Shown: in pieces, positions 1 to 55,512 of the stretch | Position numbering within the stretch: the stretch's first letter is position 1 | Layout: each line of letters starts with the position of its first letter | Source: Bacteroidetes bacterium QS_3_64_15 | GTDB taxonomy: Bacteria > Bacteroidota > Rhodothermia > Rhodothermales > Salinibacteraceae | Assembly (NCBI GenBank): GCA_003022565.1 | Contig: PXTN01000017.1 | Location: 1 to 55,512, forward strand | Direction: 5' to 3' | DNA length: 55,512 bases | Notes under the pieces: generated by a model | What the model was told of the DNA's origin: nothing | Databases searched by the model: none | What the model saw: the letters and a program-made list of their open reading frames with translations, nothing else | Position numbers and translations under genes: made by a program

Positions 1-495
1 GGCCTGGACGGCTTCGAGGTGCTCGATCGGCTCAACGAGGAACGTCCCGATCTGCCCGTCGTGATCGTCACCGCCCACGGCACTGTCGACCAGGCCGCGG
101 AGGCCATTCGCGAGGGCGCCGAGAATTTCATCCACAAGCCCTTTTCGCCCGAGCAAGTTCGATCGGTTGTCGCTCAGGCACTGGCGGAGGAGCCCGACGC
201 GACGGATCGCACGTACAACGAGCACGTCCAATCGGCCCGGGTCGGCATTCGGGAAGAGGATTTCGAGAAAGCCCGCCAGCACATTCAGGGGGCCTTTGCG
301 CTCAACGCCACGCGGCCCGAGGCCTTCAACCTACTGGGGGTTCTCATGCAGATTCAGAACAAGTTTCAGGAGGCCCAGCGCTACTACCAGTCGGCCCTCG
401 CGCTCCATCCCGGCTACGAGCCGGCTGTCTACAACCGCGATAACCTCGCTCAGTCCCCCTCGACCCGGAAGCTGTCCGACTACCGCCTTGAGTAA
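1..495 (+). CDS. response regulator, receiver plus TPR (5' end outside window)
   Basis: The open frame runs in from base 1, so the N-terminus with the acidic pocket and probably the phosphorylated Asp is missing. What remains is the end of a CheY-like receiver: the switch Thr in VIVTAHGT and the conserved Lys in FIHKPF are present. It is followed by about 80 residues of TPR-like helices (FEKARQHIQGAFALNATRPE, then AQRYYQSALALHPGYEPAV). There is no DNA-binding output domain. The next gene has the same receiver-TPR order, so the two look like tandem duplicates. Output is probably protein-protein interaction through the TPRs (inference). Confidence 0.85.
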   Translation, partial: GLDGFEVLDRLNEERPDLPVVIVTAHGTVDQAAEAIREGAENFIHKPFSPEQVRSVVAQALAEEPDATDRTYNEHVQSARVGIREEDFEKARQHIQGAFALNATRPEAFNLLGVLMQIQNKFQEAQRYYQSALALHPGYEPAVYNRDNLAQSPSTRKLSDYRLE

Positions 496-531
496 TGCTT
501 CGGCATATCTTGCCTCAATCTCCTTCCCGAC

Positions 532-2220
532 ATGACGGATTCCGAGCCCGATCCCCAGACGGTCCTCGTCGTCGACGACGAAAAAAACGTCCGCCTCACC
601 CTCCGACAGGCCCTGGAGGACCTGGGCCTTCAGGTGGACACGCCCGCGGGCGGAGAGGAGGCGCTCGATCGGATCGGGGACACGGAGTACGACCTGATGC
701 TCCTTGATCTCCGAATGCCGGGCCTCGACGGGCTGGAGGTACTGCAGCGGACGCGTCGGCAGGCGCCGGATCTACCGGTCGTCATCGTCACGGCGCATGG
801 CACGGTCAAAAGCGCCGTCCGGGCCATGCGGCGGGGGGCCGTAGACGTGCTTCTGAAGCCCATCAGCCTCGACTCGCTCCACGAGCTCGTGAACCGGGTG
901 CTCCAGCGGCCCACTGTCGAGGCCGGGACGGCCCCGTACGACGAGTGGGTTCGGCTCGCGACATGGCATGTCCGCCACCAGCGCACCGACGCCGCGCGCA
1001 ACTGCCTGCGCGAGGCCATCGACCAGGACGACCGGCGGTCCGAGGCGTACACTCTGTTCGGAATTCTGGAGGGCACGGACGGAGATCTCGAGGCTGCACG
1101 CCGGCACCTGGAGGCTGCCGTAGGCCGCGATCCCAACGCCACGGCGGCCCAACTCTTGCTCGACCGGCTCCGGAAAGAGGCCCATCCGTTCCCCGCTGAT
1201 CGTCCGGAGGCCCTCCTCTCCGCCCCGGTCCCGGGCGAGGATCCCGATTCTGTTCCAAAGATGCGAACGGTCTCGTCCCGACCAGGGGCCGACCGCACAG
1301 ACGTGCCACACCGCGTGCTCACCGTCCTCCCAGAGCGCATCGCCGACGGGGAGGCGGCGGCCGACCGGGCCCTGGTGCAGCTCGCCGCGGCGTCGGCACG
1401 GTCCCAGCAGCCGTCGGGAGAACTCCTCCTCCTCACGGTCATCGAGGTGCCGCGACAGCTCTCCCTCTCGCAGGCCGAGGTGGCGCACGAGGATCGCCTC
1501 CAGGAAGTGCAGTGGCAGCTCGAGGCCCTGGCCGACGAAATGAAGGGCGACACGCTGGACGTACGTCCCGTGGTGGTCGTCGCGCACCAGACGGCCTCGG
1601 TGCTCGAAAATATCATCGTCGAGCAGTCGGTGCAGCACGTCGTCGGGGCATGGCCCCCAACAAGCGGGGCCGGGATGGACGAGGACGTCGGCTGGATGTC
1701 CGCCCTGGACGATCGTTCCTGCGAAGTCACGCTCCTCCGGTCCCCTGCGGGCCCGGCGTCGGACGACGGAGCGGACGTCACGGCCTTCGTCAGCGACAGC
1801 CCATACGCCCCGTTCGTGGCGCGGCGGGCGCTGGAGTGGGCGCAGGGCAGCGGCGTGGCGTCCCTCACCCTCCTCACCTTGCAGCCCGACGACGGAACCG
1901 CGGGCGCGGAGGAGCTTCAACACCGGGGACGGCGTCTGGTCTGGGACGTGGCGGACCGGGCGGGCCTGGAAGAGGAGCAGTACGAGGGGCGCGTGGTCGT
2001 GTCGGACGACATCCCCGCGGTCGCGGCGCGCTGTGCAGGGGCGTGCGATCGGATCTGCGTTGGGGCCAGCCGGAGCTCGGCGTGGGCCGAATCCGTCTTC
2101 GGTTCTTTCCCCGAGCACCTTGCAGCGTCGACCGAGTGCCCCATTGCCCTCGTTCGGGGCCCGCAGCCCAGTCCCCGCTCGTTCCTCGAAGACCTCGGCC
2201 GTCGCCTGGCAGGGCCGTGA
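532..2220 (+). CDS. response regulator with TPR-like linker and two UspA-like domains
   Basis: Residues 10-125 are a complete receiver: acidic pair D15/D16 in VLVVDDEK, phosphoacceptor D59 in LLDLRMPG, T87 and K109. A TPR-like helical linker follows (about 140-215). Two universal-stress-protein-like domains occupy roughly 255-405 and 410-555. The second ends with the typical FGSFPEHLAASTECPIALVR pattern, but the G-2X-G part of the ATP loop is degraded, so nucleotide binding is uncertain. No DNA-binding domain is visible. The gene lies just upstream of a histidine kinase and a KtrB/KtrA pair. Since KdpD also joins K+ control to a USP domain, a role in K+ or osmotic signalling is plausible. The TGA stop is part of the first unit of an octamer array. 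Confidence 0.8.
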   Translation: MTDSEPDPQTVLVVDDEKNVRLTLRQALEDLGLQVDTPAGGEEALDRIGDTEYDLMLLDLRMPGLDGLEVLQRTRRQAPDLPVVIVTAHGTVKSAVRAMRRGAVDVLLKPISLDSLHELVNRVLQRPTVEAGTAPYDEWVRLATWHVRHQRTDAARNCLREAIDQDDRRSEAYTLFGILEGTDGDLEAARRHLEAAVGRDPNATAAQLLLDRLRKEAHPFPADRPEALLSAPVPGEDPDSVPKMRTVSSRPGADRTDVPHRVLTVLPERIADGEAAADRALVQLAAASARSQQPSGELLLLTVIEVPRQLSLSQAEVAHEDRLQEVQWQLEALADEMKGDTLDVRPVVVVAHQTASVLENIIVEQSVQHVVGAWPPTSGAGMDEDVGWMSALDDRSCEVTLLRSPAGPASDDGADVTAFVSDSPYAPFVARRALEWAQGSGVASLTLLTLQPDDGTAGAEELQHRGRRLVWDVADRAGLEEEQYEGRVVVSDDIPAVAARCAGACDRICVGASRSSAWAESVFGSFPEHLAASTECPIALVRGPQPSPRSFLEDLGRRLAGP

Positions 2221-2271
2221 GGGCGTACGGGCGTGGTTGCGTGTGGGCGTGATTGCGTATGGGGGTACGAG
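2216..2271 (+). repeat. octamer array, CGTNNNNN type, overlapping a stop codon
   Basis: Seven consecutive units of exactly 8 bases: CGTGAGGG, CGTACGGG, CGTGGTTG, CGTGTGGG, CGTGATTG, CGTATGGG, GGTACGAG. The first unit contains the TGA stop of the preceding gene. The reverse complement of CGTATGGG is the unit of the facing array at 2457. Confidence 0.85.
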
Positions 2272-2456
2272 CGATTCTCGCTCGTGCAGATTTTCGGAAA
2301 TATTTCGACAGGCTTGTTGCACGAAATCGGTTATATGTATCTACCTGGAAGCCAGTGATTTCGAGGTCACGAGGTGCACCTCGCGACCATCCCCCATGCT
2401 GTCCAGGGATTTTTGCCTCGCTGCCCTAGATGCCCGAAAGCCCGCACTCTCAGAGG
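2272..2456. other. core between two facing octamer arrays, no gene seen
   Basis: About 185 bases between the inverted octamer arrays. It contains an AT-richer patch (tcggaaatatttcgac, ggttatatgtatc) that could hold the promoter of the histidine kinase. It also holds the short palindrome GAGGTGCACCTC. No coding frame was recognised on either strand. Confidence 0.4.
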
Positions 2457-2488
2457 CCCATACGCAAATACGCCCAGACGCCCATACG
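2457..2488 (-). repeat. octamer array, NNNNNACG type (inverted partner)
   Basis: Four exact 8-base units: CCCATACG, CAAATACG, CCCAGACG, CCCATACG. They are the reverse complement type of the array at 2216-2271, so the pair could base-pair around the 185-base core. Confidence 0.8.
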
Positions 2489-2530
2489 TTCTGAATCGGT
2501 CGCCATCGTTTTTGTCAACTGCTATTTCCG

Positions 2531-4375
2531 ATGACTTGGACGGTACGAAAAAAAATTCTCCTGGCGAACGGCACCGTCCTGCTTCTACTCGCCCTCGTGC
2601 TGGGATGGGCCCTCGTAAACCTCCAGAACCTCGGGAGTGCCTCGACGGCCATTCTGAGCGAGAACTACCGCAGCATCATCGCTGCGGAGAACATGATCAA
2701 CGGCCTGGAACGGATGGACAGCGCCGTGCTCCTGCATCTTCAGAATCGTGAGCAGGGCCTCCGGCAGTTTCAACGCAACCAAAACCAGGTGTCCCGCTGG
2801 CTCGCTCGGGCGCAGGACAACATCACCATTGAGGGGGAGAAAGAGGTGCTCGCACGCATCGATTCGACGTTTGACCGATACACGGTTCAGTTCGACTCCT
2901 TGCTCCAGCGACCGGACATCTACGGCGACCGTCCCTACGAGACCGCCCTGCTGCCTGCATTTCGAGACGTCCGGAGCGCTGCGGGCGACCTGCGCGACCT
3001 CAATCAGAGGACCATGGTCGAGGCCTCGGACCGGGCCGAAGCGGTCGCCACGTGGGCCATCTGGTCGGTGGGGGGCATTGGTGTGGGGGCCGTCGTTCTT
3101 GGACTCGTCGTGAGCCTGGTGCTGGCCGGACGCATCGTGCAGCCCATCCGCAAGGTGCAGGCCGCCACCCAAAAGATCGCGGCCGGCGACTACGACGTGG
3201 AGGTGCAGACGGACGCCACCGACGAGCTTGGCAAGCTCGCCACTCAGTTCAACGAGATGGCCGCGGAGCTGCGCTCCTACCGCGACCTCAACATCGAGAC
3301 GATCATGGCGGAGCAGCGCAAGAGTAAGGCCATCCTCCAGAGCATCGACGACGGGCTGCTGGTGGTGGACGGCGACTACGACGTGATCAACATGAACCCG
3401 ACGGCCGAGTGGGCGCTGGGCGTCCGGCGCGACGAGGTGGAAGGGCGGCACGTGCTCGACGCCCTGCGCAACGAGCGGCTGTTTCAGCAGATCCGGGAGA
3501 CGATCGAGTCGGGGGAGACGTCGGCCCCGAGCGAGCCCAGTGATACGCTGACCGTAGAGCGGGAGGGGGACACGCGCCATTTCCAGTTCGTCGTGAACCC
3601 GGTCCGCGACACCGACGACGAGATGCTCGCCGCCATCCTGCTGCTTCGCGACGTGACGAAGCTCAAGGAGCTCAACCGCCTCAAGAGCGAGTTCGTGGCC
3701 ACCGCCTCCCACGAGCTCAAGACGCCGCTCACGAGCATCGGCATGAGCGTTCGCTTGCTCAGCGATCGGCACGGGGACGACCTCGAGGAGCGGGACCGCG
3801 AGCTGCTGGAGGCCGCGATCGAGGATGTCGAGCGGCTCCGGGCCCTGGTGGACGACCTCCTCGACCTTTCGAAGATTGAGTCCGGGCGCATGGAGATGGA
3901 CCGGGAAGCGGCGCCCGTGTCGCTGCTGTGCGAGAAGGCCGCGGAGGCCCTCCGGGGAGAGGTAAAGAAGAACGACGCGACCCTCGATCTTGACCTCTCC
4001 GAAGACCTTCCGGACGTACACGTCGACCCGAACAAGGTGACGTGGGTGCTCAACAACCTCCTGTCCAACGCCCTCCGCTACTCGGAGCCCGGCGACCAGG
4101 TGCGCGTCTCCGGCGAGGCGGTCGGCGGGTCGGTGCACGTCTCCGTCGAGGACGAGGGCGCGGGCATTCCCTACGAGTACCAGTCGAAGATCTTCGACAA
4201 ATTCGTGCAGGTCGACAGCGACCACGTCCCGGGCGGCACGGGCCTCGGACTCGCCATTTCGCAGGAAATCATCCACGCCCACGGCGGGCGCATCTGGGTC
4301 GACTCCACGCCGGGGGAGGGGAGCACGTTTACGTTCACCCTGCCGGTGGCGTCGATGGACCCCGTGGTTGAATGA
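2531..4375 (+). CDS. membrane sensor histidine kinase (HAMP-PAS-HisKA-HATPase)
   Basis: A transmembrane helix lies at about residues 7-28, followed by a periplasmic helical sensor of about 140 residues and a second helix at about 172-196. Then come HAMP (RIVQPIRKVQ...DELGKLATQFNEM), a PAS domain (SIDDGLLVVDGDYDVINMNP), HisKA with the phosphoacceptor His in TASHELKTPL, and HATPase_c with N box (NNLLSNALRY), DEGAGIP and GGTGLGLAIS. The order resembles KinB-type kinases. It sits between the REC-TPR-USP regulator and the Ktr channel genes and is the natural kinase for that regulator (inference). The ATG at 2531 directly precedes the first helix. Confidence 0.9.
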   Translation: MTWTVRKKILLANGTVLLLLALVLGWALVNLQNLGSASTAILSENYRSIIAAENMINGLERMDSAVLLHLQNREQGLRQFQRNQNQVSRWLARAQDNITIEGEKEVLARIDSTFDRYTVQFDSLLQRPDIYGDRPYETALLPAFRDVRSAAGDLRDLNQRTMVEASDRAEAVATWAIWSVGGIGVGAVVLGLVVSLVLAGRIVQPIRKVQAATQKIAAGDYDVEVQTDATDELGKLATQFNEMAAELRSYRDLNIETIMAEQRKSKAILQSIDDGLLVVDGDYDVINMNPTAEWALGVRRDEVEGRHVLDALRNERLFQQIRETIESGETSAPSEPSDTLTVEREGDTRHFQFVVNPVRDTDDEMLAAILLLRDVTKLKELNRLKSEFVATASHELKTPLTSIGMSVRLLSDRHGDDLEERDRELLEAAIEDVERLRALVDDLLDLSKIESGRMEMDREAAPVSLLCEKAAEALRGEVKKNDATLDLDLSEDLPDVHVDPNKVTWVLNNLLSNALRYSEPGDQVRVSGEAVGGSVHVSVEDEGAGIPYEYQSKIFDKFVQVDSDHVPGGTGLGLAISQEIIHAHGGRIWVDSTPGEGSTFTFTLPVASMDPVVE

Positions 4376-4386
4376 GTCCGAAGCTT

Positions 4387-4449
4387 CGTGATGCTTGACG
4401 CATGAAGGTGTGAGGGGAAACACGCGCCACACCACGCGTCACGAATCAC
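4387..4449. repeat. degenerate heptamer array with inverted halves
   Basis: In 7-base register: CGTGATG, CTTGACG, CATGAAG, GTGTGAG, GGGAAAC, ACGCGCC, ACACCAC, GCGTCAC, GAATCAC. The left part (GTGATGCTTGACGC) matches the reverse complement of the right part (GTGATTCGTGACGC) at 12 of 14 positions, so a hairpin can form. It lies within the N-terminal extension that the ORF track gives to the KtrB gene. Confidence 0.65.
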
Positions 4450-4529
4450 TCCTCGTGCCTCAGCGGTCCTACCTTACGATCCTCGGCGCTCCTTCCAGTA
4501 CGCAGACCCGCATCGCTGCCACGCAATTG

Positions 4530-5942
4530 ATGGACTCCCCCACGATTGACGACCTCCCCGCCCGTCCTCGCTTCATCCTTCGCTCATGGTGGCGGGCCTT
4601 GAGCCCCTCCCGGCTCTTCATTGGTTCGTTTCTTCTCCTTATCGGCCTCGGCACGGTCGGATTCATGGTGCTGCCGGGCCTCTACGCCGGGCCGCCGCTG
4701 AATTGGGTGGACGCCCTCTTCACCGCCACCAGCGCCGTTTGCGTTACCGGTCTCATCGTTGTGGACACCGCCGAGTATTTCACGACCTGGGGTCAGGCCT
4801 ACATCCTTCTTCTCATTCAGATTGGTGGGCTCGGCATCATCGCGTTTACCTCCGCGATCCTGGTTACGCTCGGGCAGCGCCTGTCCCTCCGACACGAAGC
4901 CCTGGCCGGCGAGCCGGCCGAGATGGTGGGGGAGGTTGACTACCAGGCCCTGACGGAGGCCATCCTTCGCTTCACGTTCGTGGCGGAACTCATCGGGGGC
5001 GTGCTGCTCTACGTGTTCTGGATTCCCCGCTTCGGGTGGGGCGGGGCCGTGTGGCACTCCATCTTTCACACGGTGAGCGCCTTCTGCAACGCGGGCTTCT
5101 CGACGTTTACGACCTCGCTGGAGGCGTTTCAGGCCAACCTGCCGCTGCTGGGCGTGGTGATGACCCTGATCGTGCTGGGTGGGCTCGGCTTCCTCACCCT
5201 GGAGGAGGTCAATCTCTGGCGCCGGAAGCACCAGGAACAGGACCGGTTCCGGCTCTCAATCCACTCCCAGATCGTCCTCGGCACCAGCGCGTTCCTCATC
5301 GTGACCGGATGGATCACCTTCACGGCGTTCGAATGGCATAACACGCTTGCGGGGATGACTCTGCCTCAGCGACTCGTGAATGGGCTCTTTGCCAGCATTA
5401 CGCCCCGCACGGCCGGCTTCAACACCATCCCCTACGGCGAGACGACGTCGGGCACCAACTTCTTGACCATTGTTTTCATGATGATTGGCGGCTCGCCCGG
5501 CTCCACGGCGGGGGGCATCAAGACGACGACCTTCGCCCTCCTCGGGCTCCTGGCGTGGTCGCGCCTGAGGGGCAGCCCCACAACGAGCATTTCTGGACGC
5601 AGCATCCCAGACGATACCCTTCAGAAGGCGATGGGGCTCTTCATTGTCGCGTTCGGGATCGTGACGGCAGGCATCTTCCTGTTCAGCTGGCTGGAGGTGC
5701 CCGCGGCGGGGGGAAAAGCGGCGTTCTTAACGTACATGTTCGAGGCGGTCAGTGCCTTCAACACGGTGGGCCTCTCGATGGGGGCGACGGGCAACCTGTC
5801 GGATCCCGCCCGGCTCATCACGGTCGTGCTCATGTTCATCGGTCGCGTGGGCACGCTCACGTTCGTCGCGGCCATGGCGCGGACGCCGAAGCGCATCGCG
5901 GGGGGCTTTCGCTACGCGTACGAAGACGTGTCGGTCGGGTAG
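4530..5942 (+). CDS. ktrB: TrkH/KtrB-family K+ (Na+-coupled) uptake channel subunit
   Basis: About 470 residues, the usual length. Four P-loop repeats carry the selectivity-filter glycines: SAVCVTGL, FCNAGFS, TPRTAGFN, NTVGLSMG. They are surrounded by about eight to ten hydrophobic helices, and the N-terminal region with GLYAGPPLNWVDALFTATSA is KtrB-like. The ORF track starts 45 codons earlier at 4395, but that extension translates a heptamer repeat. The ATG at 4530, giving MDSPTIDDLP just before the first helix, is the better start. It should form the membrane part of a Ktr system with the KtrA-like protein that follows. Confidence 0.92.
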   Translation: MDSPTIDDLPARPRFILRSWWRALSPSRLFIGSFLLLIGLGTVGFMVLPGLYAGPPLNWVDALFTATSAVCVTGLIVVDTAEYFTTWGQAYILLLIQIGGLGIIAFTSAILVTLGQRLSLRHEALAGEPAEMVGEVDYQALTEAILRFTFVAELIGGVLLYVFWIPRFGWGGAVWHSIFHTVSAFCNAGFSTFTTSLEAFQANLPLLGVVMTLIVLGGLGFLTLEEVNLWRRKHQEQDRFRLSIHSQIVLGTSAFLIVTGWITFTAFEWHNTLAGMTLPQRLVNGLFASITPRTAGFNTIPYGETTSGTNFLTIVFMMIGGSPGSTAGGIKTTTFALLGLLAWSRLRGSPTTSISGRSIPDDTLQKAMGLFIVAFGIVTAGIFLFSWLEVPAAGGKAAFLTYMFEAVSAFNTVGLSMGATGNLSDPARLITVVLMFIGRVGTLTFVAAMARTPKRIAGGFRYAYEDVSVG

Positions 5943-6010
5943 GAGGGGACCGCGGGAACGTGGAGGAAGAGAGTGTGGGGGCCTGGGAGCGCGATGAACA
6001 TCACAGGTGG

Positions 6011-6038
6011 ACGCAACACGCACTACGAAATACGCGTA
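6011..6038 (-). repeat. short heptamer array between ktrB and ktrA
   Basis: Four exact 7-base units, ACGCAAC, ACGCACT, ACGAAAT, ACGCGTA, in the 160-base gap before ktrA. Same period and CG placement as the other arrays. Confidence 0.65.
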
Positions 6039-6102
6039 GGGTCGCAGGCGATTCGCTCGGCCTTCATCGCTCACTATCGTTTTCACGCGACGCACTGCAT
6101 TC

Positions 6103-6783
6103 ATGAAACGCTTCGTCATCGTCGGCCTCGGGAATTTTGGATCGAGCGTGGCCGAGGCGCTCTACAGCCGCGGGCATGACGTCGTCGCCGTGGACGTCGA
6201 CGAGCAGGCGGTCGACGACATTGCCCCCCACTGCTCGCGCGCCGCCGTGGGGGACGGGCGGGAGGTGGAGATGCTGGACGAGGTGGGTGCCGATGGGGCC
6301 GACGCCGCTGTGGTGAGTACCGGCGACGACCTCACGGCCAGCATCTTGGCGACGATGGCCCTGAAGGACCTGGGGGTCGACACGGTGTACGTGAAGGTGA
6401 TTTCGGACAACCACGCCCGCATCATGCGCCAACTGGGGGCCGCCGAAACCGTCTTTCCGGAGCGCGAGTCGGGCTTCAACCTCGCGAGCCGGATCTCCGA
6501 GAAGGGCGTGCTCAACTACGTGCGGATGGGGCGCAACCTGAGCGTGCAGGAACTGGTGGTGCCCGAAATGTGGCAGGACCACACGTTGCGCGAGCTGCAG
6601 ATGCGCTCGGAGTTTGGCGTGTCGGTCGTCGGCATCCACGACACGAGGACCGACGAGATGATTACGCCCCCCGACCCGGACGAGCCGCTCGAGCGGACCG
6701 ATACCCTCATCCTGGCGGGCCCGGACGAGGCGCTCAGCGGGTTGGCAGAGATTGCGAGCGAGACCGCCGAAGAATCCCCGTGA
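6103..6783 (+). CDS. ktrA: KtrA/TrkA-type RCK gating subunit
   Basis: 226 residues: an N-terminal Rossmann RCK_N domain with GLGNFGSSVAEAL and the acidic end of beta-2 (VVAVDVD), then an RCK_C domain from about residue 140 (VQELVVPEMWQDHTLRELQM). Such soluble proteins ring the KtrB channel and gate it in response to nucleotides. It follows ktrB at 160 bases on the same strand, so the two probably form one transcription unit. Length and domain order match single-domain KtrA rather than the double TrkA. Confidence 0.92.
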   Translation: MKRFVIVGLGNFGSSVAEALYSRGHDVVAVDVDEQAVDDIAPHCSRAAVGDGREVEMLDEVGADGADAAVVSTGDDLTASILATMALKDLGVDTVYVKVISDNHARIMRQLGAAETVFPERESGFNLASRISEKGVLNYVRMGRNLSVQELVVPEMWQDHTLRELQMRSEFGVSVVGIHDTRTDEMITPPDPDEPLERTDTLILAGPDEALSGLAEIASETAEESP

Positions 6784-6837
6784 TCGAGGAGGCGTGGGGA
6801 GACGGTTGCATTCGAGTCAGAGGCATTCGGCCATGCG

Positions 6838-7959
6838 CTAATCGAGAGCGACCCCCGCCAGTAGTTCGGGGCCGGCCACCACCGGGAACGTCATCACCTC
6901 TAGCCGCCCGGCCACCATTAGCAGGCACATGAGGAGCTTCGTCGGGACCGGCAACACTTTGAAGGTGCCCATGGAACCGAGCGTCCCGAAGCCCGGCCCG
7001 ATGTTGCCCAGCACGGCCAGCGTGCCCGACAGCGATTCCTTCAGCGTGAGGTCCAGTCCCACGCGGTGGGCATCCGCCGCGACGAACCCGGCCCCGCCGA
7101 CGACCAGCACGAGGTAGGCCAGAATCACGATGAGGATGCCCCGCACCACCGGCTCCTTCACGATGCGGCGCCCCAGACACATCGGGTGCACCGAAGACGG
7201 GTGGATCATCTGGAAGAGCTCGCGCCCGATCACCTTGAAGCCGACGACCCACCGCATCACCTTAAGGCCACCGGAGGTGCTGCCTACGCACTCGCTGGCA
7301 AACATGAGTATGAGGAGAACCACAATCACCTCACTGCCCCACACGGCAAAGTCGGTGCTCGCGTAGCCGGTGGTGATGAGCAAGGTGGCCGTCTGAAACG
7401 TGCCCTGCCGAAGGGTCTCCTCGATCGTGGCGAACTGCCCGTCGCCCCACAGCATCACGCTCACCAGGGGGCTCCCGACTGCAAAGATCGAGAGGTACAC
7501 CTTGAACTCCGTGTCGCGGGCCGGGGCCGTGGGGTTCGAGAAGATCGTCTGCCAGAGCAGCGTGAAGTTCGTCGCGGCCACGGACATGAACGGAATGAGG
7601 AGCCACTGGACCGTAGGCGGGCACGCTTCAATGCTCCGGGCCTCCGGCGAGAAGCCGCCGGAGGGCACAGTCGTAAAGACGTGCGCCACAGCTTGGTAGG
7701 GCGTCATGTTGGGGGCGAGGCCGCCGTAGTGGGCACCGAGGAGCAGCACCAGGAGTACGCCCGAGCACCCGAGGTACAGCAGCCAGAGCCGGCGGGCCGT
7801 CTCGACGATGTGGGGGGTGAGACGCTCCAGCTTTGGTCCGGGCACCTCGGCATCGAGAAACTGCGCGCCCCCGGCCGACAGGCGGGGTAGGATGGCCACC
7901 GCCAGGGCGAGAATGCCCATGCCGGCGATCCATTGCGTGAGCTGACGCCACAGCATGAC
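6838..7959 (-). pseudogene. trkH remnant lacking its N-terminal quarter
   Basis: The 372-residue frame begins inside the TrkH fold (WRQLTQWIAGMGILALAVAI, normally about 110 residues into a 480-residue protein) and continues to a normal C-terminus. Later P-loops are present (TTVPSGGFS, ITTGYASTD, NIGPGFGT). The first two helices and the first selectivity-filter loop are missing, so a working channel is unlikely. Immediately upstream, in another frame, lies a trkA fragment. The simplest explanation is a deletion that joined an original trkA-trkH pair. It converges on the intact ktrA gene. Confidence 0.8.
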
Positions 7960-7964
7960 CGCCG

Positions 7965-8185
7965 CCCCGGTTGAGCGCCCGGGCGGTGCTGCAGATCAGG
8001 ATGTTGCTCCGGTCGTCGCTCGTGCTCCTGATTATGAAATCTGCGTCCGAGACCTCCGCCGTTTTGAGGACCTCGACCTTGGCGCCGTCGCCTTCGTGGG
8101 TAAGCACGTCGGCCTCGGCCCGAAGCGCGTCGAGACGGTCGGGAGTAGGAATAGAGGGTGGAATCTGCGGTTCAACGATGTACAC
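7965..8185 (-). pseudogene. trkA fragment fused by deletion to the trkH remnant
   Basis: The frame YIVEPQ...DRLDALRAEADVLTHEGDGA...SDADFIIRSTSDDRSN matches TrkA_N from the end of beta-2 to about residue 85. The initial GxGxxG strand is absent and a stop lies just before the GTG at 8185. The homology ends at CSTARALN. A few bases later, in a different frame, TrkH sequence starts. The ORF-track call of a 185-residue protein simply reads on into trkH out of frame. Confidence 0.7.
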
Positions 8186-8240
8186 AACGCCTCACCGCCC
8201 AACACGGACGAGAGGAGGTTGGCCCAAATTCAAGGACAGA

Positions 8241-8315
8241 GTTCGGGAGTGAGTCTGCCGATTTTATCCTCTCCGCAGGCGATCGGCCGGGATAAGAGGC
8301 GTCAGACTTCCGAAC
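8241..8315. repeat. long imperfect inverted repeat
   Basis: Left arm GTTCGGGAGTGAGTCTG...TTTTATCC and right arm GGGATAA...CAGACTTCCGAAC pair over roughly 27 bases with small bulges. It lies in the gap between the trkA remnant and the DUF3124 gene. It could be an operator, a transcript hairpin or the footprint of an excised element; the sequence alone does not decide. Confidence 0.5.
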
Positions 8316-8472
8316 GGATCAGACGGATCTCACATAACTGAAGCATCCTCCCGCCTCACGGAACACGTTCACTACCTCTCGAAACGGTCTTCCCCCAGGG
8401 AAACGTTCGTCTCTTTTTGCGCACTCTCTTCTGTCCCGCTATCCTCCTCGACCGGCCGCCCTTTTGCTTCAC

Positions 8473-9099
8473 ATGACCACCCTCCGCCCCCGCTTCCTGC
8501 CGTTGCTCGTAGGTATCCTTCTTCTTGGAGGCGCCACGGGGGCCTGTGAATCACCCGAACCGCCTCCCCCGAACACCCGGCCCCCACCCTCGCACCTCGA
8601 CAGCCTTGCGGCCGCCAAGCCCGCGCCGCCCAAGGCGGGGACGCCGCCTACGCTCGTGCGCAGCCAGACGCTCTACGTGCCGGCTTATTCCCACATCTAC
8701 ATCCAAGACGCGACGCGCTCGATGAACCTCGCCACCACCCTCAGCCTCCGCAACGCAAGCCCCGAAGAGTCTATCAAGCTGTCGGCCATCGAATACTACG
8801 ACAGCAGCGGCGATCGCGTGCGCAGCTACCTGGACACTTCGCGCGTGCTCGATCCCCTCGCCTCCACCTACGTCGTTGTGGAGGTCGGCGATATTCGAGG
8901 AGGCGTGGGCGCAAACTTCCTCGTGCGCTGGCACGCGGAGACGCCGGTGTACCCTCCCATCGTGGAAACGGTCATGATCACGACCGAGTCGACCCAGGGC
9001 ATCTCCTTCCGGAGCCCCGCTCGCGTGCTGCGTGAGGACCGCGTTCCGGCGCCTGAGGTCTCGCCCGACTCGCTTGCACCGCCGGACGCACGTCCCTAA
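8473..9099 (+). CDS. DUF3124 family lipoprotein
   Basis: The signal peptide ends in a lipobox-like ATGAC, followed by a Pro-rich linker. From about residue 60 it has the DUF3124 pattern: TLYVPAYSHIYIQDATRSMN, LSLRN, SAIEYYDSSGDRVRSYL, VVVEVGDIRGGVGANFLVRW, QGISFRS. The family is found as exported or periplasmic proteins of unknown function. The ATG at 8473 (MTTLRP) is preferred to the TTG at 8464 used in the ORF track because it gives a normal signal peptide. It opens a run of four exported proteins on the same strand. Confidence 0.85.
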   Translation: MTTLRPRFLPLLVGILLLGGATGACESPEPPPPNTRPPPSHLDSLAAAKPAPPKAGTPPTLVRSQTLYVPAYSHIYIQDATRSMNLATTLSLRNASPEESIKLSAIEYYDSSGDRVRSYLDTSRVLDPLASTYVVVEVGDIRGGVGANFLVRWHAETPVYPPIVETVMITTESTQGISFRSPARVLREDRVPAPEVSPDSLAPPDARP

Positions 9100-9148
9100 T
9101 CTCCTCCTTCCGCCCTCTTTCCTCACCGCAACAGTACCAGATCCATTC

Positions 9149-9889
9149 GTGCCCGCCACTGCAACCCGTCGCTCTCCCACTCGCTCCCTGCTCGTCCCGC
9201 TCGCTCTTGCGCTTGGCGCGGTTGCCATCGACTTCGGTCCGATTGGTTGCGAGACCGACGACGCCTCGGAGGAGGCCTCCGCCGAGCAAAACGAGCCGAT
9301 GGCCGACCGGTCGGTCCTGCTCAACGTCGGCTTCGAAGACAAGACCGACGAGCGTCCGCCTTCGGACCAGTTCCTCGTCGAGTCGCCAAAGTCCAACCGA
9401 TGGCGGCCAGTCTCGTTGGAGGGTGGTTTTCTCACAAACGACTTCGAGGAGTACCCCATCGGAAGCACGTACGAACTGCTCATCTATCCGGAGGGGGAAG
9501 CCGGGAGCCGCCTAGTCGTCCCGTTCTCGATGAAGCCGACCATGTCCTCGGCCCTGGCCAGTTCTCGGACGGATATCGTCGCGCATGACGACAGCATTGT
9601 GGTCACCGGCCCGGCGGTGCCCGACGAGAACGACGGCATCGTGACCGTACAGGCGGGGAAATGGAGCGAACGTGGTTCTCCCAACGATCGGGAGCACAAC
9701 TTTCTGTTTGGAAACGACGGAGGAAGCCAAAACCAAACGGGATTCAATCACGCCGAAGTGGTTCATAATGAGCGCCGCTTTAGCTCGTACTCGGACCCCG
9801 CTTCCTACACTGTGAGCTTCTCTGCTGGACAAGACAACCCGCCGATGCAAAACGCAAAGGACTGGGTGCGACAGTCCTTTCTGAAGTGA
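9149..9889 (+). CDS. hypothetical lipoprotein
   Basis: No family recognised. A GTG at 9149 yields MPATATRRSPTRSLLVPLAL, a basic-then-hydrophobic leader ending in a lipobox-like PIGC. The ORF-track start at 9032 lies inside the preceding gene and adds no signal. The mature part is acidic and rich in beta-strand-like segments (SVLLNVGFEDKTDERPPSDQ, YELLIYPEGEAGSRLVVPF) and contains an Asn/Gly/His-rich stretch. It is probably anchored in a membrane facing the periplasm or surface. It lies between the DUF3124 and PQQ-propeller lipoproteins. Confidence 0.65.
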   Translation: MPATATRRSPTRSLLVPLALALGAVAIDFGPIGCETDDASEEASAEQNEPMADRSVLLNVGFEDKTDERPPSDQFLVESPKSNRWRPVSLEGGFLTNDFEEYPIGSTYELLIYPEGEAGSRLVVPFSMKPTMSSALASSRTDIVAHDDSIVVTGPAVPDENDGIVTVQAGKWSERGSPNDREHNFLFGNDGGSQNQTGFNHAEVVHNERRFSSYSDPASYTVSFSAGQDNPPMQNAKDWVRQSFLK

Positions 9890-9929
9890 GGGAACTAGCT
9901 CGCAAAATCGTCCCACACTGCCCCGTAGA

Positions 9930-11072
9930 ATGAATGAATTGCTCAGTACATTTTTCGTCCTGCTTGCAATCGGCGTTGTGGTGGCCGGAACCGGGGGCTG
10001 CGACAGCAGCACCAGCAGATCGACCTCGAATTCGGACTCGACGACGACCCTGACGACTGTCTGGGAGAAACCATACGAGTCAGCCGGCGAGGTTCGCCTG
10101 CCTCCCAGCACGATCGGTGATTCACTCGTTCTTTTCGGGGCCGAAGCCCGCTTGCAGGCCTTTGACGTCGACGACGGGGCACTCGTTTGGGAAAGCCCCT
10201 CGGTTTCTCCGAGTATTTTGGAAATCAAGGGATATGATCTCCTTGCTGGTGACTCGATCGTCTACGCCGCACACGTCCGCAACGTCCACGCCTGGAACCT
10301 GCGTGACGGATCGCACCGATGGGTGTTCGAGCGGCCGTCGGACACCGGGCTGTACGACCTCGGGTATTACGCCCTCAGTCCCGATCACGTGTTCTTGTTC
10401 GGGAATGGAGGGCAGATTCTCCGCGTCGAACGGGCGAGCGGAGACCGTGCCCACACTTGGCACTATAGCGAACCCGTTTTCGGGGCCCGGTACCAGGACG
10501 GGTTCCTGTATCTCGGTCAGGCCTGGGTGCCGGAAGGAGCCGAGGGACAGGCCCGCGGCGGACTCACGAAGGTCGATGCGTCCAGTGGGGACACGCTCTG
10601 GACCTTCACAACTAGGCGGGGCGGGTTCTACGACATGCGGCCCATCGTCGAGGAGGGCCGTGTTTACGCTGGCACCCGCGAAGGGAAGGGGGGCTTCTTC
10701 GCGGTCGACGCCGAAACCGGAGAGGAGATTTGGCGAAACGAGCAGGCCTACACTTTCGCCGCCGATCACGGCGGAGGCTCCGTGTACGTTAACACCAGCG
10801 CAGAGGTCATGGGGGTATCGAAAGAGACGGGCCGCACCCTCTGGAAGACCGACATGCCAGGGGGGAGCGGGTTCGGCGGTGTGGTGTATCACGACGGTTA
10901 CGTCTATCATCCTCGGGGCGGAGCGCTGGTCGTCCTCGACGCCGAGGACGGCACTACCGTCCACCAGGAACCTTCGCCGAGCGGCTACTTCTGGACCATC
11001 CACGCCGGGGCCGGCCGCATTTTCGCACAGTCGTCCGGGCATCTCGTCGCCTATGAGCCCTACCGGCCGTAA
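9930..11072 (+). CDS. PQQ-type beta-propeller lipoprotein
   Basis: The signal peptide ends in GTGGC (lipobox) followed by a Ser/Thr-rich linker. The body consists of repeated PQQ-like blades with the motif aFDvddGalvWe: LQAFDVDDGALVWESPS, WNLRDGSHRWVF, VDASSGDTLWTF, FAVDAETGEEIWRNE, VSKETGRTLWKTD, LDAEDGTTVHQE. About seven blades would close one propeller. BamB has this fold, but nothing here ties the protein to outer-membrane assembly, and PQQ-binding dehydrogenase residues are not evident. A scaffold role at the envelope is the safest statement. Confidence 0.8.
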   Translation: MNELLSTFFVLLAIGVVVAGTGGCDSSTSRSTSNSDSTTTLTTVWEKPYESAGEVRLPPSTIGDSLVLFGAEARLQAFDVDDGALVWESPSVSPSILEIKGYDLLAGDSIVYAAHVRNVHAWNLRDGSHRWVFERPSDTGLYDLGYYALSPDHVFLFGNGGQILRVERASGDRAHTWHYSEPVFGARYQDGFLYLGQAWVPEGAEGQARGGLTKVDASSGDTLWTFTTRRGGFYDMRPIVEEGRVYAGTREGKGGFFAVDAETGEEIWRNEQAYTFAADHGGGSVYVNTSAEVMGVSKETGRTLWKTDMPGGSGFGGVVYHDGYVYHPRGGALVVLDAEDGTTVHQEPSPSGYFWTIHAGAGRIFAQSSGHLVAYEPYRP

Positions 11073-11147
11073 CGTCAGGATCCTCCCTCTGCAGCATCCA
11101 CCCTTTGTCCCATTCTCGGACTGTCCTCACCGCTTTCGCGTTTCGAT

Positions 11148-11843
11148 ATGTCCACCGTCCGCTTCCTCTCGCGTGCCGGGGCTGCCGGCCTCATCATCGG
11201 TCTGTGTCTCGTCGTCGGGATACGGGCCGACACGGCACGAGCACAGTCCGCGCTGGACTACGGCGCTCGCGTGTCGGCCGTATCGTCGACAGTGACCGAC
11301 AGGCTCGCCGGAATCACGAATCCGCTGTGGGGGGTCGCTGTGGCCGCATACGCGCAGAAGACCCTTACGGGCCCGATCTCGGCGCGCCTGGAGTTCGCCT
11401 ACAATCCCCGTGGGGTTCGCCAAGAGGTTCTCGGCGTCGCCGCCGACGGGTTGCTAGAGCGAGCCGAAGCGGAGACGCGCCTGCATTACCTGTCGGTCCC
11501 TGCGTTTGTGACGGCGGGCTGGTCCCTGGGCGAGTCGCCCGTCTCCGCCTACGTCTTTCTCGGTCCGCGCATCGACGTGCTGGTCGGGCGCGAAAGCGGC
11601 ACGTTCTCGTTTCCCGATGAGGAGGTGCCCGCGGACCTGGCCGACCGATACAGCACAATCACCCTCGGGGCGTCCGGCGGGGTGGGCATCGGGGTGAACA
11701 TTGGGGACGTTATGATCACAGCGGAGGCGCTGCAGCACCGCGACATCACGGCGCCTGTGGACGAGGGCGGCACCAGAACCAGTCTTACCCTTGATCCGCT
11801 CCGGAACGTGGCTAGGGCCATTTCCCTCGGGGTGCGATGGTGA
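11148..11843 (+). CDS. outer-membrane beta-barrel protein
   Basis: A 33-residue signal peptide ends ARAQS. The mature part alternates amphipathic strands with turns, for example ISARLEFAYNPRG, RLHYLSVPAFVTAGW, YVFLGPRIDVLVGRESG, TITLGASGGVGIGVNIG, and ends in the aromatic residue W typical of outer-membrane barrels (ISLGVRW). This matches the small OmpX/PorT-like barrel group common in Bacteroidota (family-level inference). It is the last of four exported proteins on this strand. Confidence 0.75.
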   Translation: MSTVRFLSRAGAAGLIIGLCLVVGIRADTARAQSALDYGARVSAVSSTVTDRLAGITNPLWGVAVAAYAQKTLTGPISARLEFAYNPRGVRQEVLGVAADGLLERAEAETRLHYLSVPAFVTAGWSLGESPVSAYVFLGPRIDVLVGRESGTFSFPDEEVPADLADRYSTITLGASGGVGIGVNIGDVMITAEALQHRDITAPVDEGGTRTSLTLDPLRNVARAISLGVRW

Positions 11844-12206
11844 AATAACGGATCGGTGGATTGATTCCAGCAATGCGATCACCAGGAGGGCTTGGCCGTG
11901 TCCCTACGCGGCGTGTTCGCCATGGCAGCCGGTTTTGGGGCAGGGGCGGGTGCCAATCCGAGAACAACCGATACGGATTCGGGACTGAGCGACGATTGGA
12001 TGTCGGTGCGCGCCCGCTGTTCGTCCCGAAAAAAGGCTGCTCCTGCGTGGAGGGCGACGTGTCGGTTCTGCAGACGGAAGAGACGGTCCCTGTTTGGTCG
12101 TTCGTTCTAGCAATCCCAACATTTTTGTGCTTTAAAAACCCATATTGTCAAGAGGCGGTCGCGCACGGATCTGGTGGATCCGACGAACTACTCAACAGTC
12201 TGACGC
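11844..12206. other. gene-free stretch
   Basis: About 360 bases. Frames such as 11861..12505 show Arg/Gly-rich shadow composition and no recognisable domain. An AT-richer patch near 12110-12155 (caacatttttgtgctttaaaaacccatattg) could carry a promoter. Nothing else was supported. Confidence 0.4.
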
Positions 12207-12537
12207 GAGGAAAGCAAAAGCCCCCTCACGCGCATCGGCATCACCGGATTGGTGGACATAGGCGACGAGCGGGCCGAGGTGGGAGTCTGGATCAGCAGGC
12301 CGCGCGGGAGTCGCGGGTACGCCACAGCGGGAACGCGCCGACTCCCGTCATTCGCGTTGGACGACCTGAGACTGGCGTCGGGGGTTGCCCGGCCCCTCAA
12401 ACGCAATGGGCCGTCGCACTGAAAACGCTTGGCTTCACCGCCGTCGCAGAGACGCACGAGCCCCAAAGGGGACCGCGGACGACCCGGTGGTGCGCTACGA
12501 ACTGACGCGGCGCGGCGGGCACTCGGGGACGGAATAA
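12207..12537 (+). pseudogene. decayed GNAT (RimJ-like) acetyltransferase
   Basis: Reading across three frames restores a GNAT C-terminal half. LTRIGITGLVDIGDERAEVG and VWISRP come first, then GYATAGTRRLPSFALDDLRL (the acetyl-CoA loop region). A frame change leads to ALKTLGFTAVAETHE and another to VVRYELTRRGGHSGTE with a TAA. The first half of the domain is not found upstream. Multiple frameshifts and the missing N-terminus make it a pseudogene. It converges on the RND pump gene. Confidence 0.75.
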
Positions 12538-12564
12538 CCGGCTGGGGCAAGAGGCGCACACTTC

Positions 12565-15500
12565 TCAGTCCGACGCCTCCCCCTCGTACGGCCCGTAGTG
12601 CTTCGTGGGCTCGTCGTAGCCGAGAAGGCGCGTCTGCACCCACCCGACAGCGTCGTCCTGCAGCATCGCGATCGAGGGCACTATCAGCATGAGAACAAAG
12701 GTGCCAAAAATGATGCCCACCCCTAAGCTTACAGCCATCGGGATGAGGAATTGCGCCTGCACGCTCTGCTCGATGATGATGGGGAAGAGCCCGAGAAATG
12801 TGGTAAGCGAGGTCAGCAGGATGGGACGAAAGCGCACCTGCCCGGCCCGCACGAGGGCGTCGGGCCAATCGCGCCCCGCCGCGCGCTCCTCATTTGCGAA
12901 GTCGAGCATCACGAGCGCGTCGTTTACGATAACGCCGCTGAGCCCGACGATGCCGTAGATGCTGAGCAGGCCCAGCGAGATGTTGAGGAGGAGGTGTCCA
13001 ATGATGGCCCCAATCCAGGCGAACGGGATGGTGCCCATGATCACAAACGGCTGGAGGTAGGAGCGGAAGGGGATGGCCAGCAGGGCGTAGATGGCAAACA
13101 GCGCAAGCAGAAAGCCGATGATAAGTGCACTCTGTGCCTTGCGCTGCTCGCGCTGCTGCCCCCCGAACTGGTAGGTCATCTCCGGGACGGCCCGCTGAAT
13201 GCTGGGAAGCACGCGGGCTTCGAGGGCATTCTTGATCTCGTTTCCCGTGGTGACAGACGGATTTACGTCGGCCGTAACGGTGACCACGCGCCTTCCGTCT
13301 TGGCGGTTGATCTGGGAGGGGGCGTAGCTGAGCGACGTCGTCGCGACCTCCTCCAGCGGCACGTCAGCCCCAGCAGGGGTGCGGATGCGGTAGTCGTCCA
13401 GGTCCGCGAGGGCGTTTCGCTGGTCGTCAGGAAGGCGAGTATAGACGCGCACCTCATTCTGGCCGCGCTGCAGGCGGTACGACTCGACCCCGAAGAAGGC
13501 GGCCCGCACCTGCTGGGCCAGGTCGCTGAGGGTAAGGCCGAGCGACCGAGCGGCGGGCTTGAGCGACAGCTCAATCTCGCGCTTGCCCTCCTCCTGATCC
13601 GACTTGATGTCGTACACCCCCGCGAAGCGATCCAGCGAGTCGCGCACGGCCCCCACGGCTCGGTCGAGCCGCTGCTCAGTGGGAGCGGAGACCTCTACGG
13701 ACACGGGCTTGCCGACCGATACGACGTTGGCCGTAAACGAAAGGGAACGGGCACTCGGAATGGCATCCGTCGCCTCGCGCCATCGCTCCTCGAACTGCGC
13801 GGACGTGACGTCCCGCTCCTCCGGGTCGATCATTTCGAAGCTCACCTCGGCCACATTGGCCTTCGTCGCGGTGAACCCGGCCTGATCGGGCCCGCTGTTG
13901 GCGCGCGGCTGCTGGCCGACCGTCACGTACACGTTCTCGACGAGCCGCTGCCCGGCCTCCTCCTCCAGCTCGTTGATCGCTTCGTACCCCGTCGCCTGCA
14001 GGCGGCCGGTGATGCGCTCGGTGCGCTCCGGGGTGGTGCCAGCCGGCATCTCCAACTGGGCCGTCACCAGCTTGCCCTGCACGCTTGGAAAAAATTCGAA
14101 GCTGACGTAGCCGTTGCCCACGAAGCTGAAGGCGATGAGCAGGATCGCCACGCCGCCGCAGATCGTGACGCCGTAGCGACGGGTGGCAAACCGGAGGGAT
14201 GTCGTGAGCGGGCCCCGCACGAAGGTTTGTAGCCGAGTCGCCACCCACTGTCGCACGCGATTGAGCGTTCGGATCAGCCGGTTCGGCTCGTCGTCGCGGT
14301 TGGGGCGCTCGGAGAGATGGTACGGCAGGATGAAGAGCACCTCCACCAGCGACAGCGCCAGCACAATGATGACGATCAACGGAATGTCGCCAAGAAACTT
14401 GCCGATCGTGCCCCCGACGAAGAGGAGCGGGCTGAAGGCCGCGACGGTCGTGAGGACCGCAAAGATGACCGGGATGCCGACGCGCTGCGTGCCCCGAATC
14501 GACGCTTCCAGCGGATCGCCCTTCGCCTCTTGCTCCGCGTACACGTTTTCCCCCACCACGATCGCGTCGTCCACCACAATGCCGATGGACAGGATGAAGC
14601 CAAAGAGGGAGAGCAGGTTGATCGACACGTCCAGGTACTGCATCACGATGAACGTGCCGGTGAACGACAGGAAGATGCCCACCGAGGTCCAGAACGCCAG
14701 CCGCGGCGCCAGGAAGAGCGTGAGCGTGAGGACGACGAGGAGCAGGCCGAGGAGACCGTTCTTAATCAACAGGTTGAGCCGGCTGCGCAGGTTCTGGGCC
14801 TGGTTCTGCCAGATGGCCGCATTTAGTCCTGCCGGGAGCGCGGGGCGAAGCTCGTCGTTCAGGTACTCCTGCACGGTCTCCTCCACGGCCAGCACCTGCT
14901 CGTCGCCGGTGCGGAAGACGTTGAGAATGGCGGCGGGCTTGCCGTTGAAGCGGGTGATGAGGTCGGAGTTTTCGGCGAATCCGTCTTTGACGTGCGCCAC
15001 GTCGCCGAGCTGCACGTTCGTCCCATCCTCGCGGGAGAGGAGCACGATGTCCTCAAAGTTCGCCTTCGTGTAGTTCTGGCCCTCGGTGCGCACCGTGATC
15101 TCCTCGTTCGCCGTCTCGATGCTGCCGCCGGGCAGGTCGAGGCTGCTTTGCTGCACCAGCCCGGACACCTGCCCGAGTGTCATGCCGTACTTGCGGAGGT
15201 CTGCACGCGAGATCTCTACCGAAATCTCGTAGTCGCGCACTCCGCCGATTTGAACGAACGAGATCTGCGGGTCCTGCGTGAGGTCGTCCTTCGTGCGCTG
15301 GGCCAGTTCCTTGAGCGTGCGCTCGGTGGCGTCGCCGTAGAGGGCCACCTGGAGGGCCTGCTGTCGATTCGTGACTTCCGTCACGATGGGCTCCTCCGCC
15401 TCCTCGGGAAACGCCGTGATGCGGTCCACCTCCGACTTGATGTCGGTCCGGGCGCGGGCGAGATCCGTTCCCCGCTTCAACTCGGCCGTCACCACGCCGG

Positions 15501-15765
15501 CGTTCTCGGTGGCGGTGCCCAGGATGCGGTCGATGCCCTCCACGCTCTCGATGCGGTCCTCGATGCGGCGCACGATGGACTGCTCCACTTCCTCGGGCGA
15601 GCCGCCGGGGTAGGTCACCTCGATCTGCACCTGGTCGAGGCTAAATTCGGGGAAGACCTCCTGCACGGTCGTGTACGCCGCCGCCCCCCCGCCGATCAGT
15701 AGCACCAGCATCAGCAAGTTGGCCGCCACGCCGTTGCGGGCGAACCAGTCGATTACCCTATTCAT
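12565..15765 (-). CDS. RND efflux pump, inner-membrane permease subunit
   Basis: 1066 residues, typical for AcrB/MexB-like pumps. TM1 is at about 12-33 (NGVAANLLMLVLLIGGG), the porter region carries the early VTYPGGSPEEVEQSI, and TM4 holds the paired proton-relay aspartates in GIVVDDAIVVGENV. A second repeat has a large periplasmic loop and the late TM block FAWIGAIIGHLLLNISLGLL. It works with the adaptor and outer-membrane channel encoded upstream to export small molecules across both membranes. It is the last gene of the operon and its ATG directly abuts an octamer array. Confidence 0.93.
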   Translation of the reverse strand: MNRVIDWFARNGVAANLLMLVLLIGGGAAAYTTVQEVFPEFSLDQVQIEVTYPGGSPEEVEQSIVRRIEDRIESVEGIDRILGTATENAGVVTAELKRGTDLARARTDIKSEVDRITAFPEEAEEPIVTEVTNRQQALQVALYGDATERTLKELAQRTKDDLTQDPQISFVQIGGVRDYEISVEISRADLRKYGMTLGQVSGLVQQSSLDLPGGSIETANEEITVRTEGQNYTKANFEDIVLLSREDGTNVQLGDVAHVKDGFAENSDLITRFNGKPAAILNVFRTGDEQVLAVEETVQEYLNDELRPALPAGLNAAIWQNQAQNLRSRLNLLIKNGLLGLLLVVLTLTLFLAPRLAFWTSVGIFLSFTGTFIVMQYLDVSINLLSLFGFILSIGIVVDDAIVVGENVYAEQEAKGDPLEASIRGTQRVGIPVIFAVLTTVAAFSPLLFVGGTIGKFLGDIPLIVIIVLALSLVEVLFILPYHLSERPNRDDEPNRLIRTLNRVRQWVATRLQTFVRGPLTTSLRFATRRYGVTICGGVAILLIAFSFVGNGYVSFEFFPSVQGKLVTAQLEMPAGTTPERTERITGRLQATGYEAINELEEEAGQRLVENVYVTVGQQPRANSGPDQAGFTATKANVAEVSFEMIDPEERDVTSAQFEERWREATDAIPSARSLSFTANVVSVGKPVSVEVSAPTEQRLDRAVGAVRDSLDRFAGVYDIKSDQEEGKREIELSLKPAARSLGLTLSDLAQQVRAAFFGVESYRLQRGQNEVRVYTRLPDDQRNALADLDDYRIRTPAGADVPLEEVATTSLSYAPSQINRQDGRRVVTVTADVNPSVTTGNEIKNALEARVLPSIQRAVPEMTYQFGGQQREQRKAQSALIIGFLLALFAIYALLAIPFRSYLQPFVIMGTIPFAWIGAIIGHLLLNISLGLLSIYGIVGLSGVIVNDALVMLDFANEERAAGRDWPDALVRAGQVRFRPILLTSLTTFLGLFPIIIEQSVQAQFLIPMAVSLGVGIIFGTFVLMLIVPSIAMLQDDAVGWVQTRLLGYDEPTKHYGPYEGEASD

Positions 15766-15804
15766 CGTTGGAACGTTGGTACGTTATATGTTGGAACGTT
15801 GGGG
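15766..15804. repeat. octamer array directly upstream of the RND pump start codon
   Basis: Units CGTTGGAA, CGTTGGTA, CGTTATA, TGTTGGAA, CGTTGGGG (8, 8, 7, 8, 8 bases). It touches the pump ATG without a gap. A closely similar array in the same orientation lies on the far side of the four-helix-bundle gene. Confidence 0.8.
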
Positions 15805-15813
15805 CGGAGAACA

Positions 15814-16242
15814 TCACTCCGGCGCATCCAGGTCGATTTCGTACTCCACGCCTCTCTCCTGGACACGGGAGGCGTTGGGTTTCGACTCCAGGTACTGAAT
15901 CAGTCGGAACAGCTGTCGAGAGGCCTTATCGGCGAGGTCGTAGGTGGCCTCAAACTCAGCGTCTGACAGGTAGCCCTGATCGCAGGCAACGTAAAGCTGT
16001 GCGCGCACCTCGCCTGCGGATCCGCGTGCCCGACCGAGATGATCCACAAAGATGCTCTGTGTTCGGCTCTCGAAGCCCTCAGCGATGTTGCTCATGACCG
16101 ACACCGAGGCCCGCTGAATCTGATCGCGAAGCCCAAAATTGCTTGCGAACGGCTCCTGTTGGGTATGCTCGTAGACCCGGTTCGTCAGTGTTCGAGCCGT
16201 CTGCCAGACATCCAACTCTTCGAAGCGCTCGATTGTGGCCAT
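15814..16242 (-). CDS. four-helix bundle protein (23S rRNA-IVS protein family)
   Basis: 142 residues with the family signature: F-ELDVWQTARTLTNRVYEHT, FGLRDQIQRASVSVMSNIAEGFE, FVDHLGRARGSAGEVRAQLYVA, ATYDLADKASRQLFRLIQYL. Four amphipathic helices are predicted. Relatives are encoded in 23S rRNA intervening sequences and widely in Bacteroidota; their biochemical role is not settled. The start at 16242 (MATIERF) is chosen because the extra 37 codons of the ORF track translate an octamer array. The gene separates adaptor and pump genes of an RND operon and is bracketed by direct-orientation octamer arrays, which suggests it arrived as a unit. Confidence 0.88.
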   Translation of the reverse strand: MATIERFEELDVWQTARTLTNRVYEHTQQEPFASNFGLRDQIQRASVSVMSNIAEGFESRTQSIFVDHLGRARGSAGEVRAQLYVACDQGYLSDAEFEATYDLADKASRQLFRLIQYLESKPNASRVQERGVEYEIDLDAPE

Positions 16243-16252
16243 GGTGGTAGAA

Positions 16253-16299
16253 CGTTTGGGCGTTGGAACGTTTTTGCGTTGTACGCTGGAACGTTGCGG
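16253..16299. repeat. octamer array upstream of the four-helix-bundle gene
   Basis: Units CGTTTGGG, CGTTGGAA, CGTTTTTG, CGTTGTA, CGCTGGAA, CGTTGCGG (8, 8, 8, 7, 8, 8). Same polarity and near-identical units to the array at 15766-15804. Confidence 0.8.
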
Positions 16300-16334
16300 G
16301 AGTGGAGGACAGGTCAGAAGGGAAGCTCCGCTGT

Positions 16335-16362
16335 CAAAACGTTCAACGTTCAACGTGCAACG
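16335..16362 (-). repeat. heptamer array supplying the stop codon of the adaptor gene
   Basis: Units on the plus strand: CAAAACG, TTCAACG, TTCAACG, TGCAACG. Read in the gene direction they are CGTTGCA, CGTTGAA, CGTTGAA, CGTTTTG, and the TGA stop of the RND adaptor lies inside a CGTTGAA unit. Confidence 0.8.
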
Positions 16363-17609
16363 CGAATGTTCATGCTGTCGGTCTGCACCCGCAGATCAGT
16401 GGTGATTACCCGAGTGTCGGGATCGAGCGTCGGCGCGAGGTAGGTCTGCTCCTCCACCGTCTGGATGGGCTCGACCGGCCGCTCGACCAGCATCGAGTCG
16501 CCCTGCACGGTCCAGACCACGGGGGGCTGATCCGGGGTGCGCGTGTGCACGGCGCGGCGGGGGACCACATGGTATGTGCCGTCCTGGCGGCCCTGGATGT
16601 CCACCTCCGTATAGGTGCCCACGGCCAGGGGCGGGCGCTCCGGCGTATAGCTGCGCTCCGCCGCCGGAGGACGCTCGGGCCGCTGCGACGGGACGCGCAT
16701 CGCTTGGTCGTAGGGGTCGGGCACGCGCACCACCACGTCGACGGTGCGGGTCTGCTCGCTGACGGCCCCCTCGACGCGGTGGACACGACCCTGCCACGCG
16801 AACTCCTCCCCGCCGTACGTGGTCGTCACGGTCGCGGGCAACTTGGCCCCGGACTGCTGCCCCGTGGTCGCCCACAGGTTGCGAATGAGGGCCGCCTTGC
16901 GGGTGGGAAGGGACACGACGATCTCGGCCGCCTCGGTGCCGTAGACCGTAGCGACCGGCGTGCCCGGGGCCAGGTACGCCCCGAGGTCGGCCTGCTTCTG
17001 GCGCACCATCCCGTCGAACGGCACCTGCAGCCGGGTGCGCTCCAGGTTGGTTCGGGCGGTCTCCAGCGACGCCTTGGCGCTTTGCAGGTTGGCCTCCGCC
17101 CGGGCCACCTGCGGCTCGTTGAAGACGAACCGGCCCAACTCGGTGCTGTCGGGGGCGGGGGCTGCCCCGGCGCGCTCCTGGACGCGCTCGTAATCCGCCC
17201 GGGCGGCCCCGGCTTCCTCGCGGGCCTGGAGGAGCTGGAACTTGGCCTGCGTCACCTGCGCCTCCGCCTGCTTCAGGGCGCTGCGGTAGTCGGACGGGTC
17301 GATGCGGGCGAGCGTCTCGCCGGCCGCGAACCGCCCCCCGCTCACGAGCGCATCGGACACGTCTGCGAGGCGGCCCCCCACCTCGGCAGTGAGCTGAATC
17401 TCGCGGACGGGCTGCACCGTGCCGGTGCCGCGCACCAGCAGGCTGCCGGCTCGCACCTCCACCGGCGTCGTCGAGACGCGGGGCGACTGCGGGGGGGGCT
17501 CGCTCGTCTCTGCCTGGGGCGCAAAGGCGTATAGGACAAACATGATCGCGGCGGCGCCGACGAGAATGCCGGCGCCCACCAAGTACCACGTAAGGTCGCT
17601 ACGGTCCAT
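16350..17609 (-). CDS. RND efflux periplasmic adaptor (MFP/HlyD family)
   Basis: 419 residues. An N-terminal membrane anchor (WYLVGAGILVGAAAIMFVLYAF) is followed by the biotinyl-lipoyl half-motif (GTVQPVREIQLTAEVGGRLADV), a long alpha-helical hairpin rich in Ala, Glu and Gln (about 110-200), the returning half (VPFDGMVRQKQADLGAYLAPG) and beta-barrel/MP domains. It bridges the RND pump and the outer-membrane factor. The start MDRSDLTWYL at 17609 is preferred to the track start because it leads straight into the anchor. The stop lies in a heptamer array. Confidence 0.92.
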   Translation of the reverse strand: MDRSDLTWYLVGAGILVGAAAIMFVLYAFAPQAETSEPPPQSPRVSTTPVEVRAGSLLVRGTGTVQPVREIQLTAEVGGRLADVSDALVSGGRFAAGETLARIDPSDYRSALKQAEAQVTQAKFQLLQAREEAGAARADYERVQERAGAAPAPDSTELGRFVFNEPQVARAEANLQSAKASLETARTNLERTRLQVPFDGMVRQKQADLGAYLAPGTPVATVYGTEAAEIVVSLPTRKAALIRNLWATTGQQSGAKLPATVTTTYGGEEFAWQGRVHRVEGAVSEQTRTVDVVVRVPDPYDQAMRVPSQRPERPPAAERSYTPERPPLAVGTYTEVDIQGRQDGTYHVVPRRAVHTRTPDQPPVVWTVQGDSMLVERPVEPIQTVEEQTYLAPTLDPDTRVITTDLRVQTDSMNIRVAR

Positions 17610-17659
17610 GAGTCGAGTCAGTAGGTCGGAAGTACGAAGCCGACAGGGCAAGAACGCGA

Positions 17660-19150
17660 TTACGGGAACAGCCGGGGATCCTCGGGCGCGGGCACCTCGG
17701 TCCACGCGCCGCCGAGGGCGCGGTGAAGGGCGAGGCGGGCGTTGACGACCGCCAGCCGGACGCCAGCCCGTCGCGTGCGGGCCTGCACGAGGGTGCGCTC
17801 TGCATCGAGGAGCGACAGCACGTCGCCAATACCGCGCTCGTAGCGGTCGCGTTGGGCTTGGAACGCGTCGTTCGCCGCGTCCACCTGTTGCTGCACCTCG
17901 CGGTAGCGCCGGCGCTGCTTGTCGTAGGCCACCAGGGCGGCCCTCACCTCGCGGAAGGCCGTGAGGACCGTTCGCTCGTAGCGGGCCGCCTGCTGCTTGT
18001 AGCGGGCCTCCACGGCGCTAAGGTTGGCCCGCAGGCGCCCGCCCTGAAAGAGGGGCGCGGTGAGCTGGCCCACGAAGTTGGCAAAGACCTGCCCGGGGTC
18101 CACGAGGTCGGCCAGCTCGCTGCTCTGTGTGCCGCCCTGGCCGGTGAGCGACAGGCTCGGCAACATCTCGGCGCGCGCCGCCCCAATCTGTTGGCGGGCG
18201 GCCTCCAGTCGCCGCGCCGACGCCCGCACGTCGGGCCGCTGCATGAGGAGGTCCGCGGGAAGGCCCGCGGGAATGGGCTCGGGGGCGAGAGGAACGGCCA
18301 TCGAGTCGGGAAGGAGGGCGCGCTGCTCCCCGGCGAAGCGGCCCAGGAGCGTGGCGAGGCGGCTCTGCGCGTCGTACAGCCGACGCTCCAGGTCCGGCTG
18401 CTCCGCCCGGGCGGCCTGCAGGCTCTGCCGGACGCTGTAGAGCCGGAACGACGGGATCAGGCCCCGGTCGTAGCGGTCCTCGGTGGTCTCGAGCCGCTGC
18501 TCCAGCAGGTCGATGGTCCGCTGCCCGAGCTGCACCTGTCGCCGCAGGGAGGCGATCTGGGCGTATGTCGAGATCGTCTGGCTGATGACCGAGAGGCGGG
18601 CGGTCTGCAGGTCCGCCGCCGTGGCGAGGTACTGGCTCAGCGCCGCTTTGCGCTCGCTTCGGACGCGGCCCCAGAAGTCGAGTTCGTACGAGAAGCCGAG
18701 CGTGGCCTGGTAGTCCGCAAACTCGAAGCGGTCCGGGCCTTGCCCTCCGCCGATGGCGCCGCCGATGCCGGTGTTGGCCGGCTGGTTTTGATAGCTGACC
18801 TGCCCGTCGGCACTCACGCTTGGAAACAGTGGCGCCCGTGCGATGCGGAACTGGGCGGCCAGTTCTTCGACCTGAGACCGGGCTACCTCGAGGTCGAGGT
18901 TGGCGGCGAGGGCCGTGTCGACGAGGGCCGTGAGGGCCGGGTCGTCGTACGCGGCCCACCACCGGGTGGCGTCGTAGGCGGCCGTGTCGGCGGTCTCGGC
19001 GGGCAGCGTCGTGTCACCCGGCGCGGCCTCAAACCGACTCGGGAGCTCTTGCTCCGCCTCCGGCGTCGGCATGGACGGCGTCATCGAACAGCCGGCAATC
19101 GTGAGCAGGACCGTCAGGACGGTGGCTGCGGTGAGATGAAGAATCTTCAT
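17660..19150 (-). CDS. outer-membrane efflux channel lipoprotein (TolC/NodT/OprM family)
   Basis: 496 residues. The signal peptide has lipobox LTIAGC. The motif WWAAYDDPALTALVDTALAANLDLEVA marks the start of the OEP domain. Two OEP repeats with long helices follow (SQYLATAADLQTARLSVISQT; LEAARQQIGAARAEMLPSLSLTGQGG), with the usual YERGIGDVLSLLDAERTLVQA near the end. It forms the outer-membrane exit duct of the RND system. It is the first structural gene, 45 bases after the TetR gene, and the space between is a heptamer array. Confidence 0.92.
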   Translation of the reverse strand: MKILHLTAATVLTVLLTIAGCSMTPSMPTPEAEQELPSRFEAAPGDTTLPAETADTAAYDATRWWAAYDDPALTALVDTALAANLDLEVARSQVEELAAQFRIARAPLFPSVSADGQVSYQNQPANTGIGGAIGGGQGPDRFEFADYQATLGFSYELDFWGRVRSERKAALSQYLATAADLQTARLSVISQTISTYAQIASLRRQVQLGQRTIDLLEQRLETTEDRYDRGLIPSFRLYSVRQSLQAARAEQPDLERRLYDAQSRLATLLGRFAGEQRALLPDSMAVPLAPEPIPAGLPADLLMQRPDVRASARRLEAARQQIGAARAEMLPSLSLTGQGGTQSSELADLVDPGQVFANFVGQLTAPLFQGGRLRANLSAVEARYKQQAARYERTVLTAFREVRAALVAYDKQRRRYREVQQQVDAANDAFQAQRDRYERGIGDVLSLLDAERTLVQARTRRAGVRLAVVNARLALHRALGGAWTEVPAPEDPRLFP

Positions 19151-19152
19151 CT

Positions 19153-19188
19153 GAAAACGTTTAACGTTAAACGTTAGAACGTTGAACG
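19153..19188 (-). repeat. heptamer array between the TetR and efflux-channel genes
   Basis: Units GAAAACG, TTTAACG, TTAAACG, TTAGAACG, TTGAACG (7, 7, 7, 8, 7). It fills nearly the whole spacer between the regulator stop and the lipoprotein ATG, so it is transcribed in the operon mRNA. Confidence 0.8.
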
Positions 19189-19195
19189 ACTAACT

Positions 19196-19831
19196 TCAGG
19201 GCGCAAGGCCGTGATAGATGAGGTCGAACAGGTGCTCCTTCCGGACCTCCACGAACGCCCCCCAGTCGCCCGCCGCGTCGGGATGCATGATCTCCACCGT
19301 CGGCCGGGCCACGAAGAAGAAGAGACACGTCGAGATCACGGAAAGGACCGTGTGGTGGGGATCGACCGACCGAATCTCGCCTGCCTCGCTCGCGGCCGCG
19401 ATGGTGTCGACCAGAATCTGAGGCGGAGCCTCCCCGGATTTCGTTGCCTCACGCAGGTGCTTGCCGAGCAGGCTGCCTCCGGCCAGGTTTTCCTGCACCA
19501 TCAAGCGCATCGCCGCCTCATCGGACCGCACGAACTCGACGTACCCGTCGATGAAGACGCGGAGCGTCTCCTCAAAGGTTGGTGCCTCCTCCAGCGACTC
19601 GCCGAACGACGCCATGAACCGACGCACCGTGTGGGCGAAGACCTCCTCGTACAGCGTCTTCTTGTCCCGGAAGTAGTAGTGCAGCATCGCCTTGTTGATG
19701 TCGGCCGCGTCGGCGATGGCCTGCATGCGCGCCCCGTGCCGGCCCTCCCGGGCAAATACCTGGAGGGCCGCGTCGAAAATCTGACGCTCTGTGTCGGAAT
19801 AGTCGGAGCGCGGAGTGGAGGCGTCGGGCAT
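19196..19831 (-). CDS. TetR/AcrR-family repressor of the RND operon
   Basis: 211 residues. The N-terminal helix-turn-helix is typical: RQIFDAALQVFAREGRHGARMQAIADAADINKAMLHYYFRDKKTLYEEVF. The C-terminal ligand domain is of the TetR_C type. The start at 19831 (MPDASTPRSD) is chosen because the 65 upstream codons of the ORF track cover the likely operator and carry no domain. As the first gene of the operon it probably represses itself and the efflux genes until an efflux substrate binds. Confidence 0.9.
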   Translation of the reverse strand: MPDASTPRSDYSDTERQIFDAALQVFAREGRHGARMQAIADAADINKAMLHYYFRDKKTLYEEVFAHTVRRFMASFGESLEEAPTFEETLRVFIDGYVEFVRSDEAAMRLMVQENLAGGSLLGKHLREATKSGEAPPQILVDTIAAASEAGEIRSVDPHHTVLSVISTCLFFFVARPTVEIMHPDAAGDWGAFVEVRKEHLFDLIYHGLAP

Positions 19832-19882
19832 GGACGGTGTCAATAGTGAGAATTCGACCAGTGTAATCGGAGGACAACCGTC

Positions 19883-19904
19883 TGGTTCAACCAAATGGTT
19901 AACC
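19883..19904. promoter_or_regulatory. candidate TetR operator
   Basis: Two adjoining palindromes, GGTTCAACC and GGTTAACC, separated by AAAT, lie 52 bases upstream of the repressor start. Paired short palindromes next to a tetR gene are the usual operator arrangement. The assignment is by position and symmetry only. Confidence 0.55.
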
Positions 19905-19955
19905 GTTACGCAAAGATCATTGTTGGAGGGCCAACGCTCGGCAAGCACATAGCAA

Positions 19956-20203
19956 TCAACTGTTGAATCCCCCAGCGGCACGGCGGGCGATGGAGCGGGG
20001 CGTGGACCGCACCATGAAGGTCCCAATCTTGTTGGACCAGCCTTACTGGGTCAGCCGGGCACGACGAGTGTCCGGTCGTCGCGGAACGCGTCGTGACCCG
20101 TCTCGGCGACTGCTTCGGGCGTCATGGTCGAGGCATTCCCGAAGAGGGAGGCGCCGGTGACAAGGGCGGGTTCCAGAATGGACGTGCTGATGTCGAGGGT
20201 CAC
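19956..20203 (-). pseudogene. C-terminal remnant of a short-chain dehydrogenase (SDR)
   Basis: On the minus strand the frame reads MTPEAVAETGHDAFRDDRTL then VVPG followed by a stop. The next frame continues with KIGTFMVRSTPRSIARRAAG and ends at a stop at 19956. This is the C-terminal pattern of DltE-like SDR oxidoreductases (spEeVAe.gy.al..Gk.vvvPG, then tPR.iaRRiag). No Rossmann domain is found upstream, so only the tail remains. Confidence 0.6.
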
Positions 20204-20299
20204 CGGTGGACGTCATTCGGTTCGCCCCTCGTGTCCGTCCGCGTGGCGCCGGATGGGCGTGCGGAATTACGCACTGCCGAGGAAGCGGGCTGGGGCCGC

Positions 20300-23200
20300 T
20301 CAGTCGTTCGTCCGTGAAGGAATGGGCAGCCGCACGGTAAACCGGCTCCCCTCGCCCTTCTCGGTCTCCACCTCGATGGTTCCCCCCATTTGCTCGGCCG
20401 CCTCCTTCGTCACCGCCAGTCCGAGCCCGGTGCCCTCGTATTCACGGCTCATGCCCTCCGACGCCTGCCGGAACGGCTCGAAAAGGTCCTCGGCCCGGGA
20501 GGGATCCATCCCGACGCCGGTATCCTCGACCTCCAGGACGGCCTCGTTCTTCGCTTGTGAGGCACGGACGCGCACCTCCCCCTCCTCGGTGTACTTGATG
20601 GCGTTGGACATCAGGTTGCCGAGCACGATGTGCACGCCCCCCGCGTCGGCCTGGGCCCAAATCGGTTTTTCTCCGGCCTGAACCTGCAAGCACAACCCCT
20701 TCCCCTCAGCCTGAGGCCGGAGCTCCTCGGCGATCTGCTCTGCCTGCTCCGCCAAGTCGACCGGCTCAGCGCCCAGGTCCATCTCTCCAGCCTCCAGCTT
20801 CGAGAGGTTCAAGACGCCCGTGAGCGTGTCCATCAGGCGCTTTCCGCTTTTTTCGATCAGGGCGGAAAACTGCGCTAGCGCTGCTAGGTCCACCTCTTCG
20901 GCGGCGGAGGCTCCGCGGGCCTCTTCCCCGATCGCCTCCGCGAAGCCCAAAATCGAGGTCAGCGGCGTCCGTATCTCGTGGCTCATGGCCGCGAGGAAGG
21001 CCGATTTCAGCCGGTCGGCTGCCTCCGCCTCCTCCTTCGCTTCGCGGAGCGCCTGCTCCCGCCGTTTTTGCTCGGTAATGTCCTGGACGGCGCCGTGGAT
21101 CTCGACGATCTCTCCTTCCTCCTGGGTCGGGCGGCCGATGTCTCGGACCCAGCGGGCCTGCCCCTCCTCTGTTCCGGCCAGGCGGAGCTCCTTGTCCCAG
21201 CCCGTTCCGGTTTCTTGGGCCTGCATGACCACTTCCCTGTGGCGGTCTCGGTCCTCCGCATGGAACTGCTCGAACACCTCCTCCGTCGGAGGTTTTTTTT
21301 CCTTCGGCACGCCGAAGATGTCGTAGAGCTTCTCCGTCCACTCCGCCCGGTAGGGCGGTTCCTGCCGTAGATCAACCGACCAGCCCCCGACACCGGTCAT
21401 CTCCTCGGCAATGTGGAGCAGTTTTTTTGATCGCCGGAGCTTTTCCTCCTGTTCTTTCCGCTCGGTAATGTCGAGGAGAACCCCGTTGAACACGAGCCCC
21501 TCCTCCTCGCGCTGCTCAGGGGTCGATATGCCCCGCAGCCAGATCCGCTCGCCCGAAGGTTTTTCGAACGGCATTTCAGACTCCCACGAAGTCTCCTTCT
21601 CCACGGAGTGATCCGCCCTGGCCATCACGTCCTCCCGGTACGACTGCGGAATCCGCTCCACGAATCGCTCATGGAAACGTTCTGTGTCGGCGGAAATCCC
21701 CAGGATCTCCTCCGCACGGTCGCTCACGAAGGTGTTGCCGTACCCACCGTCGGGCTTGGCATACCACTGAAAAACTACGCCCGGCAGGTTGTTGGTAAGG
21801 CCCCGGAGCTGGGCCTCCCGCTCTCGCAAGGACTTCTCGGCCCGCTTCCGCTCGTCGATATCGAGGAAGACCCCGTTGTAGACAAGCTCGCCCTCACGCC
21901 GTTCGGGCGTAGACGCCCCGAGAAGCCAGATCTCTTCTCCACTGGGCTTCTCAAAAGGCATCTCGAACTCCCAGGGCTCCTCGTCCTGCACCGCCTCCTC
22001 GATTGACTGGGTGAGCGTTTCCCGGTGGGGCTCCGGCACCCGCTCGACAAACCGCTGGTGGAAGCCCTCCGGGCTGGCAGAAATACCGAGCAACGATCCG
22101 GCCTGCTCACTCACGAAGTAGTTTCCGAAGGTCCCGTCCGGGCGGGCAAAAAACTGAAAGACAACCCCCGGAATGCTGTTGGCCAAGCCGCGGAGCCGCG
22201 CTTCCTGCTCTCTGAGGGCCTCCTCGGACTCCTTCCGCTCGGTGATATCCTGGAGGGCCCCCGCGACCTTCACGGTCTCTTCGCCCTCCTTCTCGGCTGG
22301 TGCCCCCACCGTGCGCACCCACCGCCGGTTGCCCTCTACCGTCTCGATCGGAAGCTCCAGGTCATAGGGCTCTTCCTCCTCGGCGCACTGCCGGAAGGCC
22401 TCCCGGATTTTCGGGCGGGCCTGCGGCGTGAAACGTTCGAGACTCTCCTCTACATCGCCCAGATCAGCCCCGGGCTCGGCGCCGTGGATTCGGTAGACCT
22501 CATCGGTCCGGGACACCTCGCCCGTGCGGAGGTCGGCCTCCCAGGCCCCGGCCAGCCGCTGGGTCTGCTCCAGGAGGTTCTTCTGGCGACGAAGCGCCGC
22601 CTCCTGCTCCCGCTGCTCGGTCACGTCCCGCTGGACGGAGACCCAGTGCTCGATCTCGCCCTCCTCGCCTCGAACCGGAAAGATGTTCCACTGCACGAGG
22701 TAGGGCGTCCCGTCTTTTCTGTAGTTGACCGTCTCCTCCTCCGTCTCCTCGCCCGCCTCCAGGGCTGCCCGCAGCGAATCCAAGACCTCCCGCTCCGTCT
22801 TCGGCCCCTGCAAGATCCGGGGCGTCTCCCCGAGGACCTCTTTCTCCGAGTAGCCGGTCATTTCCTCAAAGGCCTCATTGACGTACTCGATTCGCGGGCC
22901 CGGCTCATCGAGGGGCTCCGCTTCGGTGATCAGCACCGACTCTTTTGCCTGCTCGACCGCCTCCGACAGGAGACGAAGCTTTTCCTCCTTCTCTTTTCGC
23001 TCGGTAATGTCGGTGATCGTCCCGTCGTAGTGGAGGACCCGCCCATTGGCGTCGTAGGCCGGCTCCACGGATAGCAGTCCGACGACCGTCGACTCGTCGG
23101 GCCGCCCAAGCTCAACCTCAATGTCTTCGGCCCCTTCTTCGGCCAACATTCGGCCCTTCTGGAAGGGGTCGACGTAAAACTCGGTCAGGTCCCGCCCGAT

Positions 23201-23761
23201 CAGCTGTTCGCTCGACTCGAGACCAAGCAGGTCCACCAGCGCCTCGTTCGCATACTCAATGCGGCCAGTCGGCCCGGCGCGAAAGACTCCTGCCGAGAGG
23301 CCCTCGGTGATCGACCGGACCCAGGCGTCCCGCTGCCGCAGCTTCTGCTGCATGCGGCTCCGCTGGGCGGCCCAGCGCAGGGTCCGCCCCGCCAGCGCAG
23401 GGGTCAGCTCTCCCTTCTGCAGGTACTGGGCCGCCCCGGCCTGCTGGGCCTGGAGAGCGGCGCCCAAGTCGTCTTGTCCCGTGAGCACGACGATGGGGAC
23501 CTCCGGGGCCGCCGACATGGCCGCGGCGACTGTGCCCGGGCCCTGGCTGTCGGGGAGCCCGAGGTCGAGGACCACCACGTCCGCCTCCCCCTCCCGGAGC
23601 GCAGAGAGGCCATCCTCCAGGGTTCCCTCGTGGCGAAGGGTCGCGTCAACCCGGCTTTCCGCGAGGTACTCTTCGAAGAGACGGGCATCCCCGGGGTTGT
23701 CCTCGATCAGGAGAACGCGGAGGGAAGCCGCCTCGCTAGAGTTAGGCTGAGTGTCCGTCAT
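20300..23761 (-). CDS. histidine kinase with N-terminal receiver and six PAS domains
   Basis: 1153 residues, no transmembrane helix. An N-terminal receiver (VLLIEDNPGD, phospho-Asp in VVVLDLGLPDS, Lys in YLQKGEL) is followed by six PAS/PAC units to about residue 905. Then come HisKA ([19 protein letters not shown]) and HATPase_c (NLMSNAIKYT, DTGVGMD, GTGLGLAVT). PAS2 has GETPRILQGPKT, which resembles the LOV motif GxNCRFLQG but lacks the photoactive Cys. PAS4 and PAS5 are close internal duplicates. It lies 76 bases after the Rcp1-like regulator gene and likely shares its operon, a phosphorelay of soluble components. Confidence 0.92.
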   Translation of the reverse strand: MTDTQPNSSEAASLRVLLIEDNPGDARLFEEYLAESRVDATLRHEGTLEDGLSALREGEADVVVLDLGLPDSQGPGTVAAAMSAAPEVPIVVLTGQDDLGAALQAQQAGAAQYLQKGELTPALAGRTLRWAAQRSRMQQKLRQRDAWVRSITEGLSAGVFRAGPTGRIEYANEALVDLLGLESSEQLIGRDLTEFYVDPFQKGRMLAEEGAEDIEVELGRPDESTVVGLLSVEPAYDANGRVLHYDGTITDITERKEKEEKLRLLSEAVEQAKESVLITEAEPLDEPGPRIEYVNEAFEEMTGYSEKEVLGETPRILQGPKTEREVLDSLRAALEAGEETEEETVNYRKDGTPYLVQWNIFPVRGEEGEIEHWVSVQRDVTEQREQEAALRRQKNLLEQTQRLAGAWEADLRTGEVSRTDEVYRIHGAEPGADLGDVEESLERFTPQARPKIREAFRQCAEEEEPYDLELPIETVEGNRRWVRTVGAPAEKEGEETVKVAGALQDITERKESEEALREQEARLRGLANSIPGVVFQFFARPDGTFGNYFVSEQAGSLLGISASPEGFHQRFVERVPEPHRETLTQSIEEAVQDEEPWEFEMPFEKPSGEEIWLLGASTPERREGELVYNGVFLDIDERKRAEKSLREREAQLRGLTNNLPGVVFQWYAKPDGGYGNTFVSDRAEEILGISADTERFHERFVERIPQSYREDVMARADHSVEKETSWESEMPFEKPSGERIWLRGISTPEQREEEGLVFNGVLLDITERKEQEEKLRRSKKLLHIAEEMTGVGGWSVDLRQEPPYRAEWTEKLYDIFGVPKEKKPPTEEVFEQFHAEDRDRHREVVMQAQETGTGWDKELRLAGTEEGQARWVRDIGRPTQEEGEIVEIHGAVQDITEQKRREQALREAKEEAEAADRLKSAFLAAMSHEIRTPLTSILGFAEAIGEEARGASAAEEVDLAALAQFSALIEKSGKRLMDTLTGVLNLSKLEAGEMDLGAEPVDLAEQAEQIAEELRPQAEGKGLCLQVQAGEKPIWAQADAGGVHIVLGNLMSNAIKYTEEGEVRVRASQAKNEAVLEVEDTGVGMDPSRAEDLFEPFRQASEGMSREYEGTGLGLAVTKEAAEQMGGTIEVETEKGEGSRFTVRLPIPSRTND

Positions 23762-23837
23762 CGACTGTGGAATTCCGTGGGTTAAGCTATGCGCCGGGAA
23801 AAAAGCGACGGCTCTCTCCGGCCGATTGCTTTTGCTT

Positions 23838-24323
23838 CTACTCCTCGGGCAGACGGACCACCTGAAACCAGAACTCGTCGATCGACTGCACGATCGTCGT
23901 GATCTCGTCGAGGTCGACCGGCTTGGTCACGTAGGCATTGGCGTGCTCGTCGTAGCTTTTCACCACGTCCTCCTCCGCCTCCGAGCTTGTGAGAACAATC
24001 ACCGGCACGCGTCGCAGGGTCGGGTGATCCTTCATTTCCTGTAACAAGTCGTGCCCGTCCTTTACCGGAAGGTCCAAGTCCAGAAGCACCAGGTCGGGTC
24101 GGGGCCTCGCGTCCTTCTCAGTGAGCCCAAGAATCTCTTCGGCGTCCTCGGCGGTGTGGGCGACCAGCAGGTCGTTGCGCACCTTCGACTCGCGCAGCAT
24201 CTCGCGGGTCAGGCGCACGTCGGCCGGGTTGTCTTCGACGAGAAGAATCCGGACCGGGCGTTCCCGCTCCGAATCGGGATGGGCATTTTTTTCGGGTGCA
24301 TCTCCATCAGGCGACGTCGTCAC
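23838..24323 (-). CDS. single-domain response regulator (Rcp1-like)
   Basis: 161 residues, essentially one receiver: acidic pocket in ILLVEDNPAD, phospho-Asp in LVLLDLDLPVKDG, switch Ser/Thr in VIVLTSSEAE, Lys in YVTKPVDL. The extended loop and the ending DEFWFQVVRLP are typical of the Rcp1 group that pairs with phytochrome-type kinases. Its ATG overlaps the end of the upstream kinase gene by 17 bases, which points to translational coupling and a cognate pair. Confidence 0.93.
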   Translation of the reverse strand: MTTSPDGDAPEKNAHPDSERERPVRILLVEDNPADVRLTREMLRESKVRNDLLVAHTAEDAEEILGLTEKDARPRPDLVLLDLDLPVKDGHDLLQEMKDHPTLRRVPVIVLTSSEAEEDVVKSYDEHANAYVTKPVDLDEITTIVQSIDEFWFQVVRLPEE

Positions 24324-25473
24324 GGGAGGCGTTGGGGGTTAGGTGGAGGGTCAGGTGAAAGGCCGAGCCCTCCCCGGGCTCCGACTCGACCCAGAGGGCG
24401 CCGTCGTGGCGCTGCGCAACTTTTTGACTAAGGGCAAGCCCCATGCCAGAACCCTCCTGCCCGGCCCCGTGCGGGTCGAGCTGCGTGAAGATCCGGAAGA
24501 TCTTGTCCTGCCCTTCCGGGGGAATGCCCGGCCCCTCGTCACGAACGATGACGTGGGCGGCCCCGTCCGGCTCCGTCCAGCCGCTCACGTGGATCTGGGG
24601 CGGGGCATCCCCGCGGTACGTGAGGGCGTTCCCGATCAGGTTCTGAAAGACGCGCCGGAGCTGGTCGCGGCTTCCGTAGGTCGTGGGAAGGGCCTCTCGG
24701 GTGACGGTGCCGCCTAGCCTATCGATTTCCCGGGCCACGTCGTCGAGCACGTCCGTGAGGACCTCGCCGAGGTCCACCTCCTCGAACTCGTCCTCCTTGC
24801 GTCCCACGCGGGAGTACTGGAGCAGCCCGTTGATCAGCGCCTTCATCCGCTCAGCCCCGTCGACGGCGTACTCGATAAACTCCCGGGCCGTCTCGTCGAG
24901 ATCCTCCTCATAGCGGCGCTCCAGGAGCTGGAGGTAGCTGGAGACCATCCGGAGCGGTTCCTGCAGGTCGTGGGACGCCGCGTAGGCAAACTGTTCCAGA
25001 TCTGCGTTCGAGCGCTCCAGTTTCTCCGTGCGGCGGCGGAGCGTCTCCTCCATCCGTCGCCGGTCGGTGGCGTCGTTGATGGCCAGGAGAAGCCGGTCCG
25101 ACTCGTCCGCTTTGGCCCGAAGCATCCGGCCGTTAATGTGGAGCACCCGCCGTCCCAATCCCTCAAACGCGCGATCGAGCTCGACCTTCTCGAAGGGCTC
25201 GCCCTGCTCGAGAAGCCGATCGAGGGCCTCCCGCAGAACGGGGGCGTCGAAGTGCCCACCCCCCAACTCGTAGAGAGACGCTCCGATCGTGTCGTCGGGC
25301 TCGGTCGAGAACACGCGGTAGAACGCCGGGTTGACTTGGCGCACCGTGAGGTCGGCATCCAGGACGAGCAGGGGCTCGTGGACGGTGTCCACGATGCGCT
25401 GGGGATCCGCCAGCGTGCCGGTGCTGGAGGAAGGGGTCTCGGACGAGGAGTTTTGATCCTGCCGGTGAGTCAT
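24307..25473 (-). CDS. PAS histidine kinase, phytochrome-like HisKA
   Basis: 388 residues from the ATG at 25473 (MTHRQDQ). One PAS domain (about 25-130, VHEPLLVLDADLTVRQVNPA) leads into a short coiled coil. The dimerisation domain has the phytochrome-type phosphoacceptor ASHDLQEPLRMVSSYLQLLE, and HATPase_c has NLIGNALTYR, DEGPGIP and GSGMGLALS. No membrane segment is seen. It heads a three-gene signalling operon with the overlapping Rcp1-like regulator. What it senses cannot be told from the sequence. Confidence 0.92.
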   Translation of the reverse strand: MTHRQDQNSSSETPSSSTGTLADPQRIVDTVHEPLLVLDADLTVRQVNPAFYRVFSTEPDDTIGASLYELGGGHFDAPVLREALDRLLEQGEPFEKVELDRAFEGLGRRVLHINGRMLRAKADESDRLLLAINDATDRRRMEETLRRRTEKLERSNADLEQFAYAASHDLQEPLRMVSSYLQLLERRYEEDLDETAREFIEYAVDGAERMKALINGLLQYSRVGRKEDEFEEVDLGEVLTDVLDDVAREIDRLGGTVTREALPTTYGSRDQLRRVFQNLIGNALTYRGDAPPQIHVSGWTEPDGAAHVIVRDEGPGIPPEGQDKIFRIFTQLDPHGAGQEGSGMGLALSQKVAQRHDGALWVESEPGEGSAFHLTLHLTPNASRDDVA

Positions 25474-25887
25474 TGGGGGAGCGGATGGTAGGGGGATCGG
25501 CGGTCGTTCTCCACCCGGTGTCCTCATCTCAAGGGTCCGCTGATCCGTTGCAGGACAGGCAGCGTCGGGGGGCTGCGAAGAGAATGAGGAGCCGCGCAGG
25601 ATGCGGATGTCTGCGGCAGTGCACGGACGGCTCCGTTGCTCGACAAGTTCCTCTTTCAGGAGGGGCGGTGGACATCATTCGGTCGGCGGACGCGGTCCCG
25701 TTTGCGTGGGGAACGGGCGTGTGGGCAAGGGGGCGGGAGCAGAGAGATCATCGTACTGCAGGCGGGTCGGGCGGGTCTTCGTTCCCGGAGGCCCACGAAC
25801 AGAAATCAAACGAAACACCACGTCCGTCCCTCTCCGTCGGACCGCCGCATTCGCACTCGCTCTTTCCGCCGCCCCCTCCGTTCCGCC
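25474..25887. other. gene-free divergent spacer
   Basis: About 410 bases between the divergently transcribed kinase operon and the cyclophilin gene. The plus-strand frame that extends the cyclophilin 84 codons upstream is Arg/Ser-rich and has no domain. Both promoters must lie here, but none is clear enough to place. Confidence 0.4.
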
Positions 25888-26376
25888 ATGGCCGATCATC
25901 CGCAATGGGACGCGCCCCCCGAGCTTCAGATCGACACGGACGCCGTCTACGACGCAACTCTCGAAACCAGCAAGGGCACCATCGAGATTGCGCTTTACCC
26001 CGAGCACGCCCCGAACACCGTCAGCAACTTCGCCTTCCTTGCCGACGAGGGCTTCTATGACAGCACGCCGTTTCACCGCGTCATTGAGGGGTTCATGGTG
26101 CAGGCGGGCGATCCGACGGGCACGGGGCGCGGCGGCCCCGGGTACGAGTTCGACGACGAGATTGAGGGCAATCCGCTCACGCACAAGACGGGCGTCCTCT
26201 CGATGGCCAACGCCGGCCCCAACACGAACGGCAGCCAGTTCTTCATCACGCGAGCCCCCCAGTCGCACCTCGACGGCAAGCACACCGTCTTCGGCGACGT
26301 GACGAGCGGCCAGGACGTGGTCGATGCCATTGAAGAGGGCGATACGCTGAAGACGGTGACGGTCGAAAAGCAGTAA
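25888..26376 (+). CDS. peptidyl-prolyl cis-trans isomerase, cyclophilin type
   Basis: 162 residues, one compact cyclophilin domain: [46 protein letters not shown] (catalytic Arg in FHR), [17 protein letters not shown] and [14 protein letters not shown]. It catalyses proline isomerisation during protein folding. No signal peptide is seen after the ATG at 25888, so it is cytosolic. The longer track start is rejected because the family domain starts almost at MADHPQW. Confidence 0.93.
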
Positions 26377-26502
26377 CGAACGCGCAACGACCGGCCGACG
26401 TTTTCGGGCCCTCTCCGCTTCTTCACAAAGGAGCGTTGACATTGAGCGGAGCAGCGGATACTGTTGAGCCTGCATCGTGACATATTGTTGTTGTTAGCAT
26501 CA

Positions 26503-26619
26503 CATTCATCCAGAAGGGTGAAGGGAGCAGGCCCTCTGAAGCCCTGGCAACCGCCGTCAGTGTCCATTGACGGAAAGGTGCCCCATCCTGCCTCGACTGC
26601 TGTCGAGGAAAGATGAGTG
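26503..26619 (+). ncRNA. S-box (SAM-I) riboswitch aptamer
   Basis: The conserved core is present in order: P1 strand CATTCATC, CAGAAGGGTGAAGGGA, GGCCCTCTGAAGCCC, TGGCAACC, then AAAGGTGCC and a closing GAAAGATGAGTG. The last segment pairs with the P1 5' strand (CATTCATC with GATGAGTG, one G-U). Binding of S-adenosylmethionine stabilises P1. It stands before metY and metX, with an intrinsic terminator 25 bases downstream, so high SAM should stop transcription. Confidence 0.93.
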
Positions 26620-26643
26620 GGAATCGCGACCGTCAGGTTGTTG

Positions 26644-28132
<1,489 letters not shown>

Positions 28133-28138
28133 TCAGAG

Positions 28139-28210
28139 CGTGATACGTGATTCGTGATACGTAATGGTCAGCAGAGCGGTATTCTCACGTATCACGTTTC
28201 ACGCATCATC
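28139..28210. repeat. facing heptamer arrays between metY and metX
   Basis: Left units CGTGATA, CGTGATT, CGTGATA, CGTAATG (28139-28166). Right units TCTCACG, TATCACG, TTTCACG, CATCATC (28183-28210), which are the inverted type. The two halves can pair around a 16-base loop, so the metYX transcript would carry a hairpin here. Confidence 0.8.
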
Positions 28211-28249
28211 TGCTGCTCGCACTGATGCGTCCATTCCCGTTCTCCACCG

Positions 28250-29323
28250 ATGTCGCAGGCGCTGACGATTTCAACATTCACCCTCGAAAACGGCACGACG
28301 CTGCGGGACGTGCCCGTGGCGTACCGGACGTGGGGCACGCTCAACGACGCGGCGGACAACGCCGTCCTCGTGTGCCATGCCCTCACCGGCGGCACGGATG
28401 TCGACGAGTGGTGGAGCGGGCTTCTCGGTCCCGGTCGGGCGCTCGACCCCGCGGAGGACTTCGTGGTGTGCCTGAACGTGCCGGGCTCGCCGTACGGCTC
28501 GGTGTCCCCGGTGACGGCCGATCCGGGCACGGACGAGCGCTACGGTCCCAACTTTCCGGCGTTCACGATCCGCGACACGGTGGCCCTGCACCGTCGCGCG
28601 CTGGAGCGTCTTGGCGTGCGGGAGGTGGCCTGCGCCCTCGGCGGCTCGATGGGCGGGATGCACGTGCTGGAGTGGGCCTTCGAGACGACCACGGACGGAG
28701 CCCCGTTCGTGCAGTCGCTCGTGCCCATCGCCGTGGGCGGGCGCCACACGGCCTGGCAGATTGGCTGGAGCGAGGCGCAGCGGCAGGCCATCTACACCGA
28801 TCCGAAGTGGCGCGGCGGTGAATACCCCCCGGACGACCCGCCCCGGGACGGCCTCGCCACGGCCCGTATGATGGCGATGGTGTCGTACCGGTCCCAGGCG
28901 TCGTTCGAGGGGCGGTTCGGGCGCGACGTAATGCCGGAAAAAGACGGAACGCCCTACGCGGTGGAAAGCTACCTGCGGCATCAGGGCGAGACGCTCGTCG
29001 ACCGCTTCGACGCGAACTGCTACGTGGCCCTCACGCAGGAGATGGACACCCACGACGTGGCCCGGGATCGAGGGAACTACGAGGCGGTGCTCGCCTCTAT
29101 CGGGCAGCCGAGCCTCGTCGTGGGCATCGACTCCGATGTGCTCTACCCGATCCCTGAGCAGCGGGAGCTCGTGGAGCATCTACCCTGCGCCACCCTGGAG
29201 GTGCTGGAGGCCCCGCACGGCCACGATTCGTTTCTCATCGAGCTCGACGCGCTCAACGCCCTCGTCGCGTCCTGGCGGGCCGAGCGAACCGCGACGCAGT
29301 CGTCGGTACGGTGTGAAGCGTGA
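28250..29323 (+). CDS. metX: homoserine O-acetyltransferase
   Basis: 357 residues, alpha/beta-hydrolase fold. The oxyanion region is CHALTGG; the nucleophile is Ser133 in GGSMGGMHVLEW; the acid is in VVGIDSDVLYP and the base His in PHGHDSFL near the end. LNVPGSPYGSVSP and the conserved PDDPPRDGLATARMMAM segment are typical of MetX. It transfers acetyl from acetyl-CoA to homoserine, giving the substrate of MetY. The TGA stop belongs to a heptamer repeat unit (CGTGACT). Confidence 0.94.
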   Translation: MSQALTISTFTLENGTTLRDVPVAYRTWGTLNDAADNAVLVCHALTGGTDVDEWWSGLLGPGRALDPAEDFVVCLNVPGSPYGSVSPVTADPGTDERYGPNFPAFTIRDTVALHRRALERLGVREVACALGGSMGGMHVLEWAFETTTDGAPFVQSLVPIAVGGRHTAWQIGWSEAQRQAIYTDPKWRGGEYPPDDPPRDGLATARMMAMVSYRSQASFEGRFGRDVMPEKDGTPYAVESYLRHQGETLVDRFDANCYVALTQEMDTHDVARDRGNYEAVLASIGQPSLVVGIDSDVLYPIPEQRELVEHLPCATLEVLEAPHGHDSFLIELDALNALVASWRAERTATQSSVRCEA

Positions 29324-29389
29324 CTCGTAAGGACTGTGGCGTAAGGCAGGACCCGTAAATTCATCACGCATCGCGAATCACGAATCACG
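29319..29389. repeat. two converging heptamer arrays between metX and the hybrid kinase
   Basis: From the metX side: CGTGACT, CGTAAGG, ACTGTGG, CGTAAGG, CAGGACC, CGTAAAT. From the other side: CATCACG, CATCGCG, AATCACG, AATCACG, which read CGTGATT in the kinase direction. Each array starts at the stop codon of its own gene: the metX TGA in the first unit, the kinase TGA in the second-to-last. Confidence 0.82.
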
Positions 29390-32300
29390 ATCGGAGCGTG
29401 CCGGCGTGTGGGCTTGGTCCGGGAGCGCCTCGGCGAGGGCCTCGCCTTTGATGGGCTTGCTCAGGAAGTCGTCGGCCCCGGCCTCCCGACAGCGCCGGCG
29501 GTCCTCCTCCGTCACCGCAGCCGTCAGGGCGATGATGTAGGGCTGCTCGTCGGCGGGCCACTCTTCGCGGATGCGGCGCGTAGCCTCGAGCCCGTCCATC
29601 TCCGGCATCTGCACATCCATCAGCACGACATCGAAGGACCGCTCCTGAAGGTCGTCCAGGGCATCGAGTCCAGTGGGAGCAACCTCCACGTCGTGCCCCT
29701 CATTTTCCAGCAACTGAGTGGTCATCTGCTGGTTGACGGTATCGTCTTCGGCCAGCAGAATGCGCAGGGACGCCTGCCCAGGCCGCTCCGTCTCGCCGTT
29801 TTCTTCAGCGACGGGGGACGACGCGCCGAGCACCTCCGCCATCGTCTCATAGAGGTGCGCCTGCTTGACGGGCTTATGGACCTGTGCCTCGCACGTCACG
29901 TCGTCCTCGTTGTGGTGCTGGACCGAGCTGAGTAGGACAATCGGCGCGGGGCTCGTGTCTTGGTACTCGCGCAGACGGTCTCCCAGCGCAGGCCCGTCCG
30001 TGTCGGCCAGTCGGGCATCCAGAAGGAGCAGATCGAAGGCCGGACCGTCGCAGAGGTGGTCGCGCACCTCCGCGGGGGTCGACGCGACGGTTGCCTCCAT
30101 GCCGCCGTGCTCGACCTGCTGACGGAGGAGGGCGCGGGTCGTCGGGTTGCGATGGCCCTCCAGGGCCGAAGGCGCGGCGGGGCCGGACCCGTCCTCGCCC
30201 GCCTCCACCTGGATGGTGAAGTGGAACGTGGCCCCCTCGCCCACCTCGCTCTCGACCCAGATCTCTCCGTCCATCGCCTCGACAATTTGCTTCGAGATGG
30301 AGAGTCCAAGGCCGGTGCCTCCATGCGTACGGGTCGTCGACGAGTCGGCTTGGCGAAACGACTCAAACAGGGTGTCCTGCTGCTGCTCGGGGATGCCGGG
30401 GCCGGTATCGCGGACCTGGAAGTGAAGCTCGTAGGGCTCGCCCGGCTCAGAGGGGGTGGACGCCGCCTCCACGCGCAGCACGACCTCGCCCTCGTCGGTG
30501 AATTTGACCGCATTGGAGAGCAGGTTGAGGAGCACCTGATGCAGCCGCGTCTCGTCGCTTCGGATGACGGCGGGCACGTCCGGGTCGACCCGGTACGTCA
30601 GTTCCACGCCCTTCTCGGCGGTCGCCGTGGCAAGGGGATCCAGGGCCTCCTCGACACTGGACCGCAAATGGATCGGCTGCGTCTCCAATTCGGTCTGGCC
30701 CGCCTCCAGCTTCGAGAAGTCGAGGATGTCGTCGATGATGGAGAGCAGGGTGCCTCCGCTCCGCTGGATGGCGTCCACGAATTCCTGCTGCTCCGGCGTG
30801 AGGTCGGTGTCCTCCAAGAGATCAGCGAACCCGATGACCCCGTTCATCGGAGTGCGGATTTCGTGGCTCATGTTGGCGAGAAACTTGCTTTTGGCCTGCG
30901 CCGCCGCGAGCGCATCTTCGCGGGCCTCTTCCAGCTCTTCGGTCCGTTCAGCGACCTTCTCCTCGAGAAGGCGTTGGCGCTTCTCCAGCGACCACGTGCG
31001 CCAGCGGATGATGCCGACGACGAGGCCGACCCCGCCAAGTGCACAGAGAATGTAGAACCAACTGGTCCGCCAGAAGGGCGGTTCGATCGTAAAGGCGTAG
31101 GTGGCGGCCTGCTCGCTCCAGTTTCCGGTCCCGTCGGCGGCTTTTACCGTAAACGTATACGAACCGGGGGGGAGGTTAGAGTAGGTGGCCCGGCGCTGCG
31201 TTTGAACGGACGACCACTGTGAATCGAGGCCCTCCAGTCGGTACTGGTAGGTAGTCGTTTCCGGCGCCTTGTAGTTGAGGCCGGCGAAGCGGAAGATGAG
31301 GTGGTTCTTGTCATGAGGCAGCTTCAGGCCGGCCGGAAGGTTCTCCCAGGCTGTCTGCCGACGGGCATAGTGGCTCCAATCTGGCGTTCCGGAGAAAAAG
31401 CGGAGCCCCGTTACGTGGACTCGAGGGGGCGTGGTGTCGGGACGGTTTTCATTGGGATGATAGCGCGTGAGTCCATGTCCCGTCCCGAACCACGTGGACC
31501 CATTTTGTGCCTCAGTGACGGCGTGCCGAGCAGCCTCGACCCCGAAGAAGCCATCCTCTTTTCCGTACGACCGGATGGGCATTGTGCCTGTATGCTTGTA
31601 CGTGCGCGTGTCGAGGCGATTGACCCCCTTCTCCGTGCCGGCCCACAGGTGCCCGTGGCGATCGAGCAAAAGCGACACCGTCGTCGAGCCGCTGAGGCCA
31701 TTCTCCGGAGTGAACGCCGCGAGCGAGTCGGCTTCTGGGGAATCGACGTAAACGCCCCGCACGGTACTCATCCAGATGTAGCCGTCGGCGTCGACCTCGA
31801 GACACACGAGCATTCCAACTCGAGACGGATCGAGTGATCGGACGGTCTCGAATGCGTCGTCTTCAAGTCGTGTGACGGTTTCTTTAAAGCCGACCCAGAG
31901 TTGTCCCTGCTCGTCGACTGTGAGGGCACGGACAGCGTTGCTCGGCAGTCCGTCCTCAGTCGTAAACCGCTCGAAGGAAGAGTCATCATAGCGAAAGAGG
32001 CCGTTCCGAAGGGTTGCAAACCAGAGCGTGCCCGCCGGTGTCTCGGCGATGTCGACCGTGAGGCCCACCGGTTCGCCCTCTACACGCGAGTGCGACGTGT
32101 ACGTATCCCCGTCATAGGAGAACAGCTTCGTCCGGGATGCAGCCCAGAGGGTTCCCGTCCGATCGGAGTGGAGTGACAGAAGCTCGCGGTTGAGTCCGTC
32201 CTTCGGTGCGTTTACCTCTGTCAACGAGGTGCCGTCGTAGCGACCGAGTCCATTCCGGGTGGCGATCCAAAGATCCTCATCGGGGCCCTCGGTGACGTCC

Positions 32301-33319
32301 CAGACGAGATCGTGGGGCAGCCCGTCGGCGGTCGTAAAGTGATCGAAGGGCGTGGGGGTGTGCCGGAAAATTCCCTCACCGTCGGTTGCAAGCCAGAGGT
32401 TCCGCTCGTGGTCCCGCAAGAGGGCCCGGATGACGACGCCGTCCAGTTGCTCGGAAAAGCGCTTGAGGGCGCCGGTGGGCCGGTGGTACAGGCCGTCCTG
32501 CGTCGCGACCCGGAGGGGTTCATCCGGCGCATCCTGCACGTCGAGCACCGTGAGCGAGCGAGAGCCGGGAAGACGGTCGAACCGGGTGCCGTCGTAGTGG
32601 AAGAGCCCCCGCCTCGTACCCGCCCACAGTCCTCCGTCGGCGCGGGGCACCAGCGTGCGCACGGCCCCTCTGGGGGCGGTCGTCGTGTCTACGAAGGACA
32701 CGAGACGAGTGCCGTCGTACCGGTGAATTCCGCCCTGCCCTCCGATCCACAGGGTATCCCCCCGCACGGCGAGGCTTCGGGAGGAGGTCTTCTGTAGGCG
32801 GTCGGGGGCGAGGGGCCGAAACGTACTGCCGTCGTAGGAAAAGACGCCGCTCGGAGTCCCAATCCAGAGCCGTCCCCCGGGTCCCTCCGCAAGGGACTGA
32901 ACGTGGTCGTCGCGCAGTCCCTGCTCCTCCGCAAAGGTCGTGATTTCGCGGCCGTCGTAGCGAGCCAGGCCGTTTCGCGTCCCCACCCAGATGGTTCCTG
33001 AGGAGTCCTCGTGGAGCACCGTCGCTACATTGCTGGGCAGCCCGTCTTCCGCGGTGTAGGTCTTGAAGGAGTGGCCGTCGAAGCGGGCGAGGCCGCCCCC
33101 GAGAATAGCGAGCCAGAGGTACCCCCGTTCGCCCTGCAGCACGTCCCAGACCTGTGACTGCGGGAGGCCCTCCTCCAGCGAGTACGCCTCAAGGGCCCGG
33201 CGCTGTGCATTCGAGGAGGACGGTGCACAAAGGCCAACCCCCAGAAGCAGGCACGCCGCGAGGAGAGTGCTTTGGACCGAGACGGAGCCGGGCCGTGTCC
33301 ACGCGAGGAGGAGAGACAT
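29378..33319 (-). CDS. hybrid histidine kinase with two-component-regulator propeller
   Basis: 1313 residues. The signal peptide is followed by about twelve Reg_prop repeats of the form [13 protein letters not shown], which form a periplasmic beta-propeller to about residue 660. Then come a Y_Y_Y domain ([15 protein letters not shown]...[13 protein letters not shown]), a transmembrane helix ([20 protein letters not shown]), a coiled coil, HisKA ([18 protein letters not shown]), HATPase_c and two receivers. The first receiver lacks the acidic N-terminal pair (only LLLDARL is kept); the second is complete ([21 protein letters not shown]). In Bacteroidota such proteins usually sense polysaccharide or envelope signals; no output helix-turn-helix is present. 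Confidence 0.92.
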
Positions 33320-33498
33320 TCAGCAGTCGGGCATCGAACCGCGGAAAATGAGGCAGGAGCTGTGTATTTGTTGCTCCAAATAGCATCAAAAAGTACGCCA
33401 TCAACGGGCGAATTCAGAAAAGACGGCAAGGGTCGCGGACGAAGAAGACAGAACGGAGAAGACAAAAGACACCCCGCCTACTGCGCCGATCGTGGGGA
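33320..33498. other. short spacer upstream of the hybrid kinase
   Basis: Nothing recognisable on either strand apart from an AT-richer patch near 33360-33400 that may contain the kinase promoter. Confidence 0.35.
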
Positions 33499-33960
33499 GC
33501 GAAAGATCGAGGCCTGCTACGTCAAAGCCTCCCGTGATAACTCCGGTCTCATGACGCAGGCGCTCGAAGACCAGGCGACGCTGCCGTTTCAGCACCCCGA
33601 TTTGCTCGCAACGCGCATTTTTGAAGGTCCCCGTTTTTACGGTCCCCCTTCTTCAAGTACCGCCCGATGCCCTCCTCGGGACTCACGTCCGGCGCGTAGC
33701 CCAGACGCTGCCCCAAATGCACTCGCTCGCCTGTCTCAGAACGGATGGCTTCACGGACGGCTTCAGAACGAACGTCCTCGGCCTTGCGCAAGTGGGGCGC
33801 CGGCCGCAAGCCAGGGGCCAACAGACCGGTTCAGATCACCAGCCCCTTCCCCTCGATCACCGTCCCTGCAATGTGGCGAAGCACGTGACGCAGAAAGTCC
33901 ACGACGCCATGCCGATCAGATGTCATGCCGGTCAAACGCCTCTTTCTGCATGATTGGTGC
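33499..33960 (-). mobile_element. IS630-family transposase remnant
   Basis: Pieces in several minus-strand frames match the C-terminal half of an IS630 (Tc1/mariner-like) transposase in the right order: VVDFLRHVLRHIAG, then ERVHLGQRLGYAPDVSPEEG with IGRYLKKG (the lPgYAPdLNPdEgiWryLK block that carries the last catalytic acid, here with the Asn of LNP replaced), then VFERLRHETGVITGGF and DVAGLDL. Frames shift at least twice. From 33960 to 34350 nothing certain remains, although the N-terminal half may be buried there. Confidence 0.6.
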
Positions 33961-34350
33961 CCAAAAACCACAGGACGTCGGCAAGATCGTCTCTCAGCGC
34001 GTTTTCGGGCCGCTTCCAGAAAACACGAGTGCGATTTTGGGGCGATCGGGTCTACGATGCTCCCTGGTTCGCCCTCAGGATTTTCTTTTTTCTGTGCCAT
34101 GCAACATACGGCGCTCAGGCGGGAATGCAAACCCCTGCGCACCTCCACGCGGCGTTCGATGGCTGCCGGAATCATCGAAATCGCGACCGCACGAGGTCCG
34201 ACCGGACCTTCGCAGCCTGTTTTAAACGAACACCGACGTACCAGCCCACATCCACGACGAACAGATCGGGCCTTGTCGGTCTACCAGCCCGAACCACACC
34301 CCCCTCCAGACCGTTGTCCTCGTGCCTTTCACAACCAGTTGCCCCTTCCC

Positions 34351-35049
34351 ATGGCGTCTTCGTCCGCCCCTCCGGTCCCGGCCCTGCAGAATGGCGACCG
34401 CCTCACGCGCGACGAATTCGAGCGGCGCTACGAGGCGATGCCAGGCGACAGAACGGCCGAACTCATCGAAGGCACCGTCTACATGCCCTCACCTGTCCAC
34501 GCCAACAGTCACGGTCGCCCTCATAGTGCAATCATCGGTTGGCTTCTCACGTACGACGTTGCCACGCCCGGGGTGACCTCGTACGACAACACGACCGTCC
34601 GTCTCGATCTCGATAATGAGCCGCAGCCCGACGGCCTGCTCCGCATCGATGAGGACGCCGGAGGGCAGTCCCGCATCAGCGACGACGACTACGTCGACGG
34701 CCCTCCGGAGCTGATTGTGGAGGTCGCCCACAGCTCCGCCGCGTACGACCTGCACGACAAGAAGCGGGCCTACCGCCGCAACGGGGTGCAGGAATACCTC
34801 GTCTGGCAGATCGAAGAGACGCAGGTCGACTGGTTTGTGCTGGAGGGTGGCGAATACCTGTCGCTCTCCCCGGGCGAGGAGGGCCTGGCGCGCAGCCGGG
34901 CCTTTCCGGGGCTCGTCCTGGACGTAGACGCGCTCCTGGAGAAAAGGTACGATTCCGTGCTCACGGTCCTGCAGGAGCAGACCGGAACGGAGGCCCACCA
35001 GGCCTTCATCGAGCAACTCGCCGCCAAAAACGACGGAACACGAAGGTGA
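34351..35049 (+). CDS. Uma2-family (DUF820) PD-(D/E)XK nuclease-like protein
   Basis: 232 residues from the ATG at 34351 (MASSSAPPVP). Family pattern: LTRDEFERRYEAMPGDRTAELIEGTVYMPSP, then the active-site D in PDGLLRIDE, E in PPELIVEVAHSS, and the K/YR segment in DKKRAYRRNGVQEYLVWQ. The fold is that of restriction-type endonucleases; the cellular role of Uma2 proteins is unknown. It stands alone in a gene graveyard at the boundary of the polysaccharide island, and the 142-codon N-terminal extension in the track is spurious. Confidence 0.85.
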   Translation: MASSSAPPVPALQNGDRLTRDEFERRYEAMPGDRTAELIEGTVYMPSPVHANSHGRPHSAIIGWLLTYDVATPGVTSYDNTTVRLDLDNEPQPDGLLRIDEDAGGQSRISDDDYVDGPPELIVEVAHSSAAYDLHDKKRAYRRNGVQEYLVWQIEETQVDWFVLEGGEYLSLSPGEEGLARSRAFPGLVLDVDALLEKRYDSVLTVLQEQTGTEAHQAFIEQLAAKNDGTRR

Positions 35050-35103
35050 AGGGGGGCTGGAGGTTGCGGATCCACGGTACCGAGTGCTCCGAATTCGTTT
35101 TGG

Positions 35104-35570
35104 ATGCCGTGTTCGAACGGCGAAGAGTCCGGCTCGGGAGCCCTTCGGACCCGGGACGCCGCCGACGTGGCCCTGGTGCTCTTAAATCCTCCCATTCTCC
35201 TGCTGGTGATGTGGGCCGCAAAGCGGATGACCGGGCTCTCGTACGCCTATTTGATCTACGACATGTACCCGGGTTTCCCCGTCGCGCTCGACATAATCCC
35301 GGAGGACCGTCCCCTCGTCCGGGGATGGGAACGGGTCATGCAAATGGTGTACCGCGACGCCGACCGCATCGTGATCCTCGGGGACGCGGTGAAGCGACGG
35401 CTGGCGTCCACGATGGGGCGGGATTCCGCGTTTTCCACCAAAAAGGCCGAGAGGATTCCAAACTGGGAGGTTGGACCGTTTATCGCCCCACGCCCACATG
35501 CGAAAACCCGTTCGCCCTGGAGGAGGGGCTCACGGGTTCCTTTGCGCTTCTCTGTTTCGGCAACATCGGC
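35104..35570 (+). pseudogene. glycosyltransferase (GT4) fragment, frameshifted
   Basis: The frame VALVLLNPPILLLVMWAAKR, YLIYDMYPGFPVALDIIPED, VYRDADRIVILGDAVKRRL, AERIPNW is the middle of a GT4 enzyme. It resembles the intact GT4 at 35845 (QLVYDVYPDIAEELGAI). A frameshift near 35480 moves the continuation to another frame (CENPFALEEGLTGSFALLCF, GNIGR), and homology stops near 35570. The N-terminal substrate domain start and the C-terminal nucleotide-sugar domain are missing. Confidence 0.75.
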
Positions 35571-35601
35571 CGCAGCACGTCCAGACCGTCCTCCCCTGCA
35601 T

Positions 35602-35697
35602 CGGGTTTCCGGCTCGCTCATTCAGCGTCACGAGGTTGTGGACGTGCGGAATCTCTTCTTCGCGTTCTTCTAGAATTGCTTTGAATGCCTTCTCGAC
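35602..35697 (-). pseudogene. HEPN-domain fragment
   Basis: One uninterrupted minus-strand frame reads VEKAFKAILEEREEEIPHVH then NLVTLNERAGNP. This is the AEKaLKAll...g..iP.tHdL..Ll..a pattern of HEPN proteins, usually partners of MNT nucleotidyltransferases in toxin-antitoxin pairs. Only about 32 residues survive, without a start codon. Confidence 0.5.
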
Positions 35698-35792
35698 TAG
35701 CCGTGCCCCTTGAGGTGCTGCCAGATGGCCCGGCCGACCATGCCGCGATGACCCGCGACGTAAATTTTGGCGTCGGAAGCTGAAAGATGCAT
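35697..35792 (-). pseudogene. GDP-L-fucose synthase N-terminal fragment
   Basis: An ATG at 35792 opens a 31-codon frame, MHLSASDAKIYVAGHRGMVG then RAIWQHLKGHG and TAG. The string AKIYVAGHRGMVG is the NADP-binding start of GDP-fucose synthase (Fcl). Everything after the first Rossmann helix is gone. It is joined directly to the HEPN fragment and too short for the ORF track. Confidence 0.7.
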
Positions 35793-35844
35793 GCTACGAG
35801 CCTGGTTGACGTGCAGAATGGATCACAAACGTACTGTGACCGGC

Positions 35845-37137
35845 TCAGGGGGAGATCGTCTCGGACTCAAGGTCGACGGGCATCGGTGTGGTGCCCGCCC
35901 CTTCCCCGTAGATGTACCGCTGCAGAACGGAATCGTACCGCTCGGCCGCGTGGGAAAGCGTGTAGCGCTCCTCGAAGGCCTCTCGACCCCGCTGCCCCAT
36001 CTCCCGGAGCCGGTCCCAATCGTCGAGGAGACGGCGGAGGAGCTGAGCCACGTCGTTGCCCGTTGGATCCTCCAGGACGGTCCCGCAGTCGTGCTCTTGG
36101 ATGGTCCGGCCCACCTCGCTCCCAGCATTGACAAATCCAAGCATTGGGGTTCCCGCCGCCATGATGCCGTACGTCTTGCTTGGCACGGACATTCCGGTGA
36201 ATCGGCTCTCCAGACATACTACGGCAACGTCCGCCGCCGAGAGAACTGTGTCGAGGTCTTCCAGCGGCTGGTAGGGCAAAAACACCACGTTCTCCAATCC
36301 CCGCTCGTCAGCCATGCGCTGGAGCGTCTCTTTCTTCGCCCCCTCCCCGTTGAACTGAAACAGCACCGGGGCGTCCTGGAGTCGTTCGGCCGCCTCAATG
36401 AGCGGCTCCAGGTTGTGCGTCGTGCCCATCCGGCCCGAATACTGCACGAGGATCCGGTCCCCCACCTCGTGTTCTTGTCGAAAGGGATTCTCGTCCCGCG
36501 GGACCGGCTCGACGGTTCGTTCGTCGGACCAGTTGGGAATCAGGTGCATCGTGCCCCAGTTCTCGCGGCGCAGCTTGTGTCGAACGAGCTCGGCCATATC
36601 CCGGCCAATGACAATGGTGCTCGCTGCCCGGTTCAGCATCAGGCGCGACGCTTGCTCCCAGACTCGGGCGGGAAGCGCGCCGCTTCTGATTGCCCCCAGC
36701 TCTTCTGCAATGTCGGGGTACACGTCGTACACGAGTTGCACGTACGGCAGGCCGTGCATCGCGGACATGTACCAGCCCGCCAGTCCGGCAAACGGTGGAT
36801 TGGTGGTCACGAGCAGGCCATCGTACTGGTCGCGGTCCCGCACCAGGGCACGGATTGTGGACAGCAGATAGGTCCCGCCCCGCACCCCGCGGAGAAACAT
36901 CCCGTTCCGGTGTGCCCCCCACACCGGGACCCGCTTAATGCGGATGCCTTCGTGCAATAGCTCCGGGGGCACTTTGGCTTCGCCCTCTTCCACCGTGTAC
37001 TCCGGCTGGTCGCAGTAGACGGTGATCTGCCAGCCCTTCTCCTGGAGCCGACGGGCGATCTCTGTCATGTGCATCCCGGTCGACACCATCTCCGGGTAGA
37101 AGTGCTTGCAAACCAGCGCGAGGCGTTTCCGGGACAT
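35845..37137 (-). CDS. glycosyltransferase family 4 (WbuB/WcaI-like)
   Basis: 430 residues. The GT-B N-terminal domain opens with KRLALVCKHFYPEMVSTGMHMTEIA. The C-terminal domain has VQYSGRMGTTHNLEPLIEAA, LFQFNGEGAKK, VVFLPYQPLEDL and the sugar-nucleotide site FTGMSVPSKTYGIMAAGTPMLGF. It adds a sugar to a growing lipid-linked or capsular glycan in the cytoplasm. It is the first intact gene at the left edge of the surface-polysaccharide island. The fragment at 35104 is a relative. Confidence 0.9.
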   Translation of the reverse strand: MSRKRLALVCKHFYPEMVSTGMHMTEIARRLQEKGWQITVYCDQPEYTVEEGEAKVPPELLHEGIRIKRVPVWGAHRNGMFLRGVRGGTYLLSTIRALVRDRDQYDGLLVTTNPPFAGLAGWYMSAMHGLPYVQLVYDVYPDIAEELGAIRSGALPARVWEQASRLMLNRAASTIVIGRDMAELVRHKLRRENWGTMHLIPNWSDERTVEPVPRDENPFRQEHEVGDRILVQYSGRMGTTHNLEPLIEAAERLQDAPVLFQFNGEGAKKETLQRMADERGLENVVFLPYQPLEDLDTVLSAADVAVVCLESRFTGMSVPSKTYGIMAAGTPMLGFVNAGSEVGRTIQEHDCGTVLEDPTGNDVAQLLRRLLDDWDRLREMGQRGREAFEERYTLSHAAERYDSVLQRYIYGEGAGTTPMPVDLESETISP

Positions 37138-37206
37138 ACACGGAACTACTCTACTCTAAATTGATCCAGGAACGGGGTGCGGAGGGGGAGGAGAAGGAGG
37201 GATGTC

Positions 37207-37464
37207 TCATGTCGCCTTCTCGTTGGGGGACCGCATCTCGGCCACAATGTCGTCACACCGGTCCGCCGGCAATTCATCGCCGTAGTAGCGCAGAAAGAAC
37301 TGGACGCGGCGCTCGGGTGGGGTCAGGTCCTCGGGCAGCGACGACCAGACGATCGCTCGAGCCGTCTGGCACATGGAAATGCCCATCTGGAAGCGCTCCT
37401 CATTCGATCGGGCCATGAGAAGGGCCCGATGGAGGTCTTGCATCTGGGGGGTGGTGTCGTTCAT
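37207..37464 (-). CDS. small protein paired with a nucleotidyltransferase
   Basis: 85 residues, no named domain. The pattern RSNEERFQMGISMCQTARAI, then LPEDLTPPERRVQFFLRYYG, resembles small hypothetical proteins often encoded next to AbiEii-like nucleotidyltransferases. Its ATG overlaps the stop of the upstream nucleotidyltransferase gene by four bases (37461-37464), so the two are translationally coupled. A toxin-antitoxin-like pair is possible but not shown. Confidence 0.7.
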   Translation of the reverse strand: MNDTTPQMQDLHRALLMARSNEERFQMGISMCQTARAIVWSSLPEDLTPPERRVQFFLRYYGDELPADRCDDIVAEMRSPNEKAT

Positions 37465-38003
37465 TCCAGCCAGCGGTCCGCAAAGTCATGGAGATCCAGT
37501 TCTTTCAACCAGTGCTCCAGGTAGTCTTCATCGCATCCGGTCGCCATGAGGTTTCGAACGTCGCGTTTCTGAACCTCTGACCGAGAATCCTCCGCCCACG
37601 CAATTTTGGAAATGATCAGGTCCTCTTTGCGCACCACGTACACCTCCGCGGCCCCAAGCTGCACACGCCAGCGCCGGTCAAACTCGACCTCTCGGTACCG
37701 CGTGCGCTTCCGGAGGACGAAGTCGATCTTAAGGACACTCTCTCGGTGGATGAGATTGAACATGGACCGTCGTTGCACGGCGTCCCGAACCGCCTTGCGG
37801 GACACGTGGTAGTCCGACTGAAAACTGGAGGCCAGTCTCGGAACCTCGCTCTGTTCAAGATCAACCACCAAGTCAATGTCTCTCGTCATCCGCGGCTCAG
37901 CGTAGTAGTTCATGGCCATCGAGCCGGTCAGCATGTAGGGGATTCCTACCTCCTCCAGCCGGGCCGTGACATCGTGGAGGACGTTGAGTTCATCCATTCC
38001 CAT
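37461..38003 (-). CDS. nucleotidyltransferase (DUF6036/AbiEii-like)
   Basis: 180 residues. The nucleotidyltransferase signature is YMLTGSMAMNYYAEPRMTRDIDLVV (GS followed by DxD-like DID). Later come VLKIDFVLRKRTRYREVEF with a third acidic residue, and VRKEDLIISKIAWAEDSRSE, typical of this family. Such proteins transfer a nucleotide to RNA or protein in some toxin systems. The overlap with the 85-residue gene indicates a two-gene unit. It is inserted between polysaccharide genes. Confidence 0.82.
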   Translation of the reverse strand: MGMDELNVLHDVTARLEEVGIPYMLTGSMAMNYYAEPRMTRDIDLVVDLEQSEVPRLASSFQSDYHVSRKAVRDAVQRRSMFNLIHRESVLKIDFVLRKRTRYREVEFDRRWRVQLGAAEVYVVRKEDLIISKIAWAEDSRSEVQKRDVRNLMATGCDEDYLEHWLKELDLHDFADRWLE

Positions 38004-38116
38004 GCCGACTCAATACCGCTGAATGAAACGTGGGGCGCGCTCCGCATTTTCGGGGCCGCGCCGAGATCTTGCGGTGGCTCCTCCGAGGCGAGGAGGGGGG
38101 TCGAGTTGACATGCTA

Positions 38117-38193
38117 CCCAACGTTGAACGTGTACCGTTTAACGTGCAACGCGCCACGTCTAACATGCAACGCGCCACGCCCCACGCATCAGT
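38117..38193 (-). repeat. heptamer array overlapping the epimerase stop codon
   Basis: Eleven units in exact 7-base register: CCCAACG, TTGAACG, TGTACCG, TTTAACG, TGCAACG, CGCCACG, TCTAACA, TGCAACG, CGCCACG, CCCCACG, CATCAGT. The last unit contains the TGA stop (TCA on this strand) of the GDP-mannose-epimerase-like gene. TGCAACG-CGCCACG is itself repeated. Confidence 0.85.
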
Positions 38194-39337
38194 GCGCCAC
38201 CGCAAACCGGCTGGTCGTCTCCGCCTCCCGGTGCGTGCGCATCTGCTGCTCGATCCACTCGGCGGTCACCTCCATCCCGTCCCGCAGCGCCGTTGGCGGC
38301 GCCCAGCCCAGCTCGTCCAGAATCTTGGTGTTGTCCGAGTTGCGTCCGTCGACCCCCTGCGGCTTTGTCCGGTCGTACGCCCGCTCGAGATCCACCTCCG
38401 CGGCCTGCTCAATCACGTCCACCAGCTCGTTGATCGTCACCAGCTCATCGCTCCCCAGGTTGATCGGGTCGGTAATGCCCGAGTGCATAATGCGCTGCGT
38501 CCCGTCGACGCAGTCGTCGATGTACATAAACGAGCGGGTCTGCGTCCCGTCTCCCCAGATCACGATGTCCCCGCTGCCGGACAGCTTCGCTTCGACCGCC
38601 TTCCGCGTGAGCGCCGCCGGGGCCTTCTCCCGCCCCCCCCCGTCGTACGTCCCGAACGGACCGTAGACGTTGTGGTAGCGCGCCACGCGGGTCGTGAGAT
38701 CGAAGTCCTCGCGGAAGTGGCGACACATCCGCTCGCTGAAGAGCTTCTCCCACCCGTAGCCGTCCTCCGCGAGGGCCGGGTAGGCATCCGCCTCCGCGAG
38801 GGGCTCGACATCGGCGGTGTCCTGCAGCTCCTGGTTATAGACGCAGGCGCTGGAGGAATAGAAGAACCGCTCAACGTCCATGTCCCGGGCGGCCATGAGC
38901 AGGTGGGTGTTGATCGTCACGCTCAGCATGCAGAGGGCCTTGTTGTTCTCAATGAAGCCCATCCCGCCCATGTCGGCGGCGAGGTTGTAGACGTGGTCGG
39001 CGTTCTCTAAAGCCCGGTAGCAGCTCTCCTTCTCCCGCAGGTCGAGGGAGCGGTTGTCCGCCTGCGGGAATTTCTGAAACCACTGGTTGGGGGGCTTGAT
39101 GTCGACGGCGCGCACCTCGGAGAAGTCCTGCCGCAGCAGGTCGGCCACGAGGTGGCCGCCGATGAAGCCGCCCGCGCCGCAGACGACAACAGTCTTGTCA
39201 GGGTCGACCTCGCCTTGAAAGATCGGTTCGGCACGGGTCCGGTCTGTGGGATCCGGGGACAAAAGGTCCGTGCGGGGTTCTGCAGCCTTGTTCAATGAGA
39301 GCTGACCGTTCGTACTCTTTCCCGAAATGTCCGTCAT
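38189..39337 (-). CDS. GDP-mannose 3,5-epimerase-like SDR
   Basis: 382 residues. Extended SDR with VVVCGAGGFIGGHLVADLL (NAD), the NLAADMGGMGFIENNKA segment and active-site Cys in SSSACVYNQE that define GDP-mannose 3,5-epimerases, YGWEK as the YxxxK pair, GGREKAPAAL, and IWGDGTQTRSFMYIDD. The family converts GDP-mannose to GDP-L-galactose and GDP-L-gulose. This suggests an L-hexose in the polymer, but related SDRs with other substrates cannot be excluded. Its stop lies in the heptamer array. Confidence 0.82.
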   Translation of the reverse strand: MTDISGKSTNGQLSLNKAAEPRTDLLSPDPTDRTRAEPIFQGEVDPDKTVVVCGAGGFIGGHLVADLLRQDFSEVRAVDIKPPNQWFQKFPQADNRSLDLREKESCYRALENADHVYNLAADMGGMGFIENNKALCMLSVTINTHLLMAARDMDVERFFYSSSACVYNQELQDTADVEPLAEADAYPALAEDGYGWEKLFSERMCRHFREDFDLTTRVARYHNVYGPFGTYDGGGREKAPAALTRKAVEAKLSGSGDIVIWGDGTQTRSFMYIDDCVDGTQRIMHSGITDPINLGSDELVTINELVDVIEQAAEVDLERAYDRTKPQGVDGRNSDNTKILDELGWAPPTALRDGMEVTAEWIEQQMRTHREAETTSRFAVAH

Positions 39338-39429
39338 ATTACAAATGATGAAGTTTTGAGCTGAGACTACGGTTCGGTTAGCGGTACGTCGGCGTTGATC
39401 ACCGACATTATATCACTCTGAGGGTGGGT

Positions 39430-40302
39430 CTACGTGACTTCCGTTGTGGACAAATCCCATTCGGTGAATTCCCTGTCGAGCATCTCTTCCAGTTTTTTCA
39501 CCTCCTCCGCGTACAAGTTCGATAGCTCTTTCCGGAGTTGCGGATCCATCTCATCGTTAACCTCCTGCTTGCCAAACCAATTCTTTACGCCGAGCGTCCG
39601 AGCCAGCGTTCTCGGCCAATAGATATCTCTTCGTTTCAACTCGCGATTGACTTCGACGGCCCACGCATAGGCGGCACGGAAGTAGGGGATATGGCGCGAA
39701 TTCTCTTTCGACTTCCCTGCATCCGGTGGAAATGCATCAGGATCGACTTGTAGAAAAGTTGCCAGCTTTCTTCGAGTGGACTCCACGTCAACAAGATCTT
39801 TCTCGGTGGTGAGTATGAGGAATTGGCTGCGGTCGAACCGGTCGAGCCACCGGTCGAGGTATGTCCCGTACCGTCCCCACTCTACCCTATGTGGATGATT
39901 CTCCACAAAAGACCGAAAAGAGATGTCCAGATTATCGATGCGACAACGAAACCAGTAGTGCGAGTGCAACCGATCAACCGGATTTCGTAGGAGAAGGATG
40001 ATCCGTTTGATCGAAGGTAGCTCCGACTTTAACGCTGCAATCCGCTCCGGTTTGCAGTACAAATAGTGTGGCGTTATTTCTCCCACAGCTCGATAGGAAG
40101 AATCTTTATCAGGAAAGAACTTCCGATACCATGAGTAACCACGTTTTTCATAATACCGGTCAAAGAAATGAACCTCTCGTTCGTCTGGAGGAGCCCATAT
40201 TCGAGGATGCGCGCTCAGCACCTCATGAAGCCATGTGGAGCCCGCCTTCGGTACGCCAATGCCTAAGAACGTAGGCCAGCGCGTGGAGGATGAACTCGTC
40301 AT
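39430..40302 (-). CDS. sulfotransferase (heparan/NDST-like)
   Basis: 290 residues. The 5'-phosphosulfate loop of PAPS is GVPKAGSTWLHEVLSAHPRI and the 3'-phosphate site is LLLRNPVDRLHSHYWFRCR. EVHFFDRYYEKRGYSWYRKFF is characteristic of the heparan-sulfate sulfotransferase branch. It would move sulfate from PAPS to a sugar hydroxyl or amine. Its neighbours are epimerase genes on both sides, which supports a polysaccharide acceptor. Confidence 0.88.
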   Translation of the reverse strand: MTSSSSTRWPTFLGIGVPKAGSTWLHEVLSAHPRIWAPPDEREVHFFDRYYEKRGYSWYRKFFPDKDSSYRAVGEITPHYLYCKPERIAALKSELPSIKRIILLLRNPVDRLHSHYWFRCRIDNLDISFRSFVENHPHRVEWGRYGTYLDRWLDRFDRSQFLILTTEKDLVDVESTRRKLATFLQVDPDAFPPDAGKSKENSRHIPYFRAAYAWAVEVNRELKRRDIYWPRTLARTLGVKNWFGKQEVNDEMDPQLRKELSNLYAEEVKKLEEMLDREFTEWDLSTTEVT

Positions 40303-40359
40303 TCGAGTGCTTACCGACGATCTACGCTATTTAGCAATCCTGACTCTGTACTAAAGCAG

Positions 40360-41346
40360 CTACACGCCAACCTCTTCCACCTCCCGATCTGCATAATACT
40401 CTTTTGCCCACGCAGCGAATTTTTCCAGGCCCCCGTCAATGGGAGCGTTGGGCGAGTATCCGAGGAGTTCTCGGGCTTTGGAGATATCTGCATAGGTGCG
40501 CTCTACATCCCCTGCCGGTCTGGGAAGCTGCTTGATTTCCGGCTCGACGCCCAACGCGTCCCCGATCCCTGCAATCAGGTCTCGGAGCTTCATCATCTTC
40601 GATCCGCCCAGGTTGATAATCTCGTACTCGGGAGTCTCCACGGCATGCGCCCGGTGTAGGCTGCTCGTCACCCCATCCACGATGTCATCCATGTACGTAT
40701 AGTCGCGGCTCGATGTCCCATCGCCGTATATCGCAATTGGCTGACCCGCCAGGAGCTGACGCGAAAACTTATGGATCGCCAGGTCCGGACGCTGTCGGGG
40801 TCCGTACACCGTGAAGAAGCGCAGACAGTGTACCGTCATGTCGTACAGATGATGATACGTGTGCGCAATCAGCTCCCCGGACCGTTTCGATGCAGCGTAT
40901 GGAGAAATGGGGTGGTGAACAGCGTCCTCCTCGGCGAAAGGGACCTTCTCGTTGTTGCCGTAGACGGAGGAGGACGACCCGAAGGTGAAGGTCTCTACGT
41001 CCATCTCTCGTGCAAACTCCAGCATCGACTGGGTTCCCGTGATGTTGAAGTGAGCACAGCCGACCGGGTTTTCAATGGAGGCCCGCACGCCGGCCTTCGC
41101 GGCAAGATGGACGATCGCATCGATCGAATGTCCATCCTTAATGTTCAGGAGAAATCCCGTATTGTTGATGTCTCCCTCCTGGAAGTGGAAATTCGAATGC
41201 TCGTGGAGGTCTCGAATGCCCTCCTCCTTAATCGATCGGTCGTAGTAGGGATCGAAGTTGTCAATGGCCGACACGATGTGTCCTTCGTGCACGAGCCGTC
41301 GACAGACGTGTCCGCCAATGAACCCGGCGCCGCCGGTTACCAGCAA
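40360..41346 (-). CDS. UDP-glucuronate 4-epimerase-like SDR
   Basis: 328 residues. The start of the protein is [18 protein letters not shown], followed by [48 protein letters not shown] and [19 protein letters not shown], the CapI/GAE pattern. It would give UDP-galacturonate. The frame opens with a TTG one codon after an in-frame stop, so the usual first one or two residues before LVTGG are missing; a TTG start or a small upstream frameshift are both possible. An ATG 57 bases upstream is in another frame. Confidence 0.85.
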
Positions 41347-41405
41347 ATGTCAGCTGTGGATGCCACCAAATACCAAGATTCCCCGACATGTTAGTCCGGG
41401 AATTC

Positions 41406-42314
41406 TCACCAGGATTGATCGGTCTCGTATCCTAAGTCGATCAGAACCTGTCCTGCGTGTTTTTTGAATTGGTCCTTTAGATCTGGGGTGAAATGCTGCT
41501 TCCAATCCCCGGCTACTCCTTTCCGGACGAAGCTGTCGGAATCCTGCTCTCCCCGGGTTCGCCCTCCACTCATGCTCTCGAAGCTGTGCTCCTCGACGAT
41601 GTTTTCAATCGTCGACGGAGAGGTGTCGAGTGAGAAGTGAGACGCGACTCGACGGAACTCTCCGACTGTGTCCGCAAGCAGATCTTCGTACCGGAGCTCA
41701 ATGCTCTGCTCCGGATCTCGATTTTCGCGCCAGGAGCACATCCAGTCGACGAAGCCTGGAAGGAGGGTGCGGGCAAAGTGACGCAGACCGGCCTCAACGT
41801 CCAGGCCGGAATAGTCTTCATACTCCGGATGCCAGGGCGTGCGCCGTACGTAGAAGTAATGGCTCACCGCCACGTCGCGCAAATCACGGTACATGACGAC
41901 GTACGGAATGCCGGCCTCCCGGAGAAGACGCACGTTGTGCAGCGACCCGTGTACGTGCAGTTTCAGTACCGCCAGGGCCTCCTGCAATTGACTGAAGATC
42001 TCTTCCGGAAGCTCGAAGTCGTGACTGCCCTTGTGTGCTTGCTCGTAGGCAATTGCCTGTAAAGGCATCACCGTTGTATACCCTGAGTAGCTCGCAAGCA
42101 TGCTCTCCATCCAGCTCGTTCCACTCTTCGGCAGACCAGCGATGAAGAGAAGCGGATGCTTAGACGAAAGATCGTCTCGCCGATAGTTCTTCCGGGCAGC
42201 GCGAATTTGCATCCGAAACCGCAGGCCACTAATCCACCGCTTCGTGCTCTGAGCTAGCCAGGCGGGCGTATACCGGCGGGCGAGTCGCTCCAACATCTTC
42301 ACTCCACGACGCAA
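41406..42314 (-). CDS. sulfotransferase family protein
   Basis: 302 residues. The PAPS sites are FIAGLPKSGTSWMESMLASY and VMYRDLRDVAVSHYFYVRRT; the C-terminal substrate gate FVRKGVAGDWKQHFT matches the RKGxxGDWKxxFT motif of Sulfotransferase_1. It sits 58 bases from the UDP-glucuronate epimerase gene on the same strand. The acceptor is unknown; a uronic-acid polymer is the likeliest from context. Confidence 0.88.
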   Translation of the reverse strand: MRRGVKMLERLARRYTPAWLAQSTKRWISGLRFRMQIRAARKNYRRDDLSSKHPLLFIAGLPKSGTSWMESMLASYSGYTTVMPLQAIAYEQAHKGSHDFELPEEIFSQLQEALAVLKLHVHGSLHNVRLLREAGIPYVVMYRDLRDVAVSHYFYVRRTPWHPEYEDYSGLDVEAGLRHFARTLLPGFVDWMCSWRENRDPEQSIELRYEDLLADTVGEFRRVASHFSLDTSPSTIENIVEEHSFESMSGGRTRGEQDSDSFVRKGVAGDWKQHFTPDLKDQFKKHAGQVLIDLGYETDQSW

Positions 42315-42358
42315 ACCAGATTCTGGAAGGGCACGAACTATTCACAATCACCCAGCGG

Positions 42359-43537
42359 CTACTCAGTTTCCCGCACCGCGCGGAGCATGGCTTCTTGCAC
42401 TGCTTCCGGACTAAACATTTCTCTGTAGGTCCAACGGGCCGCCCGCGCCTTTTCCTCCCAGTTTGAGCGATCGCTCAACGCATCAAGAGCCCGTTTAATT
42501 TGAGAAGGGGACTGTTTGCCGACCAGGTACCCGTTCTCATCGTCGAATACATATTCGGGAATTGCCGCGTGCTCGGTTGCAACGACTGGTGTCCCAGCGT
42601 TAAGCATTTCGATGATCGAGATGGGCTGTGCCTCGTTCGGGTAATACGTTGGCAATACAAAGACATCTGCTCCCAACATCATGTGACGAAGCCGCTCCCG
42701 ATCTGTAATCCGCCCGTGCACCTGCATCGCATCAGCATGACTGTACTGAGAAAGTTGGCCCATGAAGCGCCCCCGTGCCTGCGATGATGGCCAATCCCCT
42801 ACGAAATCGACAGTCGCTTCACCGCCATCAATGTTGAACTGTTCGACAGCCTCTGCAACATCGCGGTATCCCTTCGTCTCGATCATGTTGCTCAGGTGCA
42901 GTACCCGAAGAGAGTGCTCGCGGGAGCGCTCCTTAATCTTGGCATTCACTGTTGCCTCGCTGCAACGGACCTGCTTATCAATTGTGTTGGGGGCAACCGT
43001 TCGCTTCGATGCAGAAATATAACCTTCCGTCCGATTGCTAAGTAGGCGACTTGTGAACACGAACGTGTCAACCAAATCTGACATGCGGCGGGCAGATCGA
43101 GACGTTCCCGTCTGTTCAAAAACCTGAGCGAAGTTTCCATTGTGGACGTGCGCCACTACTCGAGACACGTACGGACGAGCAATCTCCAGGGCAACTCGGT
43201 TGCGCCAGTGCCCAAGCACGGACGGCGACGCGACGAAATAGAACGTGTCATAATCTGACTGCTGCAAGCGCCGCCGTAGAACCGCATAGTCCTTCACGAG
43301 CTGACCCGCAAAGAAAATGTGGTACTTCACCCATTCACGGTCAATCTCGTCCGGGCGAATACGGCCGAAGGAGGTATCAATACGATCAATATCGATTTCT
43401 TCTCTCAGAAGATTTGCAAAGGTGTCAGTCGCAATCGTCATTCCCGTATGAGGGGGCGGGAACTTGGCAAAGAAGAGAATACGCGGTGAGCTTGCTATGC
43501 TATTCGTGCTCTCTGTACTTCTGAATAGAGTACGCAT
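42359..43537 (-). CDS. glycosyltransferase family 4
   Basis: 392 residues from the ATG at 43537 (MRTLFRST). N-terminal GT-B opening RILFFAKFPPPHTGMTIATD, then RVLHLSNMIETKGYRDVAEAV, VDFVGDWPSSQAR, MQVHGRITDRERL and the donor-site segment VLPTYYPNEAQPISIIEMLN. The track start at 43735 is deep inside the upstream sulfotransferase gene. The chosen start overlaps that gene by 38 bases, so coupling is likely. It probably builds the same glycan that its neighbours sulfate. Confidence 0.85.
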   Translation of the reverse strand: MRTLFRSTESTNSIASSPRILFFAKFPPPHTGMTIATDTFANLLREEIDIDRIDTSFGRIRPDEIDREWVKYHIFFAGQLVKDYAVLRRRLQQSDYDTFYFVASPSVLGHWRNRVALEIARPYVSRVVAHVHNGNFAQVFEQTGTSRSARRMSDLVDTFVFTSRLLSNRTEGYISASKRTVAPNTIDKQVRCSEATVNAKIKERSREHSLRVLHLSNMIETKGYRDVAEAVEQFNIDGGEATVDFVGDWPSSQARGRFMGQLSQYSHADAMQVHGRITDRERLRHMMLGADVFVLPTYYPNEAQPISIIEMLNAGTPVVATEHAAIPEYVFDDENGYLVGKQSPSQIKRALDALSDRSNWEEKARAARWTYREMFSPEAVQEAMLRAVRETE

Positions 43538-44300
43538 CCATGATCCGACGATAATATTCGAGGTCCTGATTGTCGAAGTAGTCCTCCCACTCTCCTGTTC
43601 GGCCTTTCCGCGTGAAACGCTTTCCCTCTCTGAAGTAGTCTCCTGAGGACCGAACGTTGTGCTTTTTTTCGACTTCACGCACTTTCTCGAAGCGAGACCG
43701 CTGGACGGCCTGCTGAACGACATCTCGTTGTACATCCAACCCTACGGCATCAAGCATCCGAGTAAACTCAGCCACGCCATCCTCTTTGAGCTCCTCATAC
43801 CTGAGACAGATAGTCGCCTTGTCCTCCCAGGATTGGTAGTGCTTGCACCATGCCTCAAGACCGTACTTGGGATGCCGAATGAAGGTAGAGAACTCTCCTT
43901 CAAACGTACTGCGTGTCTTATCTCGTTCGAAGTGATAGTACGACACCATAACATCTCGGGGGTCCCGGACAAGAAGGATAGAGCGACCCCCGCGGAAGAA
44001 TGGCCAATGGGGCTTGTGGGTTTTCACGACCCGAGGAATTGTCTCGTGGGGCCATGACCGGAGCAAGTTACTTACCCCGAGCTCGGGCATTGTCGCGTCC
44101 AGCTTCGGGAATGTCACCGTTTGTCCGTCCCATTCCCGAAGGCTTATGAGATTGCAGAAAAAGAATCGGACCCACGTATTCCCAGACTTGGGGAAGGAGG
44201 TTAAAATGATGTCCTCATTCCGGAGGCCAACAATCCCGAGTGTGTAGTACCACAGGAGCGATGCATGCTGCTTCGTGCGGGTAAAGGGCATAAAATCCAT
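43500..44300 (-). CDS. sulfotransferase family protein
   Basis: 266 residues from the ATG at 44300 (MDFMPFTRTK). PAPS sites ILTSFPKSGNTWVRFF and LLVRDPRDVMVSYYHFERD, and the C-terminal FTRKGRTGEWEDYFDNQ motif. The 75-codon longer track start overlaps the upstream gene and is rejected; the chosen start lies 4 bases after that gene ends. The compact spacing puts this gene, the next sulfotransferase and the GT4 in one operon. Confidence 0.87.
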   Translation of the reverse strand: MDFMPFTRTKQHASLLWYYTLGIVGLRNEDIILTSFPKSGNTWVRFFFCNLISLREWDGQTVTFPKLDATMPELGVSNLLRSWPHETIPRVVKTHKPHWPFFRGGRSILLVRDPRDVMVSYYHFERDKTRSTFEGEFSTFIRHPKYGLEAWCKHYQSWEDKATICLRYEELKEDGVAEFTRMLDAVGLDVQRDVVQQAVQRSRFEKVREVEKKHNVRSSGDYFREGKRFTRKGRTGEWEDYFDNQDLEYYRRIMDAYSIQKYREHE

Positions 44301-44304
44301 TCTG

Positions 44305-45219
44305 CTACGAAGATCCCGTCGTCCAGGGGGGCAGCGGATTCTCAGGCGTAAGAACGTTAGAGCGCGGTAATCGCCGAACGAGCTCCTTGAGACGATCATC
44401 ACTTGGCTTGTACAGAGATCGAAGCTGCTCTGCAACCTCATCGGAAAGGGAGGGTCTCTCTTGGCCAAGACCCATCGCAGATACCACTTGATGGGCGATA
44501 TCGGTTGCTTTACCAAAGAGTGCATTGTTCGGAGTCGCGCGCTCGAGGCACAATAGCGGCCGGAGGTAACTGTTTTGCTTTGGCCGTCGAGTCAAGCTTG
44601 ACGGACGGAAACTTGGATCAACCCCGAGAGCCCGATACAGGCGCTGGAGCGTATCGAGTGGACGCTCACGGACGTCCTCGTAATAGAGGAGGTACACCGA
44701 CTCCGGGCCAAATTGATTAACATACCTCTCCAACTGCTCCGCGTACATACCACGGGCAATAATGTTAAAGTAGTACTCCTCTGGGTCATACGTCGTCTTT
44801 GGTTGCTTCAACTTCCACTCTTTTATAGCTCGACGCAAGCCTTCATTCGGATCCAACTCACGGACATTCATATTTCTCATATTCCAAAAGTACGACGAGA
44901 AAGCGCGATCAAGCGGCGACCGCAGCGATGCCATAACTTTGAGATCTCCCAATTCATCCTCCACAGCTGCCGGAGAGCGGAGATCGAACAGATAGTCGGT
45001 TGACACGTCGCCGACTCGCTGTCCGTCATTCGGCTCCCCGACATGCTGGAAGTACCAATCCGTCCCATGCTCCTGATGAAGATTTCCCCCCAAGTATATG
45101 TCTTCCCGCTTCCTTCTGGGAAGGTGAATCTCGGGATGGTCACGAAGGCAGTAGTAGAGCCAAGAGGTAGCAGATTTTTGTGCTCCAATGATGAGGAATT
45201 GGACACTCCTATCTACCAT
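44305..45219 (-). CDS. sulfotransferase family protein
   Basis: 304 residues. The PAPS 5' loop is FLIIGAQKSATSWLYYCLRD (GAQKSAT variant) and the 3' site LRSPLDRAFSSYFWNMRN. RKREDIYLGGNLHQEHGTDWYFQHV and the VGDVSTDYLF segment are like heparan-type sulfotransferases. A LYYEDVRERPLDTLQRLYRALG segment follows. First of three closely packed genes with another sulfotransferase and a GT4. Confidence 0.88.
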   Translation of the reverse strand: MVDRSVQFLIIGAQKSATSWLYYCLRDHPEIHLPRRKREDIYLGGNLHQEHGTDWYFQHVGEPNDGQRVGDVSTDYLFDLRSPAAVEDELGDLKVMASLRSPLDRAFSSYFWNMRNMNVRELDPNEGLRRAIKEWKLKQPKTTYDPEEYYFNIIARGMYAEQLERYVNQFGPESVYLLYYEDVRERPLDTLQRLYRALGVDPSFRPSSLTRRPKQNSYLRPLLCLERATPNNALFGKATDIAHQVVSAMGLGQERPSLSDEVAEQLRSLYKPSDDRLKELVRRLPRSNVLTPENPLPPWTTGSS

Positions 45220-45278
45220 CTAGAATTTGTTTTATATATTTGGTATCGCTATACAAGACAATAAGTCCTCATTTCTAT

Positions 45279-46559
45279 TTAAAAAATAGTTGCAGCCTTG
45301 AGTGAAATGTATAGTATTACGCCTAGTACGAATAAAAGGTAGTACCCCAAAAAAAGAGGTTTTTTGTTTCCAGGCAAGCAGTATCCGTAGGACGCAAATA
45401 TGAGAAGGAAAGGCATTACCTGTACTCTATATCTGACAGCGGCACCGCCTGTTACGGCAGCAGCGGCAACAAATGTAAGTACTGCTAGGAATATCAAGAA
45501 GGTTCCGTCATCTCTTCTCTTAATAGATGCCCATACTCCGTACAATACGAAAGGTAAAATAAAGTAAATCGCAAAAGCCGAAGGTGTTAAGAATGTAGCT
45601 AAGTCTAAGCCTGTCAATGTCTCAGTAGGAGGAAATGGCTTTATAAGCAAGAATACGCTGCCGAGTAGAGTCCTAATAAATATGTTTTGTCGTATTATTG
45701 ACTCTTGTATCCCACCTCCACTTGATCCTATGTTACTTGTATCTTCTACTCTTGCGTATATACCCTCCAATGAGAACATGCTGTCAGCATACATGTCTGG
45801 TAGTACAGTATATGTCAAGTATGACGCTATCGATACGACTATTATTGACCATGTGATGGACGACGTGTACAACCTACGCCCAGATATTAAGGCCCTCCAC
45901 AAAATGTACGATAATATTAAAACTATTATCATTTCTGGTCTAACAGTTAACAACCCGAGAATAGTTAGCGAAAATAACAAGATGTTAGCCGTTGAAAGCT
46001 TGGATTTTATCAAGGACAAAGCTGACAAACTAAGTAGAAAGGCCGAAAGAACGTCCTTGTGCGGGATAAATGAAAACACGAAGAATGATGGATAAATCAG
46101 AACCAATATTGAAGATGTATAAGATACTTCTTCACCAAACAAATTTTTTGCGAGTATATATATAGGTATTACAGTTAGAGAGGCCACTAAAGACCAGACG
46201 GCCATTACGTAAATGGAGTTCGAATCTGTCAAATTAAATATTACCGCATAGTAATAGGGTATCCAATCTAAACCATAAAGTACATAATCACCATAAGAAA
46301 GTATACCAGCCTGCGATATATTTTCAGCAACCTGGGCGGCTCGCTGTGTATCTATAGACAAAAAGGAGCTTCCATATTCACCCGTTATTATCCTTACTAT
46401 TATCGTTCCTACTATTATTTTCAAAATGTAAGTATACGCAAATATGTATTTTATTCTATCAGCGTACTTTCCTCTTACAAAATATGATACAAGTGCGGCA
46501 CCTACACTTAGTAAAATCAACGATTCGACCAACAAAACACCAAAGTCTGGTAAATTCAT
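45279..46559 (-). CDS. multi-spanning membrane protein, GT-C or polymerase-like
   Basis: 426 residues with about ten hydrophobic helices, for example LLVESLILLSVGAALVSYF and AVWSLVASLTVIPIYILA. An acidic loop between the first helices (SIDTQRAAQVAENI) and the ending GGAAVRYRVQVMPFLLIFASY recall GT-C/ArnT-like transferases and O-antigen polymerases. No family can be named. In this cluster it could be the polymerase or a lipid-sugar transferase. It is strikingly AT-rich and uses AT-ending codons, unlike the backbone genes, a sign of transfer. Confidence 0.75.
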   Translation of the reverse strand: MNLPDFGVLLVESLILLSVGAALVSYFVRGKYADRIKYIFAYTYILKIIVGTIIVRIITGEYGSSFLSIDTQRAAQVAENISQAGILSYGDYVLYGLDWIPYYYAVIFNLTDSNSIYVMAVWSLVASLTVIPIYILAKNLFGEEVSYTSSILVLIYPSFFVFSFIPHKDVLSAFLLSLSALSLIKSKLSTANILLFSLTILGLLTVRPEMIIVLILSYILWRALISGRRLYTSSITWSIIVVSIASYLTYTVLPDMYADSMFSLEGIYARVEDTSNIGSSGGGIQESIIRQNIFIRTLLGSVFLLIKPFPPTETLTGLDLATFLTPSAFAIYFILPFVLYGVWASIKRRDDGTFLIFLAVLTFVAAAAVTGGAAVRYRVQVMPFLLIFASYGYCLPGNKKPLFLGYYLLFVLGVILYISLKAATIF

Positions 46560-46768
46560 TTACCAGTTTTGTTTATAATTTTTAAGTATTTTACGTTCGT
46601 TTTTACGTACATAATTTCACAAGGCTTCAACATATCCTATGTTTCGTAAACAACTTCATGTTTGCAATTTCATCTTCGATGAGCACTCGCACGGCTCTGA
46701 CACGGCCTTACGTACTGAAGGATATGTCTCCATTTGTAATGCTCGATTTTCAACTCACCTTTTACACC
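46560..46768. other. AT-rich spacer
   Basis: About 210 bases of AT-rich DNA between the membrane-protein gene and the next GT4 gene on the same strand. It probably holds the promoter of the AT-rich gene. No gene seen. Confidence 0.4.
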
Positions 46769-47857
46769 TCATTTACTAGCTTCAGAAAGTAGTGCCTTAT
46801 ATTGCTCGGATTGGCGCTCCCAGTCTAAGGATTTCGGGAGGCGATCTCTGGCCCACTCCTCCGCTAGAATCCATCCGACGTACTCCTCCGGTTCATCTGT
46901 TAACATCGTGATAAGATTGTCCATCTCTCCAACAGAGGATGCAATGACGGGAATACCACAAGACAGTGCCTCCAAAACAACGTGTGGGCATCCCTCGTTG
47001 CGTGATGGATGAACGAGCAGATTAGCCGCTTGAAAGTAACGGTGGACCTCTTCACGCGGAACGAATCCCGGCGCGATGACCCCTTCTGAGTACTTTGCGA
47101 ACACCTCTCGGTACGGCCCATTCCCCACCAGACAGAACTGAAATTTGTCACTCTGCCTTAGCACTTGTTCGACAATGTCAGCCAAGCGATCGGCTCCTTT
47201 TCCCCATGTGAACCGCCCGACGAACAGAATCGTTTTTCGTGCCGGATCGAGTCCGAGTTCTTCTTTCAACGCCGGCTGTTTCTCTTCGGAAATCGGGGAG
47301 AACCTGCGCGCATCAAACGGCTGGTATAGTGCATGAACTTTTCTCTTCGGAAAGCCAGCATGCACGAGCCCTTCTGCTAAATTCGGCCCGATGGCCACAA
47401 TGCGATTGGCGAGTCGATACACTTGAGCAAGTGTGAGATTATGGACAATGTATCGCCTTGCCTTCCCGAGGAGAGTGTCGTACATAGACACTTCGTTTAA
47501 AAAGTCTCCAGTAATGCGAAGGAGCGACGGGACACGATACCATCTCCCTAACACCACAACAGCAACCCCCAGTGGAAACGGTTGAGCAACGTTCACGATT
47601 AGGTCGGGACTGCGTTCGTTTAAGTACTGCCGCATAGCCTGAAAGCCGTAGCGGAGCCCACTCATGTGTTCTGAATGTACGTCCGCTCGATACACGTCTA
47701 CAAGGGATAAAAGGCCGTCACGGAAATCACTTACAGGCCCCACAATGAGATCAAACTGGAACTCTTCACCAGTCATCCGGCCTAGATTATAGACGAAAGC
47801 CTCCATATTAAACCGGATCGGATCTCTGGCAAGTAGCCCTACTCGCGGCTTAGTCAT
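46769..47857 (-). CDS. glycosyltransferase family 4
   Basis: 362 residues. N-terminal domain with PRVGLLARDPIRFNMEAFVY and HNLTLAQVYRLANRIVAIGP. C-terminal donor domain with ILFVGRFTWGKGADRLADIV, FCLVGNGPYREVFAKY, VIAPGFVPREEVHRYFQAAN and the acid pair in HPSRNEGCPHVVLEALSCGIPVIAS. A normal-length retaining GT4 enzyme acting in the cytoplasm. The sulfotransferase fragment and IS256 lie directly upstream. Confidence 0.9.
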   Translation of the reverse strand: MTKPRVGLLARDPIRFNMEAFVYNLGRMTGEEFQFDLIVGPVSDFRDGLLSLVDVYRADVHSEHMSGLRYGFQAMRQYLNERSPDLIVNVAQPFPLGVAVVVLGRWYRVPSLLRITGDFLNEVSMYDTLLGKARRYIVHNLTLAQVYRLANRIVAIGPNLAEGLVHAGFPKRKVHALYQPFDARRFSPISEEKQPALKEELGLDPARKTILFVGRFTWGKGADRLADIVEQVLRQSDKFQFCLVGNGPYREVFAKYSEGVIAPGFVPREEVHRYFQAANLLVHPSRNEGCPHVVLEALSCGIPVIASSVGEMDNLITMLTDEPEEYVGWILAEEWARDRLPKSLDWERQSEQYKALLSEASK

Positions 47858-47911
47858 GTTTGAACTCGTTAATCGTCCGGATCAAAACAACAGAAGAAGA
47901 CTCGAAGCGGC

Positions 47912-48291
47912 TTACCCTGACAATGTCTCTGTCGGTTTACGAGGCCGCAAATATCCGTACTTCTCCAGCGTCGAGGTTGCCTCCGTTTCGATTCGATCTA
48001 TCTCTCTCGCAGTGAGACGACGGTGCGAACGGCCGTTCATATTTCGAATGGGTTCATTGTGTCCGTGTACGTTCCACTTCCCATGAAGCATGTCCTCAGG
48101 CAGGGACGAAAGACCAAGGAATTCAGTGATTCGCCCTGCTACCTGGACTGGATTCTCAGTTAACTCTTCGTACCGGAGGTGTAGAAACCGCTCTGCACAA
48201 GAACGAGTTGCCGATACAACTTCATCACTCCGTCGCCATTGCCGTGCGTAGAGGTCGATAGGATACTCCCCTTGGTACTTCGGGTGGTTGT
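47912..48291 (-). pseudogene. 3' fragment of a sulfotransferase gene, cut by an IS
   Basis: The minus-strand frame (no start codon, hence absent from the track) ends FLHLRYEELTENPVQVAGRI, GKWNVHGHNEPIRNMNGRS, KYGYLRPRKPTETLSG and TAA. It is a diverged copy of the C-terminal 40 percent of the intact sulfotransferase at 51451-52359; whole stretches are identical at DNA level (gattctcagttaactcttcg). The 5' side stops at the edge of the IS256 element. Confidence 0.85.
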
Positions 48292-49688
48292 GTCAATTAT
48301 GTTGTGTAAAGTGCCAGTGGCCTGACCGGGATTGAGCTGGAATAGAAAAGGGCCACCGCCGCCTGTTAGGTTGGTTTGACTCACCGAAAGTCGAATCAAC
48401 CAACAACACGACGATGCCCCTTCAAGTATCGTTTAACGAGGAGACTCTTCGCGAAGTTCTTATCGGCGACAAAGGAGCTGAGGTGCTCCTCCAGACCGTC
48501 ATGAACAAGATTCTGCAAGCGGAAATGACCGAGCATCTCGGGGCAGAGCCGGGTGAACAGACCGACGATCGTCGGGGCTACCGAAACGGGAGCTACGAGC
48601 GGAGTCTTACCACACGGATCGGCTCCTTGAAACTGGAAGTGCCTCGTGATCGAGATGGAACGTTTCAAACTGAGCTCTTCGAGCGCTACCAACGGTCGGA
48701 GAAGGCGCTGGTGACGACCCTGATGCAGATGGTGATCGAGGGAGTGTCAACGCGCCGGGTCAAGGACATCACGACCGAGCTGTGCGGGCGGGAATTCAGC
48801 CGGCAGACGGTAAGTAACCTGATCGAGAATCTCGACGAGCAGGTCCAGGCCTGGGCCGAGCGCCCGCTTGAGGAGGAGTATCCGTTCCTTGTAGCCGACG
48901 CAATGCAACTGAACGTTCGGCGACAGGGTGCAGTCCGCTCGACGACGGCGATGATCGTTGTAGGCATCAGTGAGGACGGCTATCGGGAGATTCTCGGCTT
49001 TAAAATCGCCTTGCGCGAGACTGGAGAGAGCTGGAAGGAGCTGAAGGCCCGTGGCCTCCAGCGGGTGGAGCTTGCCACCAGTGACGCACATGAGGGGCTT
49101 GAGGCCGCCCTCCGATCGGCATTCCCGGGCTGTATCTGGCAAAGATGCCATACCGAGGGATTCCTCGGTGTACACTTCCGGCGGAATGTCCTGGACAAGA
49201 CGCCTTCCAGCTATCGCGACCGAATGCACGAGTTGCTCGACGAGATTCTCGAAGCCGACTCCCAGCGGCAAGCTCAGCAGCGCTTGAACAGAACGCTCAG
49301 GATCTGAAAGAGGAGGCTCCAGCTGCCCTCCAAGTCTTGGAAGATGGCCTCTTCGACGCCACATCGGTGCTGGCTCTGCCGGAGAAGTACCGCAGGCGAC
49401 TCCGAACCTCCAACATGCTGGAACGACTCATTCAGCAGGAGGTGCGGCGACGCGAGAAGGTAATCCGGATCTTCCCGAACAAGACCTCAGCCTGGCGCCT
49501 CGTCAGGGCTCTGCTGACTGAGAAACACGAAGAATGGTCAACTGGGCGTCGCTATCTCACGATGGACGCGTTCTACGAATGGCGCGAGGAGCAGACCAAG
49601 AAATCACCTGACGAACGACAATCAGAATCCTCCGATCACACTCTTCAACCTGCCTAACAGGCAGCGCGCTTTACACAACAAATTTGAC
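48292..49688 (+). mobile_element. IS256-family insertion sequence
   Basis: Terminal inverted repeats: left GTCAATTATGTTGTGTAAAG, right (reverse complement) GTCAAATTTGTTGTGTAAAG, matching at 18 of 20 positions, with weaker similarity continuing into GTGCCAGTGGCCTG. The element encloses one transposase gene. No clean target duplication is visible: the left flank is sulfotransferase sequence, the right flank an IS1634 remnant. The junction has therefore been rearranged, or the element inserted at the border of the two. Confidence 0.85.
48414..49657 (+). pseudogene. IS256 transposase, interrupted by a frameshift
   Basis: The first 297 codons carry AEMTEHLGAEPGEQTDDRRG, RYQRSEKALVTTLMQMVIEG and the catalytic D residues in LVADAMQLNVRRQGAV and LATSDAHEGLEAALR. 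Near 49285 the frame changes by -1. The C-terminal part, LEQNAQDLKEEAPAALQVLE, RTSNMLERLIQQEVRRREKV with the last catalytic E, and EEWSTGRRYLTMDAFYEW, continues to 49657. No slippery heptamer is seen at the junction (cagcgcttgaac), so a real one-base deletion is likelier than programmed frameshifting. Confidence 0.82.
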
Positions 49689-49689
49689 T

Positions 49690-50150
49690 TTGTCCCATTA
49701 GGCCTTCCCGGATCTGACATTCGAGGGTCGAATGGACGAGCAAACACAGCGCCATGACTTAGAAGCGCTATGATCCGCTTCTCGTCCTGTAAGTAGATCG
49801 ACGAAGTCATAAACCAGCACCGTGACCCCGTATTCGAAAAGGTCATCGAGCGCTCGGCCTTCTGCCCCTTTGCTAAGATGCTTAGGGTGAACGCCTTCTC
49901 CGATAAGACGCTCGGTAGGCACCCTCTCAAAGAACTTTGGCGTCAGGTAAAGTCGCTGCTGGGCAAATCCGAATCCATTAAGGATCATCGCTTTCACCGC
50001 CTGACCGACCGAGACTTCCCGCTCCTCGAAGTCCTGGGCGATATGCTCGTCGATTCGGTCGCCAATTTCCAGTTCCTCGGGACACCCCCTGAGACCAGAC
50101 CGAGGTGGTCAAGGACCTTGCTCTCTGGAAGCTCTCCTTCGCCGAGATCA
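49690..50150 (-). mobile_element. internally deleted IS1634-like transposase remnant
   Basis: The minus strand reads KVLDHLGLVSG, then after a frame change EIGDRIDEHIAQDFEEREVS, VGQAVKAMILNGFGFAQQRL, FFERVPTERLIGEGVHPKHL and GRALDDLFEYGV. This is the N-terminal domain of an IS1634-type transposase. It then jumps directly to SSIYLQDEKR, the C-terminal part. The catalytic core between is deleted. The C-terminal piece matches the second remnant at 54345 onwards. Confidence 0.75.
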
Positions 50151-50379
50151 GTCGCTTGGATTTCTTCTGATAGGATTATACCACGGTTTAGTCATGCCAT
50201 TGTGACCTCACTTATATGTTCCTTTATAGCTGTAAATGGGTTAGTTCCTTCGCGAGCCGGGTATCGAAGGTCGGCTACGAGGGGTCGATGGTTCGTGTGT
50301 TCGGTCGGTTCCCCGCGGCAATGCGTCTAGTTGCTCTCAACCCTTAATTTACATTACTACTAGTAGCTTCCAGGAAAAA

Positions 50380-51144
50380 TTACTCACGGAGCATCCACTC
50401 AAACTTAGTCTCTTCAAAGTATTCAACAACTTGATTATAATTTTTTATTAGATTATTTAACTTTTCGGGGTTCTGCCTTGATGTTCCAGAGTGAACATTG
50501 CTTTCTGGTACATTTAGCTTTTCGAATATATTTTCCATTACTTTTTCCTTTCTTTCTACTAAGCTTTTATAGTATACCTTTACCATGTCTTTTTCGTGGA
50601 ATAGGTTGTCCCCCCAATTAACCATTTTTTTTGTTTTTCTTATACTCTCCATTACACTTTTGGGATTTAGTGTTACTTTCTTGTTTTCTAAGTCAGTTTT
50701 ACGCTCTGCAGAATTCCAAACGTCAGTTTTATTGGCTATCTTTCTCGATACTATTGTCCTTAGTATATTTTTTCTCTTCAGATGTATTATAAATAGGTTA
50801 TCTTTATTAAGTAGTTCTTTCCATACTGAGAAACTATCCTCCTTAGCACCGTGATAGTAAAATAATTTAAACCCCAATGCATTAATGAAAGTTGGTTGCT
50901 TATCGTATATATCGTCTATACTTTTTATACTTTTACTATTGTTTAAAATTTCCCCATAGCACTTGATGTTATCGTGATGGTTGAGAAGTGAAACGAGCAT
51001 AGTTGACCCTGTCCTTGATCTCGACAGTACGACGAAATTTTTGTAATCTCTATTTCCGAAGTTTTTAAGGGTTTCGTAAGCCACTTTTTGCACTATTTTT
51101 TTTGGCCTTCTTATGGTATCTATGAGTTTTTCTTTAAATTTCAT
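50380..51144 (-). CDS. Nod-factor/Stf0-like sulfotransferase, very AT-rich
   Basis: 254 residues. FVVLSRSRTGSTMLVSLLNHHDNI is the PAPS 5' loop in its RSRTGST variant, as in NodH- and Stf0-like enzymes, with CYGEIL following and IIHLKRKNILRTIVSRKIA as the 3' site. The protein is Lys- and Asn-rich and the DNA far more AT-rich than any backbone gene, which indicates recent acquisition. It stands alone between an IS remnant and another AT-rich spacer, so its expression depends on its own promoter. Confidence 0.82.
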   Translation of the reverse strand: MKFKEKLIDTIRRPKKIVQKVAYETLKNFGNRDYKNFVVLSRSRTGSTMLVSLLNHHDNIKCYGEILNNSKSIKSIDDIYDKQPTFINALGFKLFYYHGAKEDSFSVWKELLNKDNLFIIHLKRKNILRTIVSRKIANKTDVWNSAERKTDLENKKVTLNPKSVMESIRKTKKMVNWGDNLFHEKDMVKVYYKSLVERKEKVMENIFEKLNVPESNVHSGTSRQNPEKLNNLIKNYNQVVEYFEETKFEWMLRE

Positions 51145-51450
51145 TTCAATTTTTGTTTATTCTCTTTAATAACCTATGGTAGTGAATATAAGAGCGGTAC
51201 TCCCTTGCTAACAGTTTACCTCAATACTTTTTAATGCTATGATTTTTTTATACATATTGCGGTACCCTTTTATCATTTTTTTCTTTGGCGAATTTCCGGT
51301 GGTTGGCCTATCGCGTGTTGGTGAATATTGTCCCTTGCGGGCAGTCAGGAGGGATTTTCATCAATCTACCTCGGTTTAATTCGCAAAATCCGGCATTTTT
51401 TCTCAAAAAAGGCGCTCCCGGGGAAGGGTAGGACAGGTGCCGTGGCAAAA
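51145..51450. other. AT-rich spacer
   Basis: About 305 bases. The first two thirds are very AT-rich with T runs (atgatttttttatacatattg) and probably contain the promoter of the AT-rich sulfotransferase gene. Near 51395-51425 a C/G-rich stretch follows a T run. No coding frame is supported. Confidence 0.4.
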
Positions 51451-52359
51451 TTATGCTCTCAGACGCCAGAGACGCCGATTTCGCCCACATGCAAGAGGCC
51501 CACTACCCGAATACCCATACTTCCTCAATGTATCGGCTGCCTCGGATTCTATCCGATCCATTTCACCGGAGGAGAGACGAGAGAGCGACCGGTCGTTCAT
51601 ATTTCGAATAGGTTCGTTGTATCCGTTTATGTTCCACTTTCCACGAAGCACGTCTTCAGGCAAAGACGGAAGACCAAGGAACTCGGTGATTTGTCCTACC
51701 ACCTGGACTGGATTCTCAGTTAACTCTTCGTACCGGAGGTGTAGAAACCGCTCTGCGCGAGAACGAGCCGCCGACACAACATCGTCACTCCGGCGCCATT
51801 GTCGTGCGCAGAGGTCGATAGGATACTCCCCTTGGTATTTTGGGTTGTCCCAACGCCCCGGATTGGCTTTCCGTCGAATGCCTTCTGCCACGGCGTATCC
51901 ATCCCTGACGATGTAGATGAAATACGCTGGACGGAAGTACTTTTGCAGATACGGAATTCGTACGGCGTTCGCGATGGATTTCTCCAGCAGGTTATCAGCT
52001 TTGGAAGCATAATAAAGAGACCACTGGCGTTTTATGCGCCGGGCCCGTTCTGGTCCTTCACTGGGCCTAATGCGCATCTCATCGTGGCACTTGTGCCACA
52101 TTCGCGTCCACCCTTCTTCTTCAGGACGTGGAAGGACATCCGTAAGCACAACACCCTCATGGGGAAGTCCCTCAATGTCCGGATGGGAGGCCAATATTTC
52201 ATTCAAAAGTGTGGTTCCAGAGTTGTAGCACCCGATGATGAAGATCCACCGTTCCGGTTGGGGTTCAAATCCAAGGGGCGTGAGCGCCTTTTGTAGCAGG
52301 CTCGACTTTTGTAACCGAGGATGCAACAGCTGCATACATCGCTTAGGTACTTGCCTCAT
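51451..52359 (-). CDS. sulfotransferase family protein (intact paralogue of the fragment)
   Basis: 302 residues. PAPS 5' loop FIIGCYNSGTTLLNEILASH, 3' site YIVRDGYAVAEGIRRKA, then ARQWRRSDDVVSAARSRAER and FLHLRYEELTENPVQVVGQI. Its C-terminal half is duplicated at 47912-48291, but the last 15 residues differ (GPLACGRNRRLWRLRA against RPRKPTETLSG), so the copies had separate 3' ends. It starts 6 bases after the deacetylase gene ends, so both are probably co-transcribed. Confidence 0.88.
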   Translation of the reverse strand: MRQVPKRCMQLLHPRLQKSSLLQKALTPLGFEPQPERWIFIIGCYNSGTTLLNEILASHPDIEGLPHEGVVLTDVLPRPEEEGWTRMWHKCHDEMRIRPSEGPERARRIKRQWSLYYASKADNLLEKSIANAVRIPYLQKYFRPAYFIYIVRDGYAVAEGIRRKANPGRWDNPKYQGEYPIDLCARQWRRSDDVVSAARSRAERFLHLRYEELTENPVQVVGQITEFLGLPSLPEDVLRGKWNINGYNEPIRNMNDRSLSRLSSGEMDRIESEAADTLRKYGYSGSGPLACGRNRRLWRLRA

Positions 52360-52365
52360 CGAGAT

Positions 52366-53319
52366 CTACCCGATCCATTCTTGCTTCAGTTGAAAGACTT
52401 CGCGGCAGGTATTAGTCGCCAGAATCCAGGCTTTCGTCTTCCACAACGCCCGTGTGTTCGGAACTGTGAGGCGTGGCACTTCAAACAGATCTTTCCTCTG
52501 ATCAGCATAGGCACGGACGGTTGTCACCGCCCCATCAAATCCTTCTTCAAATGCAATCTTTTTAGTGCAATTGTCCCAATGAGCGCGTCCACCGTACGGG
52601 TACGCGAACCAGTCTACCGGCTGGTTAGTCCAAGATTCCAACTTTTCCTTTCCTTCCTTCATCTCGCGGCGTACATCCTGCGAGGACTGACGTGCTAAGT
52701 TTGGATGTGTCACAGTATGAGCTCCGAGATCCAGCCAGGGGGAGCTACAAGCATCCTTGATTTCTGACGGTTGAGCAAACGCATTGCTGGGAATCTCTCC
52801 TGGAATCCCGGCTTCGATATCCTTCCGTACACGATCTGCAACTTCTGGAGATGCTTCCAGAAACCATCGCTTGGACCGCGAACGAAAGTCTTTTTGATCC
52901 GAAGGATCAGTAAGGTCGAACGAGACACAGCCGGGACCGGGATCGATGCTCAATTCTGGTTGGACAACCCGCACAGCAAAGTCTACAAGGTCCCACCAGG
53001 GAAGAATGTCCTCTTTTACAAACTGAGTTGTCACAAACCACGTTACTGGAACCTCGAACTGTTCAAACACCGGGAGAGCAAGGGAAAGATTATTCCGGTA
53101 CCCATCGTCCATTGTCACGGCAACCTGCCAGGTATCTGTGGGACCTGAGCACAAAATTTTCTCTAAGGTTACAAAGTCTGCGAACTCCGATAGCCAACTT
53201 AGTTGTTTCCTCAAGGTGGCAATCGGTACAGCTCCCTGTCGCCCAAAGTAGTTTTCATTACCACTCGAAGTTTCACCTGCGCAAAAAGCATGATAAACAA
53301 GAATTATTTTTTTGGACAT
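52366..53319 (-). CDS. polysaccharide deacetylase (NodB/CE4 fold)
   Basis: 317 residues from the ATG at 53319 (MSKKIILVYH). The NodB motifs are in order: VAVTMDDGYRNN (metal and catalytic Asp pair), GAHTVTHPNLAR (metal His pair) and FAYPYGGRAHW. No signal peptide is visible, so it may act on a cytoplasmic lipid-linked or membrane-side intermediate. N-deacetylation of an amino sugar would create sites for N-sulfation by the adjacent sulfotransferase, as in heparan-type polymers (inference from pairing). Confidence 0.88.
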   Translation of the reverse strand: MSKKIILVYHAFCAGETSSGNENYFGRQGAVPIATLRKQLSWLSEFADFVTLEKILCSGPTDTWQVAVTMDDGYRNNLSLALPVFEQFEVPVTWFVTTQFVKEDILPWWDLVDFAVRVVQPELSIDPGPGCVSFDLTDPSDQKDFRSRSKRWFLEASPEVADRVRKDIEAGIPGEIPSNAFAQPSEIKDACSSPWLDLGAHTVTHPNLARQSSQDVRREMKEGKEKLESWTNQPVDWFAYPYGGRAHWDNCTKKIAFEEGFDGAVTTVRAYADQRKDLFEVPRLTVPNTRALWKTKAWILATNTCREVFQLKQEWIG

Positions 53320-53385
53320 CTGCCACCTCATCCTATACTTTCTACCTGTCTAATTTTTTTTCGCACTCAATTTTACTTATTACTA

Positions 53386-54258
53386 TCATTTAACCAAAAA
53401 GGCATTGTATAATGTTCCGACCAACTGTTTCAAGTGGAAAGGATATTGAGCCAGGCTTACTATAACCCTCACTATTCCGACAAAATAATTTCCTTCGCCG
53501 AAGTTCAGCTGTGCCAATCTGAGCGACTCTCTAGAGTAAAACTTTCTTCGCTTTATAAATCGAAGGTTTCTCAACTCATCTGAGAATTTCTCCCTCATGT
53601 ATTTTTTTGACCTAACTACTTTCTCTAGAGAAGGCTTACCCGTATACCTTTTTATTACTGTTAAAGATCTCAAAGGATAAAACTTTGTTTTTTTTGCGAG
53701 ACGTATATATAAATCCCAGTCTTGGTGTCTAGGCAAATTTTCGTCAAACCCACCGACTCGCCGGAGCGTTTTCTTTTCTATAAGGGCTACAGCCGTAGTC
53801 CCAATACTACCCTCTGTAAGAAGTTTTTCCTTTATATAACCTTTCCATTTCGGATATATTTTGTTTTTCTTAAATCCTCTATCTAATATAAATCCCGTGT
53901 AAAATACCCCCCAGTTTTTGCCCATTCTTTTAGCACCACTAACTAGTGTTCTGAGGTGATTTTTCTTGATTAGATCATCATCGTCTATCATTAGTACATA
54001 TCTCCCGTTTGCATTCTCAATCCCAGTATTCCGAGCGGCAGATCCACCTCGGTTTACTTCGTGTCTTACATACTTTACTTTTGAATCACCAATGGAACAA
54101 ATCACATCTCTTGTGTTATCTTCAGAAGCATCATCAACAACAATTAGCTCCCAGCCTTCGAAGGTTTGTTCTCGTACGCTTTGAATTGTATGTCCGACAA
54201 GGCCTGCACGGTTATACGTAGGAATTATTACACTCACTTTCGGTCTTGCACCTTTCAC
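53386..54258 (-). CDS. glycosyltransferase family 2
   Basis: 290 residues. The GT-A domain opens with KVSVIIPTYNRAGLVGHTIQ, continues with ELIVVDDASEDNTRDV and holds the metal-binding LMIDDDDLIKKNHL. GGFDENLPRHQDWDLYIRLA is typical of GT2 acceptor regions. The DNA is AT-rich with Lys-rich protein, unlike the deacetylase gene beside it. It transfers a sugar during glycan assembly; donor and acceptor cannot be predicted. Confidence 0.9.
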   Translation of the reverse strand: MKGARPKVSVIIPTYNRAGLVGHTIQSVREQTFEGWELIVVDDASEDNTRDVICSIGDSKVKYVRHEVNRGGSAARNTGIENANGRYVLMIDDDDLIKKNHLRTLVSGAKRMGKNWGVFYTGFILDRGFKKNKIYPKWKGYIKEKLLTEGSIGTTAVALIEKKTLRRVGGFDENLPRHQDWDLYIRLAKKTKFYPLRSLTVIKRYTGKPSLEKVVRSKKYMREKFSDELRNLRFIKRRKFYSRESLRLAQLNFGEGNYFVGIVRVIVSLAQYPFHLKQLVGTLYNAFLVK

Positions 54259-54344
54259 GTCGTTAATCTAACCTTGGTCGCGTGTTGAATTATACGATTC
54301 TTTTGGCTACCGGACAGTTTTTCTAACCGATCTTCCGCACCCGG

Positions 54345-55307
54345 CTACGGCGGGCGGGAAGCATAAAGTTTCTCGTACCTCACGAGTAGCAGGTGGATCC
54401 CATGAAAGGCCTGAAACACCCACCTGGCCGTCGGGCGCTGAGTCGGATTTCCCTTCTGGTCAGGAAACGCTAAGCCCGAGGCCTGTAGGCCCTCTCGGAT
54501 CCGCCATTCCAGGGCCGAATAGACAAGCAAACACAGCGCCAAGGCCATGAGCAAGGTCATGACCCGCTTCTCGCCCTGCAGGTAGATCGAGGAAGCCATA
54601 AACCAGGGCTCCTTCAAAAAGCTCTGGGCCTCTTCTTGACTCGGACCTGTCCCTTGTAGCCCCTCAGGAGCTCCTCGGCCTCTTCCGAATACACAACCAG
54701 CCACCGCTGCTCCACGCCTCCGTACTCAGAGCGGTATTCTTCCCCGCGGTAGCTTTCTGTGAGGGAACCTATCGATCGATCTCCGCCTCCTGAATCCGCG
54801 TTTTTGCATAACGAAATTGTCTCAGGTACTCGCGTCATAAACTTGACGCCGCCCTCGGTGAGTTTCTCAACGTGATCGGCGCTGTAAAGGGAGCTATCTG
54901 CGACCACGTAGTCGAACCCGTGCGCATTCTGAAGGTGATCGACGTGACGTTCGATCAGTTACGGGAAGCTACCCGGATCGCTTACATTACCGGAAAGCGG
55001 CTTCATGAGGACTGGGAGCCCGGCCTTCCGCTTGGGCACCCATGTCGAGAACGACCTGGTCTAAATCCGGGCGATTGTCGCGCGAATGGCCTTGCTGGAC
55101 GCGAATGACACTGTCGTCGGAAGACTCGGTAGAGCCTGTATCGGTGTCGTATTCGCCCTCGAACGAGAAGCTGGTCGTATCCAAGTGGGCAAATCGCGAG
55201 GTGAGCCCAAGCCGATCCGCCGCGCTGGAAGCTTCGAGCCGTCCTGCTGGGAATCTTTCTCCTGCTGGGAAAGGAACCTCGATACTGACAGTCTGCTGGT
55301 AAAGCAT
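54345..55307 (-). mobile_element. IS1634-like transposase remnant (core and C-terminus)
   Basis: Three minus-strand frames together give RLGLTSRFAHLDTTSFSFEG (first catalytic D), VIRVQQGHSRDNRPDLDQVV, a short bridge with an NAHGFDYVVADSSLYSADHV-like segment, VKFMTRVPETISL, GVEQRWLVVYSEEAEELLRG and ASSIYLQGEKRVMTLLMALA, ending near 54345. At least two frameshifts break it. It lacks the N-terminal domain that survives in the other remnant at 49690-50150. Confidence 0.78.
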
Positions 55308-55512
55308 GCCGTTCTCTATTCGGCCGACCTCTCGAGTACCGTTTCGAGCTTAAGCCCGTCGAGTTCTTCTCTCTTTTGTGGAACGTCGATCGACACACCC
55401 TCACTCATACCTTCAATAGTCCGTGCAGGTTGAGAGGTCGATGATAGCCATCAGACGGCCATGCGTCCGGTATGGACCACCGATTGGACACGTGGGTCTT
55501 TTCGGTCGTACT
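55308..55512. other. window end, nothing certain
   Basis: A minus-strand frame from an ATG at 55409 (MSEGVSIDVPQKREELDGLK) runs about 30 codons into a stop and may be the displaced start of the IS1634-like gene or unrelated. The last 100 bases show no recognisable feature. Confidence 0.3.

Follow-up and report, generated by a model that had tools for sequence, protein, structure and literature searches.

Four-helix-bundle genes flanked by inverted heptamer arrays as a putative compact mobile element in many phyla

The four-helix-bundle gene of an RND operon

The window analysed here, a stretch of 55,512 nucleotides from Bacteroidetes bacterium QS_3_64_15, is contig 17 of 131 in a draft genome of 2.62 Mb. 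Its minus strand carries an RND operon with the genes of an HlyD/CusB-type adaptor (419 aa, positions 16350..17609, profile matches HlyD_3 and HlyD_D23) and of a pump (1066 aa, 12565..15765, ACR_tran). A sequence-only reading had claimed that a gene for a four-helix-bundle (4HB) protein parts the two, and the open reading frames and profile matches confirm this: the gene (15814..16242, minus strand, 142 aa) is the sole ORF of the intervening cassette and matches both PF05635 (E=7.7e-32, 110.1 bits for a cut-off of 33.8) and TIGR02436 (E=1.6e-28, 99.1 bits for a cut-off of 24) in profile searches. Three arrays on the same strand surround it. The outer-left heptamer array (CGTTGCACGTTGAACGTTGAACGTTTT in gene sense, 16331..16362) overlaps and supplies the stop codon of the adaptor, where the same reading had placed it and where TRF finds it at 16338-16362 with period 7. 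The inner-left array (CAACGTTCCAGCGTACAACGCAAAAACGTTCCAACGCCC, 16243..16298; TRF 16250-16281) has the opposite direction, and the right array (CAACGTTCCAACATATAACGTACCAACGTTCCAACG, 15766..15813; TRF 15766-15802) abuts the start codon (ATG) of the pump. The order in gene sense is therefore outer-left array (GTTGAAC direction), 45-nt spacer, inner-left array (CAACGTT direction), 4HB gene, and right array (CAACGTT direction). The two left arrays are predicted to form a hairpin around the spacer of about 45 nt, with a fold of -31.8 kcal/mol for 16243-16362. The period-7/8 score at the cassette exceeds that of dinucleotide shuffles on the left (p=0.002) and on the right (p=0.0015), and there are 16 copies of ACGTT/AACGT in about 190 bp, where the window as a whole has 2 per kb, i.e. 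an enrichment of about 40-fold. A module of about 50 bp is shared in direct orientation by the inner-left and right arrays (score 27; 0/500 shuffles), whereas the outer-left and right arrays are inverted relative to each other (score 14; shuffle maximum 12). An Rfam scan of the window returned a SAM riboswitch only and no rRNA, and the cassette is inserted between RND genes, not in an rRNA gene. The riboswitch (RF00162, 81.8 bits) lies at 26503-26619.

The source genome encodes six PF05635 genes, and by reading each of them is bracketed by short repeats with a unit of its own, such as CATTTGTT at L005, CGTGATA/TATCACG at L006, and GAGTCATGAG with its complement at L003. The unit of the window cassette, AACGTTNAACGTTNAACG, has 63 matches in the genome with at most two mismatches; the reversed control has 2. 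Gene-free pairs of inverted arrays also occur in genomes carrying cassettes. One pair of inverted octamer arrays, found by TRF and reading at 2213..2496 (2213-2258 and 2446-2496, with a spacer of about 190 nt), lies between response-regulator and histidine-kinase genes and is a candidate non-autonomous relative of the cassette. TRF finds further gene-free arrays, whose units belong to the families of two 4HB genes resident in this genome: AACGTTNA at 19151..19197, upstream of an efflux outer-membrane gene, and AACGTTGAACGTG at 38117..38193, both of the window cassette's family; an inverted CGTGATA / TATCACG hairpin at 28131..28208, of the family seen at L006; and an inverted GTGAAGC / ATCACGA pair at 29310..29398, downstream of a metX-like gene. 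A metX-like gene is flanked by two inverted CGTGATA-type hairpins (28131-28208 and 29310-29398), possibly two gene-free elements, or else ends with cargo between them.

We located the RND operon in 60 relatives by its adaptor. The site is occupied by a 4HB gene in seven genomes of the genus (G000, G001, G002, G003, G006, G010, G012) and in four of other genera of the family (G013, G016, where the frame is broken, G018, G022). The empty site that the earlier reading had called for exists in six relatives (G004, G011, G014, G015, G020, G021), against these 11 occupied ones, and consists of a short adaptor-pump spacer only. No occupied relative has the gene without arrays: they are present every time, the two sides match each other, and the unit varies between species (AACGTTG, GGGTTGAG, AAGGTTG, GGGATTGG). 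In G011 and G004, short inverted remnants of GATTGAAAATTG type persist at the empty site. The dN/dS among the 4HB orthologues of this site is 0.06-0.19 (median 0.10), showing that the protein is kept under purifying selection. The proteins of G006 and G010 are only 65% identical to that of the window, with GGGTTGA arrays, and the adaptors are 72-78% identical. The RND-site 4HB sequences form no clean clade in the gene tree, and the correlation between 4HB and adaptor identities is moderate (rho 0.41); such a tree would fit re-insertion or replacement as well as uneven rates. Three unrelated loci share one 4HB subfamily, with ACGTT-type arrays each time. Within this family, the copy at 15766-16362 is long established and conserved in the RND operon, and some species have lost it; it is not a recent insertion. 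That it has not moved across genera, unlike a restless element, counts against mobility.

Arrays and their units across phyla

Our comparison base comprised hundreds of genomes and plasmids. PF05635 is encoded in 236 of the 297 sampled genomes of the phylum (79%), with at least 15 copies in some among the matches listed. For a wider sample, the 4HB alignment was scanned against genome contigs, giving a cross-phylum set of 80 loci; about 20 phyla are represented, and a Methanophagales archaeon is among the hosts. An array was called at period 7 or 8 with at least 19/28 matches at the lag, within flanks of 200 bp, and windows 500-1300 bp away served as controls. At this threshold, arrays are present in 84/156 (54%) of the cross-phylum 4HB flanks, against 25/567 (4.4%) of the distant windows and 1/156 shuffles. 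They occur on at least one side in 60/78 loci, about a quarter being without an array at this strict threshold, and the best period is 7 in 69/78. Other samples agree: 36/90 4HB flanks against 3/349 controls within the genus, 30/58 against 0/221 in order-level relatives, 44/64 against 13/223 in viral contigs, and 24/60 against 12/240 in a sample of Bacteroidota. The bracketing expected by the sequence-only reading at other 4HB genes is thus seen at all six in this genome and at most of those in the approximately 20 phyla. We considered whether the array-poor cross-phylum loci were rRNA intervening sequences (IVSs) and rejected this, since Rfam gave no rRNA in 19 such loci.

The base rate of intergenic arrays was taken from 800 kb of the relative G011 (about 630 genes). 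This region has 16 intergenic arrays, of which only 2 are at a 4HB gene. Given this majority of gene-free arrays, they may have a life of their own, which counts against the cassette reading. Arrays are not exclusive to 4HB genes, yet the flanks of these genes are many-fold enriched: ordinary genes do not carry them equally, the 200-bp 4HB flanks having arrays in 40-54% of cases against 1-4% in ordinary DNA. In nearly all loci there are flanking genes within 600 bp on both sides. Relative to the cassette, both neighbours are on the same strand in 100 loci, on the opposite strand in 50, and mixed in 61 (211 loci), i.e. insertion takes place into operons of either orientation, with the sense one in two-fold excess. 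Six loci of Bacteroidota (L324, L325, L328, L330, L332, L343) have differing 4HB cassettes and units before the start of a similar-looking thiolase-like gene (KEAYIIDGIRT). This site, found in several genomes, may be a hot spot or a place of ancient residence.

The arrays were initially described as direct. This holds for the inner-left and right arrays of the window, but across the family the two ends are inverted. When left and right arms are compared, the reverse complement beats the direct form in 53 loci against 19, and in 40/78 the inversion of the ends exceeds the 95th percentile obtained when arms from different loci are paired. Polarity is consistent in 101/115 left arms and, once complemented, in 70/78 right arms. 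The averaged left unit in gene sense is T-N-A-G-Y-N-N (TNAGYNN), with the G at 0.90. We rejected direct repeats as the general layout, which is found only in these two arms of the window and in a few loci (L140, L129).

The unit covaries with the 4HB protein. Among pairs from different phyla, the similarity of units is correlated with that of the proteins (Mantel r=0.33, 0/2000 permutations), and shows no correlation with host phylum (r=0.014, p=0.35). After removal of near-identical pairs, the correlation between unit and protein is 0.25 across phyla, 0.39 in relatives, and 0.33 in viral contigs; in the small set of the genus Salinibacter alone, it is not significant (r=0.10, p=0.18). Protein similarity itself barely tracks the phylum (r=0.05), which indicates wide transfer of 4HB genes. 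When a genome has several copies, the unit differs from copy to copy. Together, these comparisons show that the heptamer unit belongs to the cassette, in that it tracks the lineage of the 4HB protein and not the host. Because unit and protein covary, we have strong reasons to infer that the 4HB protein recognises its own unit. In an analysis of coevolution between residues and unit, with an effective n of only 62, the top signal is a lead and involves the base after AG and columns near residues 2-3, 59-64, and 78 of L097.

Insertion sites and explanations for the cassette

Six pairs of occupied and empty sites in cyanobacterial plasmids, with net insert sizes taken from annotated coordinates, support the earlier suggestion of a mobile cassette: the gene and its arrays are inserted as a unit. 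Net inserts are 415-506 bp, and at the best-resolved sites they correspond to the 4HB ORF and arrays alone. Site 1, in an operon of Nostoc plasmids, is occupied in C052_D, ATCC 53789 pNsp_a, and N6, with sibling plasmids empty and a net insert of about 417 bp; one gene further in the same operon, at site 2, pNsp_c holds a different 4HB gene with AGGGGAA arrays (about 506 bp). Site 3, in Calothrix PCC 7716, is between a T1SS adaptor and an ABC transporter and is empty in two NIES-4105 plasmids (about 415 bp). Site 4, in a conjugation region with flanks 97-100% identical, is occupied in Trichormus ATCC 29413 and Scytonema NIES-4073 (428 bp), where it reads GTTAAAAAGTAAT / AAATCAGAATTCAGAAGTCAG... 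4HB ...CTGACTCCTGAGTTCTTCTTTGT / AATTAACAAATAA, the slashes marking the junctions; in Nostoc carneum, Aulosira, and Tolypothrix 7601 it is empty and reads GTTAAAAAGTAATTAACAAATAA, with no array. Site 5, in a Picosynechococcus PCC 7003 plasmid (L305, 1977-2333), is between cas10 and cmr3 and empty in PCC 7002 (about 416 bp), and site 6, in Nostoc edaphicum, has the cassette between nrdB and nrdA, on the strand opposite to theirs, and is empty in Calothrix NIES-4105 (about 457 bp). The arrays coincide with both insert ends, or lie at most about a dozen bases from them, at sites 1, 4, and 6; at site 2 there are about 35 bp beyond the right array. The only gene in the inserts is the 4HB ORF: we found no transposase (DDE, HUH, or other), integrase, or reverse-transcriptase gene. 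By comparison of occupied and empty sites, these pairs show that the cassette inserts as a unit between genes, usually within operons, adding about 0.42 kb. Possible target duplications of 3 bp were noted at two sites only (AAT at site 4, ATG at site 2); they are short, uncertain, and unclear elsewhere, and were set aside as evidence.

Two plasmid loci are informative about other events. In L311 (Nostoc C052 pC052_E, 1153-1285), site 4 contains a decayed and truncated 4HB remnant, with sister plasmids empty, which may represent loss through decay and not clean excision. In L264 (Nostoc N6 pNPM1, about 1022-1580), the 4HB ORF is interrupted by an insert without a gene, whose inverted TCAGAAG/TCAGGAG arrays share the unit of the host cassette: a nested non-autonomous element, possibly mobilised in trans.

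The AF2 model of the window 4HB protein (pLDDT 89, pTM 0.82) has helices at residues 11-27, 36-57, 62-88, and 94-120. Its closest solved folds are 2GSC (XCC0516) and 2RLD, followed by Avd (4DWL) and Avd in the ribonucleoprotein of a diversity-generating retroelement (DGR; 8UBE). It matches the four-helix bundle of 2GSC/2RLD with a TM of 0.82-0.93 by target length, and the 2GSC protein has been reported as a homopentamer (PMC4990558). We consider it likely that the gene and its inverted arrays are one compact mobile element, in which the 4HB protein binds cognate heptamers to license mobilisation. The element would consist of a left heptamer array, the 4HB ORF, and a right heptamer array, the two arrays forming inverted ends that face each other. 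The protein, an Avd/S23-type bundle with a pentameric solved relative, could bind several cognate units at once, on folded single-stranded DNA or RNA, and might in this way draw the two ends together; it would then license the mobilisation of its own cassette and, in trans, of gene-free derivatives. Because the cassette encodes nothing else, cutting and joining would depend on host replication and repair acting on the array hairpins, or on an unrecognised activity of the 4HB protein, for which Q41, R44, S48, N52, E55, and E78 (window numbering), all among the residues invariant in 26 diverse members, would be the candidates. We are more tentative, and close to evenly divided, on the larger claim that 4HB proteins and cognate inverted arrays make a complete mobility system of a new mechanism, without transposase, recombinase, or reverse transcriptase, spread across much of the bacterial tree, parent of the 23S IVSs and source of many orphan heptamers.

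These observations might also be explained if the arrays came first, as products of replication slippage or as hairpin terminators or attenuators in intergenic DNA, into which 4HB genes land or recombine as passive cargo. Gene-free arrays are indeed common, they are able to form hairpins in predicted folds, and heptamer arrays have been published as orphan repeats (PMC4679880, PMC4692102). Yet empty sites with flanks 97-100% identical lack any array (at site 4, GTTAAAAAGTAATTAACAAATAA), and therefore the arrays arrived with the gene; moreover, the unit follows the protein across phyla instead of the host, and a genome has multiple units, one for each 4HB copy. This makes a purely passive gene quite improbable. 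Another hypothesis, that the 4HB protein is an ordinary operon member, a regulator or accessory of RND efflux with the arrays as regulatory sites, could account for its conservation at the RND site in 11 genomes of the family and for purifying selection. We give it very little credit: six relatives have an intact RND operon without the gene, and the family is found as well in T1SS, cas10-cmr3, cas6-cas4, nrdBA, accBC, and conjugation-gene surroundings.

A third possibility is an RNA route, where the transcript of the cassette is excised like an IVS and copied back by a reverse transcriptase acting in trans, the 4HB protein having a role like that of Avd in DGRs. The Avd-like fold, with matches to 4DWL and to the Avd of the DGR ribonucleoprotein (8UBE), fits this, as does the 23S IVS of Coxiella, which has the same ORF, heptamers, and terminal stem and is excised as RNA by RNase III (PMC4990558). 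However, in a search of 60 relatives, RVT_1 was not found in G000 (an 84% complete draft), G001, G003, G006, G009, or G010, each of which has 5-10 4HB genes, and in 50/211 loci, e.g. L308, both neighbours are on the strand opposite to the cassette. We rejected dependence on reverse transcriptase as a general requirement, RVT_1 being absent in most cassette-rich relatives, and regard the RNA route as unlikely. The reading of a compact element mobilised through its 4HB protein is the one we retain. Our data support its generalisation to what would be a widespread transposase-less element of about 420 bases in about 20 phyla.

Significance and comparison with known systems

To our knowledge, PF05635 genes have no known function. 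They are absent from the 14 model genomes that we used as controls, which may explain why they have been overlooked. If the 4HB protein drives a heptamer-ended element, then the role of the S23p/IVS protein, the origin of the 23S IVSs, and the litter of heptamers become one question, and the arrays in cyanobacterial, Bacteroidota, and Xanthomonas genomes would be explained by it. Methods based on genome neighbourhoods would misread cassette insertions as operon partners. For instance, "23S rRNA IVP" appears among CRISPR-linked domains (PMC10910872), a listing that cassettes between cas genes can explain: besides L305, a 4HB cassette lies between cas6 and cas4 in Pseudanabaena galeata (L306, 1989-2348).

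Heptamer repeats have been described several times: TAACTGA in Beggiatoaceae and cyanobacteria (PMC4679880), and GGGAATC and GGGGA(C/T)T, the latter of Nostoc, as generally unassociated with mobile elements (PMC4692102). The published heptamers of cyanobacteria, Beggiatoaceae, Bacteroidetes, and Xanthomonas have been cast as orphans with regulatory or quadruplex roles, and no link to 4HB genes was drawn. In the full-text literature within reach, which excludes subscription papers and preprints, we found no paper tying 4HB genes to heptamer arrays as a general element. The published orphan heptamers TAACTGA, GGGAATC, GGGGACT, and GACAGAT correspond to units found beside 4HB genes: rotating AGTTATC, the unit at L126 and L135, gives the complement of TAACTGA, and GGGGACT rotates to GACTGGG, the unit at L140. 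Head-to-tail degenerate 7-mers in intergenic DNA (STRR-like) are present in cassettes. We tested the resulting prediction on G705, the one GGGAATC-rich genome among 369 of its gammaproteobacterial class. Its sole 4HB gene separates accB from accC; GGGAATC repeats mark the start of the gene and GATTCCC-type repeats its end, and the genome also has a gene-free locus with both arrays, inverted. The 4HB gene itself (L361, G705:C14:68006-68197) looks broken, since the profile match ends at 64 of 106 and the right array is read through in the C-terminal part.

The 23S IVSs resemble the cassettes in anatomy. In Coxiella burnetii (PMC4990558), the IVS is 428 nt long, has a terminal stem of 28 bp, and carries three GACAGAT heptamers ahead of its S23p ORF. 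It has in common with the cassettes the protein family, an ORF between terminal inverted repeats, heptamers directly upstream of the ORF, and a length close to that of the net inserts of 415-506 bp; rotated to AGATGAC, its heptamer is the right-arm unit of the Lewinella cassette L155. Unlike IVSs, which occupy rRNA helices and are cut out by RNase III, the cassettes are located between protein genes, often several per genome, and they have gene-free derivatives and cassette-specific units. The sequence-only reading had invoked the IVSs to make mobility of the family plausible. The anatomy is the same in Coxiella, and judging from it, the 23S IVSs look like one special form of the cassettes and not like their source. 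The resemblance of PF05635 to Avd has already been published (PMC10053308). The 4HB protein shares the fold of 4DWL (TM 0.88 by target length), but with 14% identity, and the cassettes are without adjacent reverse transcriptase, template, or variable repeat. A further likeness is with REPIN/RAYT and with MITEs and their transposases, where an element with a protein gene coexists with many gene-free derivatives having common ends; the cassettes differ in being without HUH or DDE transposase, and in having as ends tandem heptamers instead of fixed short palindromes.
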